A stretch of 64,000 nucleotides of DNA from Pseudobdellovibrionaceae bacterium. GTDB taxonomy: Bacteria > Bdellovibrionota > Bdellovibrionia > Bdellovibrionales > Bdellovibrionaceae. Location of the stretch: assembly GCA_019637955.1 (NCBI GenBank), contig JAHBUS010000001.1, forward strand, positions 744,001 to 808,000, written 5' to 3'. Made by a program: the position numbers and the translations under genes. The notes under the pieces were generated by a model. The model was not told where the DNA came from, searched no databases, and saw only the letters and a program-made list of their open reading frames with translations. Below, in pieces: positions 1 to 64,000 of the stretch. Position 1 is the stretch's first letter; every line of letters starts with the position of its first letter.

Positions 1-3000
1 AATACCGCTGTAACGTTTCGGATTCGCAAGGGGTCGCGCACTGCTCGATCTCGTCGGACCGTCCCGGCATCAAACTCATCCGTCTCAAAGGTTTGAACAT
101 CCGCAATATCGTGGCGCTGACCTTCTTCGACCACAACTCGGAAGTTCACCCGCTCGATCCCAATGGCAATCCGCTTCCCGACGGCGTCACGCCCGTTTTG
201 GTCGGTAACGGCCAGAACTCGACGCAAATTCAAGTGGTCATCCGCGATGGCAATGGCAATCCCATCGCCGGTCAAACTCCCATTCTTCAAGTCACCGGAG
301 GCTCCGGAAGCGCGCAAGTCTCTTGCACGCCATCGAATGCCTCGGGCATTTCGACCTGCACGATCACCGACGACGTGAGCAATACGCCCAGTCCGATCCC
401 GCCGATCGTCGTTCACTACATTTTCCCGCCCATGCAAAACGGCACGACGATCAACGTCCAAGCACCTGATCTGATTCCGATCAAACTGCGCGCGGAAACG
501 CACCCGAACGGTGCCAATGCTTCGACCGTTTCGAACCCTTCTGCACGCGCGCAAGTCAATGTCATGGTGACGGACGGAAGCGGCAACCCCGTCGCGGGTC
601 AAACCCCCGTTTTGGGTATTAATCCCTCAAGCGGTTCGAGCTCGATCTGCTCGGTCACCAACGCCTCCGGTCTGTCATCTTGCTATATCACCAGCACGGC
701 CGTGGGCACGAAGACGATTTCGGTCACTTCACCCGCGGGAATCACGGACACCCTCAATGTGGTGTTCGGCGCTCCCAACACTTACGTTCCGCCCGTCACC
801 GCTCCCGCGGATGGCCACACGCCCGTGGCCGTTCAGATCCCTTTGATCGATGGCAGCGGCAACCCCATCGTGGGTCAAACTCCCGTTCTCAATATCCAGC
901 CTCCCGGCAGCGAGTACGTTTGTACGCCCTCGAACGCGAGCGGCATCGCGACTTGCTTTATCACGAGCCCGAATCCTGGCACCGTCACCATCGAAGTGAC
1001 CTCGCCTGCGGGTGTTCAAGATCCCGATCACTCGGTTGTCTTTACTCCCGTGACCGGTGACAACGCTCCTCACAACCCGGCGACGGGTGAGGATGCGGTT
1101 CATTTGCCCATTCACCTGGTGGATTCAAACGGCAACCCCATCGTGGGTCAAACTCCCGTTCTGGACATCCAGCCTCCGAATGGCACCACTTATGTGTGTA
1201 CGCCTTCGAACTCGCAAGGTCTGTCGGACTGTTACATCACCAGCACCACGCCTGGCGATAAAACTGTGACCGTCACCAACCCGGCAATGCCTGGTTCGAC
1301 GACGATCAGCTTCGATCCTCCGACTTCGCCTCCCGTGACCACGGCTCCTGCCGATGGGCATTCGAGCGTGACCATCACGCTGGATCTGATTGTCGGCGGT
1401 TCGCCCGTCGCCAACGTGATTCCCACCCTCAGCATCTCGCCGTCCGCAGGGACGACGTACTCGTGTATTCCGTCAAACTCGCAGGGCCGTACTTTCTGTA
1501 TCATCGAGAGTTCGGTTCCGGGTCCGAAGACCATCACCGTGCTCACTCCCGCAGGCGTGACCGATACCGCCAGCGTGAACTTCACGTCGCCCAATGACGT
1601 GACCGAGCCTGTTCCCGCCGATGGCGTGACTCCTCTGGTTGTTCCCGTCATGCTCGTTGATGGCAGCGGCAATCCGATCGTGGGTCAAACACCCGTCTTG
1701 AGCATTTCGCCTTCGTCGGCCGGTATCACTTATGTGTGTACGCCTTCGGATTCGACGGGCCGTTCAATGTGTTCGATCTACAGCACCACTCAAGGCGACT
1801 TTACGTTCACCGTGACGTCTCCGGTGGGTGTGACCGAGTCCTTCCCGGGCCACTTCGGTGACAATGCTTCACCGGTGACCGGCCCCTCTTCGAGCACGAT
1901 CGTTCCGGCTGACGGCTCCAGCCGTCACGTGATCACCGTCAATATGGTGAATGGATCGGGTCAGCCCGCGCCTGGCACCATCCCGCAAGCAACCGTGAGC
2001 GGATCGGGCACGAACCGCGTTTGGTGTGATCCCGCAAATGCATCCGGAGTGGCGATGTGTTATGTCACTTCGAACACGCCCGGCACGAAAAACGTTTACT
2101 TCCAAGTTCCCTTCGTGGTGAGCCCCGTTCCCGTGATCTTCGGTGACTCGGCCGCCGCCGTCATCACCGATAACGTTCCCGGCGACGGCGAGTCGACGGG
2201 CGTCTTCACGGTGATCACTCGCGATGACAACGGCAACATCGTCACCGGCGTCGTTCCCACAACGAACGTCACGGGCCCTGGACAAACCGAAGTCGTTTGT
2301 ACGCCCTCGGACGCTCAAGGCATTTCGACTTGTACCATCTCGGCCGATGCTCCCGGTGATTACACGATCAATATTACCGAGCCGGCAGGCAGCCAGCAGA
2401 CCATTCAGATGCACTTCGCGGATGCTTGGTCGACCTTCGCGGTGACCGTGCCTCAGGCGGCCGCCAATAACGTGGCTTACACGTCGATCACCATCAAGGT
2501 GATGGCTTCGGAATTCATGCCCAAAGTGGGCGTGACTCCCACCGTGATCGTCACGGGAGGGGGCACGAGCGTGACCTGTTCGACCTCGAACATCTTGGGC
2601 GATGCGATCTGTCAGATCCGCAGTACCGAGTGGGGCGACAAACAAGTTCGCGTGACCAACCCTGCGATCTCGACCGAAGCCACCGTTCGCTTCGTCGACG
2701 TGTACTCGTCATTGAGCGAAACTTCGGCGGGTTCGGCGACCTCTTACGTGAACCAAACGATGCTCCCCGTTCGCCTCAACGTGAACGTGCGCGACTATCA
2801 AAACATGCCCAAGGCCGGCGTCGTGCCGATGCTGTCGATTTTGAATCCCGCTTCGGCGACGATCGCGTCGACCTGTTCGATTTCGGACGTGAGCGGGATC
2901 TCGACGTGTGAACTGACATCGGACACCGTTGGCAACTACAATGTGAAATTGTCGCTGCCCTTCTCGTCGGCGCAGACTCAAGTGAATTTCCTCTCGCAAA

Positions 3001-6000
3001 CGCGTGCGTGCACGGTTGCGAGCGGTAACGGAACCGAGCAATGGATCGGTCCGACTTTCAACGATTTCGCGGCTTGCGGCTCGATCGTGTGTTTGCCCAC
3101 TTGGACTTGGAGCGCGGCCAACACTCGTTGTGAAGAGAACCGTGCTCCCACGGGCGGCGCCTTCCAAATCAACGCGGGCGCCACTTACACCGGCAACCCC
3201 GCGGTCAACTTGACCGTGACTTGTCCGACGGATGAGTCGGGCACCGTGAACATGACTTTTGCCGAGAACAATCCGACCATCAACACCGGCTGGCAAGCCT
3301 GCGGCGCGGGTCCCTTCCCGCTCACGCTCACGGCCGGCACCGGCAACAAAACCGTTCATATGCGCTTCCGCGACTTGTTCGGGAACATCGCGACGATCTC
3401 GCGCACCATCTACCTCGATCAGACTTCGCCGATCGGCGCGGCGGCCGTGGTTGACAATATGGTGGCCGGCGTTGTGGGTTCGCCCAACATCACCATCAGC
3501 GTGACCTGCCCCACGGATCCCTCGGGAACCGTGCAAATGGCCTACGGCAACAACCCGAATCCCAACACCGGTTGGGTGGCTTGTACCGGAAGCGTGGCGT
3601 ACGTCCTCACCAATGGCGACGGCGCGAAACAAGTTTACTTCCGCTTCCGTGATGGCGCGGGCAATGTGACTCCTTCCGACGTGATCGCGGCGGTGACTTT
3701 GGACACCGCGGGTCCCAACTCGGTCTTGAGTTACATGGACGGCTGGCTCAACAACTCGCTCAGCTTCAACGTCACCACCACGCCTTCGGACACCTACTCG
3801 GCGGTTCAATCGTGCGCGGTTGAAGTGTCAGTGGCGAATCTGTCTTACGGCACCGTCGGCACCTTTGGTGGTTGGGGCGTTCTGGCGCCCTCATCCGGCA
3901 ATGGCTGCGGCGTGCGCACTTTCAGCGGTCAACAAGGCCGTGCGTACCGCTTCCAAACTCAATCAAATGACGCCCTCGGAAACGTGGGTCCCTACTTCCT
4001 CGCGACGCAAATCGTGAAGATTGACCTCACGCCTCCCACGGGCGGCGCGATCACCATTCCCGCGCAGTCGACCTCGCTCACGATCCCGATCTCGGTGGAC
4101 CGTGGTAACGACACGACTTCGGGCATGAGCTCGAGCAATGCCGACTACGGCATCGAAGTCCGCTCGGGCGCGTTCGTGAGCGGAACTTGTAGCGGCCTGG
4201 GCGCCTACGCGTCTTCGGGCATCGTGGCGACCGCCGCGGGCACCGCTTACAACTTCATTGGCGTCAACGGAACTTGCTATGAATTCCGCTACTCGACACG
4301 CAACCAAGCGGGTCTGCAATCTCAGTATGTCAGCATGAACATGGTGAAAGTCGACATCACCAACCCCGTTGGCGGATCGATCTCGTCGCCGGATCCTTAT
4401 CTGACGAACCTGACCGTGCCCGTGACCGTGGATCGTGGTAACGACCCCGAATCCGGCATGAGCAACCTGGCGGTCGATTACAAACTCGAAGTTTCGATCG
4501 CGGCTTTAGCGAACGACACTTGCGGTGCCTTCTCGTCTTACTCGCACGCGGGTCTTGGCGAAACGCCCGGGTCGACTCTTTACAACTATCCCGGAACTCA
4601 GGCGCGCTGTTACCGCTATCGCTACACCGTGACCAACGGTCTCGGTCTCGCGACGACGTACACCGCTTCGACGACCACGAAACTCGACATCACGCCTCCC
4701 GTGGGCGGTGCGATCGCGGTGAACCCCCGTTCGACCACGAACACCTTCCCCGTGACCGTGACCCTCGGAAACGATCCCGACACCATGATGCGTACGGATG
4801 ATGCCGGTTATCAGATCGTTGTTCGCACGGCTCCGTTCCAGTACGGCGTCTGCCAAGCGTTCGGTCCTTACGTCGATGCGCAAGGATTGCTCTCGACAAC
4901 CGTGACGCCCACGCAGACCAACTTCAACTTCGCGGGTTCCAATGGAAACTGTTATCAGTTCCAGTACACTTATCGCAACCGCGCGAATCTTTCGACGACC
5001 GCGACGTCGGGCGTGATCGAAGTCGATTCGTCGGCTCCGCTCTCGACCGCGATCTCGATCGCCACGGGCTACCGCCTGACGACTCCCATCGTCGTCACGG
5101 TGTCTGCCGGTTACGATCCCGAGTCGGATATGAGCCCATTGAATGGCGATTACCTGCTCGAGGTTCAATCGGCCGTCCTCAGCAACGACACTTGCGGCGC
5201 CTACAGCGCTTGGTCGGATGCCGGCGTGAGCGAAACTCCCGCAGGTACGAGCTACACTTATGTGGGTGTGCATGGTCAGTGTTATCAGTTCCGTTACACG
5301 GTCACGAACCGCTTCGGCCTGACGACCTCCGTGGTTTCGGGTGAGACTCGCATCGATACGACCGCTCCGGCGAGCAGCTCGATCGCGATCACCGAAGGGC
5401 CTCGTACAACCGTCACGATCCCGATCACGACCAACCCTGGTAACGACCCTGAGTCGGCGATGATGACATCGAATGCTCAGTACACCATCGAAGTGTCGAG
5501 CGCGACCTTCTCGGCCAACACGTGCGGCGCGTTCGGTGCATGGTCGGATGCGGGCCTCAATCCCACGGCTTCGGGCACGAACTACACGTTCACCGGCGTG
5601 AACGGAACTTGTTACCAGTTCCGTTACACCGTGACGAACCGTGCGACCAACACGACCACGACCCAAACGGGCATCACGCAGGTCGATACCGACGCGCCTT
5701 TGGGCCTCGCGATCTCGACCGTGACCGGTTGGAAAACCAACTTGTCGCCCGTGACCTTGACCGTGAATCCCGGTTACGACAATGAGTCGGGCAAAGCCAG
5801 CGCGATCATCCACTACGCGACGGCTCCCCTGTCGTACGGAACTTGCGGCGCTTGGTCGGCTTGGAACAACGCTTATCTGAGCCCCACCGTTTCGGGCACA
5901 AGCTACAACTTCAGCGCCCTCACCGACGGGTATTGCTACACATTCCTGATCACGATGACGAACAATTTCGGTCTGTCGAGCACGGCTCAAACCGGCGCCT

Positions 6001-6860
6001 TCTACATCGACACGACAGCGCCGGTCATCTATGGACCTTCTCACCCGAACGTCACGGTGTCGGCGGCTTCCAGCTACACGTTCACCGTGAACTACAACAC
6101 GGGTAACGATGCGCAGTCGGCCCTGGCTTCGGCGACGTTGTACTGGGCTTCGGCTCCTTACGACATGTTCGGCGGTTGCGGCGCTTGGAGTGGATGGAAC
6201 GGATGGACCGGCGTCGGTGCCGGCACGGGGGCCCTGAATTTCACGGGTTACTCAGGCAACTGTTACTCGTTCCGAATGGTGACCGTGAACAACGCCGGTT
6301 TGCAATCCATCGCGGATTCGGGAACCAGCACGCGCATCGACTTTACTTACAGCTGGCAAGCCGGTGGTTGGTACGGTTGTACCGCTCCTCAACCCAGCTG
6401 GCAGGCCGGTGGCTGGTACGGTTGTACCGCAAGCCCTTACTGGTCGTGCGGTGGTTGGGGTATTTGTTATGAGCCCTACTACTATGCGTACTATGGCTGG
6501 CAGCTCCAGACTTGCGGTGCCGGTCACCAACAGCGCAGTTGCGGTTGTGCCGGGTCTTCGGGAACCGAGTACCGCTCGGTTTGGTGTCCCGTCAACGGCG
6601 GAACCGAGTACCGCTCGGTTTGGTGTCAACGCTCGAACGGCGCGACGGTGGCCGACGCTTATTGCGGTGGCGGACGTCCGGCTGACAACCAAGGTTGTGC
6701 GCGCAACGACTGTCCTGGCGGCGCTCCCGCCTCGGCACAAGGCTGTTACATCGGATGTGCGGGCGATCCCGGAACTCTGCAAGGTTGTGATGGAACCGCG
6801 AACGATCCTGCCTACTGCTCTGACGGCGGTGGCGGTGGCTACGGCGGCGGCGGAAAATAA
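1..6860 (+). CDS. Giant secreted Ig-like repeat surface protein, 3' part (left edge truncated)
   Basis: Probable extracellular adhesin or surface fibre; the true start lies outside the window. The frame is open from base 3, and its first codons already read as the end of a repeat (YRCNVSDSQGVAHCS), so the TTG at 93 is not the start. Four sections follow: about ten Ig-like (invasin/Big_1-type) repeats to about 2990, with motifs such as GNPIVGQTPVL and C-x(10)-C; two repeats around TNTGW-type motifs (3160-3720); eight repeats of about 85-95 residues with GNDPESGM and TCGAxxxW motifs, each with a pair of Cys (3720-6340); and a Cys/Trp-rich end resembling a thrombospondin type 1 domain (6350-6860) with a Gly-rich tail. 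Cys pairs in each repeat suggest disulfide-stabilised domains folded outside the cytoplasm. The ligand is unknown. Repeat classes are seen; the adhesin role is inferred. Confidence 0.8.
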   Translation, partial: YRCNVSDSQGVAHCSISSDRPGIKLIRLKGLNIRNIVALTFFDHNSEVHPLDPNGNPLPDGVTPVLVGNGQNSTQIQVVIRDGNGNPIAGQTPILQVTGGSGSAQVSCTPSNASGISTCTITDDVSNTPSPIPPIVVHYIFPPMQNGTTINVQAPDLIPIKLRAETHPNGANASTVSNPSARAQVNVMVTDGSGNPVAGQTPVLGINPSSGSSSICSVTNASGLSSCYITSTAVGTKTISVTSPAGITDTLNVVFGAPNTYVPPVTAPADGHTPVAVQIPLIDGSGNPIVGQTPVLNIQPPGSEYVCTPSNASGIATCFITSPNPGTVTIEVTSPAGVQDPDHSVVFTPVTGDNAPHNPATGEDAVHLPIHLVDSNGNPIVGQTPVLDIQPPNGTTYVCTPSNSQGLSDCYITSTTPGDKTVTVTNPAMPGSTTISFDPPTSPPVTTAPADGHSSVTITLDLIVGGSPVANVIPTLSISPSAGTTYSCIPSNSQGRTFCIIESSVPGPKTITVLTPAGVTDTASVNFTSPNDVTEPVPADGVTPLVVPVMLVDGSGNPIVGQTPVLSISPSSAGITYVCTPSDSTGRSMCSIYSTTQGDFTFTVTSPVGVTESFPGHFGDNASPVTGPSSSTIVPADGSSRHVITVNMVNGSGQPAPGTIPQATVSGSGTNRVWCDPANASGVAMCYVTSNTPGTKNVYFQVPFVVSPVPVIFGDSAAAVITDNVPGDGESTGVFTVITRDDNGNIVTGVVPTTNVTGPGQTEVVCTPSDAQGISTCTISADAPGDYTINITEPAGSQQTIQMHFADAWSTFAVTVPQAAANNVAYTSITIKVMASEFMPKVGVTPTVIVTGGGTSVTCSTSNILGDAICQIRSTEWGDKQVRVTNPAISTEATVRFVDVYSSLSETSAGSATSYVNQTMLPVRLNVNVRDYQNMPKAGVVPMLSILNPASATIASTCSISDVSGISTCELTSDTVGNYNVKLSLPFSSAQTQVNFLSQTRACTVASGNGTEQWIGPTFNDFAACGSIVCLPTWTWSAANTRCEENRAPTGGAFQINAGATYTGNPAVNLTVTCPTDESGTVNMTFAENNPTINTGWQACGAGPFPLTLTAGTGNKTVHMRFRDLFGNIATISRTIYLDQTSPIGAAAVVDNMVAGVVGSPNITISVTCPTDPSGTVQMAYGNNPNPNTGWVACTGSVAYVLTNGDGAKQVYFRFRDGAGNVTPSDVIAAVTLDTAGPNSVLSYMDGWLNNSLSFNVTTTPSDTYSAVQSCAVEVSVANLSYGTVGTFGGWGVLAPSSGNGCGVRTFSGQQGRAYRFQTQSNDALGNVGPYFLATQIVKIDLTPPTGGAITIPAQSTSLTIPISVDRGNDTTSGMSSSNADYGIEVRSGAFVSGTCSGLGAYASSGIVATAAGTAYNFIGVNGTCYEFRYSTRNQAGLQSQYVSMNMVKVDITNPVGGSISSPDPYLTNLTVPVTVDRGNDPESGMSNLAVDYKLEVSIAALANDTCGAFSSYSHAGLGETPGSTLYNYPGTQARCYRYRYTVTNGLGLATTYTASTTTKLDITPPVGGAIAVNPRSTTNTFPVTVTLGNDPDTMMRTDDAGYQIVVRTAPFQYGVCQAFGPYVDAQGLLSTTVTPTQTNFNFAGSNGNCYQFQYTYRNRANLSTTATSGVIEVDSSAPLSTAISIATGYRLTTPIVVTVSAGYDPESDMSPLNGDYLLEVQSAVLSNDTCGAYSAWSDAGVSETPAGTSYTYVGVHGQCYQFRYTVTNRFGLTTSVVSGETRIDTTAPASSSIAITEGPRTTVTIPITTNPGNDPESAMMTSNAQYTIEVSSATFSANTCGAFGAWSDAGLNPTASGTNYTFTGVNGTCYQFRYTVTNRATNTTTTQTGITQVDTDAPLGLAISTVTGWKTNLSPVTLTVNPGYDNESGKASAIIHYATAPLSYGTCGAWSAWNNAYLSPTVSGTSYNFSALTDGYCYTFLITMTNNFGLSSTAQTGAFYIDTTAPVIYGPSHPNVTVSAASSYTFTVNYNTGNDAQSALASATLYWASAPYDMFGGCGAWSGWNGWTGVGAGTGALNFTGYSGNCYSFRMVTVNNAGLQSIADSGTSTRIDFTYSWQAGGWYGCTAPQPSWQAGGWYGCTASPYWSCGGWGICYEPYYYAYYGWQLQTCGAGHQQRSCGCAGSSGTEYRSVWCPVNGGTEYRSVWCQRSNGATVADAYCGGGRPADNQGCARNDCPGGAPASAQGCYIGCAGDPGTLQGCDGTANDPAYCSDGGGGGYGGGGK
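6351..6430 (+). repeat. Tandem duplication inside the giant surface gene, SWQAGGWYGCTA unit
   Basis: Two 35-base copies (6351-6385 and 6396-6430) differ at only two bases, both synonymous (CAA/CAG and GGT/GGC). They are offset by 45 bases (15 codons) and duplicate the Trp-rich start of the thrombospondin-like region. The near identity implies a recent duplication or gene conversion. Confidence 0.85.
6561..6627 (+). repeat. Tandem duplication inside the giant surface gene, GTEYRSVWC unit
   Basis: Bases 6561-6588 and 6600-6627 are identical over 28 bases and offset by 39 bases (13 codons), so the frame is kept. The unit encodes GTEYRSVWC, the strand of a thrombospondin type 1-like fold that carries the R-x-V-x-C motif. 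Confidence 0.85.
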
Positions 6861-6871
6861 TCCGTCCGCCG

Positions 6872-8170
6872 TTACGGCGTGAGATCCAGGGACCAAAGGC
6901 CTTGTTCAGAATCGGCCGCGAGGTAAGCGCGGCCTTTATAAATCACCGGCACCGACGAGTTGAAAACGCCCGTGTTGATTTTTGAAATCACCTGGCCGGT
7001 TTTGGCGTCCGCGGTGCAAATCTCCCAGAAACTGCAAATCAAGACCAAACCTTTACGGCCCGCCGGATCTTGCATGAGCACCGGCGAACTCCGGGCGATG
7101 TCGAGTTCACGTGCCAATTGAAAAGCCCAAAGCGTTTCGCCGTCTTTCAAACGGATCGCGCTTGTTTCGAACTCCGCCACCAGGTAACCAACGCCCTCGC
7201 TTTGATCGACCACCAACGTGGACATGATCCGGCTTTTGAGCTCTTTTTTATAAACCACTTCACCCGACGCCGCTTTGACCGCATAAAAGTGGCGGTCCCA
7301 AGATCCAATGTACGCAACGCCGTCGACAATCGCCGGCGTGCCCTTGATGTCCCCGCCCACACTCAGAGTCCACTTCACGGCTCCCGTGGCCGCGTCAAGC
7401 CCCAGAAGTCGATCGCTATTGGCGCCCAAGATCACGGTTCCTGAAGCCGCATCCAACGCCGGCGTTGAGTGGGTGTTGGCCCCGAGCCATTCAGAGAGCC
7501 AAACCACCTCGCCGTCGCGAGCGCGCACCTTGGCGGCGAAGCCGTCGTCGGTTTCATTCGGGCCGTGAGTTTCAATGCCGAGATACAAGAAACCATCGGC
7601 GATCATCACCGAGGCTCCGATCGAATCTCCCATTTTTTTGGCGTAAACGAGGTCACCCGTGTCTTTGCGAAGGCAGTAGAGAAAGCCGTTGTAAGAACCG
7701 AAGTAAACGAAGTCCTGATCCACGGCGGCGGTCGAATGGATTCCGCGGTCGGAATCGCCCGTGAAGAACGACCATATTTTACGTCCCTCAAAATCAACTT
7801 TAAAAAACCAGCCCGCGTCCGTGCCCGCGTAAATCCCGGTGTCATCGATCACGGGCGAAGCCTTGCTCGCGTTGTGAATGCCGAGATTGAACGGCTTCAG
7901 CACCCAGGAGGTTTTGAGTTTAAAGCCCGCCACGGGAGCCGGAGGCAAGACGTGATCGGGCCGCGAGAAGAGGTGGCTCGCCGCCACCCGGCCGTCGTCG
8001 CCCGCCATGGGCGCGGCTCCGAGCACGGTGGGATAGCGCGGGGGCGGCTGAAAGCGCGAATCGGGGGCCCGACTGAACAGGCGCATTTTGGGGTTCGCGA
8101 TGAGCGAGAGGCCGACAACGGCCACGGCCAACATCGGAAAGAAAATTTGCATTCGCTTTGCCGCCGTCAT
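6872..8170 (-). CDS. Membrane-anchored PQQ-type beta-propeller protein (BamB-like fold)
   Basis: 432 residues. An N-terminal membrane segment or signal anchor (IFFPMLAVAVVGLSLIA) is followed by a propeller of PQQ_2-type blades with recurring motifs (VIDDTGIYAGTDAGWFFKVD, VYFGSYNGFLYCL, AYIGSWDRHFYAV), acting on the periplasmic side. No PQQ-dependent dehydrogenase active-site residues stand out, so a binding or scaffold role is more likely than catalysis. I place the start at 8170 because this ATG overlaps the stop of the upstream gene (TGATG) and immediately precedes the membrane segment; the longer in-frame reading to 8392 would run through the coding part of that gene. It is last in a three-gene operon. 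Confidence 0.75.
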   Translation of the reverse strand: MTAAKRMQIFFPMLAVAVVGLSLIANPKMRLFSRAPDSRFQPPPRYPTVLGAAPMAGDDGRVAASHLFSRPDHVLPPAPVAGFKLKTSWVLKPFNLGIHNASKASPVIDDTGIYAGTDAGWFFKVDFEGRKIWSFFTGDSDRGIHSTAAVDQDFVYFGSYNGFLYCLRKDTGDLVYAKKMGDSIGASVMIADGFLYLGIETHGPNETDDGFAAKVRARDGEVVWLSEWLGANTHSTPALDAASGTVILGANSDRLLGLDAATGAVKWTLSVGGDIKGTPAIVDGVAYIGSWDRHFYAVKAASGEVVYKKELKSRIMSTLVVDQSEGVGYLVAEFETSAIRLKDGETLWAFQLARELDIARSSPVLMQDPAGRKGLVLICSFWEICTADAKTGQVISKINTGVFNSSVPVIYKGRAYLAADSEQGLWSLDLTP

Positions 8171-9345
8171 CACAGCACCTCCGCCCACAGGAGCGCCGAG
8201 CGGTCGCAGGCATTTTTGACGTCCAAAACTTTTTTGTAGTCCCGGTCCGTCGAGCGTTTCGAGAATAAGATCAAACGGGCGTCTTTGATCGGCGCCCGCG
8301 CGCAGTGAAGCCTGGTTTCGTTTAAGAACACCAAGGGGTCGCAGGCGATCCTCACCACATTGTTCGTGCGAAACGGGGCCGCCTGGGCCCAATGGCCTTT
8401 TTCATCTCGGTACTGTAAAACCGCCGAGCAGTCACTCCAGGCATCCAGCATATTGAGCGAGGCGATGCGGGGGGCGCCGCTCAAGGCGGCGTCCTGCGTG
8501 ATCACGGCCGGAAAAAGCTGAGCGAAAGCAAAAACGCCAAGCACCACCCAGGACGTTTTGGCCAAACGCCCGCCAAAAAGGGCGTCCAATCCGCCCCGCT
8601 CCTCGTTTTTCTTTTCGAGCAAAAGAAAAACAAAGAAAGACAAGAGACCGAGCATCACCATCGGGTAGTAGTCGCCCACGATATGCCACGAAAATGCGTG
8701 AAAAGCCGCGAGCTGCGCGAGCGTTAAGATTTGAATCCACCGGCGTTTCGCGAGAAGCCCAAAAATCAGAACGATCTCAAGAAGAGGGACATAAAAGAGT
8801 GCGAACGAAAGAAGCGGCCCTTTGATCATGGGCTCTCTGAGCAGCGTCGCTCCCGAGAGCCACTCCAGATTCAGTTTGAGGGTTCCCGCCGCGACGTAGA
8901 AGGCCACCAACATCAGACGCAAGATTTCGACTTTGTGAGGAGCCAAGAGCCAGAGCAGCTGAATGAGCTGCGGCATGTAGTGGTAGTTGCCCATGAATTG
9001 GTAAGAAAGACTCAGTAAACTGAATTTAAAAATCAACAAAACCGCCGAGAGGACGTAGGCGGCCGACACCCGTCGAAGACTGAAACAAATGAAGGTCGCG
9101 ACGATCAAGGCGCCGTAAACCCAAAGCAGAGCCTCCAGCGTCGACGAGCTCCAGGTGAGCGAACTGCAGGACGGAAAGTACGGCCAGCAAACCGGGTTCT
9201 CAAAATTCGAGAACAGGCTCGAAAAATTTGAGCGTCCCAAAAACATCAACGTCAGAGCGTGCACGAACGTCAGCGCGAATCCGTAAAGCTGCAAAACGGG
9301 ATTCTCGGCGATCTCCGAAATCTGCCTTTGGAAATATCGAATCAT
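8170..9345 (-). CDS. Polytopic membrane protein, HTTM-like
   Basis: 391 residues with about eight hydrophobic segments. The motif around LVAFYVAAGTLKLNLEWLSG resembles the (Y)xxAGxxKL...WxxG signature of HTTM-domain (vitamin K-dependent carboxylase-like) membrane proteins, and the C-terminal third is a soluble domain with conserved-looking Cys. HTTM proteins are widespread but mostly uncharacterised in bacteria. The gene overlaps both neighbours (ATGA at 9342-9345 and TGATG at 8168-8172), so it is probably co-translated with the pentapeptide and propeller genes. A DoxX-like or generic membrane protein cannot be excluded. Confidence 0.55.
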   Translation of the reverse strand: MIRYFQRQISEIAENPVLQLYGFALTFVHALTLMFLGRSNFSSLFSNFENPVCWPYFPSCSSLTWSSSTLEALLWVYGALIVATFICFSLRRVSAAYVLSAVLLIFKFSLLSLSYQFMGNYHYMPQLIQLLWLLAPHKVEILRLMLVAFYVAAGTLKLNLEWLSGATLLREPMIKGPLLSFALFYVPLLEIVLIFGLLAKRRWIQILTLAQLAAFHAFSWHIVGDYYPMVMLGLLSFFVFLLLEKKNEERGGLDALFGGRLAKTSWVVLGVFAFAQLFPAVITQDAALSGAPRIASLNMLDAWSDCSAVLQYRDEKGHWAQAAPFRTNNVVRIACDPLVFLNETRLHCARAPIKDARLILFSKRSTDRDYKKVLDVKNACDRSALLWAEVL

Positions 9346-9965
9346 GGTTGCACCTTCTTCATTCCCAAGGCGGCGGCACGCTCGTCCGAAAAGGGAAGTT
9401 TCGTCTTCGAGTCGTAGGTCGCCCCGGCAAAGCGCACCCCCGCGACATCCGCCTGCGATAGATCGGCTCCACGCAAATCGGCGAAAGACAGGTTCGCCCA
9501 GGTGAGAGAACTCGCGTTAAAGTCGGTGTTCTGAAAATCGCACCGGACACACGACCAAGACGGCGCCTTGTTGCCGTAAAAGCGAGCCCCGTTGAAATGA
9601 CTACCGTCCGCAACGACCAAACGAAACGACGTTCCGTAAATCAAGGCCTTAGAAAAATTCGACTCGCGCAAATCAGACTCGTCGAACCGGACCGAGCCGA
9701 TCCGCGCTTCGCGAAAGCTCGAAGCACGAAGGCGCAGGCGACGAAAGACATTATTAAGCATCGACAGTCGGTCAAAATTTCGAAGCGAATTATTATTCCA
9801 CTCGGCCATCGGCGGCGTCATCGCGCGGTGGGGAACACGGCTAAATGGAAGAGCTTTGGCCTCGGCGGGCGTCATGGATTTGAGCCGCTCAACGTCCGGA
9901 ATTTGCGCGTGAGCAACAAGTCCAAAGGCACCGACAAAAAAGGCGACCAAAATTTTTATAGGCAT
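9342..9965 (-). CDS. Secreted pentapeptide-repeat protein
   Basis: 207 residues. It starts with a signal peptide (MPIKILVAFFVGAFGLVAHA), then has pentapeptide A(D/N)LxX-type repeats from about residue 65 to 175 (for example SSFREARIGSVRFDESDL, and ANLSFADLRGADLSQAD), predicting a right-handed quadrilateral beta-helix. Two Cys in the repeat region (VRCDFQN and SWSC) could pair outside the cytoplasm. It is first in the operon with the HTTM-like and propeller genes, overlapping the former by ATGA, which suggests a shared envelope complex. No enzymatic motif is visible. Confidence 0.8.
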   Translation of the reverse strand: MPIKILVAFFVGAFGLVAHAQIPDVERLKSMTPAEAKALPFSRVPHRAMTPPMAEWNNNSLRNFDRLSMLNNVFRRLRLRASSFREARIGSVRFDESDLRESNFSKALIYGTSFRLVVADGSHFNGARFYGNKAPSWSCVRCDFQNTDFNASSLTWANLSFADLRGADLSQADVAGVRFAGATYDSKTKLPFSDERAAALGMKKVQP

Positions 9966-10018
9966 TCAAGGACTCCCCTGGCATCCTCTAACTTATGACT
10001 AAATAACGAGGTCGCCAA

Positions 10019-11299
10019 ATGCCTGCTCCATCAACCTGGACGTTTCGTGTAATTTCGGGCCTGACCTTCGTCGGGATCTTGATCTGCATCGCCCTTGCTC
10101 TGCAGCCGGGGCAAAACTTTATGCGCATGGAAGACCCGCCGAGCTCGTTTCAATCCAAAATCTCGTTGGATGAGGGGACTCGTTTCGAAGTGGGGGTCAA
10201 GAGCGCCCCCGGCCTTCGTCTTCTTTTAAAAGGGGTCCATGGGGATCCGCTCAAGGGCGAAGTGCCGGTCCTCGCCGCGACGGGCGACGAGCACGCGAAA
10301 TTTCAATGCGAAGCGACCAACGACAAGGGCGAAAGCCGCTGCTCGATGACGCCTTCGATCGATGGCGCCTTGATCATTCGCTTTGCCAATCAGCCCATCC
10401 TTGAACGTCTTGTCGTTCACGTTTTTCACTCGGGCTCCAAATTCGAAATCCTGGAGCAAGGAAGCGCCACGGGAGACGCCACCGGCAATCTTCGTTGGCG
10501 CGTTCGACTCGACAAACCGTGGAACCGCGGCCCCGCCGTCGTTGCCATGGAGGGCGCGGGCCGCTTCGCGGCGGACTGCTCGGTTCAAGAGAGCCAGATG
10601 GACTTGGACTGCCGCCTGTCGGCAGAGGCTCCGGGCGCAAAAAAAATTCGGCTCCTACGCCCGTTACTTGAGGGATCTCTCGACGTCGACATCCAACCGG
10701 CGGCAAAGGCGGCCACGCCCGTCAAAAAAGAGTCGCAAATTTACGCGATCGGCCCCGCCCAACCCAAAGGACAAATGCAAATCGTGGCGGTCCGCCTGAT
10801 GAAGGCGAGCAAGCCCGTCTCGGGGATCACGCCCCGCCTCGCGGTTTTGGGAACGGCTCCCGTGACCGCGTCTTGCGGGACCACCGATCAAGAAGGTCAC
10901 GCCGAGTGCCGTCTCTTCTCGATGTACACGCAAAAAGTCGACGTTTGGATCTCCGGCGACTTCTCGAGCGCGTCTCTCCCCTTTTCGTTTATTCAGGAAC
11001 GACAGAGTTTCAATCCCGATTTCGTTTTTGGCGATCCCGCGATCCTGAGCATCCGTTTTGAATCGCACTCAAAAGGCCAATACGCCAACACCATCCCCAG
11101 GCTTGTCTTTCCCGAATCGAATGTCATGAGCGAGTGCACGGCGGAAGTGGACGGCTTTTTTGACTGCGCGATGAAAAGCCCTCAAGGAGGGCTCATCAAA
11201 GGCAACTACCGGCATTTTCGCAAAGACGAAGAGCTGCTGGTGCGCGATGCGAACCTGCATCAGCTCGAAGTTCTGTTTCCGAAACCCTCAGGCTCCTAA
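10019..11299 (+). CDS. Membrane-anchored Ig-like repeat protein related to the giant surface protein
   Basis: 426 residues with one N-terminal membrane anchor (residues about 10-28) and no clear cleavage site, so the rest should lie in the periplasm. At least two repeats carry the same layout as the giant protein at 1-6860: a (V/I)TP-type motif, then C, a G, and a second C (GEVPVLAATG ... CEATNDKGESRC, and SGITPRLAVLG ... CGTTDQEGHAEC). It lies 3 kb downstream of the giant gene on the same strand, beyond a minus-strand operon. It may be an anchor or partner for the giant protein, but that is inference. The ATG follows ACGAGG. Its 3' end overlaps the convergent gene by 12 bases. Confidence 0.65.
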   Translation: MPAPSTWTFRVISGLTFVGILICIALALQPGQNFMRMEDPPSSFQSKISLDEGTRFEVGVKSAPGLRLLLKGVHGDPLKGEVPVLAATGDEHAKFQCEATNDKGESRCSMTPSIDGALIIRFANQPILERLVVHVFHSGSKFEILEQGSATGDATGNLRWRVRLDKPWNRGPAVVAMEGAGRFAADCSVQESQMDLDCRLSAEAPGAKKIRLLRPLLEGSLDVDIQPAAKAATPVKKESQIYAIGPAQPKGQMQIVAVRLMKASKPVSGITPRLAVLGTAPVTASCGTTDQEGHAECRLFSMYTQKVDVWISGDFSSASLPFSFIQERQSFNPDFVFGDPAILSIRFESHSKGQYANTIPRLVFPESNVMSECTAEVDGFFDCAMKSPQGGLIKGNYRHFRKDEELLVRDANLHQLEVLFPKPSGS

Positions 11300-12931
11300 C
11301 GAGCGCAAGAACTTCTGGATGTCGATGTCGATCGGCGTCGCCGTGCCGTTGGCCGGTGACGGGTTCGCGAGCTCATCCAAGCTGAAATCCATTTTAATAT
11401 CGTAGCGCCGGATGTGCTGATTGCGAAGCCGCTGCTCGCGCGAGTACCAAAGGCGCTTGGTCGACGAATCGCCGCAAGTCGAAAGCTCGCCGGCGGTGGC
11501 CCCCCAGCGCAGCTCCACACAGTGGTAGGGATCGAACGACAAACCGAACAGACGCTGGCGCACCTGCTCGAGATTCAGCGTCACGCCCTGCCCCGCGCTG
11601 TTCGTGTACGTCATTTGGCAGCGCTGGCTTTCGGCATTGTAAACATCCAGCAGTTCGCGGGGTAAGTTTGAACCCGAGTAAACGATCGAGGGGTCTTTGG
11701 CCGCGATCTTCTTCATGTAACCGTCCGCTTGATCTAAGAGATCGCGGAAAGACACTTTCAGCTGAGCATCGCGCGAGGGCGTCGAGTAGGTCTCCCACTC
11801 GCCTTGCGTTCCGTAAATATTCTCGGGCAAGCGCGCCGGGTGTTCTTTATTTTGGACTCCCGCTTTGATCGCCACATCCACCGCGAGCACCCGGTCCTGA
11901 ACCGATTGGCACAGGTCTTCGAGCGTTGAGCGGAAGTCGTCGACGGGACGGATTTTCAGATCGCCCTTGGCCATTTTCAGGCGGGCGTACTCGTAGTAGC
12001 TGACCGAGCGGCCCTGATAGGTGAACTTCGACTGCGTCCAATCGGTCGCGGCGCCGTTGGTTCCGAAGAACTGCTCGGTGCCGTAGGCGCGCAGATCTTT
12101 GTTGGCGGCAGCTTCGATGCGGCCGCCGAGCCAAAGACCTTGCGCATTTTGCGTGGCGCCCACGAGGCGAACAGGGCGCCAGCTCTTAAACCCCGCGCCT
12201 TGGCCCGGCTGCGAGCGCACGAACTTGATCGAGAACGACCCGGTAGTGAGCGAGTTGTCAGGGTGCGCATCGAAGTAATAAATTTTGCCATCATCGGTGA
12301 CTTTGTAGACCATCGTCACGTGGCCATTGGGATCGTAAAGGATCGTCCCGGGTCCGATCGCTTCGCGGTCGATCTTGACGGGGTAAAAATCCGCGAACAA
12401 CGGACCGCTGTCGTTGCCCGTGTAATTCACGCGGTAGTTGCCCGAATCGGTTTCGTCCGGAATGAGGCGGTTGAAGATCTCGACCGCGTTCACGAATTGA
12501 CCGTTTCGGGTGACGACGTCGATTTTCTTCGCGACTTCGTTGCCTTGAGCCGAGTAGCGCAAATCGCCGCGGTTTCCGGCCACGTTTCGCAGTCTCATGC
12601 TCGAGGCAAACGAAAACGGAAGACCGTTTTTGAACGCGAAGTAACCGCGCACGAAGTACGGAAAGTCCGCGCAATCGGCGTAGTAACGAAGACCCGCGGG
12701 GTCCGACGCGCGGTAGGTGTTGGCGGCGGAGTTGAAACACTGAGTGACCGTGCGGCACGAACGCGTCTCGACGGTTTCGCCCAAACGCTGAACGAAGGCC
12801 TGAAAGTTCTTTTCGTCGTTGGTCGACCAATGCGGCTTCAGGATTTTCCAAGACGAGGTCGTTTGCGCCGGGGCTTGCGCCATCAGCAAGGAAGTCAGGA
12901 CGAAGATTGAGACGCTCAAAAGACGAACCAT
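11288..12931 (-). CDS. Secreted cysteine-peptidase-like protein with DCAD motif (paralogue of 60590-61840)
   Basis: 547 residues with a signal peptide (ends near AQAPAQT). A putative papain/NlpC-like core has Cys87 in YADCADFPYFVRGYFAFKN and His204 in DPNGHVTMVYKV, followed by a strand containing DAHPD, the Cys...His order of NlpC/P60 and transglutaminase-like folds. The motif is DCAD rather than the usual DCSG of NlpC/P60 enzymes. The C-terminal 250 residues contain a STPSRDAQLKV motif and a final CVELRWG, both shared with the paralogue at 60590. The likely site of action is the periplasm or the outside; peptidoglycan or protein as substrate is inference. Confidence 0.6.
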   Translation of the reverse strand: MVRLLSVSIFVLTSLLMAQAPAQTTSSWKILKPHWSTNDEKNFQAFVQRLGETVETRSCRTVTQCFNSAANTYRASDPAGLRYYADCADFPYFVRGYFAFKNGLPFSFASSMRLRNVAGNRGDLRYSAQGNEVAKKIDVVTRNGQFVNAVEIFNRLIPDETDSGNYRVNYTGNDSGPLFADFYPVKIDREAIGPGTILYDPNGHVTMVYKVTDDGKIYYFDAHPDNSLTTGSFSIKFVRSQPGQGAGFKSWRPVRLVGATQNAQGLWLGGRIEAAANKDLRAYGTEQFFGTNGAATDWTQSKFTYQGRSVSYYEYARLKMAKGDLKIRPVDDFRSTLEDLCQSVQDRVLAVDVAIKAGVQNKEHPARLPENIYGTQGEWETYSTPSRDAQLKVSFRDLLDQADGYMKKIAAKDPSIVYSGSNLPRELLDVYNAESQRCQMTYTNSAGQGVTLNLEQVRQRLFGLSFDPYHCVELRWGATAGELSTCGDSSTKRLWYSREQRLRNQHIRRYDIKMDFSLDELANPSPANGTATPIDIDIQKFLRSLGA

Positions 12932-13047
12932 GAAGGACCTCCCGATCCGGGCGCTGCTGGCACCTGATGGGAGTCCTTCTAGTCCTCAAGGATCAACAGC
13001 CTCAACAAATTTTGGCCGAGAGGTCAGATTTTACCAGGTACCAAAAA

Positions 13048-13100
13048 GGCACCTGTAAAGGGGCCTTCTTAAGCAACGGCACCTGCAAAGGGGCCTTCTT
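13048..13100. repeat. Two 23-base direct repeats in the intergenic region
   Basis: Bases 13048-13070 and 13078-13100 share GGCACCTG(T/C)AAAGGGGCC followed by TTCTT, with one mismatch and a 30-base period. A third partial GGTACC...GGCACC stretch lies just upstream (13037-13053). The block sits directly 3' of the manC stop (13109, minus strand), so it could affect its transcript end. No poly-T terminator is evident. Confidence 0.6.
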
Positions 13101-13108
13101 CGAGGAAA

Positions 13109-14506
13109 CTACGTGCGTTTGTAGTCATCTTGATACCGGACGATATCATCTTCACCGAAATAGGTGCCCAACTGCACCTCGATGAACTCGAGGGGCTCAT
13201 TAAAAGGATTGCGGATGCGGTGTTTGGCCCCCAACGGAATCCTGACATAGCTGCCAGCCTTCATCGGAATGACCTCATCGTTCAAAATGACCTCACCCGC
13301 CCCGCGCACCATGATCCAATGCTCTTCACGTTTGGCGTGCGACTGGTAGGAGATTTGCGACTTGGCATTGACCACGATCACCTTGGATTTGAAATGCTCC
13401 TTGTCGCGCAAGACTTCGAAACGTCCCCACGGCCGTTCCTCAAAAACATGTTCGCTCGCGAGCTTCGGGGCTTCGGTCTTGAGACGCTCGACGACGGTCT
13501 TCACCTCTTGCGTATGGCCTTTCGACGAAATCAAAAGCGCATCTTCGGTGTCGACGACAATCAAATCGTCGACGCCGACGAAGGCGTAACGCTTGTCCCG
13601 CGCCGGGAGCACAAAGTTGTTCTTGGAGTCGACTTCGATGGTTTTTTGGCCGTGCGTGCGGCCCGTGCGTTCGTAAACGTCGGCCACGGCATCCCAAGAG
13701 CCGACATCGCTCCATCCGGGATCGCACGGCACGCACAAGAGCTCCTCGCCCGAGAGCTTCTCCATGATGGCGTAATCGATGCTGATCGACGGCATCTTGG
13801 CGTAGATCTCCGCGATGTTCGAGCGGTCGGTTTTCAGCGCCGAAACGCCCTGCCAAATTTGCGGTTGGTATTTTTTAAAAAGCTCGATCATCAAGCGCAC
13901 CGGGAAAACAAAAATCCCCGCGTTCCAGAAGAACGACCCGTCTTGCAAGAACTGCTTCGCGGTCGAAAGATCGGGCTTCTCATGGAACTTAACGACCGAA
14001 AAGCTCGACAGCTGATCGTTGTAGGAATGCGGAAGCTTTTGCGTTTGGATGTAGCCGTAGCCCGTCTCGGGCGACTGGGGTTTGAGGCCGAGCGTGACGA
14101 CTTTGCCCTCGCGCGCGCCCTTTTCGGCCAGATCCAAGGCCGAGAGAAAGACTTCGAGTTTGTCGACCAGGTGATCGGCCGGAAAAACGCCGACGATTTC
14201 GTCCAGCTTGCCTTGTTGTTCGAGCACCTTGCAAAGAACGGCGATCGCGGGCGCGGTGTTCTTGCCTTGCGGTTCGTAAACGATCTCGACTTGCGGGAAG
14301 CCCGCTTCGATCGCCTTTTTCTCGGTGAAGTCGCGAAGAGAAATCGATGTGATGATCATGGGTTTGTTGCCGAAGCTTCCCAGTCGCTTGAGCGTCAGAT
14401 TTTGCAAAGGTTCTTCGAAAAGATCGTTGAACTGCTTCGGAAACTTCGCGCGCGACACGGGCCAGAGTCTCGTTCCGCTACCGCCCGACAAAATCACAGG
14501 AATCAT
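13109..14506 (-). CDS. manC: Mannose-1-phosphate guanylyltransferase / mannose-6-phosphate isomerase
   Basis: 465 residues, the usual length of type II bifunctional ManC/AlgA/CpsB. The N-terminal nucleotidyltransferase has MIPVILSGGSGTRLWPVSR and KFPKQF, plus the YEPQGKNTAPAIA substrate loop and FFWNAGIFVF. The C-terminal cupin (PMI type II) has RPWGRFEVL, the metal-ligand region QSHAKREEHW, and IPLGAKHRIRNP. It makes GDP-mannose in the cytoplasm for surface polysaccharide or glycosylation. The start at 14506 is the family-typical MIPVILSGG; a longer in-frame reading would enter the divergent aminotransferase gene. It is divergent to the sugar aminotransferase and near kdsA, in a small surface-sugar cluster. 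Confidence 0.92.
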   Translation of the reverse strand: MIPVILSGGSGTRLWPVSRAKFPKQFNDLFEEPLQNLTLKRLGSFGNKPMIITSISLRDFTEKKAIEAGFPQVEIVYEPQGKNTAPAIAVLCKVLEQQGKLDEIVGVFPADHLVDKLEVFLSALDLAEKGAREGKVVTLGLKPQSPETGYGYIQTQKLPHSYNDQLSSFSVVKFHEKPDLSTAKQFLQDGSFFWNAGIFVFPVRLMIELFKKYQPQIWQGVSALKTDRSNIAEIYAKMPSISIDYAIMEKLSGEELLCVPCDPGWSDVGSWDAVADVYERTGRTHGQKTIEVDSKNNFVLPARDKRYAFVGVDDLIVVDTEDALLISSKGHTQEVKTVVERLKTEAPKLASEHVFEERPWGRFEVLRDKEHFKSKVIVVNAKSQISYQSHAKREEHWIMVRGAGEVILNDEVIPMKAGSYVRIPLGAKHRIRNPFNEPLEFIEVQLGTYFGEDDIVRYQDDYKRT

Positions 14507-14696
14507 GTTCGCCCCAGGGTCTAAAGCCCGTCTTGTGTTCAGAAAACAACGGGGGCCAGAGTACAAAAAGGCGCGCGAAAAGTCGACCTCGCCCTGCGAA
14601 ATGGCCGGAACGCCCGGCCGAGAGCACGACAGACGTGGACAGCCCCGGCCGGACGGAGGATACTCGAGGTGAATTTCACCCCAAGAAGGAGCATCC

Positions 14697-15815
14697 ATGT
14701 CTCAGATTCCTTTTATCGACCTTAAAGCCCAATACAAGGCCCTGAAACCCAAAATCGACGCCCGCATCATGGCGGTTCTCGAGCACGGCGCCTACGTCAA
14801 CGGCCCCGAAGTGGTTGAGCTCGAAACCAAGCTGGCCGCCTTCACCGGCACGAAATACGCCCTCGCCTGCGCCAGCGGCACCGACGCCTTGATGGTCCCG
14901 TTGATGGCGCTGGGGATCGGCCAGGGCGATGAAGTCATCACGACCGCTTTTTCATTCATCGCGACCGCCGAAACGATCGTGCTCGCGGGCGCAACTCCCG
15001 TGTACATCGATATTGATCCCATCACTTACAACATGGATCCCAAGAAGATCGAAGCCGCGATCACTTCGAAGACCAAAGCGATCATGCCCGTCTCGCTTTA
15101 TGGTCAAATGCCCGACATGGATGCGATCAACGCCATCGCCAAAAAGCACGGCCTGCACGTGATCGAAGACACCGCGCAAAGCTTCGGGGCGAAGTACAAA
15201 GGCAAGCGTTCGGGATCGATGACGATCGCGGCCGGCACTAGCTTCTTTCCCGCGAAACCCTTGGGCTGCTACGGTGACGGCGGCGCGATCTTCACCAACG
15301 ACGACAATCTCTACAAAGCGATGAAAGAAATCCGCGAGCACGGCTCTGAAACTCGCTACTACCACACCCGTCTTGGCATCAACGGCCGACTCGACACTCT
15401 TCAGTGCGCGATTCTTCTGGCAAAAATGGAGCGCTATGAATGGGAAATTTCGGCGCGCCAAAAAATCGCCGAAAACTTCGGCAAGGCTTTCGCCAGCATC
15501 AAGGCCGAGGGCTTTTCGTACCCCAAAGTTGCGGACGGCTGCGAAAGCGTTTGGGCCCAGTACACCCTCACCGTGCGTGACCGCGCGGGATTCCAAAAGC
15601 GCATGACCGAGCTCGGCGTTCCCACTTCGATCCACTACCCCCGCATCATGCCCGATCAACCCTGGTACAAAGAGAACCTCAAATCGCCTCAGCACGACTG
15701 GAGCCAGTCGCGTTGGGCGGCCGAGAACGTCATCTCGATTCCCATGTATCCTGACATGGACGAGGCGACTCAGAATAAAGTGATCGACGGGGTGAAAAAG
15801 GCGCTTGGCGTTTAA
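14697..15815 (+). CDS. DegT/DnrJ/EryC1-family sugar aminotransferase, WbpE-like
   Basis: 372 residues. A PLP-dependent aminotransferase of nucleotide sugars: FIDLKAQY start, ASGTDALMVPLMALGIGQGD, the aspartate-containing VIEDTAQSFGA, Schiff-base Lys187 in SFFPAKPLGCYGDGG, and IREHGSETRYYH ... NGRLDTLQ. The SFFPxKPLGCYGDGG and NGRLDTLQ blocks match WbpE-type enzymes, which form UDP-GlcNAc(3NH2)A for O-antigen. Other 3-amino-sugar aminotransferases remain possible. A ribosome-binding site (AAGAAGGAG) lies 6 bases upstream of the ATG. kdsA follows after 24 bases, so the two are probably co-transcribed for lipopolysaccharide synthesis. Confidence 0.85.
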   Translation: MSQIPFIDLKAQYKALKPKIDARIMAVLEHGAYVNGPEVVELETKLAAFTGTKYALACASGTDALMVPLMALGIGQGDEVITTAFSFIATAETIVLAGATPVYIDIDPITYNMDPKKIEAAITSKTKAIMPVSLYGQMPDMDAINAIAKKHGLHVIEDTAQSFGAKYKGKRSGSMTIAAGTSFFPAKPLGCYGDGGAIFTNDDNLYKAMKEIREHGSETRYYHTRLGINGRLDTLQCAILLAKMERYEWEISARQKIAENFGKAFASIKAEGFSYPKVADGCESVWAQYTLTVRDRAGFQKRMTELGVPTSIHYPRIMPDQPWYKENLKSPQHDWSQSRWAAENVISIPMYPDMDEATQNKVIDGVKKALGV

Positions 15816-15839
15816 GCCGAAATTTGCGAGAACTGCCGG

Positions 15840-16691
15840 ATGACTGAATTCAAAGCGCTCGAAAAACCCGTTGTGATGAACCACTCTTCCGGCACGTTTA
15901 CCTGGGGGGACGGAAAGTCGTTCGTTCTCTTCGCGGGACCGGACATCATCGAAGATGAAGGCATGGTTCTCGAAACCGGCCGCGAAATTCAGCGCGTTTG
16001 TAAAAACTTAGGGATCTCGTGGGTCTTGAAATGCTCGTTCGATAAAGCCAACCGCCAATCGGCGACCAGCTTTCGCGGACCCGGCACCCACTCGGCGCTG
16101 GATTCGCTGGGCAAAATCAAAGGCGAGCTGAACGCCCCGCTTTTGACCGACGTTCACGAAACCATTCAGGTCGAAGACACCGCCAAAGTCGCCGACGTGA
16201 TTCAGATCCCCGCGTTTTTGTCGCGCCAAACCGACCTGATGGTCGCGGCCGCGAAAACCAACAAAGTCATCCACATCAAAAAAGGTCAGTTCTTGGCGCC
16301 TTGGGATATGAAAGCGATCGCACAAAAAGCGGTCGCGGCCGGCAACTCCAAGATCCTTCTTTGCGAACGCGGAACCACGTTCGGTTACAACCGCCTGATC
16401 AACGATATGACGGGCCTTGTGGACATGCGCCGCTTGGGCTTTCCGGTGGTGATGGACTGCACGCACTCCACGCAGCTTCCGGGCGCAACCGGCGAGAGCT
16501 CGGGCGGCCGCGGTGAGATGGTCTGGCCTCTGGCCCGAGCGGCGATGGCCGTGGGCGTGGACGGGATCTTTATTGAGACGCACCCCAATCCCGAGAAGGC
16601 GCTTTGCGACGGCCCCACGTCGCTCCCTTTGCGCAATCTCGAGGCTTTGCTCAAGAATCTCATCGCGATCCAAAAGACCCACCAGGCTTAA
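15840..16691 (+). CDS. kdsA: 3-deoxy-8-phosphooctulonate (KDO-8-phosphate) synthase
   Basis: 283 residues, the normal KdsA length. It condenses PEP with arabinose-5-phosphate to give KDO-8-P for lipid A-core. Diagnostic blocks are FAGPDIIEDEG, KCSFDKANRQSATSFRGPG, LTDVHE, IQIPAFLSRQTDL, KKGQFLAPWDMK, CERGTTFGYN, MDCTHSTQLPG and FIETHPNPEKALCDGP. The sequence has the metal-binding pattern of the family but lacks the Asn-for-Cys signature I would need to assign the metal class confidently. It sits 24 bases after the aminotransferase gene in the same direction. Confidence 0.95.
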   Translation: MTEFKALEKPVVMNHSSGTFTWGDGKSFVLFAGPDIIEDEGMVLETGREIQRVCKNLGISWVLKCSFDKANRQSATSFRGPGTHSALDSLGKIKGELNAPLLTDVHETIQVEDTAKVADVIQIPAFLSRQTDLMVAAAKTNKVIHIKKGQFLAPWDMKAIAQKAVAAGNSKILLCERGTTFGYNRLINDMTGLVDMRRLGFPVVMDCTHSTQLPGATGESSGGRGEMVWPLARAAMAVGVDGIFIETHPNPEKALCDGPTSLPLRNLEALLKNLIAIQKTHQA

Positions 16692-16758
16692 GGCGGACCC
16701 CACCGTCTCAAAACGAGATCGTGTTTAGCGACAAGCGCATCCGACCGATGAGTCGTCC

Positions 16759-17379
16759 ATGCGCTCGCTTTGCTTTGTCTTTATTTCTGCCGTCGTTCTC
16801 ATGGGTTGCCAACGCCCGGAAGGCGACGTTTCAAAGCTCACGATCGAACTGCCGGCGGGTTTGAACGACTCGCAAAAAGTCGGCGCCTTTGCGGCGTGGC
16901 CGACGGGCAAAAAGTTTTGCTACGGCGTGAACGTCACCGGAGATGGGATCGAGACCGAGACGGATGCGTGTTCCCCGGCGCTCGGAACCCGCATTGGCTT
17001 TACAGATCAATCGTCGGTCTCCCTCGAAGTTCGCAAAGGCACGGGACGCCAAGTGGATGTCTACGTTTACGTGGCGGCGGTCAGTGAGGCCTGCCCCGTT
17101 CTCGGAAAATCACCCGACATCGACCGTCGCAAAATTTATCTGGTCGGCTCAAAATCTCGCGTCGACATGAGCAAAGATGAAACCAAGCTCGATCTGTTCG
17201 TGACCTACCCCGGAGACAACGCTCACATCGCGGCCCAACTCTCGATGCCCGCCGTGTGCTTGGCCGGAGGTTCGACGCCCATGGGCAGCGGTGCGCGTCT
17301 CAGCTTGGGCGTCGGTCACTTTAAAGACTCCAATTACGAAATGAATGTCCGTGTCAATGCGGTGAAAGCTCTTCAGTAA
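16759..17379 (+). CDS. Lipoprotein of unknown function
   Basis: 206 residues with a short N-terminal signal and a probable lipobox (VVLMGC, Cys about residue 18). The mature part is beta-rich with several Cys (NKFCYGVN-type, TDACSPALG, EACPVLG, AVCLAGG), fitting a periplasmic or outer-membrane-attached domain. No family recognised. It is followed after 11 bases by the tail-fibre-like secreted gene, so the pair is probably one transcript and the lipoprotein may help secrete or anchor the larger protein (inference). Confidence 0.6.
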   Translation: MRSLCFVFISAVVLMGCQRPEGDVSKLTIELPAGLNDSQKVGAFAAWPTGKKFCYGVNVTGDGIETETDACSPALGTRIGFTDQSSVSLEVRKGTGRQVDVYVYVAAVSEACPVLGKSPDIDRRKIYLVGSKSRVDMSKDETKLDLFVTYPGDNAHIAAQLSMPAVCLAGGSTPMGSGARLSLGVGHFKDSNYEMNVRVNAVKALQ

Positions 17380-17390
17380 GGATGATGACG

Positions 17391-19412
17391 ATGAAAAAAC
17401 TCTCGCTCCTGGCAGTCTCTTTGTTTTTAGCTGGCACCGCCCACGCGCAGATTCAGCCTTTTACCTGGGTCGACGGCGATCTTCGCGACAGCGCACAGAA
17501 CCCGGTGCTTGATGCCAACGTCACGATCAAAGCGACCATCAAGGTCAACTCCTGCGAAGTCTTTGCGGAAACTCACGTGAAAGACCTTTCGAACACGAAC
17601 GGCCACTACGCGATCAAGCTGGGTCAAGGGAGCCCAGTTCACAGTACGAACAGCTTCAGCACGGCCATGGATCCGACCAAGGGTGCCAACTGCTACCCCT
17701 CTGGCGTGACGAGCAACGGAATCCGTACCTTGACCATTCAGGCGACCCTGTCAAACTCGGACGTCATCACCGTTCCGGCTTTTGAACTGGGCTTCGCTCC
17801 GTCAACGACGGGCGTTCCCGAGTACTTGCAAACCAATTCGCTCGCAGCCCCCTATCATAAATTTCTGAACACCGCAGGAACCTACGGCGTGCAGGTCAAC
17901 GCTCCTTCGGGTTTGACCGCGAACTACATGTTGACCCTTCCGAATGATGTCGGCACCTACGGTCAAATGCTGACCACCGATGGAACCGGCGTCTTGAGCT
18001 GGAGCACGCCTTCAGGTTCACCCATCTCGGCGCTGACGTCAGGCGCGGGAATCAACATCACAAATTCGGCCGGGAACTACACCATTTCGTCGACCACGAC
18101 GGGCACCGTGATGAGTGTCTCGAGTGCGAATAGCGATTTGTCGGTTGCCACCTCCGCGACGACTCCCGTCCTTACGTTGAACACGGGGATCGGTGCGAAC
18201 CAAATCGTGAAGCTCAACGCAAGCGCCCAACTTCCGGCCGTCAGCGGCGCCAATCTCACGAACTTGAACGCCAACATGCTGACGAGCGGCACGGTCTCGC
18301 CGTCGCAATTGCCTGCGTTCACTGGTGATGTCACTTCCACGGGAGCCTCGGCGACGCTCACGTTGAACAATGTGCCCGTGACAAAAGGCGGAACTGGTGC
18401 GACCTCATTTGCCACCAACAAACTTGTCGCGAGTAACGGCACAGGCTCTGCGCTCGTCTCGACGAATTGCAATCTGAATGAGGTGATTTCGTTCGATGCT
18501 GGCGGCCAGATCGCCTGCCAAACGGTGTCCGCCCTGATGAGTGGCGTGTCGATCTCAACACTCCAAGCCTTATCCAATAGCCCCACGGCGTATGGGTCCT
18601 CAGGCATCCTTCCTCAAGGGGCTCTTTTAAAAGTGAAGAATAGCGCCACCATTGACAATAGCGCCTCTTCGCTTGCTTTCGAGGTGAACAACTCGAGCGC
18701 CACTTTGCAGAGAGCTTGGGTTTCGGCCGTCGCCAACAGTTCGGGTTACGCCCCGACGATTGCGCTTGGAAGCATGAGCAGCGTCTCGACGTACCAGGAG
18801 TATATGCGAGTCACGCCGAACGGCGTGGGCATCGGGACGGCTATCGACCCGATCTTCAACCTGCAAGTGAAAAATGTCGCTGGTGGTAGCGCAACCATCG
18901 GTATTGACCGGCCCGCAGGCGCTATGGGGAGTGTCGTGTACACAACCAACAGCTTGAAACGTTGGACCGCAGGCGTGATTGGCAATACGGAATCAGGTTC
19001 GAACGTTGGATCCGCCTACGCGATCACGAGCTACGACGACTCGGGAGTGACGGCGACAAACCGTCTCACGATCGAACGCTCCACCGGCAGTGTTGGGATT
19101 GGAACAAGCACTCCGATGGCGCAACTCGATGTGGTCGGCACCGTACGGTTTGGGCAAGGTGAGGGAACTTCGATCCGGAGCATGGGCGTTTGCAAAGTCA
19201 CGAGCGGTAACTTCACCACGTCGCCCGCAAACTTCACTTGCACGGGCCTTCCAGCGACGGTTGACATCGCGATTTCCTGCAGCCCGAACCAGGCCGTTGG
19301 TGCGACCCTGATCCAATGCCGGGCCACCGGAACCGCCGATGGCATGTCCTGCTGGGCCTCAGGAACCGCCAACTCGATCGGCGTTTCTTGCATGTGGATG
19401 CGCACTCAGTAA
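17391..19412 (+). CDS. Secreted tail-fibre-like repeat protein
   Basis: 673 residues from the ATG at 17391, which has AAGGA 8 bases upstream; two earlier in-frame ATG codons (17382, 17385) lack good spacing. The signal peptide is MKKLSLLAVSLFLAGTAHAQ. The middle region has phage tail-fibre-type sequence (GANLTNLNANMLTSGT, then PVTKGGTGATS), and the C-terminal third has VGIGTSTPMAQLDVVGTV, typical of such fibres, then a Cys-rich cap with about seven Cys. There is no adjacent phage structural gene, so it is a chromosomal surface fibre rather than a prophage remnant. Proteins of this kind are common in Bdellovibrio-like genomes; the function is unknown. Confidence 0.7.
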   Translation: MKKLSLLAVSLFLAGTAHAQIQPFTWVDGDLRDSAQNPVLDANVTIKATIKVNSCEVFAETHVKDLSNTNGHYAIKLGQGSPVHSTNSFSTAMDPTKGANCYPSGVTSNGIRTLTIQATLSNSDVITVPAFELGFAPSTTGVPEYLQTNSLAAPYHKFLNTAGTYGVQVNAPSGLTANYMLTLPNDVGTYGQMLTTDGTGVLSWSTPSGSPISALTSGAGINITNSAGNYTISSTTTGTVMSVSSANSDLSVATSATTPVLTLNTGIGANQIVKLNASAQLPAVSGANLTNLNANMLTSGTVSPSQLPAFTGDVTSTGASATLTLNNVPVTKGGTGATSFATNKLVASNGTGSALVSTNCNLNEVISFDAGGQIACQTVSALMSGVSISTLQALSNSPTAYGSSGILPQGALLKVKNSATIDNSASSLAFEVNNSSATLQRAWVSAVANSSGYAPTIALGSMSSVSTYQEYMRVTPNGVGIGTAIDPIFNLQVKNVAGGSATIGIDRPAGAMGSVVYTTNSLKRWTAGVIGNTESGSNVGSAYAITSYDDSGVTATNRLTIERSTGSVGIGTSTPMAQLDVVGTVRFGQGEGTSIRSMGVCKVTSGNFTTSPANFTCTGLPATVDIAISCSPNQAVGATLIQCRATGTADGMSCWASGTANSIGVSCMWMRTQ

Positions 19413-19428
19413 CGGGTGAGCTTGACCT

Positions 19429-19459
19429 GTCCCGAGAGCCCCCCTTATTCTCTCGGGAC
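19429..19459 (+). promoter_or_regulatory. Perfect 10-bp hairpin directly before the ABC-F start codon
   Basis: GTCCCGAGAG (19429-19438) and CTCTCGGGAC (19450-19459) are perfect complements around an 11-base C-rich loop. The ATG begins 3 bases after the stem. No normal Shine-Dalgarno sequence is free between stem and start, and no T-run follows, so this is not a standard terminator. It could control translation initiation of the ABC-F gene. Confidence 0.55.
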
Positions 19460-19461
19460 TT

Positions 19462-21288
19462 ATGAACCTTCTTCAGCTCCAGCGCGGCTCCAAGCATTTT
19501 GGCACCAAAGTCCTCTTTGACGGGGCGAGCTTTGCTTTGCAAGAGGGTGAACACGTCGGCGTGATCGGGCCGAACGGCGCCGGAAAAACCACACTGTTTA
19601 AAATCCTGGCCGGGCAAGACTCTCTCGATGCCGGCGAGATCACGCAGTCCTCAACGCTGCGTCTGGCTTATCTTGAGCAAGAGGCGGAGTGGCCGCTCGA
19701 TGTGTCGGTCGAAAATTTCTTGATCGAGAACTGCCGCAAACCTATTTGGGAGCTCAAGCAACTCGGGCTCGAGCTCGGCCTCACCGAAACTCATTTTCAA
19801 TCTCCGCTGAGATCTTTGAGCGGCGGCTACCGCATGCGCGCCAAGCTCCTGTCGATGATCGGCCAAGAGCCCAATCTCATGCTCCTCGATGAGCCGACCA
19901 ACTTTTTGGATCTCGAGAGCGTGATCGCGCTCGAAAGATTTTTGCAAAATTACGAGGGCGCGTTTTTGCTGATCTCACACGACCGCGAGTTTTTGCGGCG
20001 TACGACCGAGTCTACTCTCGAAGTCGAAGGTGGCGACATCACGAAATTTCCGGGCCACATCGACGATTACTTCGAGCAAAAAACGGAGCTGCGCCAGCAG
20101 CTCGAAGCTCAGGCCGCCAATCTCGAAGCCAAGCGCAAGCACCTGCAGGCCTTTGTCGATCGCTTTCGCGCCAAGGCCACCAAAGCCAAACAAGCCCAGA
20201 GCCGCATGAAGCAGCTCGACAAGATGGAAAACATCGAGATCAAAGATCTGCCGGTTCGCAGCCACATCAAGATCCCCGCCCCGTCGCACACGGGACGCGA
20301 GATTCTCAAGTTGGTGGATGCCGATCTGGGCTACCCCGGAAAAACGGTTCTCAAAAATGTTCAGCTCAGCCTCGAGCGCGGCGTTCACCTGGGCGTGGTC
20401 GGTCACAACGGCGCGGGCAAATCGACCCTTCTCAAATCGCTGTCAGCCACGCTGCCTTTGCTCAAGGGTGAGCATAAGCTAGGCTATCAGGTGAGCCTCG
20501 CTCTGTATTCGCAGCACTCCACCGAGCAGCTCAACGTCAATGATAGCGTCATCGAGGCCCTGCAGAGCGCGGCTCATCCCGACTGCCTGGCGCAAGACAT
20601 CTTGAACATGGCCGGCTCGCTGCTTTTTTCGGGAGATGACATTCATAAGAAAGTTCGCGTGCTCTCGGGGGGCGAAAAGTCGCGCGTCGCGCTCGGGCAG
20701 ATTTTGCTCAAGCGCTCGCCATTGCTTCTTCTCGATGAACCGACAAATCACTTGGATTTTGAAACGGTCGAAGCCTTGACCGAGTCGTTACGAGCTTACG
20801 CGGGGACCATTATCGTTGTGAGCCACGATCGCAGTTTCATCGGGCGCGTGGCCACGCAGGTGCTCGAGATTAAGAATCAGCGGCTCGACCTTTATCCAGG
20901 CACCTACGACGAGTACGTCTGGAGTCTGCAAAAAGGAAGTTGGGGGACCGAGACTGCGAATTCCGAACCGGCGAAGTCTCAACGATCAGGTCCTGCTCAA
21001 GAAAGCATCAAATTCAATTACCGTGACCGCATCAAAGAGATCAACGGGCGTATCAAAGAACACGGCCGCAAGATCGTGAAAGTCGAAGAGATGATCCACA
21101 CGCAGTCGAAAAAGCGTGATCAGCTCACCCATGACCTTCTCTCGGCCCAAGGTGCCCAGGCGGCCACGCTCGCCAAAGACTTGAGTCAATGCTCGAGCGA
21201 GATTGAACGGCTTGAAGAGGACCTTCTGACACACCTCGAAGGACTCGACGCGGCCGAAAAAGAACTGCGAACGGTCCAGGATTCTTAA
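19462..21288 (+). CDS. ABC-F family ATPase (YheS/Uup-like)
   Basis: 608 residues with two ABC domains in one chain and no membrane segment. First: GPNGAGKTT, LSGGYRMRAKLL, LMLLDEPTNFLD and SHDREF. Second: GHNGAGKST, LSGGEKSRVALGQ, LLLLDEPTNHLD and SHDRSF. The linker (about residues 210-270) has the KATKAKQAQSRMKQLDKME element of the P-site tRNA interaction motif region, followed by the second domain and a C-terminal coiled coil (about 520-608). ABC-F proteins act on ribosomes, either in translation of difficult sequences or antibiotic protection. The linker looks closest to YheS. The leader contains a tight hairpin at 19429-19459. Confidence 0.88.
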   Translation: MNLLQLQRGSKHFGTKVLFDGASFALQEGEHVGVIGPNGAGKTTLFKILAGQDSLDAGEITQSSTLRLAYLEQEAEWPLDVSVENFLIENCRKPIWELKQLGLELGLTETHFQSPLRSLSGGYRMRAKLLSMIGQEPNLMLLDEPTNFLDLESVIALERFLQNYEGAFLLISHDREFLRRTTESTLEVEGGDITKFPGHIDDYFEQKTELRQQLEAQAANLEAKRKHLQAFVDRFRAKATKAKQAQSRMKQLDKMENIEIKDLPVRSHIKIPAPSHTGREILKLVDADLGYPGKTVLKNVQLSLERGVHLGVVGHNGAGKSTLLKSLSATLPLLKGEHKLGYQVSLALYSQHSTEQLNVNDSVIEALQSAAHPDCLAQDILNMAGSLLFSGDDIHKKVRVLSGGEKSRVALGQILLKRSPLLLLDEPTNHLDFETVEALTESLRAYAGTIIVVSHDRSFIGRVATQVLEIKNQRLDLYPGTYDEYVWSLQKGSWGTETANSEPAKSQRSGPAQESIKFNYRDRIKEINGRIKEHGRKIVKVEEMIHTQSKKRDQLTHDLLSAQGAQAATLAKDLSQCSSEIERLEEDLLTHLEGLDAAEKELRTVQDS

Positions 21289-21331
21289 CAAGTCCAGGCC
21301 TAACAGCCCAGAAAGTCTGACTGCATGACAC

Positions 21332-21361
21332 TTGGCAGTTTTGGTTTTTGTCCTCTATCCT
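21332..21361 (+). promoter_or_regulatory. Candidate sigma70-type promoter of the yceI-like gene
   Basis: TTGGCA (21332-21337) and TATCCT (21356-21361) are separated by 18 bases, matching the -35 and -10 consensus at 5/6 and 4/6 positions. The spacer is filled by the left arm of the inverted repeat at 21338-21385. Confidence 0.45.
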
Positions 21362-21385
21362 AATCCGGTTCACAAAAACCAAAAC
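21338..21385. promoter_or_regulatory. Perfect 14-bp inverted repeat upstream of the yceI-like gene
   Basis: GTTTTGGTTTTTGT (21338-21351) and ACAAAAACCAAAAC (21372-21385) are exact complements around a 20-base loop. The right arm ends just before GAAAGGG, the ribosome-binding site, and 14 bases before the ATG. It may be a DNA operator overlapping the promoter, or a 5' mRNA stem; the sequence alone does not decide. Confidence 0.6.
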
Positions 21386-21399
21386 GAAAGGGTTTTGAA

Positions 21400-22047
21400 A
21401 TGAAGACATTGGTCTCAATGGTACTGGCAACTGCACTGTTCGCGGCTCCTGCTTTTGCACAAACAAAAAAAGGCGTGAAGCCCGCTAAGAAAGACGGCGC
21501 TGCCGTCATGCTCAAAGTCGACACCGAAAAATCGGACGTCAAATGGACCGGCAGCAAAGTGTTGGTCAAATCCTCGCACACCGGCCACGCCAAATTGAAA
21601 TCGGGCGAAGTTGAGTGGAAAGACAACACCATCACCAAGGGCAATTTCGTGATCGACATGAACTCGATCGCCAATGAAGACCTCAAAGGAAATCCCAAGC
21701 AAGCGGACCTCGAAGGTCACTTGAAGTCTCCTGATTTCTTCGACGTTCAAAAATACCCCGAAGCCAAATTCGTGATCACATCGGTCAAAGCGATGCCGAA
21801 CCCTGGCACGGTTGGACCCACGCACGAAATCACGGGCGATCTGACTTTGAAAGGCGAGACCAAATCGGTCACCTTCCCCGCTTCGATCAACAAACTCGAA
21901 AACGGCGCGGAAGCCAACGCCAACTTCAAAATCGACCGCACTCTCTGGAACGTGAAATACGGTTCGGATAAGTTCTTCACCGGTCTCGGCGACAAAGTGA
22001 TCGCCAACGACATTGAAATCGCTTTGAAAATCATCGCGACCAAGTAA
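21400..22047 (+). CDS. YceI-family periplasmic protein
   Basis: 215 residues with a signal peptide (MKTLVSMVLATALFAAPAFA). The mature domain is a YceI-like lipocalin-type barrel: VDTEKSDVKWTGSKV near the start, GNFVIDMNSI, LEGHLKSPDFFDVQKYPEAKF, GDLTLKGETKSVTFPA and an FKIDRTLWNVKYGS end. YceI proteins bind polyisoprenoid or amphiphilic ligands in the periplasm and are often stress-induced. The gene stands alone between a candidate promoter with a strong inverted repeat and a bidirectional terminator (22066-22097). Confidence 0.9.
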   Translation: MKTLVSMVLATALFAAPAFAQTKKGVKPAKKDGAAVMLKVDTEKSDVKWTGSKVLVKSSHTGHAKLKSGEVEWKDNTITKGNFVIDMNSIANEDLKGNPKQADLEGHLKSPDFFDVQKYPEAKFVITSVKAMPNPGTVGPTHEITGDLTLKGETKSVTFPASINKLENGAEANANFKIDRTLWNVKYGSDKFFTGLGDKVIANDIEIALKIIATK

Positions 22048-22065
22048 GCGTTCCGTTTTTCAAAA

Positions 22066-22097
22066 GAAAAAAGCCGCGGACAACCGCGGCTTTTTTT
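22066..22097. terminator. Bidirectional intrinsic terminator
   Basis: AAAGCCGCGG and CCGCGGCTTT pair around an ACAA loop, with a T-run on the plus side and an A-run (T-run on the minus strand) before it. It serves the convergent yceI-like and NPD genes. Confidence 0.9.
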
Positions 22098-22119
22098 ATT
22101 TCTGAATCTGAATTTTGAC

Positions 22120-23628
22120 TTAAGCGCGCATCTCGAAGGAGTTCAAAAAACCGGGTTCTTCCGCACGTGCGTGCACGACGCCAAGACGCAGTTCACGAAT
22201 CACGTCCCCGGCCGAGAATGACGGTCCCTTTTTTTGGAAACGCTTCAAGTTCACGATGTCATCGCCCGCCGTCATGATCTCGGCTTCTTGATAGCCGCTC
22301 TCTTGATTTTGGCCCATGCCGACGCCCGCGAACAGACCATTGCAGAGGCACTTGCGGCCCTTGGTCTCTTCAAGCAGTCCGCCTTTTTTCAGGTACGCAT
22401 CGATCGGCTCGGCCGCGCAGCGCAGACCCACGTCTCCCGCCTCGGTCTTGTAAGCCGAACGCAAGTAACCGAGATCGCATTTACGAGGGCGCGCCTCGTA
22501 GACCTTTTCGTCCCAGAGAGTATCGGACTTCATCACGACCTTGAACGGAAACCCGCTGGGGGAAGCGAGCGGATCGGTGAACACTTTTAAAGGTTCATTT
22601 TTATAAACGGACTCGAGAACCGAGGTCTTGGCAAAGTCGCCCAGGCCCGATTCGTCGCAAAACGCGAACGCGGTTCCGACTTGAACGCCGGTCGCACCGA
22701 GGGCGAGCGCCTCTTTGACTTTCTCGGGGGTGCCGCAAGAGCCCGCCAACCAAAACGGCAGGCCCATTTCGACAAATTTGGCGAAATCGACCTCATCGCG
22801 CTGACCGTAGACCGGTTGACCTTGGTCATCGAGCTGCATCTGCCCACGCGGAGGCGCATTGTGGCCTCCCGCGGTCCAGTGCTCGATCACGAAACCATCG
22901 ACATGACCCGTGGATTTTTTCATCAAGTTGAGCGCCAGCACCGCCGACGACACGATCGGCAGAAACTTCGGACGCTTCAATTCGGGCATCGACGAGAGAT
23001 CAAAGAACTCACGAGGGTTGAACCGAACCCGGAAATCGTCTTCAGGGCCCGCGCCCTCGACGGGAAGCTTGAGACTGGCTTCGTCGTGCTTGGCGAAGAG
23101 ATCCAGCACGCCCGGAATCTCACGCGGAATTCCCGCCCCCATCAAAACGTAGTCGACGCTCGCAAGCATCGCCCCGTAAATGCTGGGCAGATTGGGCAAA
23201 ATGATTTTTTCGAGAAGGTTGATGCCGACTTTACCATCGTGTCCTTCTTTGGCGAGCCAGACTTCGACGAAGTTCGCGGCGACCGTGAGGTGCACAAGAT
23301 CTTTCGTGTACTTCGCCGAAAACATCGGGCTGCGCTTGTAGGGCGCGCCCCCACGGCCATTTTCAAGGAAGTAACGCTTCAAGATCGTTTCGGTGATGTC
23401 GCGGAAAGGAAAGGCCGCTAAGGCCCGGCGGCAGTGCCCACCGTCATCGCCATCTTGCAGCCGGCGGATCAAAACCGAGTTCATGCAGGTGCCTGAAACC
23501 ACGCCCATCTCGCCTTGAAGCGCGACAGATCGGGCCAGGACCCAGTTGGAAACTCCGATGCCCATCCCGCCCTGGATGATCATGGGTTGGCGGTCCGAAG
23601 AGGCCTTTGTGTGAACTTTTTCTGACAT
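22120..23628 (-). CDS. NPD/nitronate monooxygenase-type FMN enzyme
   Basis: 502 residues, longer than typical nitronate monooxygenases (about 320-380) because of a C-terminal extension. The TIM-barrel features are PMIIQGGMGIGVSNWVLA, GVVSGT, VLMGAGIP, IEHWTAGGHNAPPRG, WLAGSCGTPEKV and ALALGATGVQVGTAFAFC, the FMN-binding phosphate loop. The C-terminal part has several Cys (RKCDLGY, GLRCAAEP, KCLCNGL). Family members oxidise nitronates or serve as PfaD-like enoyl reductases; the exact substrate cannot be assigned. The start at 23628 gives the family-typical short N-terminus; the gene is divergent from the small gene at 23750. Confidence 0.75.
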   Translation of the reverse strand: MSEKVHTKASSDRQPMIIQGGMGIGVSNWVLARSVALQGEMGVVSGTCMNSVLIRRLQDGDDGGHCRRALAAFPFRDITETILKRYFLENGRGGAPYKRSPMFSAKYTKDLVHLTVAANFVEVWLAKEGHDGKVGINLLEKIILPNLPSIYGAMLASVDYVLMGAGIPREIPGVLDLFAKHDEASLKLPVEGAGPEDDFRVRFNPREFFDLSSMPELKRPKFLPIVSSAVLALNLMKKSTGHVDGFVIEHWTAGGHNAPPRGQMQLDDQGQPVYGQRDEVDFAKFVEMGLPFWLAGSCGTPEKVKEALALGATGVQVGTAFAFCDESGLGDFAKTSVLESVYKNEPLKVFTDPLASPSGFPFKVVMKSDTLWDEKVYEARPRKCDLGYLRSAYKTEAGDVGLRCAAEPIDAYLKKGGLLEETKGRKCLCNGLFAGVGMGQNQESGYQEAEIMTAGDDIVNLKRFQKKGPSFSAGDVIRELRLGVVHARAEEPGFLNSFEMRA

Positions 23629-23646
23629 GTTCCACGAATACAGAAT

Positions 23647-23675
23647 TTGACAGGCAATTGAAACAAAAATAGAGA
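23647..23675 (+). promoter_or_regulatory. Possible sigma70-type promoter for the gene at 23750
   Basis: A perfect TTGACA (23647-23652) is followed after 17 bases by TAGAGA (23670-23675), a weak -10. It lies in the 121-base divergent gap and would give a leader of about 65 bases. Confidence 0.35.
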
Positions 23676-23749
23676 GGTTTTGGGCGCAAATCAGGGTTTA
23701 AAACTCAGTTATTTGTCGCGCCACAACATGATCCTGGGAGTGCGTGCTC

Positions 23750-24244
23750 ATGAATTCCACAATCCAAGAACAGCTCAAAACCGTCCGTCATCACTTGCAC
23801 ACCCTGCACTCGGCGTTCTTGGAGTCGCTCCGCTACCGCTACGAAATCAAAAAGGGCCAGCCCGTCAACGCCTACGCTTGGTTCCACGTGGTTACGCAGG
23901 ATCCCGAGTACACTTGGATCAAACCCTTCAATGAAATCGTGATGGATTTGGACATCCTTCTTGAAAATGGAACCGCCACGGACCAAGACGCGTCGGCGGT
24001 GCGCTCCGAGTTGGATGCCCTTTTCACCCCCGGCGAGGCCAATCCGTTCGGCGCGAAGTTTCTTGAAATTCTAGTGAACGATTCGGACTTGATGATGAAT
24101 TATCACCGTTTCAAAGCCATCCGCGACAAACTCGGACTCGTCAGCCCGATGGGCGAGACGCCGTCGGAGATGCGCCTGCGATGGCGCTCGCAGAACCAGA
24201 TCAACAGTCGTGCCTCGGCACGCAAACAAACTCAAGACGATTGA
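23750..24244 (+). CDS. Conserved hypothetical cytoplasmic protein
   Basis: 164 residues from the ATG at 23750, which has GGGAG 9 bases upstream (the in-frame GTG at 23744 is too close to it). It is mostly helical, with no signal peptide or membrane segment, and several aromatic residues in a NAYAWFHVVTQDPEYTW block. No family recognised. The 3' end overlaps the convergent membrane protein gene by 13 bases. Confidence 0.6.
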   Translation: MNSTIQEQLKTVRHHLHTLHSAFLESLRYRYEIKKGQPVNAYAWFHVVTQDPEYTWIKPFNEIVMDLDILLENGTATDQDASAVRSELDALFTPGEANPFGAKFLEILVNDSDLMMNYHRFKAIRDKLGLVSPMGETPSEMRLRWRSQNQINSRASARKQTQDD

Positions 24245-24939
24245 GCCTTGGGTTCTCGGCGCGATTCCAACCGCCAGAGAACTTCGCACAAGAAGTAGGT
24301 GCTGAGCGCACCAAAGATGTGCCATAAAAAATGCGTGCCCCACGGAAAGATCTCGCCCGCGCGCAAGTCGATCTGCCTGAAAAAAAGAGCGATGGCGATC
24401 AGCACGCCCGAAATCAAAAAAGGCAACCGCCGAAAATCCGGATGACGAGAAAAGACCAGAGCCGCGATCAAGACATTGAGCGCGAGGGGGACGTAGAAAA
24501 GCGTGCCTTGCACCGGCGACCCCGCCGGTAGCCACCACTTGACCGTCAAAAACAGAGCCTGCACGACGAGCATCAAAAACACGCCCGTCACGACCTTGCC
24601 GCTTCGGTACCAGAAGTAAAAAGCAACCACCTGACTGATCACAAGAATCGGGACAAAATCGAGATAATACCAAACATCCCAAGAGCGCATCCCGTGGTAC
24701 AGAACGCCGCCGATAAAGCCGCCCGCGAGCAGCGGCAAACAAAGGAGAAAGAGCGGCGGTTTGCGACGCGCGCGCAGCAGACGCCAACTAAAAATGAGGA
24801 GGACCGGCAAAAAGAGCAAGTTGCTCCAGGTGTTGAACGGCTCGAACCAAAAGCCCGGCTCGCGCGATTGCAAGCGCATTTGTGTTTCGGCGTAAAGTGG
24901 GCCTGAATCTTGGGGAAATCCGTTGTTCATGTGTCTCAT
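24232..24939 (-). CDS. Seven-TM CREST/alkaline ceramidase-like membrane protein
   Basis: 235 residues from the ATG at 24939, preceded by GAGGTG at 9 bases. About seven membrane segments. The motifs fit the CREST superfamily (alkaline ceramidase, PAQR): EPFNTWSNLLF near the N-terminus, a middle His (GGVLYHGMRSWDVWYYLDFVP, with Asp) and a C-terminal GTHFLWHIFGALSTYF with two His. These Ser/Asp/His residues form the zinc amidase site in characterised members. Hydrolysis of a membrane amide lipid is plausible but the substrate is unknown. A longer reading to 25044 is possible but has no signal. Confidence 0.6.
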   Translation of the reverse strand: MRHMNNGFPQDSGPLYAETQMRLQSREPGFWFEPFNTWSNLLFLPVLLIFSWRLLRARRKPPLFLLCLPLLAGGFIGGVLYHGMRSWDVWYYLDFVPILVISQVVAFYFWYRSGKVVTGVFLMLVVQALFLTVKWWLPAGSPVQGTLFYVPLALNVLIAALVFSRHPDFRRLPFLISGVLIAIALFFRQIDLRAGEIFPWGTHFLWHIFGALSTYFLCEVLWRLESRREPKAQSS

Positions 24940-25072
24940 TTTAAAACACACCTCACGTTGCCGTCTAGAAATGAACTCGACAGTGACCAGGTTCTCATCA
25001 CTCAAATCCATCACGCTGGCCAGGACCTGGCGCGCACGTTGCACCTCTTAACTTCAGTTGGGGGATCTCATC

Positions 25073-25621
25073 GTGAGAAAATTCAAGCATTTAGCAGTCG
25101 CGTTTGGTGCCGGTGTCTTGGTTCTGTTCTTTCAGAACTGTGCCCAGCAAAAAGGTCTCGACGAGAGCGCCGATGTGACCAGCCAGGTTGTGGTGAAAGC
25201 CCGTCTCGATGACAGCGAAGCCACGCCGGTCTTGGACCCCTTCGAAGTGCGCGACGAAAAAGCCCTTTACGTCGATTTCGGCCGTCTCCGTCTGGAGCTC
25301 GAATCGGGATCGATTTTGTCGCATCAAGATTTGGCCCATCCCATCGCTCACTTGACTCCTGACGAGCACCAGGCCTTGAAAGACTTGTTTATGGGTTCGG
25401 TGATTGTGCGCGGAGATGTTCTGGATCCCAAGCCCGACCAAGTTTGCGTCATGCTTTACGTTGAGCCCTACGCGATTCTGACGACCGAGGCCGCTTCTTA
25501 CGACATGGGTTCGGGTTCGAAGTGCGCGCCTCTGGACCTTTATAAGCTTGAGAGCAAGTCCCGCTCGGGCCTGAAGCAGTTCCTGACCGCCTTGCAATCG
25601 CGCTTGGCGGACCAGCTCTAA
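25073..25621 (+). CDS. Lipoprotein with FQNC-type lipobox
   Basis: 182 residues from a GTG start with GGGGGAT upstream. A hydrophobic signal (AFGAGVLVLFFQNC) ends in FFQNC; the F-x-N-C variant departs from the enterobacterial L-A/S-G/A-C consensus but is frequent among Bdellovibrio-like lipoproteins. The mature part has two later Cys (DQVCVMLYV, SKCAPLDLY) and no recognised domain. Its stop abuts the convergent PilZ gene stop directly (TAATTA). Confidence 0.6.
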   Translation: MRKFKHLAVAFGAGVLVLFFQNCAQQKGLDESADVTSQVVVKARLDDSEATPVLDPFEVRDEKALYVDFGRLRLELESGSILSHQDLAHPIAHLTPDEHQALKDLFMGSVIVRGDVLDPKPDQVCVMLYVEPYAILTTEAASYDMGSGSKCAPLDLYKLESKSRSGLKQFLTALQSRLADQL

Positions 25622-26347
25622 TTATTTCATCACATTTACGATCTGATCGCGAAAATGGCGCGGAAGCCTCTCGATATTCGAGAGGAACCGGCGCGCCTTC
25701 GCGATGGGCGGTCCCATCTCTCCTTGAATTTGGTGTGAGGCCTTGACGCTGATTTTCTCTTTGCGGTCATCGCCCACCTTTCCGTATCGGAACGCGGTTC
25801 CATCATGGCTGAAGTGGTGGCCGCGAAAGACAAAGTGAAAACGCAGGATCTTGTCATCATCGCTCACAAAATACAGTTCGCGGCCTTCGGGAGAAAAGAA
25901 CCACCACGCCTCGCCGTCATCGACCTTGGCCAGCAGGGTCGAATCGACCAGATGAAGCGAGCCTCCTTCGAGTTCGATATCGAAGGTTTTGAGCAAGAAC
26001 GTGCGCCACACCTCCGTGTCGGCGGCGATGCGAGTCCCGATCACCGAAGGCCCCAGGCGCACGATCTCAATCTGAGTTTGGAAGGTGTCGCCCTCATGGG
26101 AGAACGTGACCGGGTATATCTCGCCGGGCTGAACGACCGGAAAACCCGCCGACTGAAAACCGATCCCGGTTTCTGAAACGTCTTTGGCGGTCAGTTCAAA
26201 AATGTCCTCGCCTTTTTGCAGACGGCACGCCAGGTCCTGGGGCTTTTGCAGAAAAATACGGTGCGCGCGCTCCTGCAGAATGCGCTGATCGAGCTCGGCT
26301 TCGAGATTCAATCCCAAAATCGACGAGAACTTCTTCAAAAAACTCAT
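25622..26347 (-). CDS. PilZ-domain protein
   Basis: 241 residues from the ATG at 26347 (AAGG upstream). Residues 25-125 look like a PilZ domain: a basic QERAHRIFLQKPQDLACRL segment, the D-x-S-x-x-G motif (Asp56, Ser58, Gly61), and a GEIYPVTF ... VRLGPSVIGTRI barrel strand. PilZ domains bind cyclic di-GMP through RxxxR plus DxSxxG; here the RxxxR spacing is not clear, so binding is uncertain. The C-terminal 100 residues match nothing I recognise. It is cytoplasmic, with no signal peptide. Confidence 0.65.
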   Translation of the reverse strand: MSFLKKFSSILGLNLEAELDQRILQERAHRIFLQKPQDLACRLQKGEDIFELTAKDVSETGIGFQSAGFPVVQPGEIYPVTFSHEGDTFQTQIEIVRLGPSVIGTRIAADTEVWRTFLLKTFDIELEGGSLHLVDSTLLAKVDDGEAWWFFSPEGRELYFVSDDDKILRFHFVFRGHHFSHDGTAFRYGKVGDDRKEKISVKASHQIQGEMGPPIAKARRFLSNIERLPRHFRDQIVNVMK

Positions 26348-26390
26348 GCCCACCGCCTTGTGTGCCCTCATTCTCTCGAAGCCCAAATAA

Positions 26391-26424
26391 AAAAGCCAGC
26401 CTCGTTTGAACGGGGCTGGCTTTT
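26391..26424 (-). terminator. Intrinsic terminator of the gene at 26447
   Basis: On the minus strand, AAAAGCCAGCC pairs with GGCTGGCTTTT around a short loop and is followed by a T-rich run. It sits 22 bases beyond the stop of the secreted protein gene. Confidence 0.85.
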
Positions 26425-26446
26425 GAATCCGAATAAAATCTTAAAA

Positions 26447-26926
26447 TTACTGACCGTTAACGAACGACGCGAGTTCAACCGTGATGGTGTTCTCTTCTTC
26501 GTCGACTTGGACTTGCTTCACGATACCGAAAGCCACATCGCCCACCCAAACTTTACCGCCGCGCTCTTGCGGCAAGGCGCAAGTGTTGAAGGTGCCTGCG
26601 GGAACGGTCAAGGCTTCGAGAGCGCCGCCCGCTTGGGTGCACTGAGCGAGAATGTTATCAACGCCCGCTTTGTCCAAAAGGTCGGTCGACGCGAAGGTGT
26701 TGTCTTGCTGCTGAGTTTGACCATTGGGAAGGTTCAGCGTTTGGCGCACGACGAACTGAGAGTTGTTGTTCAGAACGTTCACGATCTCAAGAGTCTGCGT
26801 GAAGTTCATGGTGCCGCCGCCACCACCTTGGAAAACGCCGTTGAAAACAGCTTTGTCTTTAAGAGCGGGGTAAGCCGACGCGACGGCCGAGAAAGCCAGG
26901 ATAGCCAAAGTGGTGAACAATTTCAT
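26447..26926 (-). CDS. Small secreted protein, unknown family
   Basis: 159 residues from the ATG at 26926, giving a clean signal peptide (MKLFTTLAILAFSAVASA). The mature part has a Gly-rich FQGGGGGTMNF stretch, a beta-rich middle and two Cys (LAQCTQ, NTCALP). The pattern (VPAGTFNTCALP, VWVGDVAFGIVKQVQ) recalls lipoprotein-like beta-roll proteins such as DUF3108, but I cannot assign it. It lies 59 bases downstream of the cNMP-binding gene on the same strand; the gap holds a hairpin that can pair with its ribosome-binding site (26927-26972). Confidence 0.65.
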   Translation of the reverse strand: MKLFTTLAILAFSAVASAYPALKDKAVFNGVFQGGGGGTMNFTQTLEIVNVLNNNSQFVVRQTLNLPNGQTQQQDNTFASTDLLDKAGVDNILAQCTQAGGALEALTVPAGTFNTCALPQERGGKVWVGDVAFGIVKQVQVDEEENTITVELASFVNGQ

Positions 26927-26972
26927 GAGAACCCTCCAATTGTTGGGCCGGCGCCATGCCGGCGGAAGGCTC
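26927..26972 (-). promoter_or_regulatory. Leader hairpin that can sequester the ribosome-binding site
   Basis: On the mRNA (minus strand), GAGCCTTCC can pair over 9 positions (two G-U) with GGAGGGTTC, which contains the Shine-Dalgarno sequence of the gene starting at 26926. Between them lies a second stem, GCCGGC/GCCGGC (26947-26963). The folding is read by eye. Confidence 0.45.
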
Positions 26973-26985
26973 GACTTGAGCAAGA

Positions 26986-27405
26986 TCACCCTTCCCAGTC
27001 AAGATCAATGGCCCGCGTTGCAACCTCAGGTTGTTTCGTGTCGTTATTCATTTCGAGCTTGCGGCTGGTGAGATCGAGACGGTGCGCCAAACCCTTGGCC
27101 AGAGCCAAAACGACGGGTGGCGTCTTTGTGAAGATCTCTTCACAAGCCGACTTTTCGAACATCAGCACTTCAACTTCACTGGCGGCTCGCGCCGAGGCCG
27201 TGCTGTCGATTCCCAAGAGAATGGACATCTCGCCCAAAAACTGCCCGGGCGTGGCGACGCCCAAGAGAAGTGGACCCGTGCCAGAATTTTTAAGGATTTC
27301 AACGCGTCCGGAGCGGATCACGTAAAGGCCTTCGGCGGTCTCCCCTTGCTTGAGAATGTAGTCGCCGAAATTGAACTTCAAAACTTTCGCGGTCGAGTAA
27401 AACAT
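26986..27405 (-). CDS. Stand-alone cyclic-nucleotide-binding-domain protein
   Basis: 139 residues, essentially one CAP-type effector domain with no DNA-binding domain or kinase. Visible elements are GDYILKQGETAEGLYVIRSGRVEIL and PGQFLGEMSILLGIDSTASARA, which aligns with the phosphate-binding cassette. Glu59, which normally contacts the ribose, is present; the Arg that contacts the cyclic phosphate is replaced by Ser68. The domain may therefore bind cAMP weakly, bind another ligand, or act only as a protein module. The ATG has CAGGAG upstream. It precedes the secreted protein gene at 26447. Confidence 0.8.
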   Translation of the reverse strand: MFYSTAKVLKFNFGDYILKQGETAEGLYVIRSGRVEILKNSGTGPLLLGVATPGQFLGEMSILLGIDSTASARAASEVEVLMFEKSACEEIFTKTPPVVLALAKGLAHRLDLTSRKLEMNNDTKQPEVATRAIDLDWEG

Positions 27406-27464
27406 GGCGTCTCCTGAAAGCGGCTTTCAAATGGCCGCTTCCATTATGCGAGAAGCCTGGTGGG

Positions 27465-27956
27465 TTATTCAAGTCCGTAGCGCTGGCCCCCGACTTCAAC
27501 GAAGCCGTCAGGACGGTTTTGACGGGGATCATGGTGCAGCCAGTGGAGCAAAGCACCGCGCGAGGTCCATTTGAACTCGCCGCCCATCGAGATCACGTCG
27601 CCCGCTTTCAACGGAACGCGCTTTCCCATATCGAGGTTGTAAACACAGAAAACCTCATCGCCGCTCGACAGGCGAACATACCAACGTTGGTGGGGTTTGC
27701 CGAGCGTGTCGTCTTCCATCACCTTGGTCACGGTCACTTGCGAAGCGGTGACGAACGAGACGTACCGACGGTCTTGAACCGCACGCACCAAGTCGGCGTC
27801 GTTCGAAGCCAAGCCGGGGTTGTAAACTTGTTCACTACGACCGCGACGATCGCGGCGCTCATCGCGCTCGCGGTCGCGGCGTTTCGCTTCCGCGGGAAGT
27901 TGAACCAAGAGAGAAACAACAACGAGTAGAATCCAAGACAGCGCCGATGTTCGCAC
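27465..27956 (-). CDS. Secreted DUF3465-like protein
   Basis: 163 residues from a GTG start with AAGGGG upstream. The signal peptide ends near LPAEA and is followed by an Arg/Asp-rich stretch (KRRDRERDERRDRRGRSEQ). The domain then matches the DUF3465 pattern: VMEDDTLGKPHQRWYVRLSSG, VYNLDMGKRVPLKAGDVISM, FKWTSRGALLHWLHHDP and a final DGFVEVGGQRYGL. The conserved HQ, Asn-Leu-Asp and HWLHHDP residues suggest a small beta-barrel of the OB type. The biochemical role is unknown. It ends in its own unit, divergent from the small gene at 28139. Confidence 0.75.
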   Translation of the reverse strand: MRTSALSWILLVVVSLLVQLPAEAKRRDRERDERRDRRGRSEQVYNPGLASNDADLVRAVQDRRYVSFVTASQVTVTKVMEDDTLGKPHQRWYVRLSSGDEVFCVYNLDMGKRVPLKAGDVISMGGEFKWTSRGALLHWLHHDPRQNRPDGFVEVGGQRYGLE

Positions 27957-28138
27957 GAAGACCCCTTATGAAATTGAAATTAAAATTCATTAATCTGCGG
28001 GCAAAAGCATATGCGTTAATCCCGACAAAGACACGGCTCGCCCGGGCCCGATGAAAAAAATACTTGATGCTTCCAAAGCCCGTGGCAGATTGAAGAACAA
28101 AACCAATCCTCCATTTCGGAGGCAAAAAAGGAGATCCT

Positions 28139-28354
28139 ATGAAATTGATGGCTTCTGCTATCGTGACTTTGTTCGCTGCTGCTGCTTTCGCTAACCCTGC
28201 TGCACCCGCTGCGAAAACAACAACAACTTCGACAACAACGACAACTGCAACAACTGCAGATGCTCACGCTGATGCTAAAAAAGCTTGCGAAGGCAAAATG
28301 GGCGAAGAGCTCAAAAAATGCGAAACTGAATTCAAAAAAACTCACAAGAAATAA
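28139..28354 (+). CDS. Small secreted Thr/Ala-rich protein
   Basis: 71 residues. A signal peptide (MKLMASAIVTLFAAAAFA) is followed by an Ala/Pro/Thr stretch with a run of Thr, then a charged tail with two Cys (KKACEGKMGEELKKCETEF). The length and paired Cys recall PsiF-like periplasmic proteins, but the similarity is too short to assign. A strong AAGGAG lies 5 bases upstream of the ATG and a terminator lies 47 bases after the stop, so it is a complete single-gene unit likely to be well expressed. Confidence 0.65.
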   Translation: MKLMASAIVTLFAAAAFANPAAPAAKTTTTSTTTTTATTADAHADAKKACEGKMGEELKKCETEFKKTHKK

Positions 28355-28400
28355 TCTTGTGAATTGAGTTCGGGGCTTCTTCGGAGGCCCTCGTGAAGGA

Positions 28401-28431
28401 CCCGCAATTCGAAAGGATTGCGGGTTTTTTT
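28401..28431 (+). terminator. Intrinsic terminator of the small secreted gene
   Basis: CCCGCAAT (28401-28408) pairs with ATTGCGGG (28417-28424), followed by seven T. The T-run touches the stop codon of the convergent glycosyltransferase gene. Confidence 0.9.
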
Positions 28432-29761
28432 ATTGGCAGCTTTCGGTGCCTTGACGGAGCGTGAAGAACTTGAGCGCCAGCTCCGGGTAGCCCGCTTCAA
28501 AATGGCCGGACTCCACCACATCCGCGTCGAACCAGGCACGGGATTTTTCGGGGTAAGAACCAAAGTACGTGCCCACGAACGCGGCGACGAACACCACCGC
28601 TCCCACGAGCAGGAGCGACTTGATCCAGAGCCAATGCTCTTCCGCCTTAGCCAGCACCCCTCCCGCAACCAGGGCTAAGAAAGGCGCCGCCCCCAAGGAC
28701 CTCAATGCGTGGGGGTTCGACTCCCAAGTCAAGGCCGCCGGAATCACACCCGCCAGATAAGCCCAGAGGCAAAGGCCCCAGAGAACCAGTTCCTCGCGGG
28801 ATTTTTGTCGGCGCCCCACCACCAAAAGAACCACGGCCAGCGCAAGCGCCGCGATCTCAAGCGGACTCCACTGCCCCCAAGATCCGGTCGCGTGCCTCAG
28901 GTTCGCGTCTCCCGACCAAAACAAATAGCCGGGAGACAGGTTCAAAGCCATGTTCTCAAAAAATGCACTCAGGACGGCTGTCCATGAAAAGCCTCCCAAG
29001 GGTCTCAGGTACTCTTCGCCCGCGATCGAGAGAACGGCCGCGCGCGCCTGAAACTCAGGGCTCAGCATGCGCCCGATCAAAGGAGTCACGCTCCCCGCAA
29101 AAACCAAAGCGGTGAACAAGAGCGGTTTTCGAGAGTCGGGACACCGGCACCAAAACCAAAGCGCGAATATGGGAAGGATCAGCGCCATCTGCACGCGCGT
29201 GGGCGGATAGGCATAACAGGCCAGGGCCAACAGAAGGCCGCCCGCCACGGACCGGGTCAGACGCCAGCGACCTTCCAGCAACGCAAGCGCGAGCCCCCAA
29301 ACCAGATAACAAGGAACCAAGGCCGGGTCCCAAGCCACGCGCGAAAATTGAAAGAGCCAAGGCGAGAGCGAAGCGCACAGCGCGGCCCAGAGAGCCACGT
29401 CCCGTCGCCGAAAAAGAGCGAACGCCAGGGCAAAAATGCCCAAGACCGCCAGCGCGCCGTGAAACGCCGCGAATCCTCGGAAAGAGCCGATCGAATCACC
29501 GAAGATCGACGTCCAAAGAAGTCCGCCGTAAAGGTAAGGAGGCGTCGCGTACCCGCCGCCCAAGACGGCCGTGAAAAGAGGCCAGCGGTCGCCATAAAGA
29601 TCATGGCCCGATTGCCGCAGGCATGTCACCTGCGCCGAGATCGCCGCTTCATCAAGATAAAATCCGGGAGGGCTTTTCTCGAGCCCGACAAATCGCAAAA
29701 GGGTCATCGCGGTGATCAGCATCAGGATCGCACCGGACGTGAATCGCTCGTAACGGGTCAT
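28430..29761 (-). CDS. GT-C glycosyltransferase-like membrane protein (ArnT/PMT type)
   Basis: 443 residues with about ten membrane segments. The N-terminal motif RFVGLEKSPPGFYLDEAAIS carries the Asp-Glu pair in the first periplasmic loop that is typical of GT39/GT83 enzymes (ArnT, O-mannosyltransferases), which transfer sugar from a polyprenyl-phosphate donor to lipid A or protein. Acceptor and donor cannot be named. The start at 29761 overlaps the greB stop by ATGA, so it is co-translated with greB; the combination may reflect read-through economy rather than a shared pathway. Confidence 0.7.
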   Translation of the reverse strand: MTRYERFTSGAILMLITAMTLLRFVGLEKSPPGFYLDEAAISAQVTCLRQSGHDLYGDRWPLFTAVLGGGYATPPYLYGGLLWTSIFGDSIGSFRGFAAFHGALAVLGIFALAFALFRRRDVALWAALCASLSPWLFQFSRVAWDPALVPCYLVWGLALALLEGRWRLTRSVAGGLLLALACYAYPPTRVQMALILPIFALWFWCRCPDSRKPLLFTALVFAGSVTPLIGRMLSPEFQARAAVLSIAGEEYLRPLGGFSWTAVLSAFFENMALNLSPGYLFWSGDANLRHATGSWGQWSPLEIAALALAVVLLVVGRRQKSREELVLWGLCLWAYLAGVIPAALTWESNPHALRSLGAAPFLALVAGGVLAKAEEHWLWIKSLLLVGAVVFVAAFVGTYFGSYPEKSRAWFDADVVESGHFEAGYPELALKFFTLRQGTESCQ

Positions 29762-30234
29762 TTGAATTCGATGTTCTCGATGACGACGATTTCGTCGCCC
29801 GCGGGTTTTTTGATGACAACCTCGTCGCCGCGTTTTTTGCCCAGCAGCGCTTTGGCCACCGGCGATTTCCACGAGATCTTCTTTTGGGCCACATTGAACT
29901 CGTCTTCGCCGACAATCTGGTAGACGTGCCGCTCACCCTCTTCATCTTCGATGGTGACCGTCGCGCCGAAGACGACCGAAGTGCCTTTGAGCGTTTTGGG
30001 ATCCACCACTTCGGATTTTTCGAGGCGGGTTTTCAAAAAACGAAGACGCGAGTCAATCTCGCGAAGGCGCCGTTTACCGTAGATGTAATCGGCGTTCTCG
30101 CTGCGATCGCCATTGCTGGCGGCCCAGGCAACGGTTTCGACCAGCTTCGGACGCTCGGCGCTTAAGAGGTGCTGATACTCAGCCCGCAGCTTTTCGAAAC
30201 CCTCAGGTGTCATATAGTTTTTCTCGTCACTCAT
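29758..30234 (-). CDS. greB: Transcription elongation factor GreB
   Basis: 158 residues, the same length as E. coli GreB. The N-terminal coiled coil has YMTPEGFEKLRAEYQHLL and SNGDRSENADYIYGKRRLREIDSRLRFL, with the acidic tip residues (DRSEN-AD) that rescue backtracked RNA polymerase. The C-terminal FKBP-like domain has VFGATVTIEDEEGE, YQIVGEDE and SPVAKALLGKKRGDEVVIKKPAG. YGKRRLREIDSR and SPVAKALLGK favour GreB over GreA. The start at 30234 matches family length; the longer reading to 30279 has no support. It is divergent from the FecR gene. Confidence 0.92.
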   Translation of the reverse strand: MSDEKNYMTPEGFEKLRAEYQHLLSAERPKLVETVAWAASNGDRSENADYIYGKRRLREIDSRLRFLKTRLEKSEVVDPKTLKGTSVVFGATVTIEDEEGERHVYQIVGEDEFNVAQKKISWKSPVAKALLGKKRGDEVVIKKPAGDEIVVIENIEFK

Positions 30235-30347
30235 GCACTCGTCCGTCCCTAGACTTTTGTCACCTCTTCGATGGTCCAAGTCAAGACATCGCCACTTTTG
30301 ACCGATGTTGAGACGAGGGAGTTACGTCCCCATTTTGGAGGTTCTTG

Positions 30348-32186
30348 GTGTTCGCACGATGGGATCGCATCATACTTGCAGGAATCATTTCATTCCTGTG
30401 TTATGGCGCGACTTATTATTGGTACCGCTCAACGGAGAAGACGGAGGTCTCTCAAGTTGAACGCGCGCCCATCGCGTACCTCACCAAGCTCGAGAACGAT
30501 GTGGAGCGCCGTCCGGTGACCCGCCAAATCTGGCAAGGTCTGCAGAACGGCGATCCCGTTTTTGCCGGTGAAGCCGTGCGCACCTCGAGCCAAGGCACCG
30601 CGATTTTACAAACCGCCGATGGCGGCCGCACGATTGAGCTGGATCCCGACACCCTGATTGTGATCAGCCATCAAAACAACGAGGTCGCTCTCGATTTGAT
30701 GGATGGACGTTTGTTCGTCAATCAAAATGAAAAAACCGACGCCGCCAAACTGCCCGCGCTGGTCCTGCGCAGCGCCGATGCCGAGGTGGATCTCAGCCGC
30801 GCCTCCGCGAAACTCTCCAAGGGTTCCGGAACACGCGTGGATGTTGAAGTCACCAAAGGTTCGGCCAAAATGCAAGGGGCTCAGGGCGTTCAAGAGATTG
30901 CGCAAGGCAAACGCACGGTCGTCGGCCAAAGCGTGGGTGAGCACCTGACCAGCTTGCAAATCGTTTCGCCTTTGGACTCATCGACCATCTACGTGAATCC
31001 CGATCAAGAAGCGCCCGTGCACTTCGCCTGGAAAGGCATTCCCAACGGCGCCGAAGTGCGCATCGAAACCGGCACGTCGAGCAAAGACCTGAAGCCCGCG
31101 GGCGACTGGGTTCCGGCGGGGCAAGGCTTCTTGGACGCGATTCTGCCGGCGGGTCGCTACATCTGGAAGCTCTCGGCGCGCATGGCCGGCTCCACGTCGG
31201 TCTTTACCGAAGGCCCGATCGAAAGCTTCCGCGTGGTTCGCACCGATCCGGCCGAACTCCTGTACCCCGACGACCAAACCGTTCTGCAAACCAAAACCAA
31301 CGAAGACTCTTACGTCTTCAAATGGAAGCGGCCGACCGGCGTGGTCTCGCAAAAAATCGAGTTCGCGCTCAATTCGGATTTTCAACCGTTGTTCCGCGAC
31401 GTCAAGGTTCTGGCGGGCGACACCATTCAACTTGAAATGCCTCCCGGCTCTTACTTTTGGCGTGTGTCTTCGATGTACGAAGGCTTCAGCCAGCCCGTGA
31501 TGAGCCGGCCGTTTACGTTGACGCTCTTGCCCCCCGTGGTTCGCGTCGATGTGGCCTTTACGAATTTCAAACACAATGACGTTCTGACTTATGTCGGCGC
31601 GCCCGTCGCCGTCTTCCAGTGGAAGACCAACCGTCCCGACGTCGTTCAGCGCTACGTCTTTAGATTGGCGCAGACGACCGAGGCCCTTCGCGGTCCCGCG
31701 AGCGACGAGAAGCTCAAGCGCATCGAGACCAAGCAGACTCAAGTCACACCCGAGATCACGCGGGGCGGACGTTACCTCGCCATGGTCGAAGCTTATGACG
31801 AAAACGACAAGCTCGTCGGCAAATCCGACGTGCAAGCTCTTTCGTTCGAGCCCAAGGCCGCCATCCGTGCGCCTCAGTTCGAGCCGTTGGGTCAAGATCT
31901 GCTCGCCGACAACCAAGGCGCGCTCTCTCTGATCTGGAGCTTGGTCGACGGCGCCAAAGAGTATTGGCTCACGCTCAAAGACTCTTCCGGCAAAGAGATT
32001 CAGAAATCGCGCTTCCTGGGCACTTCGGCCAAGCTGCAGTCGCTGTTGCCCGGAGAATACAAAGTCGAGATCTACGCCATCGACCAGTATGGCCGCCGGT
32101 CCAAAGAAGCCGCCGCACGCCGCGTGGTGGTGCCGACTTCGAGTGGTCTCAACGCCCCCAAACTGAAGAAAGTGAAGGTCCAGTGA
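30348..32186 (+). CDS. Membrane-anchored FecR-domain protein with Fn3-like repeats
   Basis: 612 residues from the GTG at 30348 (GGAGG 6 bases upstream; the TTG one codon earlier is too close). A short cytoplasmic start and one membrane segment (IILAGIISFLCYGATYYWY) lead to a FecR domain (about residues 45-200: GDPVFAGEAVRTSSQGTAIL, VALDLMDGRLFV, GTRVDVEVTKGSAKM). Three or four Fn3-like beta-sandwiches follow, with the recurring fAWK/FKWKRP...ILPAGRYIWKL pattern. FecR proteins usually relay signals across the envelope to sigma factors; no sigma factor is near here. It heads a three-gene unit, coupled by TGATG to the beta-barrel gene. Confidence 0.8.
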   Translation: MFARWDRIILAGIISFLCYGATYYWYRSTEKTEVSQVERAPIAYLTKLENDVERRPVTRQIWQGLQNGDPVFAGEAVRTSSQGTAILQTADGGRTIELDPDTLIVISHQNNEVALDLMDGRLFVNQNEKTDAAKLPALVLRSADAEVDLSRASAKLSKGSGTRVDVEVTKGSAKMQGAQGVQEIAQGKRTVVGQSVGEHLTSLQIVSPLDSSTIYVNPDQEAPVHFAWKGIPNGAEVRIETGTSSKDLKPAGDWVPAGQGFLDAILPAGRYIWKLSARMAGSTSVFTEGPIESFRVVRTDPAELLYPDDQTVLQTKTNEDSYVFKWKRPTGVVSQKIEFALNSDFQPLFRDVKVLAGDTIQLEMPPGSYFWRVSSMYEGFSQPVMSRPFTLTLLPPVVRVDVAFTNFKHNDVLTYVGAPVAVFQWKTNRPDVVQRYVFRLAQTTEALRGPASDEKLKRIETKQTQVTPEITRGGRYLAMVEAYDENDKLVGKSDVQALSFEPKAAIRAPQFEPLGQDLLADNQGALSLIWSLVDGAKEYWLTLKDSSGKEIQKSRFLGTSAKLQSLLPGEYKVEIYAIDQYGRRSKEAAARRVVVPTSSGLNAPKLKKVKVQ

Positions 32187-33793
32187 TGAGATTCTTCGCT
32201 CTTCTGTTTCTTCTCATGACCGTGCTTCCTCCGGTGGCCTGGGCCTCAAAAGCCGAGCGTTCGGTCACGGTGGAGTGGGAGCCGATCGTCGGCGCCGTCA
32301 CTTACGACGTCGAAGTGAAACGAAAAAAAGTGAACGATCAGGTTGAGCAGACCTACCGCACCAACGTCAGCACCGAAGCATGGACACTGACCTTGGAGCC
32401 GGGCGAGTACGAGCTTCGCGTGCGCTCGCGCGACCGCCGTAAAGTTCCCGGAGATTGGTCGCCGGCCGAAGACTTCCAAGTGAACCTGGCCGCGATCGAA
32501 CTCGAATCACCCGCCAATGATTTTAAACTTCTCAGCGCCAAACCCGAGGAGAAAAAAGTCGAATTCAAGTGGAAACCCGTTCCCGCGGCCGACTTCTATT
32601 CTTTCGAAATCGCGTCCGATGACGGCAAAGTGAAGATCACCAAATCGGTCAACGAGACGGCCTTGGAGCTTCCGCTCCCCGTCGCCAAGAATTATGTTTG
32701 GAAAGTGCAAGCCTCCACCAAGTTCGGACTGACTTCGAAAGCGGGCGAAGCCAAATTCTCCCTCTGGGCCGAACAACTCGCCGAGCCCGTGGTGAGCGTG
32801 GCGAAAAACGGCTTCGTGCGCGAGATCTCTTGGACCCGTCCGCTCTATGCCGAAGGGTTTGATTATATTTTAAGCCAATGGGACCCCGAGAAAAAAGAAT
32901 GGGTCAAGATCGCCAAAGAAAACCTGGCGAAGAGCTCGCAGATTGATTTCGACCCGTCTTGGAAAGGCGGCTCTTACCGCCTGATCTTGCGGGCGGCGGC
33001 GTTCAACCGCGTGTCGTCGAAATCGACCGTCACCAACTTCCGCGTGGTGAATGGCGACCGCTCTCCCGCCGCCGAGGCCAATGCGACTTTGCGTTTGTCG
33101 ATCAACCGCACCTCGGGGCGTTCGGGCTTCTTCGGCATCGCGAGCTACTTGATGACGCAAATGAATTATTCCGGCGTGAACTCCGACAATGGCGGGAGCG
33201 CGAAACTCAAAGTCGATCTGCCGAACAACTTCGGCGGCACCGGGCGCCTGGGTTTGGGCTATTTATCGGAAAACTCGCCTTGGGGCGGCCTTTCGATCTT
33301 GGATTTGAGCGGCTTCGTCGTTGGCGATTCAAATCCGACGTTCGCGTCGCTCGAGTTCTCGGCCCTTTACCGCAAGAAGTACGGCGAACGCAGCGAAGTG
33401 CGCCACCACCTCGGCCTTTACTACAAAGAATTGCCCGAGTTGATCGCCGCCAACCTGAACAAGATCGACCGGATCGATAAGATCGTCACGGCCGGTCCCC
33501 ACTACGGCGTTGAGTACTGGTACGCTTGGGATCCCCAGTTGGGTTTCCAAGCCAACATGCATCTGTACCAATCGATGCTGTCGATCAAAACGCCGAACGG
33601 AAACGATCAAAAATCAACGATGAGCTACCAGTTGGGCCTGATGGGAAGCTACCGCCTGTCCGATCGCATGACCGGTCTGGCGGGATACGCCTACCGCAAA
33701 GAATCGGCGGCTTACACCTCCACCAATGGCTCGAACAACACGATCGATCTGATGGGCCACTACTTGAACTTCTTCTTGGAGTGGGCGCTATGA
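32186..33793 (+). CDS. Secreted Fn3-like protein with C-terminal outer-membrane beta-barrel
   Basis: 535 residues with a signal peptide (MRFFALLFLLMTVLPPVAWA). Residues about 25-300 hold three Fn3-like domains (VTVEWEPIVGAVTYDVEV, EFKWKPVPAADFYSFEIA, EISWTRPLYAEGFDYIL) like those of the upstream FecR protein. From about residue 310 the sequence becomes an amphipathic strand pattern (GRLGLGYLSENSPWGG, EFSALYRKKYG, HHLGLYYKEL, YQLGLMGSYRL) ending in FFLEWAL, consistent with a beta-barrel of about ten strands in the outer membrane. It starts inside the FecR stop and ends inside the cyclase start (ATGA). A sensor or anchor spanning the periplasm is inferred. Confidence 0.75.
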   Translation: MRFFALLFLLMTVLPPVAWASKAERSVTVEWEPIVGAVTYDVEVKRKKVNDQVEQTYRTNVSTEAWTLTLEPGEYELRVRSRDRRKVPGDWSPAEDFQVNLAAIELESPANDFKLLSAKPEEKKVEFKWKPVPAADFYSFEIASDDGKVKITKSVNETALELPLPVAKNYVWKVQASTKFGLTSKAGEAKFSLWAEQLAEPVVSVAKNGFVREISWTRPLYAEGFDYILSQWDPEKKEWVKIAKENLAKSSQIDFDPSWKGGSYRLILRAAAFNRVSSKSTVTNFRVVNGDRSPAAEANATLRLSINRTSGRSGFFGIASYLMTQMNYSGVNSDNGGSAKLKVDLPNNFGGTGRLGLGYLSENSPWGGLSILDLSGFVVGDSNPTFASLEFSALYRKKYGERSEVRHHLGLYYKELPELIAANLNKIDRIDKIVTAGPHYGVEYWYAWDPQLGFQANMHLYQSMLSIKTPNGNDQKSTMSYQLGLMGSYRLSDRMTGLAGYAYRKESAAYTSTNGSNNTIDLMGHYLNFFLEWAL

Positions 33794-35628
33794 TGAGAAT
33801 TCCCATCTCGGCCAAAATGATCTTCTTCGTGGTGTCCTTTCTCGTCGCCGCGACGATGATTTTTGCCAAGCAGAGTTCGGAACTCTTCGAGTCGGTTCTC
33901 GTCAGCCGCGAGGAGTACTCCAACATGGTTCAGGCCGCCGCCAAGGCGAGCGAAGTCGACCGGCTGGTGTCATCGGCCGTGGACCGCGCTCAAGTGATCG
34001 GCGCGCTGATGGTAAAGCATTCTTTGCAGAAAAAGGCCGACACGGGCGAGGTTTTGCTCAACTTCAACCGCGACAAGTCGCTCTTCGCGATCGACGTGTA
34101 CAAAGTAAACGGTGATCAATTCGAGTTCGTCAGCCGCCTCACCAAAAAAGAACTCCTCGAGCGTGATAAACTGACGGTCGATTTCGTCGATCAATTGCGA
34201 AAGACTCAAAACTTTCCGATGAAAGACGTCATCGCCAAGAAGATCGTCATCCGCAACAGCTCGTACCCCAAGGGCCGTCCGCTCGTGACTCTCGGTTTAC
34301 CGCTCGTTCGTGACGACCGCGATCAAGTCACTTACCTTGCCCTGGCCGATTTGGAATTTAGCTACTTGCAAAAGCCCTTCTCCGAAGAGAGTGAGCGCGT
34401 GCAATTCGTTTTCGACCAAAACGGCGAGCTGCTCGCGCATCAAGACGAGCGCCGCGCCTTGGCCCGCCACTCGCTAGCTTCGCACCCACTCTTCTTGAAA
34501 GCGAAGAACGACGTGATCCCGCGCCGTCAAATTCAGTTTGTCGATCCGGACTTCGAGGCCGAGATGATCGGCGCTTACGTTCAATCGCCCGCGTACGGCC
34601 TGACGGTCGTGGCCCAAACGCCGAAGTCGGTGATCTTGGAGCCGGCCCGCGACATGCGTCGCCAGGCGTACTACATCGCCGGCGTCGTGATCTCGGTGGC
34701 GATCTTCTGCCTCTTCTTGTTCTCGATGACCCTCACCGGTCCCATCGAAACCTTGGCGGACTTCGTCCGTCACGTTTCGCGCGGCAATTTCGACGTGAAA
34801 GTCCGCAGCCGCATGAAGTTCTTGTTTCCCGATGAAGTCACCGATCTCGCCAACGCGTTCGATCAGATGACCGAGGGCTTAAAAGAGCGCGACAAAGTGA
34901 AAATGCTTTTCCGTAAATTTCAAGGCACGAAAATCGCCGAGGCGCTGCTTAAAAACGAAGTGGGCGGCCAAGGTCAAAACCGCGAAGCGACCATCTTGAT
35001 GATGGACATCCGCGGCTTCACGAGCTTCTGCGAAACCCACCCGCCCGAGCAGGTCGTCGAGATGCTCAACGAGTACTTCGAAGTCATGGTCGGCGTGATC
35101 AGCCGGAACAACGGCGTCGTCGATAAATTCATTGGCGATGCGATCCTCGCCGTTTGGGGCGTGCCCCAATCTGATGACAACGACGCGCAGAATGCCGTCA
35201 AGGCCGCGCTCGAAATGCGCTCGGCCCTGAAAGAACTCAATGACTGGCGCCTGGCGCGCGGACAAGAGGCGATCTACGTCGGCATGGGTTTGCACTCAGG
35301 TCCCGTGGTTTCGGGCTCTATCGGTTCGACCGAGCGTCAAGAGTACACGGTCATCGGCGATGCCGTGAACATCGCCGCCCGCATCGAATCCGCGACCAAA
35401 CTCTTTGGCCAGGATCTTTTGATCAGCGAGTCGGTTCACCAGAAAGTGGGCAGCCATTTCGCGGTGGAGTCCGCCGGGCAAGCCGAAGTGAAGGGCAAAG
35501 CCGAACCTTTGGCTCTCTTCCGAGTAAACGGTTATTTGGACGGCGAAACCGGGGCCACGGTGGAAGTCTCCACTCCCTACAGCGAGTACGCCGCCGCCAC
35601 GGACGAAAAAGCCAAAATCGCGAGCTAA
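33790..35628 (+). CDS. Membrane-bound class III adenylate cyclase with periplasmic sensor and HAMP
   Basis: 612 residues. First membrane segment about 8-26, a large periplasmic dCache-like sensor (about 27-295), second segment about 297-318, HAMP (TLTGPIETLADFVRHVSRGNFDVKV), then the catalytic domain (about 395-575). Metal-binding Asp406 (MMDIRGFTS) and Asp450 (FIGDAILAVWG), adenine-specifying Lys446 (VDKFIGD) and Thr520 (YTVIGD), and transition-state Asn527 and Arg531 are all present, so an active cAMP-forming homodimer is expected. It is the last gene of the FecR/barrel/cyclase unit and overlaps the barrel gene by ATGA. A guanylate cyclase is unlikely given the Lys/Thr pair. Confidence 0.9.
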   Translation: MMRIPISAKMIFFVVSFLVAATMIFAKQSSELFESVLVSREEYSNMVQAAAKASEVDRLVSSAVDRAQVIGALMVKHSLQKKADTGEVLLNFNRDKSLFAIDVYKVNGDQFEFVSRLTKKELLERDKLTVDFVDQLRKTQNFPMKDVIAKKIVIRNSSYPKGRPLVTLGLPLVRDDRDQVTYLALADLEFSYLQKPFSEESERVQFVFDQNGELLAHQDERRALARHSLASHPLFLKAKNDVIPRRQIQFVDPDFEAEMIGAYVQSPAYGLTVVAQTPKSVILEPARDMRRQAYYIAGVVISVAIFCLFLFSMTLTGPIETLADFVRHVSRGNFDVKVRSRMKFLFPDEVTDLANAFDQMTEGLKERDKVKMLFRKFQGTKIAEALLKNEVGGQGQNREATILMMDIRGFTSFCETHPPEQVVEMLNEYFEVMVGVISRNNGVVDKFIGDAILAVWGVPQSDDNDAQNAVKAALEMRSALKELNDWRLARGQEAIYVGMGLHSGPVVSGSIGSTERQEYTVIGDAVNIAARIESATKLFGQDLLISESVHQKVGSHFAVESAGQAEVKGKAEPLALFRVNGYLDGETGATVEVSTPYSEYAAATDEKAKIAS

Positions 35629-35632
35629 GCCC

Positions 35633-36898
35633 TTAGCTTTTTGGGCTCAGGCCGTCTTTGAGCGTGAGCGCGAAGGCCCGCAGGGCCGGGATCAATCCCA
35701 CGAGCGTCCCGATGAAAACCGCCCCCAGCAAAAAGAGAAACTCAGGCCCGGTGATCGCCGCGCCCGCAAGGTACACGCCGAAACTCTGCGCGAGCCATTT
35801 CTCCAAGATCAAAAAGCCCGCGAGCTGAACCAACGTTCCGAGCGTCGCGCCGAGAATCGAAATCAAAAATGCTTCGAGCACCAAGAGCGAAAGAACGTGA
35901 CCCGGTCCCGCACCCATGGCACGCAAGATCGCCATCTCCCGGCGCCGCTGCTCCAGCAGGCTTAAAAGGGCAATCAGCATCGCCGTCATCCCCACCGCGA
36001 GCACCATCCACGAAATTGCCTTGAGACTCTTCTCGACGTAACCCATCATGTGCCACAGCTCGGCCAAGGCCACGCCGGGAATGATCGCCATCATCGCTTC
36101 GCTCTCGTAGGTGTTGATCGAGCGCTGCAAACGCAGAGTTTCAATGCGCGATTTTGTGCGCAAGAAGAAGGAGGTGATCTGATCGACCTTGATCGCCTCT
36201 TTTTGAATTTGGTCGGGGCCGATGGCGGTTTCGCGCGTGGGCGCGGCCCCGTCTTTCCAATCCATGTGAATCGCTTCCATCCCCTCGAGCGTGATGTACA
36301 GCGATTGATCGAGTGCGGTCCCGGTGGGTTTCATGATCCCGACAACGGTGAACGGCTTGTCGTCATGCATTTGAATGCCCCGGCCCGAGGTCACGCCGTG
36401 AGCGATGACCACTTTTTGTCCGAGCTTGTAGTTGAGGGACCTTGCGACCTCAGCTCCCAAAACGACATCCCAAAGGCCGACGGCAGGGACGCCTTCGCTC
36501 ATCTCGACCTTGCGGTCGCCACGGTAACGGTAATGCTCGTAGAAGTTGGCATCAGTTCCCACCGTGCGAAAGCCGCCGTGTCCATCTCCAAGCGAATACG
36601 GGATGGTCCATTCAACCTGCGGTTGATTTTTCCAGTGCTCGTACGACTGCCATGAGACATTGGCGGTCGCCGATCCCATATTGAAGACCGTGTACAAAAG
36701 CAGATTTAGCGGTCCGCTGCGCGCGCCCACGATCAAGTCCGTTTGACTGATTGCCTGCGTGAACCCGTCTTCGGCTCCACGGCGAAGGCGTTCGACCGAA
36801 AGAAGCAGCATCACGCTCAAGGCGATCGAGAGAATCGTGAGTCCCGTGGTCAAGCGGCGGTTGCGAAGTGAGGCCCAGGCCAGACGTAAGATTACCAT
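35633..36898 (-). CDS. FtsX/MacB-type ABC transporter permease
   Basis: 421 residues. One N-terminal membrane segment (TTGLTILSIALSVMLLLSV), a large MacB-like periplasmic domain (about 40-280), then three segments near the C-terminus with QRRREMAILRAMGAGPGHVLSLLVLEAF, the coupling-helix region typical of FtsX-family permeases. It pairs with the ATPase encoded just upstream (7-base overlap). Such type VII ABC systems do mechanotransmission rather than import; with a DUF3299 partner the job may concern metal handling or envelope lipids (inference). It is convergent with the cyclase gene, 4 bases apart. Confidence 0.85.
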   Translation of the reverse strand: MVILRLAWASLRNRRLTTGLTILSIALSVMLLLSVERLRRGAEDGFTQAISQTDLIVGARSGPLNLLLYTVFNMGSATANVSWQSYEHWKNQPQVEWTIPYSLGDGHGGFRTVGTDANFYEHYRYRGDRKVEMSEGVPAVGLWDVVLGAEVARSLNYKLGQKVVIAHGVTSGRGIQMHDDKPFTVVGIMKPTGTALDQSLYITLEGMEAIHMDWKDGAAPTRETAIGPDQIQKEAIKVDQITSFFLRTKSRIETLRLQRSINTYESEAMMAIIPGVALAELWHMMGYVEKSLKAISWMVLAVGMTAMLIALLSLLEQRRREMAILRAMGAGPGHVLSLLVLEAFLISILGATLGTLVQLAGFLILEKWLAQSFGVYLAGAAITGPEFLFLLGAVFIGTLVGLIPALRAFALTLKDGLSPKS

Positions 36899-37572
36899 CC
36901 CTCGCCTCCCCGTTTCGGCAAAGCGAACTCGCGATCGAACAAGGGAATCAAGGTGCGGTCATGACTGACAAAGAGAACCGCGGCTTTAGTTTCGTCGCAG
37001 CATTCGAACAAAAGACGGATGAACTTTTCGCGCACCTCTTGATCGAGCGCCGAGGTCGGCTCATCGGCCAAGATCAGCTCCGGCGAACCGAGCAGCGCCC
37101 GGCATGCCGCCACTCGCTGCTGCTGCCCGACCGAAAGCTGGCTCACGGGACGCGTCAGGTACGGTCCGATCTCGAGATGGTCGGCGAGCCGCTTCATCTC
37201 GGTGACGCGATCTTTTTTTAAACGCCGCGCGCGCTCCTGATTGAGAAGCAACGGCAGTTCGATGTTTTCTTGCACGCTTAAGTAAGGCACCAAGTTGAAG
37301 CTCTGAAAAATGTAGCCGATATGGCTGCCGCGCAAAACATCGCGCTCGTGCGCCGACTTTTTGGTGAGATCGTGCCCGCAGACTTCGAGTTTTCCGGCTT
37401 TGGCGGGCAAAACGCCCGACACCACTTCCAGAAAGGTCGATTTTCCCGAACCGCTCGGTCCAAGCAGAAACACCTTTTCTCCGGTTTGAACATCGAACGA
37501 AGAAATGTCCAAAATCAAAGGGCCGTCGTCGTGATAACGAAACTTCAGATCGCGGATCGAAACGGCGCTCAT
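36892..37572 (-). CDS. ABC transporter ATPase (LolD/MacB type)
   Basis: 226 residues from the ATG at 37572, which overlaps the stop of the DUF3299 gene (ATGA). Walker A is LLGPSGSGKST, the Q-loop is IGYIFQSFNLVPYLSVQENI, the signature is QLSVGQQQRVAACRALL (LSVGQ rather than LSGGQ), Walker B is LILADEPTSALD, and the switch His is in FVSHD. The NLVPYLSVQENIELPLLL block is typical of the LolD/MacB/FtsE group that drives FtsX-fold permeases. It is the second gene of the three-gene operon. Confidence 0.9.
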   Translation of the reverse strand: MSAVSIRDLKFRYHDDGPLILDISSFDVQTGEKVFLLGPSGSGKSTFLEVVSGVLPAKAGKLEVCGHDLTKKSAHERDVLRGSHIGYIFQSFNLVPYLSVQENIELPLLLNQERARRLKKDRVTEMKRLADHLEIGPYLTRPVSQLSVGQQQRVAACRALLGSPELILADEPTSALDQEVREKFIRLLFECCDETKAAVLFVSHDRTLIPLFDREFALPKRGGEGW

Positions 37573-38042
37573 CGATAAGGCTCGATGGCCACGCCGACCA
37601 TTTGGAAGCTGGACTCTCCGTAGAGGTGGCGCTTCGAATGCAATTTCAAGGTGCCGTAGACCCAAATCGGTCCGAACTCCACCTTCGCGTCACGGGACGC
37701 ATCCATTTCGATCAAGACCATTTGATTGGGCGGCGGGGGCGGCACGTGAATACAGGCTTGGGGGCTCGGGACCAACAAAAAGGTTTTCACCGCTTTTTGT
37801 TCATCTTCGAGAGGAACCATGAAGCCCGGAATCTTCACCATCTTGCCATCCAAAGACTTGAGGTTCGGCGTCGCTTCGCCCGTGATGTAATCCAAGTCAC
37901 CCAACGTTCGCCAATCCACTTCGGTCGCATCGACCAAGGCGCCGCTTCCCACCGATTTGAACAACAGAAAGCCGAGGCCCAGAGAGAGAATGAAGGCACC
38001 GGCAACAAGAACGATTCGCGAAGTCGCCATTTTTTGAACCAT
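37569..38042 (-). CDS. Membrane-anchored DUF3299 protein
   Basis: 157 residues from the ATG at 38042 (an ATG four codons later, at 38030, is possible). One N-terminal membrane segment (VLVAGAFILSLGLGFLLF) precedes a periplasmic domain matching DUF3299: VDWRTLGDL, GKMVKIPGFMVPLEDE, and the hallmark FLLVPSPQACIHVPPPPPNQMV with its single Cys and His that could bind metal. DUF3299 proteins recur next to ABC ATPase/FtsX permease pairs; from memory one such Vibrio cluster is zinc-linked. It is the first gene of the operon here and divergent from hisS. Confidence 0.8.
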   Translation of the reverse strand: MVQKMATSRIVLVAGAFILSLGLGFLLFKSVGSGALVDATEVDWRTLGDLDYITGEATPNLKSLDGKMVKIPGFMVPLEDEQKAVKTFLLVPSPQACIHVPPPPPNQMVLIEMDASRDAKVEFGPIWVYGTLKLHSKRHLYGESSFQMVGVAIEPYR

Positions 38043-38116
38043 AAAAAGCACTGTCTCGCACGGGCTTGGTGATGGCAAGGCTTGCCACGAGCTGGCGCCT
38101 TCGTTATGACAAAGGC

Positions 38117-39346
38117 ATGAGCCAAAAACTGCAACCCGTCCGTGGCACCCAGGATCTGCTCCCCGATCAGAGCGCGATTTTTCGTTACCTCGACGACACC
38201 GCGAGAAACCTTGCGTCAAAGTTCAATTACGACGAGATCGACACGCCGATTTTCGAGTTTACGGACGTGTTTCACCGCACTCTGGGTGAGACGTCGGATG
38301 CGGTGACCAAAGAAACGTACACCTTTCAAGACCGCGGCGGCGAAAGCCTCACGCTCCGGCCCGAAGGCACGGCGGGCATCGCGCGCGCGTTTGTTTCCAA
38401 CGGCCTCGCGCAAAATCTTCCGCTGAAGTATTACTACTCCGGCCCCATGTTCCGCTACGAGCGCCCGCAAAAAGGCCGTCAGCGCCAGTTTCACCAGATC
38501 GGCGTCGAGTGCCTGGGTTTCGACACGCCCGAATCCGATGTCGAGTGCATCTCGCTGGGCGCGGCTTTGCTTGAGAAACTCGGCCTCGCGGACAAAACGC
38601 AGCTCGAAATCAATTCGCTGGGCGACACCGAGAGCCGCCATAAGCACCGCGATCTTTTGGTGCAGTACCTTTCCAAATTCGAGGCGGACCTCTCCGCCGA
38701 CAGCAAAGTGCGCTTGCAAAAAAATCCGCTGCGCATTTTGGATTCCAAAGATGAAGGCGACCGCAAAATATTGGCGGATGCGCCCTCATTGACGAGCTGC
38801 TTGAATGCCGAATCGAAAGCTTTTTTCGATAAAGTTTTAAATGGTCTCGCGGTGCTGGGAATCAAAGCGAACGTGAACCACAAATTGGTTCGCGGCTTTG
38901 ACTACTACACCCACAGCGTTTTTGAATTCACGAGCTCGCATTTGGGCGCGCAGTCGGCCGTCTTGGCCGGCGGTCGTTACAACGGTTTGATCGAGCTCAT
39001 GGGCGGCCCGCAAACACCCGGTGTGGGCTGGGCCAGCGGCATGGAGCGCCTCGCGCTTTTGATCGACGCCCACGCGGCGATCAAAGCCGAGCCCATCATC
39101 TGCGTTTTGCCCGCGGAAGAGCGCGCCGAAGAGTTTTGCATGAAGCTGACGTACGATTTGCGCTGCCGGGGCCAGAAGGCCGAGATTCTTTTCGGCGGTA
39201 ACTTTGGCAAACGCATGAAGAAGGCCGACAAACTCGGCGCCACCAAAGTGTACATCGTCGGCGGTAGCGAGTTGGACAACGGCACGGTCACCGTGAAAGA
39301 CCTGGCCAGCGGGACGCAGTCAAGCGTCCCGGCGAAGGATCTCTAG
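38117..39346 (+). CDS. hisS: Histidyl-tRNA synthetase
   Basis: 409 residues. Class II synthetase charging tRNA-His: start at LQPVRGTQDLLPDQS as in other HisRS, motif 2 YYSGPMFRYERPQKGRQRQFHQIGVE-type block (residues split around 115-140), the histidine-specific motif LVRGFDYYTHSVFEF, motif 3 GVGWASGMERLALL, and a C-terminal anticodon-binding domain (LGATKVYIVGGSEL). Start at 38117 was chosen by family N-terminus; the in-frame codons back to 38066 run into the divergent leader. Confidence 0.95.
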   Translation: MSQKLQPVRGTQDLLPDQSAIFRYLDDTARNLASKFNYDEIDTPIFEFTDVFHRTLGETSDAVTKETYTFQDRGGESLTLRPEGTAGIARAFVSNGLAQNLPLKYYYSGPMFRYERPQKGRQRQFHQIGVECLGFDTPESDVECISLGAALLEKLGLADKTQLEINSLGDTESRHKHRDLLVQYLSKFEADLSADSKVRLQKNPLRILDSKDEGDRKILADAPSLTSCLNAESKAFFDKVLNGLAVLGIKANVNHKLVRGFDYYTHSVFEFTSSHLGAQSAVLAGGRYNGLIELMGGPQTPGVGWASGMERLALLIDAHAAIKAEPIICVLPAEERAEEFCMKLTYDLRCRGQKAEILFGGNFGKRMKKADKLGATKVYIVGGSELDNGTVTVKDLASGTQSSVPAKDL

Positions 39347-39390
39347 ACGAGCGCGCGTCGCCCGCGCGCCGGGGAGCGCCGAGCGCGCGA

Positions 39391-40464
39391 TTAACGGCGG
39401 TGAATTTTGACGTTCTGCCCGCGTCCCCAACCGGGGATCGGCAGCGTCTCGCGGCGGCCCCACAAGAACAAGAACACCAAACCGATCACGAGCATCCCGA
39501 CCGAGAGCCACTGGCCCCGGGTCAGGTGCAACCATTGATAACCGATGTGCGCATCGGGCATGCGGTACTGCTCGTCCCAGATGCGCGCGATCGCGTAAAG
39601 AATCACGAACCAGCAACCGATCACGCCGGGCTTGCGCGGTTTGCGCCACATGAAGAACAAGATAATGAAGAGAATCAGACCCTCACCGAGGGCGCCGAAA
39701 AGCTGCGATGGGTAGCGAGGCTCCAAGAGCGGCGCGATCGCCTCTTTGGCGGCGGTGTTGCCATTTTGAATCGCGTGGATGATCTCGTTGATCCCGGCGT
39801 GAATATTGTCGCGAGCCGCGGGGTCGATGCGGAATTTATCCACGGCTTCAAGCCACATCTCACGCGAGAGTCCCGGAATTTTTTCGACGACGCCGGCCAG
39901 ATCTCCCAGCTTTTCGGGCTCCTTGGCGGGCCAAAGCGTGATGTCCGACGGAAATTTGACCGCGAGCGGATAATCCGCCGGCGCGGGACGGCCGACCAAT
40001 TCACCATTGATGAAATTGGCAATGCGGCCAAAGAAAATGCCGACAGGCCCGACAAGAGACACCAAGTCGTAAAGGTACAAGCGGCTCACGCCGTGTTTCA
40101 TCGCGAAAAGCGTACAGGCCACGACGAGACCGAGCATCCCACCGTGACTGGCCATCCCGCCCTCATTCACCGCCAGAACTCCCCAAAACGGAAAGTCGGG
40201 TTTGAATTTGAGGAAAAGATCGGGACTGTAGAACAAGCAGTAACCCAACCGGCCACCGATGAGCACACCCATCGCGCCGTAGGTGATAAAGTCGCCAACC
40301 ATCACCGGCGTCAGCCCTTGCTTTTGGCGAACTGCAAGCCAACGGATAATGAAGTACGCGCAGATGAAACCAAGGATGTAAGACAGGCCGTACCAACGCA
40401 CCGCCAAGTCTCCGTAAATCGTGAATATAATCGGGCTTAAATCATGAACCATGTCACAGATCAT
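39391..40464 (-). CDS. lgt: Prolipoprotein diacylglyceryl transferase with internal insert
   Basis: 357 residues, longer than the usual 260-290. It transfers diacylglycerol to the lipobox Cys in the inner membrane. Core motifs are AVRWYGLSYILGF, GGRLGYCLFY, GGMASHGGMLG (the His-Gly-Gly motif), the Lgt signature GRIANFINGELVGRP with essential Arg147, and YPSQLFGALGEG, with seven membrane segments. About 90 residues separate GRP from YPSQL (160-251) instead of about 50 in E. coli, so this periplasmic segment is enlarged and rich in charged helices. The start at 40464 has GAGG 7 bases upstream. It is convergent with hisS. Confidence 0.93.
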   Translation of the reverse strand: MICDMVHDLSPIIFTIYGDLAVRWYGLSYILGFICAYFIIRWLAVRQKQGLTPVMVGDFITYGAMGVLIGGRLGYCLFYSPDLFLKFKPDFPFWGVLAVNEGGMASHGGMLGLVVACTLFAMKHGVSRLYLYDLVSLVGPVGIFFGRIANFINGELVGRPAPADYPLAVKFPSDITLWPAKEPEKLGDLAGVVEKIPGLSREMWLEAVDKFRIDPAARDNIHAGINEIIHAIQNGNTAAKEAIAPLLEPRYPSQLFGALGEGLILFIILFFMWRKPRKPGVIGCWFVILYAIARIWDEQYRMPDAHIGYQWLHLTRGQWLSVGMLVIGLVFLFLWGRRETLPIPGWGRGQNVKIHRR

Positions 40465-40632
40465 CCGCCCGCCTCTGAGCCTGAGTCAAGAACGACCCCA
40501 TCTCGACGGTGCGCCTTTACGAGTCAAAAACGCGGTCCAGACCTAAAATTTTGCGGATCTTTGGGGTGATTCGGTGCAGACTAAAAGAGCCGGAAAATCG
40601 ATTTTTTGGACGGACTTTTTACGGAGGATGGC

Positions 40633-41805
40633 ATGAAACCCTCTCAGCAGCAGCAGTGGCCCAAATGGAATCAAGTGGACTGGCCCACCACGCTTTTTTT
40701 GACCATCACACCTGTCGTCGGCCTGATCGGAACCGGCGTGGCGATCGGGGTCGAAGGTTTTTCTTGGGGCATGGCACTTTTCAGCCTGATCTTTGCCGCC
40801 CTCACCAACTTGAGCATCACCGCGGGTTACCACCGCCTGTTCTCGCACCGCAGTTACGACGCTCACCCCGTGGCCCGATGGATTTTGGTGTTCATCGGCA
40901 CGTCGGCTTGGCAGAGTTCGGCGCTGAAATGGTGCACGGACCACCGCAAGCACCACGCGGAAGTCGACACCGACGAGGACCCCTACTCGATCAACCGGGG
41001 CTTTTGGTACGCGCACCTGGGCTGGATGTTCTTCAAGCCGGCAGAGGACTTTAAAATTCATTGTCCCGATCTCGAAAAAGATCCGCTCCTTCGTTTTCAG
41101 CACAATCACTACATCAAGTGCGCGATCGCCGTCGGCTTTTTGCTCCCTTGGTTGATCGGCTGGATGGTGGGCTACCCGCTCACGGGCCTGTTCATGGCCG
41201 GCGCTTTGCGCATCGGTCTGACTCAGCAATCGACGTTCTTCGTGAACAGCCTTTGCCACACCTTTGGCAAACGCACGTACTCGGATCAGATCACCGCGCG
41301 CGACAGCCTGTTCGTGGCCGTTCTGACTCACGGCGAGGGCTATCACAACTTCCACCACAAATTTCAGATCGATTACCGCAATGGCATCCGCTGGTGGCAA
41401 TGGGACCCGACCAAGTGGACCATCGAGACGATGAAGTACCTAGGCCTGGCGTCGAAGCTGCGCACGGTTTCACCCACCGAGATCTTGAAAGCCCGTCTGC
41501 ACATGGAATCGATCACGCTGACTTCGCGCGGGTACTCACAAGAAAAGCTCGAAGCGCTGAAAGCCAAAGTGCTGCACGCCCAAGTCCGCATGAAAAAGCT
41601 CAAAGAAGATTACGCCCACCTGAAGGTGGAGTACCGCCGCTTGAAAGCGGACTACGCCAAGAAAACCGCCGAGTGGCAAGAGCACTCACGCGAGAGCATC
41701 GAGCGGATGAAAACCGAAATCACGCTCGCAAAACTCGAATTCCGCTACTCCCTGAAGCAGTGGAAAGCCCTGGTCAAATCACCAGTCCCCGTCGCGATCA
41801 GCTAA
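40633..41805 (+). CDS. Delta-9-type fatty-acid (acyl-CoA/acyl-lipid) desaturase with coiled-coil tail
   Basis: 390 residues from the ATG at 40633 (GGAGG 5 bases upstream). The di-iron membrane desaturase core has all three His boxes: His67-His72 (HRLFSH), His104/107/108 (DHRKHH) and His238/241/242 (HNFHH), and four hydrophobic segments. It introduces a cis double bond into saturated acyl chains, adjusting membrane fluidity. Residues about 285-380 form a highly charged heptad-type coiled coil (KLEALKAKVLHAQVRMKKLK region) not found in typical desaturases. It ends at an intrinsic terminator and a palindromic repeat block. Confidence 0.9.
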   Translation: MKPSQQQQWPKWNQVDWPTTLFLTITPVVGLIGTGVAIGVEGFSWGMALFSLIFAALTNLSITAGYHRLFSHRSYDAHPVARWILVFIGTSAWQSSALKWCTDHRKHHAEVDTDEDPYSINRGFWYAHLGWMFFKPAEDFKIHCPDLEKDPLLRFQHNHYIKCAIAVGFLLPWLIGWMVGYPLTGLFMAGALRIGLTQQSTFFVNSLCHTFGKRTYSDQITARDSLFVAVLTHGEGYHNFHHKFQIDYRNGIRWWQWDPTKWTIETMKYLGLASKLRTVSPTEILKARLHMESITLTSRGYSQEKLEALKAKVLHAQVRMKKLKEDYAHLKVEYRRLKADYAKKTAEWQEHSRESIERMKTEITLAKLEFRYSLKQWKALVKSPVPVAIS

Positions 41806-41813
41806 TAAAAAAA

Positions 41814-41840
41814 AACCAGCCACTTGGCTGGGTTTTTTTT
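41814..41840 (+). terminator. Intrinsic terminator of the desaturase gene
   Basis: CCAGCC (41816-41821) and GGCTGG (41826-41831) pair around ACTT, followed by eight T. It starts 9 bases after the stop. Confidence 0.88.
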
Positions 41841-41930
41841 ATTCCGAATACCGAATCCAGAATTCCGAACAGAATTCAGAATACGGTTAACGGTATTCTG
41901 AATTCGGGACGGTATCCAGAATCCTGATTA
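41841..41930. repeat. Palindromic repeat element, copy A
   Basis: A GTTAAC core (41886-41891) is flanked by perfect 13-base arms GAATTCAGAATAC (41872-41884) and GTATTCTGAATTC (41893-41905), with weaker pairing outward over most of the block. The sequence is built of tandem GAATNC-type units. A second copy with the same core and arms lies at 48205-48270. Both are immediately downstream of genes, as REP/BIME-type elements often are. The right end overlaps the stop of the convergent gene at 41928. Confidence 0.7.
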
Positions 41931-42647
41931 CTGAAGCTGCTGGAATGCGCCGGCTCCATTGACGAAGAACGCTTGTCCTTGATCGATGGTTTTGATCGGC
42001 GATTCGATGCGGTAGCCCATGTTCATTTGCATGCCCGCGATCGGAGACTCTTTCGTGCCCATGTTGAAAACGGTGGGAACCGAAACGTTGGCGTTGAGCG
42101 AGAAGCCCCACGACACTTCGATGTTTTCGGGAGCCATTGTTGCGTAGCCGATGTACTGGCCAGCGCCTTCAACATTACCACCCGCGAGCCACAGAACGCG
42201 GTAAGAGAGTTTCACCACTTCCATGCCGAAGCCATTGGTGAAAGCCACTTGGTAAGTTTTCGACTGGGGCATCTGCCAACCTTGCAGGTCGGTCCAGCAA
42301 CGCGCGCCTTGGGGCATCGCCGTTGCGATATCGGTTTTCATGTTCACGACGGGTTTACCAGCCTGAACGATCGCGAAGATCTTTTTGCCGATGTTGATGA
42401 TCTTATCAACGACCATGTCGAACGTGTTCAGGGGCGAGAGAATGTCTTCAGGAGTTTGGGGAAGAGTGTCGGCGAAAGTTCCCGAACCGCAATCAACGGA
42501 ACCGATGGCCACGTTGCTAGCGAATTTTGTGGGAAGTTCGCGGACTTTCATTTCCACGATATCAAATTGCGCCGGATCGATTTCGGTGTTGGCCGAAGCG
42601 ATAGAACCGACGGTCAGCAAAGCGAAAAACAGAGACATTTTCTTCAT
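41928..42647 (-). CDS. Secreted protein of unknown function
   Basis: 239 residues with a signal peptide (MKKMSLFFALLTVGSIASA). The mature part is beta-rich with two Cys (SVDCGSGTF, GARCWTDLQGW) and Met/Asn/Gly-rich strands near the end. It looks like a periplasmic domain; I do not recognise the family. Its ribosome-binding site (GAAGGGG) can pair with AGACCCC 47 bases upstream (42704-42710), so translation may be structure-controlled. The 3' end touches palindromic element A. Confidence 0.65.
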   Translation of the reverse strand: MKKMSLFFALLTVGSIASANTEIDPAQFDIVEMKVRELPTKFASNVAIGSVDCGSGTFADTLPQTPEDILSPLNTFDMVVDKIINIGKKIFAIVQAGKPVVNMKTDIATAMPQGARCWTDLQGWQMPQSKTYQVAFTNGFGMEVVKLSYRVLWLAGGNVEGAGQYIGYATMAPENIEVSWGFSLNANVSVPTVFNMGTKESPIAGMQMNMGYRIESPIKTIDQGQAFFVNGAGAFQQLQ

Positions 42648-42761
42648 GCAAGACCCCTTCTAGGTTTTGTGATTTTGCGGTGTGACGCCGCTTTTTGTTG
42701 GCCGGGGTCTACCGTGCACCCCAAGGGCGGGCAAGCCTAATTTTGTTAAATCTTGTGGGGT

Positions 42762-43334
42762 TTACGGCCGGTAGGTGATCGTGAGCATCGGCATGACCCA
42801 AGTCCGCCCGACTGACACGCTGGTGGCGGCGGAGCCGATTTTTTGATCGGTGATGCTCGTGCTGTAGTAGATGATCCGTCCACCCAAGTGTAGATTTTTC
42901 ATCCATTCGAGGTCGGCACCGACGGCCACCCAGTAACTGGTGCCCGTCCACTCTTTGGTGGCCGTGGACCCCTGCTGGAACGTGGAGTTTGAAACCACAT
43001 TGTAAGCGCCCGAAATATTGAGGATGCGGTTTTTTCCGAACCAGTAGGCGAAGGCCGGCCCCATATCGGTCGAAGCGAAGGTGTCCGTCACCGATGACTT
43101 GGTCGATGTCGCATTGATCGAGGTGTAAGCCCAGCCAATGTGGAACGTGTCTTTGGCGGTCACGCTGGCGAGCAAAAGTCCGCCGTAAAGCTGCTTGGAG
43201 TCCGAGGTGGCGGCCGTCTGCGAAAAGTCGTCCGAGATGTAGGTGCCAAAAAGAGTCCCGGCGACGCCCGCGTGAGCACCGAGAGAAAAAACAAGAATGG
43301 AGCTGGTGAGGAGCCATCCTCTTAACCAAATCAT
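42762..43334 (-). CDS. Small outer-membrane beta-barrel protein
   Basis: 190 residues from the ATG at 43334, giving a signal peptide (ends at LGAHA). Alternating amphipathic strands (LYGGLLLASVTAKDTFHIGWAY, GPAFAYWFGKNRILNISGAY, YWVAVGADLEWMKNLHLGGRI) end in MPMLTITYRP, consistent with an eight-stranded barrel of the OmpA/OmpW size class. Translation from 43412 would read through the end of the methyltransferase gene, so the shorter start is used. It is last in the barrel-RsmB-barrel operon. Confidence 0.6.
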   Translation of the reverse strand: MIWLRGWLLTSSILVFSLGAHAGVAGTLFGTYISDDFSQTAATSDSKQLYGGLLLASVTAKDTFHIGWAYTSINATSTKSSVTDTFASTDMGPAFAYWFGKNRILNISGAYNVVSNSTFQQGSTATKEWTGTSYWVAVGADLEWMKNLHLGGRIIYYSTSITDQKIGSAATSVSVGRTWVMPMLTITYRP

Positions 43335-43356
43335 CACATTCCTGTATCGGTTCGGA

Positions 43357-44577
43357 TCAAATCGTTGTTGAGCGCTTTCGCTCCAAGCGGGCGGCGAAGA
43401 ACCCATCGCCACGTCCCTGGTCGGGGCGCACGATCTCTTGCTCGATCAAGGCCCAGTCGGCGCCATGGTCTTTTAAGAAGCTTTCCACTTGCTCTTGGTT
43501 CTCGCTCGGCAGGCAGCTGCAGGTCGCATAGACCAAGGTCCCGCCCGGCTTCACCATGCGCGAGTAGCTCTTTAAAATCTCGGCCTGCGTTTGCCGCAGC
43601 GATGTGAGTTCCTCAGGGGTGATTTTCCATTTCGTGTCGGGATTGCGGCGCAGAACGCCGAGGCCCGAACACGGAACGTCGAGCAGAACGCGGTCCGCGC
43701 CCTCGGCCAAACGTTTGATCACCTTGGTCGATTCGATCACACGAGTCTCGACGATGTTCACACCATCGCGCCTGGCACGCTTGCGCAGCTCTTCGAGTTT
43801 CCACTCGTGAATATCGAGCGAAAGAACTTTGCCTTTGTTCTTCATCAGCGCTCCGAGGTGCAGCGTTTTGCCGCCCGCGCCCGCGCACGCATCGATCACG
43901 CGCTCACCGGGCTGCGGGTTCACGAGCGGCGCCACCAATTGCGAGGCGCGGTCTTGAACTTCGAATAAACCCTCTTGAAACGCTTTGGTCGCGAACACGT
44001 TCTTGCGAACTTTGAGCGTGAGGCCCGTCGGAACGCCTTCGATCGGCACGGTCTCAATGTCGTCTTCACGAAGGCGCATTTGCAGCTCTTCGCGCGTGCC
44101 TTTGAGCGTGTTGGTGCGAAGATCGACGACCGATTTTTCGTTCAACGACGAGAGCACCGAATCCCAGGCCGCGCCGAGTTCGCGCTCGCCCAGTTCATCG
44201 AGCCAATCCGGGATGGATTCGCGAACCGCGCGGGGCGCTTCGCGCTCGAGCCAGATTTGACGTTTGCGGATGTGATCGGGGTCGATATCCCAGTTCTCGG
44301 GATCTTCGAGCCAGCCTTGTTCAAAGGCCATCACCGCCCAGAGGCGCGCGAGATCGTCGAGCTGCGTGGAGGGCTCCTCATCCAAAAGCGCCCACAGCCG
44401 GCGCCACCAGCGCACGCCTTCGTACACGCTCTCGGCGAAGAACTTGCGGTCACGCGAGCCCCACTTGCGCTGGGTCTTCAGGCGCTTTTCGATGGCTTTG
44501 TCGGCGTAGACCTGGCCCTCAAAAATTTCGGCCCAGGCTTTGATGATTTTTTCGACGAGATGATCGTGGATTTTCAG
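43357..44577 (-). CDS. RsmB/NOP2-family rRNA (cytosine-C5)-methyltransferase
   Basis: 406 residues if initiated at the CTG at 44577. SAM-dependent RNA m5C methyltransferase with DACAGAGGKTLHLG (motif I), the catalytic Cys in DVPCSGLGVLRRNPDTKWK and the second Cys in YATCSCLPSENQEQV. A canonical start is missing: the first GTG in frame (44427) would cut away conserved-looking N-terminal sequence (LKIHDHLVEKIIKAWAEIF and WGSRDRKFFAESVYEG). An in-frame TAG lies just upstream (44581-44583). CTG overlaps the previous stop as CTGA, like the ATGA couplings elsewhere, with GGAG 10 bases upstream. RsmB (C967) is the best-fitting member. Confidence 0.82.
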   Translation of the reverse strand: MKIHDHLVEKIIKAWAEIFEGQVYADKAIEKRLKTQRKWGSRDRKFFAESVYEGVRWWRRLWALLDEEPSTQLDDLARLWAVMAFEQGWLEDPENWDIDPDHIRKRQIWLEREAPRAVRESIPDWLDELGERELGAAWDSVLSSLNEKSVVDLRTNTLKGTREELQMRLREDDIETVPIEGVPTGLTLKVRKNVFATKAFQEGLFEVQDRASQLVAPLVNPQPGERVIDACAGAGGKTLHLGALMKNKGKVLSLDIHEWKLEELRKRARRDGVNIVETRVIESTKVIKRLAEGADRVLLDVPCSGLGVLRRNPDTKWKITPEELTSLRQTQAEILKSYSRMVKPGGTLVYATCSCLPSENQEQVESFLKDHGADWALIEQEIVRPDQGRGDGFFAARLERKRSTTI

Positions 44578-45254
44578 AAACTAAACACTCCACCGGCGGT
44601 CATCGTGTTGCCATTGAATTGGCCGTCCGAGAGCAGGTGAAGGTGGTTTTTCATACCGAACTCGAAAAAGAAACCAAAATTTTCGAAGAGATCCATAAAA
44701 CGGGCGCCAGCGACCAATTGGTAGTCCAAGGATAAATTCGATTCATCGGTGACTTGCTGAAAGAACACACCCAGGCCCGCCCCGATCCCGAAATAAAGCG
44801 GAAATCGCGAGGCCGCGCGCGGAAAGGTCACCAGCGGCAAGAAACTCAGTTTTTTGGTGTGCTGATCGTCGATGCGGTACTCGTTAAAATCGGCGCGGAT
44901 GTTCAGATCCAAGCCGGCCCACTCGTCATACAGGTACGTGATTCCATAGGACATGCGGCCCACGTTGTCTTCGGATTTGCGCGGTCCCCACACGTAAGAC
45001 TTTGAGCCGATGAAGGTTCCCACCGAAAGCATCAAGAGCTGCTCGCCGCCGCGGGGTCCAGAACCGCCACCGCCGCCCTCGTTGCTTTGCGAAGGTCCAC
45101 GAATGGATTCGCGGTCATTCTCAAAATATTTCGAGGCGGCTTTGCGGCCCACCACCGGCTGTTTCGCCTGCGCCTCGAAGGCGCCGGCCGACAGGATCGA
45201 GAAGGCCAGCAACGCGGACACCCCAAAATTTAAAAAAGATGAGTTCTTTCGCAT
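44574..45254 (-). CDS. Outer-membrane beta-barrel-type secreted protein
   Basis: 226 residues from the ATG at 45254, with a signal peptide (ends near FEAQA). A Gly/Ser-rich linker (EGGGGGSGPRGG) precedes a strand-rich domain (LLMLSVGTFIGSKSYVWG, MSYGITYLYDEWAGLDLNIRA, PLYFGIGAGLGVFFQ) ending in TAGGVFSF with a terminal Phe, the usual outer-membrane signature. It is first of the three-gene minus-strand unit, overlapping the start of the RNA methyltransferase gene, and divergent from nrdR. Confidence 0.65.
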   Translation of the reverse strand: MRKNSSFLNFGVSALLAFSILSAGAFEAQAKQPVVGRKAASKYFENDRESIRGPSQSNEGGGGGSGPRGGEQLLMLSVGTFIGSKSYVWGPRKSEDNVGRMSYGITYLYDEWAGLDLNIRADFNEYRIDDQHTKKLSFLPLVTFPRAASRFPLYFGIGAGLGVFFQQVTDESNLSLDYQLVAGARFMDLFENFGFFFEFGMKNHLHLLSDGQFNGNTMTAGGVFSF

Positions 45255-45384
45255 TCTTATAAAATGCCCAGAGACCCCTTCAGGGTCAATCCCACCTCGA
45301 CCCTTTTCCCCTCGAGAGAACCGCAAAATGATTGACCCCGCCGCCCGCTCTTTCTAATTTGGAGCCGGGAGCCAGTCATAAGTC

Positions 45385-45981
45385 ATGAAATGCCCTTATT
45401 GTGGACATAGCGAAGACCGCGTTCTCGACACCCGGGAACAAAAAGAAGGTGAAGCCATTCGTCGTCGTCGCGAGTGCTTGAACTGCCGTTCACGCTTCTC
45501 GACGATCGAAACGATGAGCTTGGCCTTTCCTTTTGTCGTCAAAAAAGACGGACGCCGTGAACCTTACGCCAAAGAGAAAGTGCTCAAGGGCTTGCAAGCC
45601 GCTTGTCAAAAGCGCCCGATTTCTCTGGCGCAGCTCGAGGGCGTCGTCGAGCGCGTTTCGAATTGGACGATGGCCCGCGGAGAAAAAGAAATTCCCGCCA
45701 GCCAGATCGGTCAAAAAATCATGCGCGAGCTGCGGGGCCTCGATGACGTCGCCTACGTTCGCTTCGCCTCGGTGTACCGCAACTTCCAAGACGTGCAAGA
45801 ATTCGTCGAAACCCTCGAGGGTGGCGGCGAAGACTCTTTTGAGTCCAGCGCGCAGCTCAGTTTGACTCCCACTCTGACTCCCGAGACCCGCCCCCAGGAA
45901 GGAAAGAAAAGTGAGCCTGCAAGATCCCAAACTGAAGAGACAAGCCCGCGAACTCGCTCTGCAGATCCTGTTCCAAACTGA
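45385..45981 (+). CDS. nrdR: Ribonucleotide reductase repressor NrdR with extended tail
   Basis: 198 residues, about 45 more than usual. The zinc ribbon uses Cys3, Cys6, Cys31 and Cys34 (MKCPYCGHSEDRVLDTR), followed by an ATP-cone (PFVVKKDGRREPY to VYRNFQDVQEFVETL, about residues 49-140). NrdR senses ATP/dATP and represses ribonucleotide reductase operons. Beyond about residue 145 the tail is Pro/Ser/Thr/Glu-rich and looks non-conserved; its last 71 bases overlap the start of nusB in another frame. GGGAG precedes the ATG. It heads the nrdR-nusB-unknown-unknown-DUF299 operon. Confidence 0.93.
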   Translation: MKCPYCGHSEDRVLDTREQKEGEAIRRRRECLNCRSRFSTIETMSLAFPFVVKKDGRREPYAKEKVLKGLQAACQKRPISLAQLEGVVERVSNWTMARGEKEIPASQIGQKIMRELRGLDDVAYVRFASVYRNFQDVQEFVETLEGGGEDSFESSAQLSLTPTLTPETRPQEGKKSEPARSQTEETSPRTRSADPVPN

Positions 45982-46336
45982 ATTTACGACGGCCGTTCCC
46001 TACCAAGATTTTTTGGAGCTCTTCGAAGAGCGCACCTCGAAAGACGTGGTCGATTACGCGGATGAACTCATTCGCGGCGTGAAAGCCCGCGTGAAAGAGA
46101 TCGATGCGGTTCTTCAGAGCGCCAGCCAGCACTGGAAAGTCGAGCGCATGTCGCTCGTGGATCGCAATGTTTTGCGCGTCGCGGTTTTCGAAATGAAATA
46201 CTCCACCGATCCCGTCAAACCCTCGATCGCGATCAACGAAGCCGTCGACATCGCCAAGCGTTTCGGCTCGACCGAGTCCGGTAGCTTCGTGAACGGCCTG
46301 CTCGATCAAGCACGGAAGCAAAACGCATGGGAGTGA
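45911..46336 (+). CDS. nusB: Transcription antitermination factor NusB
   Basis: 141 residues from a GTG start with AGGAAGGAAAG upstream. All-helical NusB: KRQARELALQILFQTEF start, the RMSLVDRNVLRVAVFEMKY helix and PSIAINEAVDIAKRFGSTESGSFVNGLLD C-terminal signature. It binds NusE (S10) and boxA RNA in rRNA antitermination. It overlaps the nrdR tail by 71 bases and the following unknown gene by 10 bases. Confidence 0.93.
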   Translation: MSLQDPKLKRQARELALQILFQTEFTTAVPYQDFLELFEERTSKDVVDYADELIRGVKARVKEIDAVLQSASQHWKVERMSLVDRNVLRVAVFEMKYSTDPVKPSIAINEAVDIAKRFGSTESGSFVNGLLDQARKQNAWE

Positions 46337-46761
46337 CGTCGCTTCCGAGCACGCAGGCTCTCACGCCCGGCGCGGACCTGTGGGTCATCGGAACATCGAC
46401 GGAATCGCCCTGGGCTCTCAAGCTGGATTGGGCCTTGAACTTTCAAGTTCTGCGCGCCGCCACCCACCAACGACCCGAACTCGCCCGTGACCTGAATGAG
46501 GTGCTGAATGAAACGGGCCTTGAGCGCGTCGTGGCCCCCGTGACCAAACGCGACCTTCTGATCGCGGCGGACATGAATCTCCCCTGCCGCTGGGTCTTGT
46601 CGCTCGACACCTGGGATTTGGCCGCCCTCAAAAAGACGGCGGAAGGTCTGGGTCACCCCGCGCTGCGCATCTTTTTGCCGCGCGCGATCGACTCGGAAAA
46701 ATTCGTTCGGCAGTGGACCGAAGCGATGGGCGAGCGTGATTTTCAGCTCGTCGTCGAATAG
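46327..46761 (+). CDS. Unknown cytoplasmic protein in the nusB operon
   Basis: 144 residues, starting within the end of nusB (10-base overlap). No signal peptide. An alpha/beta pattern (LWVIGTSTESPWALKLDWALNF near the start, RWVLSLDTWDLAALKKTA in the middle) suggests a small nucleotide- or cofactor-type fold, but no motif is diagnostic. It is followed after 11 bases by another unknown gene in the same operon. Confidence 0.6.
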   Translation: MGVTSLPSTQALTPGADLWVIGTSTESPWALKLDWALNFQVLRAATHQRPELARDLNEVLNETGLERVVAPVTKRDLLIAADMNLPCRWVLSLDTWDLAALKKTAEGLGHPALRIFLPRAIDSEKFVRQWTEAMGERDFQLVVE

Positions 46762-46772
46762 ACTTTGAGTCG

Positions 46773-47360
46773 ATGGACCGCTTCACGTCTCGTTTTTTGT
46801 CGCAAGTTCAAGTGCTGCAGGATCAGCTCGAAAACCTGTTGTCGAAAGACTGGGGACCGCAAAACCAAATCAAGTCGGTTCCTTTTGAGGTCCTCACCGA
46901 TCTCACTCAGCTTGAAACTTTAGGTTGGGCTCTTCCCGACCGCGATCCCGAGCGCTCGCAAGTTCTCTTTGACCGCCTCGCGCCTTATTTTGAATCCGGA
47001 CTGTGTTTTCACTACGAAAGCGAAGACCCGTCGCAAGGGTGGATCCGCTGGCGCCTGAGCTGCGCCTTTTCGCAAGGAAAGATCTTTCCGCTGCTGCCGC
47101 AGGATCTCGAAAAGCAAGTGGCCCTGCCGCAAATGCAGCTGACCGAGATCCGCAAAATGAACGCGGCCGCCTTGCTCGCGCAGCTGGACCTCAAAGATCT
47201 GCAAACGCATCCCGAACTGGCGACGTTGGTGATCCGCCCGGCGGGACGGCGTCTGTGGATTTTGTTCTCGAACCTTCCCGATCTGTTTTTGAAAACTCAC
47301 ATCAACGCGATTCACGAGCACAGCCTGGGGCTGCTCGCCGACTTCGTGGAGGACGAATGA
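46773..47360 (+). CDS. Unknown protein upstream of the DUF299 regulator
   Basis: 195 residues, without signal peptide or membrane segments. The N-terminus is a possible coiled coil (LSQVQVLQDQLENLLS), and the rest alternates strands and helices with a Trp-rich middle (GWIRWRLSCAF). It shares the operon with nrdR/nusB and overlaps the DUF299 gene by ATGA, so coupled translation is likely. Family unknown. Confidence 0.6.
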   Translation: MDRFTSRFLSQVQVLQDQLENLLSKDWGPQNQIKSVPFEVLTDLTQLETLGWALPDRDPERSQVLFDRLAPYFESGLCFHYESEDPSQGWIRWRLSCAFSQGKIFPLLPQDLEKQVALPQMQLTEIRKMNAAALLAQLDLKDLQTHPELATLVIRPAGRRLWILFSNLPDLFLKTHINAIHEHSLGLLADFVEDE

Positions 47361-48202
47361 GCGAAAACGCCCGCACCGTTTACATCTTATCGGATGGGAC
47401 GGGCGAAACCGCCGCCACCATGATCCGCGCGGCGTTGGTTCAGTACCCTCAACACGAAATCAATTTGATCCGTTTTAAGAACGTGCGCACCGAAGACCAA
47501 GTCGAACCCATCATTCAAGAGGCGTTCGAACGCAAAGGCATGATCGCCTACACCGTGGTCAGCGAATCTCTGCGCGGAAAAATCCGCGAAAAGGCGCTGG
47601 CGCTGGGCATTCCCACGTTGGACCTTCTGGGTCCGATCTTGGGCGTGCTCGACACGTACTTGGGAAGCGGCTCGGGACGCACGGCCCAAGCGGGCCTGCT
47701 GCGCGCGGTGGATGAGCATTATTTCAAGCGCATCGAGGCGATCGAATTCACCGTGAAGTACGACGATGGCAAGTCGTTGAACCGCTTGGACGCCGCCGAT
47801 ATCATTTTGGTGGGCATCTCACGCACGAGCAAAACGCCGCTGTCGATCTTCTTGAGCCACAAAGGCTGGAAGGTCGCTAATGTCCCGATCGTTTTAAACA
47901 CCGCCCTGCCGAAAGAGCTTTTCGAAGTCGATCAGCGCAAGATCGTGGGCCTGATCATCGACATCGACAGTCTTCAGCGCATCCGCAAGAGCCGCCTCGA
48001 GAAATTTGGTCAAGACCCGGGAGGCGAATACGCGAGCCTCTCGCACATCAGCCAAGAAATCGAATACGCGCAAAGCATCTTTAAACAGAACCGCAAATGG
48101 CCCGTCTTCAACGTCACCGACCGTGCGCTGGAAGAAACCGCCGCCGAGATCGTCAAGATCGTCGCGGCCCGCTTGGGCCTGCCGGATTCGGTGCTGTTCT
48201 AA
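47357..48202 (+). CDS. DUF299 kinase/pyrophosphorylase (PEP synthase or PPDK regulatory protein)
   Basis: 281 residues from the ATG at 47357 (ATGA overlap). These bifunctional enzymes use ADP to phosphorylate and Pi to reactivate PEP synthase or pyruvate, phosphate dikinase. Diagnostic elements are YILSDGTGETAATMIRAAL, the GLLRAVDEHYFKRIEAIEFTVKYDDG block, and the P-loop-like LVGISRTSKTPLS, then VPIVLNTALPKELFEVD. PSRP versus PDRP cannot be decided without the target gene, which is not in the window. It is last in the nrdR operon, followed directly by palindromic element B. Confidence 0.9.
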   Translation: MSENARTVYILSDGTGETAATMIRAALVQYPQHEINLIRFKNVRTEDQVEPIIQEAFERKGMIAYTVVSESLRGKIREKALALGIPTLDLLGPILGVLDTYLGSGSGRTAQAGLLRAVDEHYFKRIEAIEFTVKYDDGKSLNRLDAADIILVGISRTSKTPLSIFLSHKGWKVANVPIVLNTALPKELFEVDQRKIVGLIIDIDSLQRIRKSRLEKFGQDPGGEYASLSHISQEIEYAQSIFKQNRKWPVFNVTDRALEETAAEIVKIVAARLGLPDSVLF

Positions 48203-48204
48203 AT

Positions 48205-48270
48205 CTACCGAATTCTGAATACCGTACAGAATACGGAATACTGTTAACGGTATTCCGTATTCTGGTATTT
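48205..48270. repeat. Palindromic repeat element, copy B
   Basis: A GTTAAC core (48243-48248) is flanked by perfect 15-base arms CAGAATACGGAATAC (48227-48241) and GTATTCCGTATTCTG (48250-48264). The design matches copy A at 41841-41930. It starts 2 bases after the DUF299 stop; the decayed HUH-like gene lies about 300 bases further on. Confidence 0.75.
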
Positions 48271-48566
48271 GCGGACTGTTGCTAGTTTCGAAAAAAGTGT
48301 GAGGGGAGCTGGGGGTATCAAGGGTTGTCCTCCTGCGATATTCCCGGCTGGGGAAGCCTTTACGACCATTCAGTCCTCGAACAGCGCTGCGTTCCCCTCA
48401 ATCACGATCATGAACTTAATCACGGACCGAGGTCGAGTGTTTTTTACGCCATCGCGCAAGATGTCAGAGTCTGAAATGACATCGCTCAAAATATTTGACG
48501 AAAAGCGAGCACGATGAGAATTCTGTCGGGCCCCTCCCGGGCGCCTTCCATGAGAAGGCATAGAAA
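48271..48566. other. Non-coding gap between element B and the HUH-like gene
   Basis: About 300 bases with no reading frame that has both a ribosome-binding site and plausible protein composition. It contains a run of G (GGGGAGCTGGGGG, 48303-48315) and a short GC palindrome near the right end (48533-48543). I see no clear promoter, terminator or RNA gene. Confidence 0.4.
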
Positions 48567-49100
48567 GTGACAATGAAGACAACGGCCCCCGCCGTTTTCG
48601 AATCCCCGTTCGGCGGCTCCCTGCTCGGCAAGGCGCACGCCCGCTCGAAGCGCCCTTTTCGCAAAGGACGCGGCCTGCACATCACGCTCAGCGCGAATCC
48701 GCGCCGCGGGCTTTCTTTTCTTGAGCCTAAACTTCGACGCCGACTCATGGTGATCCTCAGGCGACAGGCGCGCCTGCACGAGCTCAAGATTCAGGGCGCA
48801 CGTCTCGGCTCCCTCGAGATTCATCTCGAGGCGAGAGCCACCAAACGAGAGCGCGTTTCGGGATTTTTGCGGGCTTCGAGCGGCCTGATCGGCCGCGCGG
48901 TTTCGGGACGCGAAAAAGGCGCGCGGCCCCTCAAGTCCAAGGGGACACTTTGGAAATGCAGACCCCTCACCGCGATCTTGAATCTTCGATCACGGTGGGA
49001 AGCTTCGGCACGTTTGCTAGAAAGACAGCTCCAGAATCAGGGAGCTTTGGGCTTTTCGGGTTCGGTGGCGGTGCCGGCGGCCTTTTTCTCTTCGGCCTGA
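48567..49100 (+). CDS. Decayed Y1/HUH transposase-like protein (RAYT-like, catalytic residues lost)
   Basis: 177 residues from the GTG at 48567 (AGAAGG 8 bases upstream; ATG at 48573 is the alternative). The layout follows small Y1_Tnp/RAYT proteins: GRGLHITLSANPRRGLSFLE, then LRRRLMVILRRQA, a strand at the HUH position, and FLRASSGLIGRAVSG, the helix after it. The usual NHLHL motif reads LEIHL here, so the first His is Glu84 and only His86 remains; the helix near residue 150 has no catalytic Tyr (ARLLERQL). It may be a domesticated single-strand DNA-binding relic or a dying gene. The 3' end overlaps the convergent lipoprotein gene by 64 bases. Confidence 0.55.
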   Translation: MTMKTTAPAVFESPFGGSLLGKAHARSKRPFRKGRGLHITLSANPRRGLSFLEPKLRRRLMVILRRQARLHELKIQGARLGSLEIHLEARATKRERVSGFLRASSGLIGRAVSGREKGARPLKSKGTLWKCRPLTAILNLRSRWEASARLLERQLQNQGALGFSGSVAVPAAFFSSA

Positions 49101-49600
49101 GGAGGCATCGCTTTGCACTCTTCGATGGCCTTCGGATTGATCACGTCGTCGAAATACTCATTCTTGTAGTGATTGATCTTTTTCACCATTGTCGGGTCTT
49201 CTTTGTACTTCTTGCCAGCCTCATGCCCGCGCATGAAGACATTGTACTCCTTGCGCGGACAGGTGAAATATTGGCCTTTGATTTCGGTGTACTCGTCCCG
49301 CACCCCCGACGCGAATCCCGCCTCGCAGCTGCAGTAGTACTTGATGCCTTCGGCATAGCCTTTGTCGTAGACCGAGCGCTCGAAGGGCGCGCCCGTCGCG
49401 CGGCAGTCCTTCATCCAAAATTCGTACTTCTCGCCCTGGCGCTGGCCGGTTTTGCCGTCTTCATAGCCCATCTTCTCGAGGTCCATGGAGCGGCAGCGCT
49501 CGGCCGTGACCGGCGCCCCGATTCCCAAAAAGTTCGACACCGTCGAGGCACAGCCCGTCAGCATCAAGCCGGCACCGAGAAGCAGAACGCGCACCTTCAT
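49037..49600 (-). CDS. DUF2799-type lipoprotein
   Basis: 187 residues with a classic lipobox (LMLTGC). The mature part fits DUF2799: C-x(4)-LEKMGYEDGKTGQ, KDCRATGAPFE, YDKGYAEGIKYYCSCEAGF and GVRDEYTEIKGQYFTC, with repeated G-x-x-x-G and Cys pairs. The tail is Lys/Glu/Pro-rich. Probably outer-membrane attached on the periplasmic side; the function is unknown. Its ATG overlaps the stop of the LysR-type gene by one base (TAATG), so both are likely one transcript. Confidence 0.8.
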   Translation of the reverse strand: MKVRVLLLGAGLMLTGCASTVSNFLGIGAPVTAERCRSMDLEKMGYEDGKTGQRQGEKYEFWMKDCRATGAPFERSVYDKGYAEGIKYYCSCEAGFASGVRDEYTEIKGQYFTCPRKEYNVFMRGHEAGKKYKEDPTMVKKINHYKNEYFDDVINPKAIEECKAMPPQAEEKKAAGTATEPEKPKAP

Positions 49601-50505
49601 TAGGCGCGCTCCTGCTGCTGCAAAGCCGAGAAGAACACATCGATGATCGATTTGAGTTCGGGCGATTTTTTTGAATAAAAATAAAATTCGATGTCGTAAC
49701 TGAAGTCTTTGAGGTTCACGTGAGTCATCCGGCCCATGCGGACCTGCTTACGGATCGAAGACGCCGGCAGAAAACCCCAGCCGAGCCCCGATTCGATCAC
49801 GCGTTTCAGAGTGCCGACGTTGGGAGATTCGAACACGGGTTCGAGCTGCACGCCGTTCTTCTGCAAGGCTTCGGCGAGCGTGCGGTTGAACTCGGGCAGC
49901 TCGCGCGAGAACGAAATCACCGGGTACTTCTTCATGTCGTTCAGGCTCATCTGCTTGGGCATGTCGGTCTCTTTACCGGACCCGACGAGCCAGAGCTCTT
50001 CTTTCATCAGGAAACGCTTTTCAACATCACCGAGCGATGCCGAGTACTCGGTTTCTACTTCGGGAAGGATCACGGCATCAAGCTCACCGCGCTTGAAGGC
50101 CTTCACGAGTTCTTCACCGTCATCGTAGTCGATTTTGATCGAAAGCTTGGGATTGTACTTCAAGAGGCGGCTCACGATCGGGCTGATCAAGTGAACGCCG
50201 AGCGAGTTCAAAGTTCCGATGCGCAATTGGCCTTTGAGTTCAGCGCCCATCGCTTTCACGGCGACTTCGGCTTGCTGGCCCAACTGGAGAATGCGTTTGG
50301 CATAATCAAAGAGCACTTCACCCTGGAGCGTGGGTTTAATCTGACGCACGCCGCGAACCAGCAAATCAACGCCGAGGTCCTCTTCGAGGTTGCGGATTTG
50401 CTGACTGATCGCCGGCTGGGTCAGGTAGAGCTTGTCGGCCGCGCCCGTCATGCTGCCCTCGCTGATGACCGTCACAAAGGATTGGAGCTGATAAAGGTTA
50501 AGCAT
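49600..50505 (-). CDS. LysR-type transcriptional regulator
   Basis: 301 residues from the ATG at 50505 (AGGGGG 9 bases upstream). The winged helix-turn-helix is MLNLYQLQSFVTVISEGSMT and AADKLYLTQPAISQQIRNLE, followed by a linker and a periplasmic-binding-type effector domain (LRIGTLNSLGVHL; DAVILPEVETEYS). The effector is unknown. It is followed by the DUF2799 lipoprotein gene and is divergent from the secreted gene at 50583, which is a natural candidate target (inference). Confidence 0.92.
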   Translation of the reverse strand: MLNLYQLQSFVTVISEGSMTGAADKLYLTQPAISQQIRNLEEDLGVDLLVRGVRQIKPTLQGEVLFDYAKRILQLGQQAEVAVKAMGAELKGQLRIGTLNSLGVHLISPIVSRLLKYNPKLSIKIDYDDGEELVKAFKRGELDAVILPEVETEYSASLGDVEKRFLMKEELWLVGSGKETDMPKQMSLNDMKKYPVISFSRELPEFNRTLAEALQKNGVQLEPVFESPNVGTLKRVIESGLGWGFLPASSIRKQVRMGRMTHVNLKDFSYDIEFYFYSKKSPELKSIIDVFFSALQQQERA

Positions 50506-50582
50506 GTGGATTTCCCCCTTTGAATTGGCCGGATTTTCCCCTATCATGTTTCAGAATTGTGCAAATTGGAAAGGATTCCGAC

Positions 50583-51311
50583 ATGCATCGATACTTACTT
50601 CTGATGTTGGCCACCCTCCTTCTTTCTTGGAACGCAGAGGCAAAAGTTTTTCGAAACGCCTACGTGGCTTTCGAACTTCCGGACACCTGGAACTGCAACC
50701 TTGAACACACCGAGTGGGTCTGCCGCAGTCAGAACGACAAAGAGTCCAAAGAGGCCATCATCATCCTGACGGCGAAAGAGGTCGGTCCGACCGATACGTT
50801 CGAGGCTTACACCAGCCACTTGAACTCGGCCCAGCAGGTCGCCTACAAGGGCGCCGGCACCGGGATCTCGCGCATCATCTACCCGCCCAAAAAAGTTCAG
50901 ATCAACGACCATCCCTGGATCGACGGTCTGCACCTGGCTTCGGAAGTGCCCAATTACTACACCCGGTACTTGGCGACGATCAAAGATCGCATCGCGATCC
51001 TGGTCACCTTCTCGGCTCACAAAGATCACTACACGAAATACTCGCAAGACTTCTTTAAAGCCGTGATGAGCCTTCGCGTGATCGCGACCAAGAATCTCTT
51101 GGCGAAACCCGAGATGGGCCCGATCCGTCCGAGCGGCGAGACCCTCGGCGGCCCCATCGGCGCGGTCATTCCGGGCGATATGCTGGGCATGGACGGCGAC
51201 GGCGATGGCGGCGGCGGAGGCATGGGAAAAACCAAGACGATGCTCCTGGGATTGGCGCTTCTTTTGGCGGCGGCCGGTGTGTACATCTTCTTGAAATCAC
51301 GCCGCGGTTAG
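50583..51311 (+). CDS. Secreted protein with C-terminal membrane anchor
   Basis: 242 residues from the ATG at 50583 (AAAGGA upstream). A signal peptide (MHRYLLLMLATLLLSWNAEA) leads to a domain with two Cys (TWNCNLEHTEWVC), a Gly/Asp-rich hinge (MDGDGDGGGGGMG), and a final membrane segment with basic stop (MLLGLALLLAAAGVYIFLKSRRG). The topology (exported domain plus C-terminal anchor) is clear, the function is not. It is divergent from the LysR-type gene. Confidence 0.7.
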   Translation: MHRYLLLMLATLLLSWNAEAKVFRNAYVAFELPDTWNCNLEHTEWVCRSQNDKESKEAIIILTAKEVGPTDTFEAYTSHLNSAQQVAYKGAGTGISRIIYPPKKVQINDHPWIDGLHLASEVPNYYTRYLATIKDRIAILVTFSAHKDHYTKYSQDFFKAVMSLRVIATKNLLAKPEMGPIRPSGETLGGPIGAVIPGDMLGMDGDGDGGGGGMGKTKTMLLGLALLLAAAGVYIFLKSRRG

Positions 51312-51351
51312 TTTCCCGCTGCGTTCCTTCTCAAAAAGCCTTCAGAAAAAT

Positions 51352-51381
51352 AAAAACCCCGATCGCGGATCGGGGTTTTTT
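51352..51381. terminator. Bidirectional intrinsic terminator
   Basis: Perfect 13-base arms AAAAACCCCGATC and GATCGGGGTTTTT pair around GCG, with T-runs on both strands. It separates the convergent secreted gene (50583) and M16 gene (51404). Confidence 0.93.
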
Positions 51382-51403
51382 ATTTCAACCTCTGGTCAGA
51401 GCG

Positions 51404-52789
51404 TTAAAGATTGGTCTTGCGGACCGCTCCCAATTTCGGAAGTTCGGCCGAGATGGCTTTTTCATCCGAGTAGATCACGAGCTGGAGCTTGTCGGGGTGC
51501 AGGTGCTTTTTGATCGCGGCGTTCACATCTTTGAGCTTCATCTCCTGAACGTTTTTCTGGAAGAAGCGCAGGTAATCGTCCGATATGCCGTAGCGGCGAA
51601 GCACCATCAGGTTTGAAGCCGTGCGGTCCGCCGTTTCGAGCGCCGCCGGGAACTGACCGACAAGGAGCGATTTTGCCGCCTTCAGCTCGTCTTCGTTGAT
51701 TCCTTTTTCGACAAAGTTCTTGAGCAGCTTTTCGGTTTCCAGCACCGTCGTCACCGCTTTGTCATGACGGGTGAAGGTGGAGACTTCGAAGCTTCCGGGC
51801 TCCAGGCGCGCATCCGAACCCGACGAGATCGAGTACGTCAGCCCCAGATCGTCGCGGATCTTTTGGTTCAAACGGCTCGCGAAGGCGCCGCCCAAAACGA
51901 CATTGGCCAAGCGAAGCGCCATGAAATCGGGATCACGCCGGTCAATACCCACGTGGCCCCAGCGAATTTGCGTCTGCTGCAAACCGGTTTTGTTCACGAG
52001 CAGAATCTCTCGCGAGCGCAGATCGGCCTTGGCATTCGTCAGAGGACGAAGCTCCCCGGTTGTCCAAGAGGCGAAAGCCTTGCGGACCGAATCCTTGAAG
52101 CTCTCGTCGTACTGACCTACCACCGCCAGGTACGCGTTGTTCGGGCGGAAGTATGCAAAATAGTGGCGAAGCAGGTCCGCCCGGCGCACGCCTTGAATTG
52201 AAGCTTGGGTGCCGATGATCGGGTGCGCGTAAGGATGCGCGCCGAACACCTGCATGTCCAAGGTCTCGTCGGCGACGTACGACGGCTGGTCCTTGTTCTT
52301 TTCGATCGAGGCTAAAAAGACCGAGCGGCGGCGCTCGATTTCCGCATTGTCGAACGCGGGCGTGAGCATGATTTCCGAGAAGATCTGAAGAACTTGATCC
52401 TTGGTGCTGGAAAGACCCGAGGCATTGAAGACGGTTTGATCATAGCCTGCCGAGTAGCCGTAGTCGGCGCCGATTTGCGCGAGATCTTCGGCGATCTGCG
52501 GAGCTTTGCGCTTCGCCGTTCCTTGATCCAAGAGCGACGAGGTCAACGACGTGATCCCCTCTTGGCCTTTACCTTCATCCACCGAGCCGACTTTGATCAT
52601 CATCTGCATCGAAATGCGCGGGAGCGTTTGATCCTGGAGCCAAATAATGTTCAGACCGTTGGCGAGGCGTTCTTCGGTGAAGGGACGCAGCTGGAATCCA
52701 CCCGAGGTCGTGGGTTTGTTCGAGAGCGAGCCGCACGCGAGCAGGGAGGCGGTGGCGGCCAAGATCAGGGAGTTTTTCAGCATCTTCAT
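51404..52789 (-). CDS. M16-family protein, non-catalytic subunit type, lipoprotein
   Basis: 461 residues with a lipobox (SLLACGS). The M16/pitrilysin fold is recognisable (FTEERLANGLNIIWLQDQTLPRISMQM near the start), but the zinc motif HxxEH is absent: the position reads GITSLTSSLLDQGT. The substrate-binding C-terminal half keeps the family pattern GGAFASRLNQKIRDDLGLTYS. In two-gene M16 systems such a protein pairs with a catalytic partner, which is here encoded immediately upstream with an ATGA overlap (52786-52789). Periplasmic or outer-membrane proteolysis is inferred. Confidence 0.88.
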   Translation of the reverse strand: MKMLKNSLILAATASLLACGSLSNKPTTSGGFQLRPFTEERLANGLNIIWLQDQTLPRISMQMMIKVGSVDEGKGQEGITSLTSSLLDQGTAKRKAPQIAEDLAQIGADYGYSAGYDQTVFNASGLSSTKDQVLQIFSEIMLTPAFDNAEIERRRSVFLASIEKNKDQPSYVADETLDMQVFGAHPYAHPIIGTQASIQGVRRADLLRHYFAYFRPNNAYLAVVGQYDESFKDSVRKAFASWTTGELRPLTNAKADLRSREILLVNKTGLQQTQIRWGHVGIDRRDPDFMALRLANVVLGGAFASRLNQKIRDDLGLTYSISSGSDARLEPGSFEVSTFTRHDKAVTTVLETEKLLKNFVEKGINEDELKAAKSLLVGQFPAALETADRTASNLMVLRRYGISDDYLRFFQKNVQEMKLKDVNAAIKKHLHPDKLQLVIYSDEKAISAELPKLGAVRKTNL

Positions 52790-54135
52790 TGTTGTGCTCC
52801 ATTGTTTGCCGACACTTTGGCCGACTTGGGCTTCAGCAGAACGACGATCTCACGTTCGGGTTTCAAATACTCTTTCACCACACGCTGAACGTCGGCCAGC
52901 GTGACGGCCTGGTACTTTTCGAGATCGGTGAACAGTTTGTCGTACGACCCGAAAAGAATCTCGTTGAGCGCGAGCTGCTGCGCTTTTCCATCGATGGTTT
53001 GAAGGCCATCGACGAAGTCTTTCATGAGTTGAGCTTTGGCCTTGTCGAGCTCCTTCTGCGTGACGGGAGACGTGGCCAGGCGCCTGACTTCGGCTTTCAT
53101 CGACGCTTCCGCCGCTTTTTCGTTTTGACCGGGCTTGAGGGCCACCGACACGGTGAACAGTCCCGAAGCGGCGTTGGTCATGTTGTACGAGACGGCCGAG
53201 GTCGCGATTTGATCGCGGTAGACCATCTTTTTATACAGCCGGCTCGAACTGCCGGCGCCGAGCATATTCGCCAGCATGTCCAAGGCATAAGAGTCCGCAC
53301 TGCCCGCCGTCACGCCGGGATAACCGAGCATCAAGGTCGACGTTTGCACTTCGGATTCGACGGTTTTGAAAACGGGCTTCTTGGGAACTTCGGATTTCGC
53401 GTAGGTGCGCTCCGCCAAGGGACTCGGCTGCAAAACGCCGTAGTACTTTTCGATCATCTTTTTGACTTTCGCCGTCTCAAAATCGCCGGCCACGACCAGA
53501 ACCGCGTTGTTCGGCACGTAGAACTTGTCGTAGAAGTATTTGAGCTTTTCGGTCGTGTAGGCCTGAATATCGACCATGTACCCGATCACGGGCCACTGGT
53601 AGGGGCTCTTGGGAAAAGCGACGTCAAAGAGCGACTCACGGAGCAAACCCATCGGGTTGTTGTCCACGCGCCAGCGGCGCTCCTCGCCGACGACTTGCAA
53701 TTCGGATTTCAAGTCGTCGGGGCTCAGGGCCAAGAAGCGCATGCGGTCCACTTCCATGTCCATGATGAGTTCCAACTTGCTTGAGGGAAGGTTCTCGTAG
53801 AAGCCGGTGTAGTCCCACGACGTGAACGCATTGTTGGTGATTCCGTTCGCGTGCAGGATGTGGTCGAACTCTTTGCCCGAGTATTTTTTGGCGCCCTTGA
53901 ACATCATGTGCTCGAGCATGTGCGCGGCACCGGTCACGCCGGGCTGCTCATCGCGCGAGCCGACGCGGTACCAGGTGTGGTAGCTTACCATCGGCACGGT
54001 GTGGTCTTCGTGCAAGAGAACGGTCAGGCCGTTCGGCAGCTGGTATTTTTCGACGGGGAAGCGGATCTTAAAATCGTCCGCGAAGGCCAAGGCCGAAAAC
54101 AAGAAAACGCCGGCCATGAGCGATTGACGAAGCAT
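52786..54135 (-). CDS. M16-family zinc metallopeptidase, catalytic subunit
   Basis: 449 residues with a signal peptide (MLRQSLMAGVFLFSALAFA). The zinc site is His72-x-x-Glu75-His76 (GAAHMLEHMMFKG), with the third ligand Glu151 in VVGEERRW. YQLPNGLTVLLHEDHTVP is the typical start of the domain, and the GAGSSSRLYKKMVYRD block lies in the second half. It is exported, so it acts in the periplasm or outside, probably with the inactive partner encoded next. The leader folds a strong hairpin over its ribosome-binding site (54137-54177). Confidence 0.93.
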   Translation of the reverse strand: MLRQSLMAGVFLFSALAFADDFKIRFPVEKYQLPNGLTVLLHEDHTVPMVSYHTWYRVGSRDEQPGVTGAAHMLEHMMFKGAKKYSGKEFDHILHANGITNNAFTSWDYTGFYENLPSSKLELIMDMEVDRMRFLALSPDDLKSELQVVGEERRWRVDNNPMGLLRESLFDVAFPKSPYQWPVIGYMVDIQAYTTEKLKYFYDKFYVPNNAVLVVAGDFETAKVKKMIEKYYGVLQPSPLAERTYAKSEVPKKPVFKTVESEVQTSTLMLGYPGVTAGSADSYALDMLANMLGAGSSSRLYKKMVYRDQIATSAVSYNMTNAASGLFTVSVALKPGQNEKAAEASMKAEVRRLATSPVTQKELDKAKAQLMKDFVDGLQTIDGKAQQLALNEILFGSYDKLFTDLEKYQAVTLADVQRVVKEYLKPEREIVVLLKPKSAKVSANNGAQQ

Positions 54136-54136
54136 G

Positions 54137-54177
54137 GGTCCTCCAATTGTTGTAACGACATAACAATTGTGAGGACC
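54137..54177 (-). promoter_or_regulatory. Hairpin enclosing the Shine-Dalgarno sequence of the M16 peptidase gene
   Basis: On the mRNA, GGTCCTC-A-CAATTGTT pairs with AACAATTG-GAGGACC: 15 base pairs with one bulged A and a 10-base loop. GGAGG, the ribosome-binding site, lies wholly inside the 3' arm, and the ATG follows one base after the stem. Translation would need the stem to melt or a factor to bind. No T-run follows, so it is not a terminator. Confidence 0.7.
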
Positions 54178-54207
54178 GCTCTCTCGAAAGGCAAAGAACT
54201 GGCGGGA

Positions 54208-54789
54208 TTACTGGACGACGAACTTGCTGAAGTAAACGTCCTTAACGACACCTTTGTCGAGGATGCCGTTCACCTCCGAAGAGATGCGATCTTTGAGGAA
54301 GAGTTTTCCTTGAATGCTTTCGAGGTCCGGGAAGGACTTGTCATTCAAAATACCGACGATGCGGTCGCGGATTTTCGGCACGCGCATCACGTCCATGACC
54401 TCTTCGTAAGATTCCTCGTTGAGCATCTCGAGGCTGACCTCGAGCTGGATCACGCGCTTGGGCTCACCATTCAAATTCACGGTAAAGGTGTCGAGCTTCT
54501 GCAGAAAGGGCGCGGGGATTTCTTCTTGCACGCCGGCCGCCGCGGCGGGGCCGTGCTCACCTTCGGCAGCGGCTTCGGCCTTGGCCTCGGGCTTTACCGA
54601 GGCCGGTGCGCGCTGAGCCCGGAGAGACTTCTCGGTCATGGTCGGCGGATGCCATCCCATGGTCGAGGCGTACACGAGGTAAGCTCCGCCGCCAACGACG
54701 CTCAAGTTCACCAGGGCAAACACGCCCTGAAGGATGAGCATCACCGGAAGGGCTTTCTTTTCTGCTTTTTGTTCTGCTGCTTGTGCCAT
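54208..54789 (-). CDS. FliL-family flagellar basal-body-associated protein
   Basis: 193 residues: a short cytoplasmic tail, one membrane segment (VMLILQGVFALVNLSVVGGGAYLVY), an Ala/Glu-rich linker and a stomatin-like periplasmic domain (FTVNLNGEPKRVIQLEVSLEM, PKIRDRIVGILNDKSF) ending in GVVKDVYFSKFVVQ, the usual FliL end. FliL stabilises stator units. There is no flagellar gene next to it in this window, so it may be an extra, orphan FliL. It heads the minus-strand unit with the two M16 genes. Confidence 0.82.
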   Translation of the reverse strand: MAQAAEQKAEKKALPVMLILQGVFALVNLSVVGGGAYLVYASTMGWHPPTMTEKSLRAQRAPASVKPEAKAEAAAEGEHGPAAAAGVQEEIPAPFLQKLDTFTVNLNGEPKRVIQLEVSLEMLNEESYEEVMDVMRVPKIRDRIVGILNDKSFPDLESIQGKLFLKDRISSEVNGILDKGVVKDVYFSKFVVQ

Positions 54790-54906
54790 ACCGAATTATC
54801 GGCGCCCTGGACCTAAGCCTTAAGACTTATGGAGGAAATTTCAGATGAAAATTAACGGGAAATTGGCGATATTTTAAACAGGACCAATGTCGATATGGGG
54901 AATCTT

Positions 54907-54929
54907 GAAAATCTTCCGATAAGATTTTT
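54907..54929 (+). promoter_or_regulatory. AT-rich hairpin upstream of the YkuD gene
   Basis: AAAATCTT and AAGATTTT pair around a 5-base loop and end just before GAGG, the ribosome-binding site of the ATG at 54944. It may affect translation or mark an operator; the evidence is limited to the fold. Confidence 0.35.
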
Positions 54930-54943
54930 AGAGGTTAATGCGA

Positions 54944-55942
54944 ATGAAGTATCTGCTCAGCCTGATCATCCTGCTTGGAGCACCTATGGCTCTCGCCGCG
55001 GAAGCGGCCGAAGGCACATCGTTATTCCCCTCGGGCCTTCTTTCGCTGGGCAACCACAGTAAGGTCGTCTTCGTCGCAGACAAAGCCCGCCGCTTTTTGC
55101 GCGTGTATGAATTTGAGAATCACCGTCCCCGCATGGTGCTCGAAGTCCCTTCGGATATCGGTAAAATCGGTGGCGACAAAGAACGTGAAAACGACCACAA
55201 AACTCCGGTCGGAATCTATTTTCTGCAGCAGAAAAAACAGCAACCCGAAATCCCTTTCGGTCTTTACGGTTCGATCGCTTTCACGACGGACTATCCGAAC
55301 ATTTTCGATAAGCGCGATAAAAAAGGCGGCTCGGGCATTTGGCTGCACGCGGTTCCCGACACCGTTCCGCTCACCCGTGGATCACGCGGCTGCGTGGTGG
55401 TTCGTGACGAGATCATCAAGAAGCTCGCGCCTTACGTGACGCTCAAAGAAACGCCCCTCGTGATCTACGACTCGGTCGAAGACGTGAAAGAAACTGATTA
55501 CGACACCGAACAAAAGAAGTATTTGGCGTTCTTCGAAGAGTGGCGCAAAGCCTGGGAGACCCAGGACGTCGACACTTACATCAAGTTCTACGATCAGACT
55601 TTTAAGAACAATCAGATGAACTATTCTCAGTGGTACAACCACAAGAAGAAGCTCAAATCGATGTACAAGTTCATCAAGGTTTCGCTGTCAGAACCCTTGA
55701 TCATCCGCAACCGCGGACAGGTTGTGATCCGCACCTTCCAAGAGTACGAGTCCGACATGCACAAGGACTACGGAATCAAAACGATTCACGCCAAGTATTC
55801 GCCCGAGTCTGGTTTTAAAATTATCCGTGAGGATTGGGAACCGCGTGGGCGCTTGGACATGAAACGCCAAGCCACCGAAGTTCAGCCGCCGCAGCGAACG
55901 ACGGCGGCTGAGAAGGTCATCGAAACTCAGCCCACTCAGTGA
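54944..55942 (+). CDS. YkuD-type L,D-transpeptidase/carboxypeptidase with NTF2-like domain (cell-shape enzyme type)
   Basis: 332 residues from the ATG at 54944 (GAGG 9 bases upstream; the ATG at 54938 is too close). A signal peptide precedes the YkuD domain, with His135 in SGIWLHAVPDT and Cys150 in SRGCVVVRDEI, and an NTF2-like domain (about 185-290: FFEEWRKAWETQDVDTYIKF). A 30-residue Gln/Thr/Pro tail follows. The same domain pair occurs in Helicobacter Csd6 and Campylobacter Pgp2, L,D-carboxypeptidases that give helical shape, and in Bdellovibrio Bd1075, the enzyme behind cell curvature; total length and tail match Bd1075 best (from memory). Confidence 0.85.
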   Translation: MKYLLSLIILLGAPMALAAEAAEGTSLFPSGLLSLGNHSKVVFVADKARRFLRVYEFENHRPRMVLEVPSDIGKIGGDKERENDHKTPVGIYFLQQKKQQPEIPFGLYGSIAFTTDYPNIFDKRDKKGGSGIWLHAVPDTVPLTRGSRGCVVVRDEIIKKLAPYVTLKETPLVIYDSVEDVKETDYDTEQKKYLAFFEEWRKAWETQDVDTYIKFYDQTFKNNQMNYSQWYNHKKKLKSMYKFIKVSLSEPLIIRNRGQVVIRTFQEYESDMHKDYGIKTIHAKYSPESGFKIIREDWEPRGRLDMKRQATEVQPPQRTTAAEKVIETQPTQ

Positions 55943-56118
55943 GCTTGGTTTCCGCCTTTGTCCTCTTCGAGAGTGAGGGGGGCTGCTTGAGCCGCCGAAT
56001 CCGGCAAAGACTTCAAATAAGCTTCGTACTCTTCCTTGGTCAGTTGGCCATTGGCCAAATTGATCTCAACCAAGCGAGCATCCAACTTCAATTTTTTTAC
56101 GGCTTGATCCAAAGACAT
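55936..56118 (-). CDS. Small cytoplasmic protein, 60 residues
   Basis: 60 residues beginning MSLDQAVKKLKLDARLVEIN, with a strong GAGGAGG 5 bases before the ATG. Helical, highly charged, with the phrase LTKEEYEAYLKSLPDS in the middle and an acidic end. Its 3' end overlaps the convergent YkuD gene by 7 bases. No family recognised; the strong ribosome-binding site argues that it is real. Longer in-frame reading to 56241 would enter the rhomboid gene. Confidence 0.6.
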   Translation of the reverse strand: MSLDQAVKKLKLDARLVEINLANGQLTKEEYEAYLKSLPDSAAQAAPLTLEEDKGGNQAH

Positions 56119-56176
56119 GAGTCCTCCTCGAGAAAAATGAAGTCCCAGATCTAACGCAAATCGCCGCCACCCGTCA

Positions 56177-56199
56177 AGGCAGGTAGCTGCCACCTGCCT
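56177..56199 (-). other. Hairpin at the rhomboid stop codon
   Basis: AGGCAGGT (56177-56184) and ACCTGCCT (56192-56199) are perfect complements, and the stem includes part of the TAG stop. The following bases are TTGACGGG rather than a T-run, so it is at best a weak terminator; it may stabilise the transcript end. Confidence 0.5.
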
Positions 56200-56947
56200 A
56201 ATTCCAGTATTGGGGGTCTTTTTTGGATTTGGGGTCGTCATTATCGACCACCAGGCGCAGCTGAGGGCCCTTTTTCTTCGTTTTGGCGCTCTTTTGACGC
56301 CGGCTCCAGGCCGTCAGCACCAAAAGAGCGATGTAGCCCGAAACCAGTCCGCCCAAGTGCGCCAAATGGGCGACCTCGTCGCCGCCCATCCCGCCCGAGA
56401 GCATCGAGACGATCTCGATCCCCGCCAGGATCATCACGAAGTATTTGGCTTTCATGGGGAAGATCATCATGAAGTGGATGACCCGCTCCCCGAACAGGAT
56501 CCCGTAAGCCAGCATCAAACCAAAGATCGCACCCGAAGCGCCGACCACCGGGATGGCCAGCCCTTGCGAGGACCCCGTCGCCCAGTAATAGAGCCAGACA
56601 CCGGCCGTGTAGATGATCGCCGATCCGATGCCGCTCGCGAAGTAGTAGGTCAGAAAGTAGCGGCGTCCCCACTTTTGCTCGAGCTCCGCCCCCATGAACC
56701 AAAGCATGAGCATATTCAGAACGAGGTGCGTGACCTGCATCGAGTGCAGGAACATGTAGGTCACTATCTGCCAAACGGCGCCATCGAGAACGACCTTGCC
56801 AGGAAAGAGCGCGAGGTGGCGCGAGAACGGGATGCCCACGTATTTTTCGAGGATCACCTGCCCGAGCAGCCACATGGCCAAATTCAGGCCGATCAAAACT
56901 TTCATGGTGTTCGAGAACGGAAGATTCATGCCTAGCTGTTGTCTCAT
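56198..56947 (-). CDS. Rhomboid intramembrane serine protease
   Basis: 249 residues from the ATG at 56947, which overlaps the HIT gene stop (ATGA). Six to seven membrane segments; catalytic Ser138 in GASGAIFGLM and His197 in HLAHLGG, with the HLVLNMLMLWFMG motif on TM2. It cleaves membrane proteins within the bilayer; substrates are unknown. The C-terminus is Lys-rich and cytoplasmic. The last gene of the SppA-HIT-rhomboid operon, with a hairpin at its stop codon (56177-56199). Confidence 0.93.
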   Translation of the reverse strand: MRQQLGMNLPFSNTMKVLIGLNLAMWLLGQVILEKYVGIPFSRHLALFPGKVVLDGAVWQIVTYMFLHSMQVTHLVLNMLMLWFMGAELEQKWGRRYFLTYYFASGIGSAIIYTAGVWLYYWATGSSQGLAIPVVGASGAIFGLMLAYGILFGERVIHFMMIFPMKAKYFVMILAGIEIVSMLSGGMGGDEVAHLAHLGGLVSGYIALLVLTAWSRRQKSAKTKKKGPQLRLVVDNDDPKSKKDPQYWN

Positions 56948-57558
56948 CGGGAAGATTCCTTCGGAGTGCGCCCTTTGGAGGCGGTTTGGTGAAAGCCCGA
57001 AAAGAGGCGTTCGAAACTGGTTTCCAGATTTTCGATGACGACCTTGGTTTCGGCGATCAGCGGAAAGAAGTTCAGATCCCCCGACCAACGGGGAATCAGA
57101 TGAAAATGCAAATGCTGAGGGATCCCCGCGCCCGCGACGGCGCCGTGATTCAGACCCGCATTGAAGCCTCCGGGCTGGTACGCCGTTTTCACCACCAGCA
57201 TGGCGGTTCGGATCAGCTCCGAAAGATCGGCCCACTCCTCGCTTGAGAGTTCGAGCAGATCGCCGCAGTGACGCCGCGGAAGAATCAGCACGTGGCCGGA
57301 GTTGTACGGAAATTTATTGAGGACCACCATCGAGTGTTTGGTTTTGTAAACGCAAAGCGACTCGAACCCCACCGGCTTGCTGGCGGCCTTGCAGAACACG
57401 CAGCCCTCTTCGCGCACCAACTTGCGAACGTACTTCAAGCGGTCGGGGCGAAAGAGCACGTCCCGCTCCAGCGGCCAGATGTCTTGACCGACCGAAAGCG
57501 CGGGCGCCTTTTTTTTCGCGGGACGTTTCGCCTTCGCAGGGGCTTTCTTGCGGGCCAC
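56944..57558 (-). CDS. HIT-family nucleotide hydrolase/transferase
   Basis: 204 residues from a GTG at 57558. A Lys/Ala/Pro-rich, basic leader (ARKKAPAKAKRPAKKK) precedes a HIT domain: CVFCKAASK (with two Cys that could bind zinc), FPYNSGHVLILPRRH, NHGAVAGAGIPQHLHFHLIPRW, where HLHFH is the histidine triad. The AP4A-phosphorylase/FHIT-like type uses dinucleoside polyphosphates. The basic leader is unusual and could bind nucleic acid. It lies between sppA and rhomboid, overlapping the latter. Confidence 0.9.
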   Translation of the reverse strand: MARKKAPAKAKRPAKKKAPALSVGQDIWPLERDVLFRPDRLKYVRKLVREEGCVFCKAASKPVGFESLCVYKTKHSMVVLNKFPYNSGHVLILPRRHCGDLLELSSEEWADLSELIRTAMLVVKTAYQPGGFNAGLNHGAVAGAGIPQHLHFHLIPRWSGDLNFFPLIAETKVVIENLETSFERLFSGFHQTASKGRTPKESSR

Positions 57559-57560
57559 GG

Positions 57561-58511
57561 TTAGTGAACTCCGGGCATCAGCAAGAGCGGTTTGTTCGCA
57601 AGTTCCAAACGAAGCAGGCTGTTCAAAGCCGCATCGACTTTGGCGTCGGCGGTCTTCCAGGGCATCATCGTGGTGGCATCGTCCTCCCCGCCCTGGAGCA
57701 GATCCCAAAGACCGGGACGCACTTTCGGCGGCTCAAACACTTCATAGTCGTCGCCCAAGCCCGAAAGCTCGGCGGCAAGATCGAAGGCGTCTTCGAGCGT
57801 GCCGACATCATCGGCGAAACCGAGCTCCACCGCTTTACGGCCGGTGAACACGCGGCCATCGGCGTATTCTTTGACGGCTTCGGGCTTCATTTCGCGGCCT
57901 TCGGCGACCGCTTCCACGAACTGCTCGTACACGTCGTTGATCATGTCTTGAAAGAGCGCGCGCTCATCGTCACGCATGGGACGGTACTCGGCGCCGGAAT
58001 CCTTGTACTTGCCGGTCGAGATCGAGAAGCGGCTGACCTTGGCCCAATCGTAAAGTTTTTCGAGGTTGGTGAATTCCATGATGACGCCGATCGAACCCAC
58101 CATCGTTCCGGGAGCGACCATGATTTTATCGGCACCGACGGCCGCGTAATAAGCGCCCGAAGCCATCACGCTGGTCGAAACGGCCACCACGGGTTTTTTA
58201 AACTCTTCACGCGCGCGTCGGATCTCTTCGTAGATTTCTTGCGAGGGACCGACCACGCCGCCGGGTGAGTTGATCTCGATGACGATGGCCTTGATCGAGT
58301 TGTCCTCACGGTACTTGAGGAGCGGCTTGAGGAGTTTTTTGCCGTCCATGATGACGCCGTTGAGCTGCAGGTGCAGGATCGACTTGCTTCCCACCGTCAG
58401 TCCGCGCTCTTTGAAAAACGGCTTCACGGTGAAACTCAGAATGAGGGTCAAAATTCCCCCAAAAACCAACAACAATACCAAGAGCATCATCCACGGATTT
58501 TTCTTTTGCAT
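57561..58511 (-). CDS. sppA: Signal peptide peptidase SppA (S49), short form
   Basis: 316 residues from the ATG at 58511 (GGAGG 5 bases upstream), the single-domain 'half-size' form found outside enterobacteria. One N-terminal membrane segment (LLVLLLVFGGILTLILSF) and the S49 domain: catalytic Ser118 in SVMASGAYYAA, and general-base Lys170 in STGKYKDSG. It degrades cleaved signal peptides and other short membrane peptides. First gene of the SppA-HIT-rhomboid operon, a small inner-membrane proteolysis module. Confidence 0.93.
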   Translation of the reverse strand: MQKKNPWMMLLVLLLVFGGILTLILSFTVKPFFKERGLTVGSKSILHLQLNGVIMDGKKLLKPLLKYREDNSIKAIVIEINSPGGVVGPSQEIYEEIRRAREEFKKPVVAVSTSVMASGAYYAAVGADKIMVAPGTMVGSIGVIMEFTNLEKLYDWAKVSRFSISTGKYKDSGAEYRPMRDDERALFQDMINDVYEQFVEAVAEGREMKPEAVKEYADGRVFTGRKAVELGFADDVGTLEDAFDLAAELSGLGDDYEVFEPPKVRPGLWDLLQGGEDDATTMMPWKTADAKVDAALNSLLRLELANKPLLLMPGVH

Positions 58512-58638
58512 GCAGCCTCCGGTGCCCTGACATCTTAGCTCCCGACGTTGAAAGACGAAAAGCACTGTTGCACAATGCGCAACGTCAAGCGCCCGCGACC
58601 CGCTTGATCTCCCCCGTGAAAGCCCTCAGATTGCCCGC

Positions 58639-60429
58639 ATGAGTATCGACCAAATCGTGTTTCTTTGCATTCTCGTCACCGCCACCCTGCTTTTCATGAC
58701 CGAAAAGATCCGCATCGACCTGACGGCCATGCTGGTCATCGCGGCTCTGGCCATCACCGGCCTGCTCGACGCCAAAGCGGCCTTCTCGGGATTCTCGAGC
58801 GAGCCGGCGCTGATCGTGGCCGCGGTTTTCATTCTCTCGGCGGGACTGTCCAAGTCGGGCGTCACCGACGTCATCGGCAATTGGGCTGGACGCTGGGCCG
58901 GCGAGAGCGAGTGGCGCGCGGTGCTCGTGATCATGACGGTGGTCGCGGCCCTGTCGGCTTTCACGCACCATTTGATGGTCACCGCCCTGATGCTTCCGAT
59001 CGTCATGAAGATCTGTAGCGACAAAGGTCTTCACTCCTCGCGTTTGCTCATCCCGATGGCCACCTCGGCCTCTCTCGGAACCACGATGACCTTGATCGGG
59101 GCGCCCGCGTTTTTGCTCGCGAACAATATCTTGGTTCGCTCGGGACAACCCTCGTTGGGCTTGTTCACGGTGGGCCAAGTGGGTCTGCCTCTGGTCGCCG
59201 CGAGTTTTGCCCTGATCCTGCTCCTGCGGTGGGTGCTCCCGCAACGTTCGGGCGCCGACAACTCGGCCGAGCGCTTTCAGGTGAACGAGTTTTTCACCGA
59301 GTTGATCATTCCCGAAGGTTCGCGCTGGATCGGCAAATCGATGGACGAACTTGTCGAAGAAACGAAGGAGCGCTTCCTGGTGCGCAGCTGGTACCGGGAC
59401 CATCAGATTCAGCTGATGCGCCAGCCGAAGCAGATTCTCAAGCAAGGCGACGTTCTTTTGGTCAAGACCACGTCCGATGAGCTCGTGTCCGTCGAAGAAA
59501 AACTCGGTCTCGCCATCCGCGCGGTCAAACGCTATGGCGAAACCCTCGACGACAACACCGGATCGCTCGACGAAAGCAAACACCTCGTGCTTCAAGCGGT
59601 GATCGCGCCGCGCTCGCCGTTCATCGGGCGCACGTTGGCGGATCTGAAGTTTTTCGAACGTTACGGCGTGGCCGTCGTGGCCCTCTGGCGTAAAACCGGG
59701 TGGGTCTTTCAAGAAATTTCGACGGTCCCCCTCGAAGAGGGCGACTTGGTGCTGTTGTGGGGTTCCGATGGCAGTTTCGAACCGCTGCTGGAGGACCGGG
59801 GCTTCTTGATGCTTCTGCCTTTTCAGGGCAAAGCCAAACGCCGGATTAAGATGCAAACCTCAACCGCCATCATGGGCCTTTCGGTCGCCGCGGCGGCGAT
59901 GGGTTGGCTGGAGCCTTACATCGCCTTCGTGACGGGGGCGACATTGATGGTTCTCACGAACTGCCTCTCGGCCGAAGAGGCCTACCAGTCGGTGGAAACC
60001 AAAATCTTCGTGCTCATCGCCGGCGTGATTCCTTTGGGCGTGGCGATGGAGAAAACCGGCGTCGACAAATTGATCGCGGATTTTCTGTTCGCCCATATGG
60101 GAACGCTGTCCCCGCTCACCGTCATGCTCATTTTCTTCTGGATTTCGGCGCTTTTGACCCAGGTCCTCTCGGATGCGGCCACCACCGTTTTGCTGGCCCC
60201 CATTGGGCTCGCCTACGCGAAGACCGCGCAGATTTCGCCGACGGCCGCGGTCGTTGTCATTACCATCGGAGCCGTTGCGAGTTTTTTGACCCCCATCGGA
60301 CACCACGGAAATTTGTTGATCCTCAGCCCCGGCGGTTATCGATTCACCGACTACCTTCGCATCGGCTTGCCCTTGACGGTCTTGATTTCGGTGATCACGT
60401 GCCTGCTCTCGCTGCGGATCTGGCACTAG
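58639..60429 (+). CDS. SLC13/DASS-type transporter with two TrkA-C domains
   Basis: 596 residues: membrane segments about 1-205, a cytoplasmic insert with two TrkA-C (RCK_C) domains (about 215-390), and a second membrane half (about 410-596). The SLC13 scaffold is clear (DLTAMLVIAALAITGLL, PALIVAAVFILSAGL, TLIGAPAFLLAN). At the positions usually occupied by SNT/NxA substrate-site motifs the sequence reads SAFTHHLMVTALMLP and VLSDAATTVLLAP, so both usual Asn are replaced (by His and Asp). Substrate is unknown; dicarboxylate or sulfate is typical for the family. Single gene. Confidence 0.85.
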   Translation: MSIDQIVFLCILVTATLLFMTEKIRIDLTAMLVIAALAITGLLDAKAAFSGFSSEPALIVAAVFILSAGLSKSGVTDVIGNWAGRWAGESEWRAVLVIMTVVAALSAFTHHLMVTALMLPIVMKICSDKGLHSSRLLIPMATSASLGTTMTLIGAPAFLLANNILVRSGQPSLGLFTVGQVGLPLVAASFALILLLRWVLPQRSGADNSAERFQVNEFFTELIIPEGSRWIGKSMDELVEETKERFLVRSWYRDHQIQLMRQPKQILKQGDVLLVKTTSDELVSVEEKLGLAIRAVKRYGETLDDNTGSLDESKHLVLQAVIAPRSPFIGRTLADLKFFERYGVAVVALWRKTGWVFQEISTVPLEEGDLVLLWGSDGSFEPLLEDRGFLMLLPFQGKAKRRIKMQTSTAIMGLSVAAAAMGWLEPYIAFVTGATLMVLTNCLSAEEAYQSVETKIFVLIAGVIPLGVAMEKTGVDKLIADFLFAHMGTLSPLTVMLIFFWISALLTQVLSDAATTVLLAPIGLAYAKTAQISPTAAVVVITIGAVASFLTPIGHHGNLLILSPGGYRFTDYLRIGLPLTVLISVITCLLSLRIWH

Positions 60430-60589
60430 GCATCCCCCTTCGGCCGCCCCACTAAATCGTCACCCTGCTCAGGTCTTTGACAGGGTTTTCCCCCTCAGGT
60501 CGCATTAAAGCTGGCCTGGATTTCGCTCTATGGACCGCGGGCCGGTGCTTCGTCACCGGCAAATGTGGACCGTGAATGGGAGAAAACCG

Positions 60590-61840
60590 ATGAAAAAGTT
60601 CGCCGTCAGCGCCTTGCTCATGATGACCGCCTCGATCGCGCAAGCCTCCGTTTGGGACGCCACCGAGAAGTGGAGCATGGCCCACGAAGCCCGTTTCGGC
60701 CAATGGATCAAAGAGATGCGCGCCGACGTGTTCTCGAACCCATCGTCTCGTTATTACGGAATTTCCACCGACTGCGCCGACGCGGCCTACACCCTTCGCA
60801 CCATCTTCGCCTACGAAAACAAACTTCCCGTACGATTTCAAAATAGCGACCGTCTCTCGAACAAAACCGACGCTCATGACGGCATCGCCAACGAGTGGGA
60901 CCGGGTCAAAGCGTTCATCCGCCGCGTAAACTACGACACGGGCACTTATTCGATCCCTTCCGACACTTATCCCGTTGCGATCAACCGCGCGAACGTGCGC
61001 CCGGGCACCCTGTTCGTTCACGCCTCGAGCGGCAACAACGTGCCGATCACGTACCGTTCGGGCCACGTCTATTACCTGCAAGATGTCCGCGACAATGGAC
61101 AAATCAAATACATCAGCTCCACCGTTCCCGCGGCCGTGCGCGAGCTCGGCGTGCGCATCGGTATCCAGTTCGCGCCGCAAGAGAAGAACTCCGGCTACCG
61201 CGCCTGGAAATGGCCCGATTCGGACGAGCGTCCCGGCATGAGCGAGGAGCAGTTCGCGATGGGCGGCTGGCGCGCCAAGGCCTACGGCGATGTCGACCTT
61301 TGGGACCGCTGGCAAGAAGCGATTCAATCGCGACTGCGCAGCCGCCGCATCAGCCCCCAAGAGGAGTTCCAAGGTTCGAGCGAGAACTTGCGCTCGGCAC
61401 TGCGTGAGCGCGCCTCGGCGGTTCAGCGCGGTTGGGCCGTTTACCGTTCGAAATACCAATCGGGAACTTGCATGAATGAGTCGGACTACGATGATCACTC
61501 GACGCCCACGCGTGACGTGAAAATTCAAAACGAACTGCAAAACTTCGAAGCCGCCGCCCGCAAATGGGTGCGCTCGGATGAGAAGGCCATGCGCCAGTCG
61601 TTCTTCGACGGCGAAGACACCCGCCTGAAACGCGTCTATGACGCCTTCCAGGTCGAGGTCGTTCAAGGCCGCCGCGTTGGTTTCAGCCACCTTTATGACT
61701 TGTTCATGACCCCCAAGGTTCTCGAGATCAGCGAGCCCGAGCATTCGCCCGAAGTTCGTTGGGGTCTGCAGAACCAAGGCCGCTGGGTGTGCCCGCAACG
61801 GGCGAAGCAGTACCGCGGTGGCCACTTGGTTCAACAGTAA
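60590..61840 (+). CDS. Secreted cysteine-peptidase-like protein with DCAD motif (paralogue of 11288-12931)
   Basis: 416 residues from the ATG at 60590, with a signal peptide (MKKFAVSALLMMTASIAQA). Cys62 lies in STDCADAAYTLRTIFAYEN, aligning with Cys87 of the paralogue, and His159 in RSGHVYYLQDV aligns with its His204. Further shared marks: PGTLF, GYRAWKW/GFKSWR, STPTRDVK/STPSRDAQ and a final V(E)RWG. The two genes are 48 kb apart with different neighbours. Here a small secreted protein gene follows after 35 bases. Confidence 0.65.
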   Translation: MKKFAVSALLMMTASIAQASVWDATEKWSMAHEARFGQWIKEMRADVFSNPSSRYYGISTDCADAAYTLRTIFAYENKLPVRFQNSDRLSNKTDAHDGIANEWDRVKAFIRRVNYDTGTYSIPSDTYPVAINRANVRPGTLFVHASSGNNVPITYRSGHVYYLQDVRDNGQIKYISSTVPAAVRELGVRIGIQFAPQEKNSGYRAWKWPDSDERPGMSEEQFAMGGWRAKAYGDVDLWDRWQEAIQSRLRSRRISPQEEFQGSSENLRSALRERASAVQRGWAVYRSKYQSGTCMNESDYDDHSTPTRDVKIQNELQNFEAAARKWVRSDEKAMRQSFFDGEDTRLKRVYDAFQVEVVQGRRVGFSHLYDLFMTPKVLEISEPEHSPEVRWGLQNQGRWVCPQRAKQYRGGHLVQQ

Positions 61841-61875
61841 TTGATTTTATAAACACTTCGATCGGGAGACTCGAA

Positions 61876-62247
61876 ATGAAAAACTTGATGATGATCGCGC
61901 TCGTGACCTTTGGTTCCCTGAGCGCTCAAGCCGCCCTAACCTGCCAAGGCCTCTCGGAATCGGGAAGCCGCCAGACCGCCACTCAAGTGGTTGTTGATAA
62001 AGAAACGAACACCGTTCGGATCACCATCCAAGAGCGCGTTAAGCGCCGCTCGATGCTGACCACCAAAATCGAGACGTCGACATCGACCGTGAACCTTAAG
62101 CTCGCCGGCGTGAAAAAGACCGCGACCGGAAAAGACATTTACGTCAAAAGCGGCGTCATCCTCAAAGTGCGTAACGACGGCGAGGCTCTTCTTGTCGAGA
62201 AGCTTCCCGACGGCGACGTCATGTACCGAAGCGTGAGCTGCAATTAA
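61876..62247 (+). CDS. Small secreted beta-rich protein
   Basis: 123 residues from the ATG at 61876, with a signal peptide (MKNLMMIALVTFGSLSAQA). The mature part has two terminal Cys (LTCQGL and SVSCN), probably forming a disulfide, and alternating charged/hydrophobic strands. Family unknown. It lies 35 bases after the cysteine-peptidase-like gene and before a terminator (62308-62340), so they form a two-gene unit; an inhibitor or partner role is possible but untested. Confidence 0.65.
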   Translation: MKNLMMIALVTFGSLSAQAALTCQGLSESGSRQTATQVVVDKETNTVRITIQERVKRRSMLTTKIETSTSTVNLKLAGVKKTATGKDIYVKSGVILKVRNDGEALLVEKLPDGDVMYRSVSCN

Positions 62248-62307
62248 ATGAAGGCGGCCTTAGGGCCCCCAAAGAAATTCACAAACATCCCCATTTTATT
62301 TTGAGCT

Positions 62308-62340
62308 GGGTTTTGACTTTGAATGTCGAAACCCTTTTTT
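62308..62340 (+). terminator. Intrinsic terminator after the cysteine-peptidase unit
   Basis: GGGTTTTGAC (62308-62317) and GTCGAAACCC (62325-62334) pair over 10 positions (one G-U) around a 7-base loop, followed by six T. Confidence 0.88.
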
Positions 62341-62410
62341 CGATGACCGTTTTCCGGATTTCCCCGATGCTCCCCCTTATCGACAGCACATAAGCAGAGG
62401 GGGTTTGCGA

Positions 62411-63259
62411 ATGGGCTTCCGGGGGATTTTGGGTCTTCTGATCGTCGTCTGGTCCGTCCAAGGTGCCGCTAAAGTCAAAGCGGTCATTGGCGGCGTTGCC
62501 ATCTCGAGAAACGTCAATATCGCGGCGGTTCTTCCCGAGGCCAAGGGCGACGAAATTCTCATCTCGCGTCCTCAATATGTCATCTCTTACAACACCGAAC
62601 GCCGATCGCCCAACTGGGTGGCCTGGCGGCTTGAAGACTCAGACGTCGGACCGCTCACCCGCTCCGGAACTTTTCAGTCCGATCCGGATCTTGAGAAGTA
62701 CTTCACCAAGAGCGGCGAAGCGAGCGCTCCCGTCGGCCAGGGCGAGTTTGCCCGCACCTGCCTGGACCGCGGACACCAAGTGCCGTCGAAAGATCGCACC
62801 GACTCCGTTAAAAACAATGAAGCCACTTTTTATATGACCAACGTCTTACCGCAAACGCGTTTCATGAACCGCGTTCTGTGGGAGCACCTCGAAAAATACA
62901 CGCGCGATCTTGTCAAAAAAGAAGGCAAGAAAGTGTACGTGGTGTCGGGGCCGATTTATGATCAAGACTTTGGCAAGATCGGTCCTCAACAGGACATTCC
63001 CGTCCCTTCGAAGTTTTTTAAAATCTTGTACATTTACGACCGCAACACCAACCCGGCAACCAATCCAGGGGCCCGCGACGTGATCGCGGCGGTCTTTCCC
63101 AATACGAACAGCGATGGCAGCCGTCCGCTGCTCACCAAAGTGTGCGAAGAGATTGATATCGCGGATGGGTTGGGAACCAAAGATGACTGGATGCAGTTCC
63201 GCACCCAGCCCAAAGATCTCGAGACGCTGTCGGGCTTGAGCTTCAAGCCCCGTCCCTAA
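62411..63259 (+). CDS. Secreted DNA/RNA non-specific endonuclease (DRGH type)
   Basis: 282 residues from the ATG at 62411 (GAGGGGG 9 bases upstream). A signal peptide (GILGLLIVVWSVQGAAK) precedes a beta-beta-alpha metal nuclease of the Serratia nuclease/EndoG family: Asp119-Arg120-Gly121-His122 in TCLDRGHQVPS, with the general base His122, and FYMTNVLPQTRFMNRVLWEH with the Mg-binding Asn (FMNRVLW). It degrades DNA and RNA outside the cell; in a predatory or scavenging lineage this fits nutrient recovery (inference). Single gene with its own terminator upstream. Confidence 0.92.
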   Translation: MGFRGILGLLIVVWSVQGAAKVKAVIGGVAISRNVNIAAVLPEAKGDEILISRPQYVISYNTERRSPNWVAWRLEDSDVGPLTRSGTFQSDPDLEKYFTKSGEASAPVGQGEFARTCLDRGHQVPSKDRTDSVKNNEATFYMTNVLPQTRFMNRVLWEHLEKYTRDLVKKEGKKVYVVSGPIYDQDFGKIGPQQDIPVPSKFFKILYIYDRNTNPATNPGARDVIAAVFPNTNSDGSRPLLTKVCEEIDIADGLGTKDDWMQFRTQPKDLETLSGLSFKPRP

Positions 63260-63268
63260 CTTAAAAAA

Positions 63269-63535
63269 TCAGCGGCGCTGACACGTCAATGTGGATTCGG
63301 AGCCGTCGTTCAACTTGACCGTCACTTCGAGCTCGGGGCCGAACCAGGAGTTGTCGACCAGCTCCACCGAGTCGTCGTCGAACCAGATCTCCAGGTCGCC
63401 ATCGGTCGTCAGCGACACGTGGGCGCTCAAGAGAAGCTCGTCATAGCGGCTCTCGCAGCGGTAGGGGCCTTGGCGGCCTTCGGCGAACGCAAAACCGGCG
63501 ATCATCGTCACGGCCATCAACAGAGCTGTTTTCAT
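63269..63535 (-). CDS. Small secreted protein
   Basis: 88 residues from the ATG at 63535, with a signal peptide (MKTALLMAVTMIAGFAFA). The mature part is short, acidic and beta-rich with two Cys (PYRCESRYDEL, STLTCQRR). It is convergent with the nuclease gene, only 9 bases apart. Family unknown. Confidence 0.6.
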   Translation of the reverse strand: MKTALLMAVTMIAGFAFAEGRQGPYRCESRYDELLLSAHVSLTTDGDLEIWFDDDSVELVDNSWFGPELEVTVKLNDGSESTLTCQRR

Positions 63536-63587
63536 CGAAAACTCCTTCGCAAGTGCCCTGGGCATAATTCACGAGCGGACAAAAGGC

Positions 63588-63618
63588 AAAAAAAAGGGCC
63601 GGTTTGCACCAGCCCTTT
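63588..63618 (-). terminator. Intrinsic terminator of rpsA
   Basis: On the minus strand AAAGGGC...GCCCTTT pairs over about nine positions (one mismatch) around a 6-base loop and ends in a run of eight T. It lies 82 bases after the rpsA stop and before the small secreted gene. Confidence 0.85.
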
Positions 63619-63680
63619 GAAAATTCGATATTTTCTCGAAGACGATTTAGAGAGGCGCCGAAGGCGCCACGGGTAGATAG

Positions 63681-63706
63681 GAACTGATCGGTAATCCGAT
63701 CAGTTC
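63681..63706 (-). other. Hairpin overlapping the rpsA stop codon
   Basis: GAACTGATCGG (63681-63691) and CCGATCAGTTC (63696-63706) are perfect 11-base complements around a 4-base loop; the TGA stop (63700-63702) lies in the stem. No T-run follows. It could slow termination or protect the mRNA end. Confidence 0.6.
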
Positions 63707-64000
63707 TCGTCTTTTTTAGCAGCTTTGAGCTGCTCGGCGAACAGATCACCCAAAGTCGATTTCGAAGTCGAAGTCGCTTTTTTGACGTAATCGTCAACAT
63801 CGGCTTTCGACTCGCGCAGTTTGACCAATTTCGCGGACAAACCGATTTTGCGAGCGTCTTTGTCGATGCTGATGACTTCAGCGCGGACGCTGTCGCCAAC
63901 TTTAACGACGTCTTCAACCTTGTTCACACGGTCAACCGAGAGCTCGGAGATGTGGATCAGGCCTTCGATGTCGGCTTCGAGTTCAACGAACACGCCGAAA
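63700..64000 (-). CDS. rpsA: Ribosomal protein S1, C-terminal part (right edge truncated)
   Basis: About 100 residues of the last S1 RNA-binding domain, reading into the window edge; the GTG at 63993 is internal (the frame continues [21 protein letters not shown] at the edge). [22 protein letters not shown] and [10 protein letters not shown] are typical of S1 repeats, and the tail is Lys/Ala-rich. S1 helps mRNA binding on the 30S subunit. The gene ends at a stop-codon hairpin and a terminator. Confidence 0.9.

Follow-up and report, generated by a model that had tools for sequence, protein, structure and literature searches.

Gene organization and domain structure of the locus

The analyzed window, a stretch of 64,000 nucleotides from a Pseudobdellovibrionaceae genome (contig JAHBUS010000001.1, positions 744,001 to 808,000), harbors three overlapping open reading frames on the + strand, at 30348-32186, 32186-33793 and 33790/33793-35628. 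In window coordinates, the following features were assigned.

30348..32186 (TTG at 30345 possible), + strand: ORF1, predicted inner-membrane-anchored FecR/Fn3 protein, 612 aa (PF04773 in 15 of 22 members of the orthologue alignment; AlphaFold2 pLDDT 85)
30360..30434, + strand: predicted N-terminal transmembrane helix of ORF1, residues 5-29 (AlphaFold helix; hydrophobic N-terminus in orthologues)
30474..30947, + strand: predicted FecR-like periplasmic beta domain of ORF1, residues about 43-200 (PF04773 in orthologues; AlphaFold)
30957..32132, + strand: Fn3-like domains of ORF1, residues about 204-595, probably four, the number being inferred (AlphaFold strand pattern; Foldseek to Fn3 strings)
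32154..32183, + strand: C-terminal tail of ORF1, APKLKKVKVQ, candidate docking peptide (A603, P604 and K607 invariant; pattern in 42/49 versus 5/691, see below)
32186..33793, + strand: ORF2, three Fn3 domains and predicted outer-membrane beta-barrel, 535 aa (signal peptide by eye, AWA-S; AlphaFold; Foldseek)
33125..33787, + strand: predicted beta-barrel domain of ORF2, about 10 strands, residues 314-534 (AlphaFold; Foldseek 2x56 Pla, 9nh1 porin)
33790..35628 (start at 33793 favoured), + strand: ORF3, dCache(-like)-HAMP-class III cyclase, 612 aa (Pfam; orthologue alignment)
34720..34884, + strand: HAMP domain of ORF3, residues 311-365 (29.5 bits versus cut-off 25)
34981..35505, + strand: class III cyclase catalytic domain of ORF3, residues 398-572 (Guanylate_cyc E=3e-29; D406, K446, D450, T520, N527, R531)

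The reading frame of ORF1 might start with the GTG at 30348, situated 6 nt after a GGAGG motif, or with the TTG at 30345, and ends at 32186. The TGATG and ATGA joins described in the initial annotation were found: ORF1 and ORF2 have a single A in common at 32186 within TGATG, and ORF2 and ORF3 meet in ATGATGA, which permits an ORF3 start at 33790 or 33793. Because the orthologues of ORF3 begin with MRIPIS, the start at 33793 is favoured, giving a one-base overlap with ORF2. Scans for promoters and terminators gave signals at chance level only. At the distal end, the stop codons of the cyclase gene and of a convergent MacB/FtsX permease gene are 4 bp apart (35628-35633). About 3 kb upstream of the unit, a gene on the - strand (26986-27405) encodes a single-domain cNMP-binding protein (PF00027, 68 bits) and possibly a cAMP receptor; it was dropped as a system partner after no match was found in the cyclase loci of relatives.

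The AlphaFold model of ORF1 displays the transmembrane helix followed by the beta domain and the Fn3-like domains, and Foldseek matched it to Fn3 strings. Pfam FecR had no match at E<=0.1 to ORF1 itself, but is detectable in the orthologues mentioned above (best 1.5e-9). Since the helix begins already at residue 5 and leaves almost no cytoplasmic part, the model contains no cytoplasmic N-terminal anti-sigma domain. The model of ORF2 (pLDDT 88) consists of three Fn3-like domains (residues 25-290) in front of the barrel strands; Foldseek returned fibronectin, the omptin Pla and a Legionella porin, and the ORF2 relative at locus L175 scores above the OMP_b-brl cut-off. ORF2 is thus predicted to adopt a membrane beta-barrel fold, and its predicted location is the outer membrane, in line with the initial annotation, which had proposed a barrel sharing Fn3-like modules with ORF1. 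The NCBIfam family LIC11435 (NF047756) matches ORF1 and ORF2 weakly, with 19-23 versus a cut-off of 380 bits, i.e. far below cut-off and confined to the Fn3 region.

A FecR-like periplasmic domain together with an outer-membrane barrel recalls FecI-FecR-FecA signalling, for example FoxA/FoxR (PMC11637429), where an outer-membrane barrel cooperates with an inner-membrane-anchored FecR-type protein with periplasmic domains. Hence, classical cell-surface signalling via a distant sigma factor, with the cyclase as an incidental neighbor, has to be considered, but is very improbable. Besides the missing anti-sigma domain, the 887-kb contig is devoid of any match to sigma-70 region 2 (Sigma70_r2), which extends the earlier observation that a sigma factor is lacking nearby, and the approximately 10-stranded barrel of ORF2 is not a TonB-dependent receptor and has no TonB receptor match in Pfam. 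The linked output is instead a cyclase. The LIC12756/LIC12757 system of Leptospira likewise includes a FecR-type transmembrane regulator, part of which is extracytoplasmic; however, the anti-sigma part of that FecR-like system is an N-terminal cytoplasmic domain (PMC13118517), which is not present in ORF1.

The catalytic domain of ORF3 is recognized by Guanylate_cyc with 102 bits (curated Pfam cut-off 21.9). The class III signature is complete, comprising the metal-binding aspartates D406/D450, the substrate pair K446/T520 and the transition-state residues N527/R531. All six residues of the previously claimed active site are correctly placed under the 33790 numbering and unchanged in 29 relatives. 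Among class III cyclases, a pair such as K446/T520 is of the ATP type; ORF3 is predicted to make cAMP and may do so in the cell. The claim of a class III cyclase with periplasmic sensor stands for the catalytic and HAMP domains, which both exceed their cut-offs, whereas the sensor is matched by dCache_1 with only 22.8 bits (curated cut-off 45) and is therefore referred to as dCache-like. A CHASE2 sensor is absent from ORF3 according to Pfam.

Conservation and linkage of the three genes

Most of the 40 related genomes examined contain a full-length relative of the cyclase, and nearly all loci of the window's family whose contig reaches upstream keep the FecR-barrel-cyclase order with close spacing. 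A contig profile search with a 10-row barrel alignment placed Bdellovibrio bacteriovorus kdesi and Pseudobdellovibrio among the carriers of the cluster. This family synteny by itself proves little, because the flanking genes, GreB upstream and MacB/ABC/DUF3299/HisS downstream, are often kept, too. In the genus Pseudobdellovibrio (g3; G002, G021, G066-G071, G073-G075), the barrel profile was detected in only 3 of 14 genomes, which might reflect loss of the system. The cluster is also present on CALQIT020000073.1, titled as a Streptomyces griseus bin, a title that looks wrong. The identity of the cyclase with HD100 bd1116, one of four annotated cyclases (PMC6717892), was weighed from map position only, and the link was not established.

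Separate searches of 192 genomes of the phylum with a barrel and a cyclase profile gave hits in 56 and 54 genomes, respectively, and in 51 genomes with both, i.e. the barrel/Fn3 gene is present in 51 of the 54 cyclase-bearing genomes (Fisher p = 7e-37, which ignores relatedness and is indicative only). Altogether 49 cyclase loci lie less than 10 kb from a barrel/Fn3 match, 28 of them co-directional and belonging to the family, while 17 divergent and 4 convergent loci fall outside of it. With a FecR profile constructed for this analysis from cyclase-linked members, 53 of the 55 evaluable loci show FecR less than 5 kb from the cyclase (26 co-directional, 19 divergent, 8 convergent); in two loci (L056, L215) it is not near the cyclase, and three more loci are cut by contig ends. 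The cyclase tree requires five or more switches between these three arrangements. In 10 of the 15 distant genomes selected with the barrel profile (L171-L185), the gene neighbors a Cache-HAMP cyclase, and in three others a HAMP-SpoIIE or HAMP-kinase gene. Near the other class III cyclase of the window's genome (contig C12), a FecR gene was not found.

Conserved synteny alone, in a part of the chromosome that rearranges slowly, could be invoked for the family, in which the flanks are retained as well, but it fails to explain why the linkage remains where these flanks are gone and the cyclase is divergent or convergent, after about five rearrangements; hence, this explanation appears extremely improbable. 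The check on conserved gene order showed that the linkage holds phylum-wide, whereas the strict order is limited to the window's family. The notion of one coupled unit is strongly supported in the functional sense by a linkage that survived these changes of arrangement.

The linkage to the cyclase is stronger for FecR than for the barrel. In G186, G258 and G280, no barrel match was found nearby, yet FecR resides beside the cyclase, and in G003 and the second copy in G011 (L049, L058) FecR and cyclase genes are adjacent without a barrel, implying that these loci can do without a barrel. At L156, L163 and L149 (the latter searched over 3 kb only), a FecR-barrel pair has no cyclase in its vicinity. 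Such pairs, like the cyclases lacking a FecR neighbor (L056, L215), count against a relay to the cyclase.

FecR/Fn3 paralogues and the C-terminal tail of ORF1

The window's genome contains further FecR/Fn3 genes next to HAMP enzymes. On contig C8, a paralogue overlaps a PAS-Hpt-HATPase gene and is divergent from a HAMP-SpoIIE gene (L073:4962-10828), and on contig C2 two FecR/Fn3 genes with barrel-like C-termini are each followed by a HAMP-SpoIIE gene (L077:717-5055, L219:7023-11434). Likewise, relatives encode FecR proteins near HAMP-HATPase or HAMP-SpoIIE genes. Several of the paralogues, among them those at C2:717-2903, L182 and L183, appear, as judged from their sequences only, to end in barrel-like C-termini; homology of these tails in the fused paralogues to the ORF2 barrel was not demonstrable (hhalign probability 7% and below). 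At several loci (L106-L112, L114, L115), the Cache-HAMP protein has no FecR neighbor. A recurring set at L101, L102, L104 and L105 consists of Cache-HAMP-HATPase, REC-HATPase, REC, a glycine-rich secreted protein and a convergent FecR protein.

The C-terminal tail of ORF1 is a candidate docking peptide. The pattern [AP]P-x(5-7)-[VI]-x ends 42 of 49 split-type FecR proteins, i.e. those followed by a separate barrel gene, versus 5 of 691 background ORFs, a contrast that is descriptive only because the pattern was written after the sequences were viewed. It is missing from the FecR proteins beside SpoIIE or kinases.

These neighborhoods bear on two further explanations of the locus. Cache domains usually bind small molecules, hence the barrel could be a pore for a small ligand that is bound by the dCache domain of the cyclase, with the FecR/Fn3 protein as a periplasmic scaffold and without any protein relay. 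The occurrence of the cyclase without barrel (L049, L058) or alone (L056) fits such uptake and sensing; however, linkage that is stronger for FecR than for the barrel does not, and a mere scaffold leaves unexplained why FecR/Fn3 genes lie next to those for HAMP-SpoIIE and HAMP-kinase proteins. We regard this possibility as unlikely. Somewhat less probable still is a structural tether, in which FecR/Fn3 and barrel proteins hold both membranes or guide an envelope process that cAMP controls or accompanies, while the cyclase is not regulated by the pair. The modelled Fn3 string between inner-membrane helix and outer-membrane barrel and the FecR-barrel pairs without nearby cyclase would agree with a tether, but the partners in this association are specifically HAMP enzymes of the sensor type, covering three classes of output.

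Discussion

Collectively, the domain make-up, the intact predicted active site, the phylum-wide linkage through rearrangements and the repeated occurrence of FecR/Fn3 genes next to further HAMP output enzymes support a trans-envelope unit, in which a column of barrel and FecR/Fn3 protein would relay the surface state to the dCache-like-HAMP cyclase and change cAMP production; we assign this reading a probability of about 55%. The outer-membrane barrel with its periplasmic Fn3 arms and the inner-membrane-anchored FecR/Fn3 protein would form a column spanning the periplasm, whose state might be set by a surface ligand, by contact or by envelope spacing. Probably by way of the FecR domain, this state would reach the dCache-like domain of the cyclase in the periplasm, and cAMP production would change. 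The cluster would thus probably let cell-surface events set an internal signal level. The binding of FecR protein and barrel, the contact of FecR protein and cyclase, the direction of signalling and the stimulus are inferred parts of this relay. The Fn3 modules shared by the two envelope proteins, put forward earlier as the reason for their binding, are a weak argument alone, because Fn3 is generic; the barrel-like C-termini of the paralogues and the conserved tail of ORF1 provide better, though indirect, evidence.

A more general version can be proposed tentatively and with less confidence: a modular receptor, composed of an inner-membrane FecR/Fn3 chain joined or docked to an outer-membrane barrel, might drive interchangeable dCache-HAMP outputs, namely cAMP cyclases, SpoIIE-type phosphatases and histidine-kinase-like proteins, in outside-in direction without sigma factors in Bdellovibrionota. 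The recurring neighbors suggest such a reusable envelope module.

The initial annotation as a candidate new system has to be restricted. FecR genes clustered with CHASE2 adenylate cyclases have already been reported for Campylobacterota, where a CHASE2 adenylate cyclase/phosphodiesterase/FecR/TPR cluster was proposed from its clustering to form one pathway (PMC9239204). Both systems combine a class III cyclase with periplasmic sensor and a FecR-domain envelope protein, but they differ in the sensor (dCache-like and HAMP instead of CHASE2), in the partner (a Fn3/beta-barrel protein here) and in the architecture of the FecR protein, which carries a transmembrane anchor and Fn3 domains. Moreover, phosphodiesterase and TPR genes are absent from the unit, and Pfam detected none among ten proteins scanned from 27-38 kb of the window. 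ORF3, with its dCache-like sensor, resembles the dCache-HAMP class III adenylate cyclases in the order of its domains and in its catalytic residues; what sets it apart is the genetic partnership with FecR/Fn3 and barrel proteins. Literature searches for Bdellovibrio with FecR or fibronectin type III, and for FecR with SpoIIE and HAMP, returned nothing on the cluster; in PMC12034629, adenylate cyclase appears only as a two-hybrid reagent. The cluster is best described as a real, conserved and uncharacterised candidate for envelope-to-cAMP signalling. A cAMP output is plausible in Bdellovibrio, because a documented cAMP receptor exists there, the EAL phosphodiesterase Bd1971 (PMC6717892).

Little is known about how predatory Bdellovibrio perceive surface contact and adjust their internal nucleotide signals. 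If the relay is real, it would widen FecR-type signalling beyond sigma factors to include second messengers, and in another phylum. The barrel, its inner-membrane partner and the cyclase offer three defined genes to delete in laboratory strains, and cAMP would serve as the readout. Regarding the cyclases themselves, those at loci L060-L063 possess long C-terminal extensions, with GYF_2 detected in L060 (66 bits) and L061 and L063 aligning there, and the cyclase match in G064 contains one in-frame TAA.
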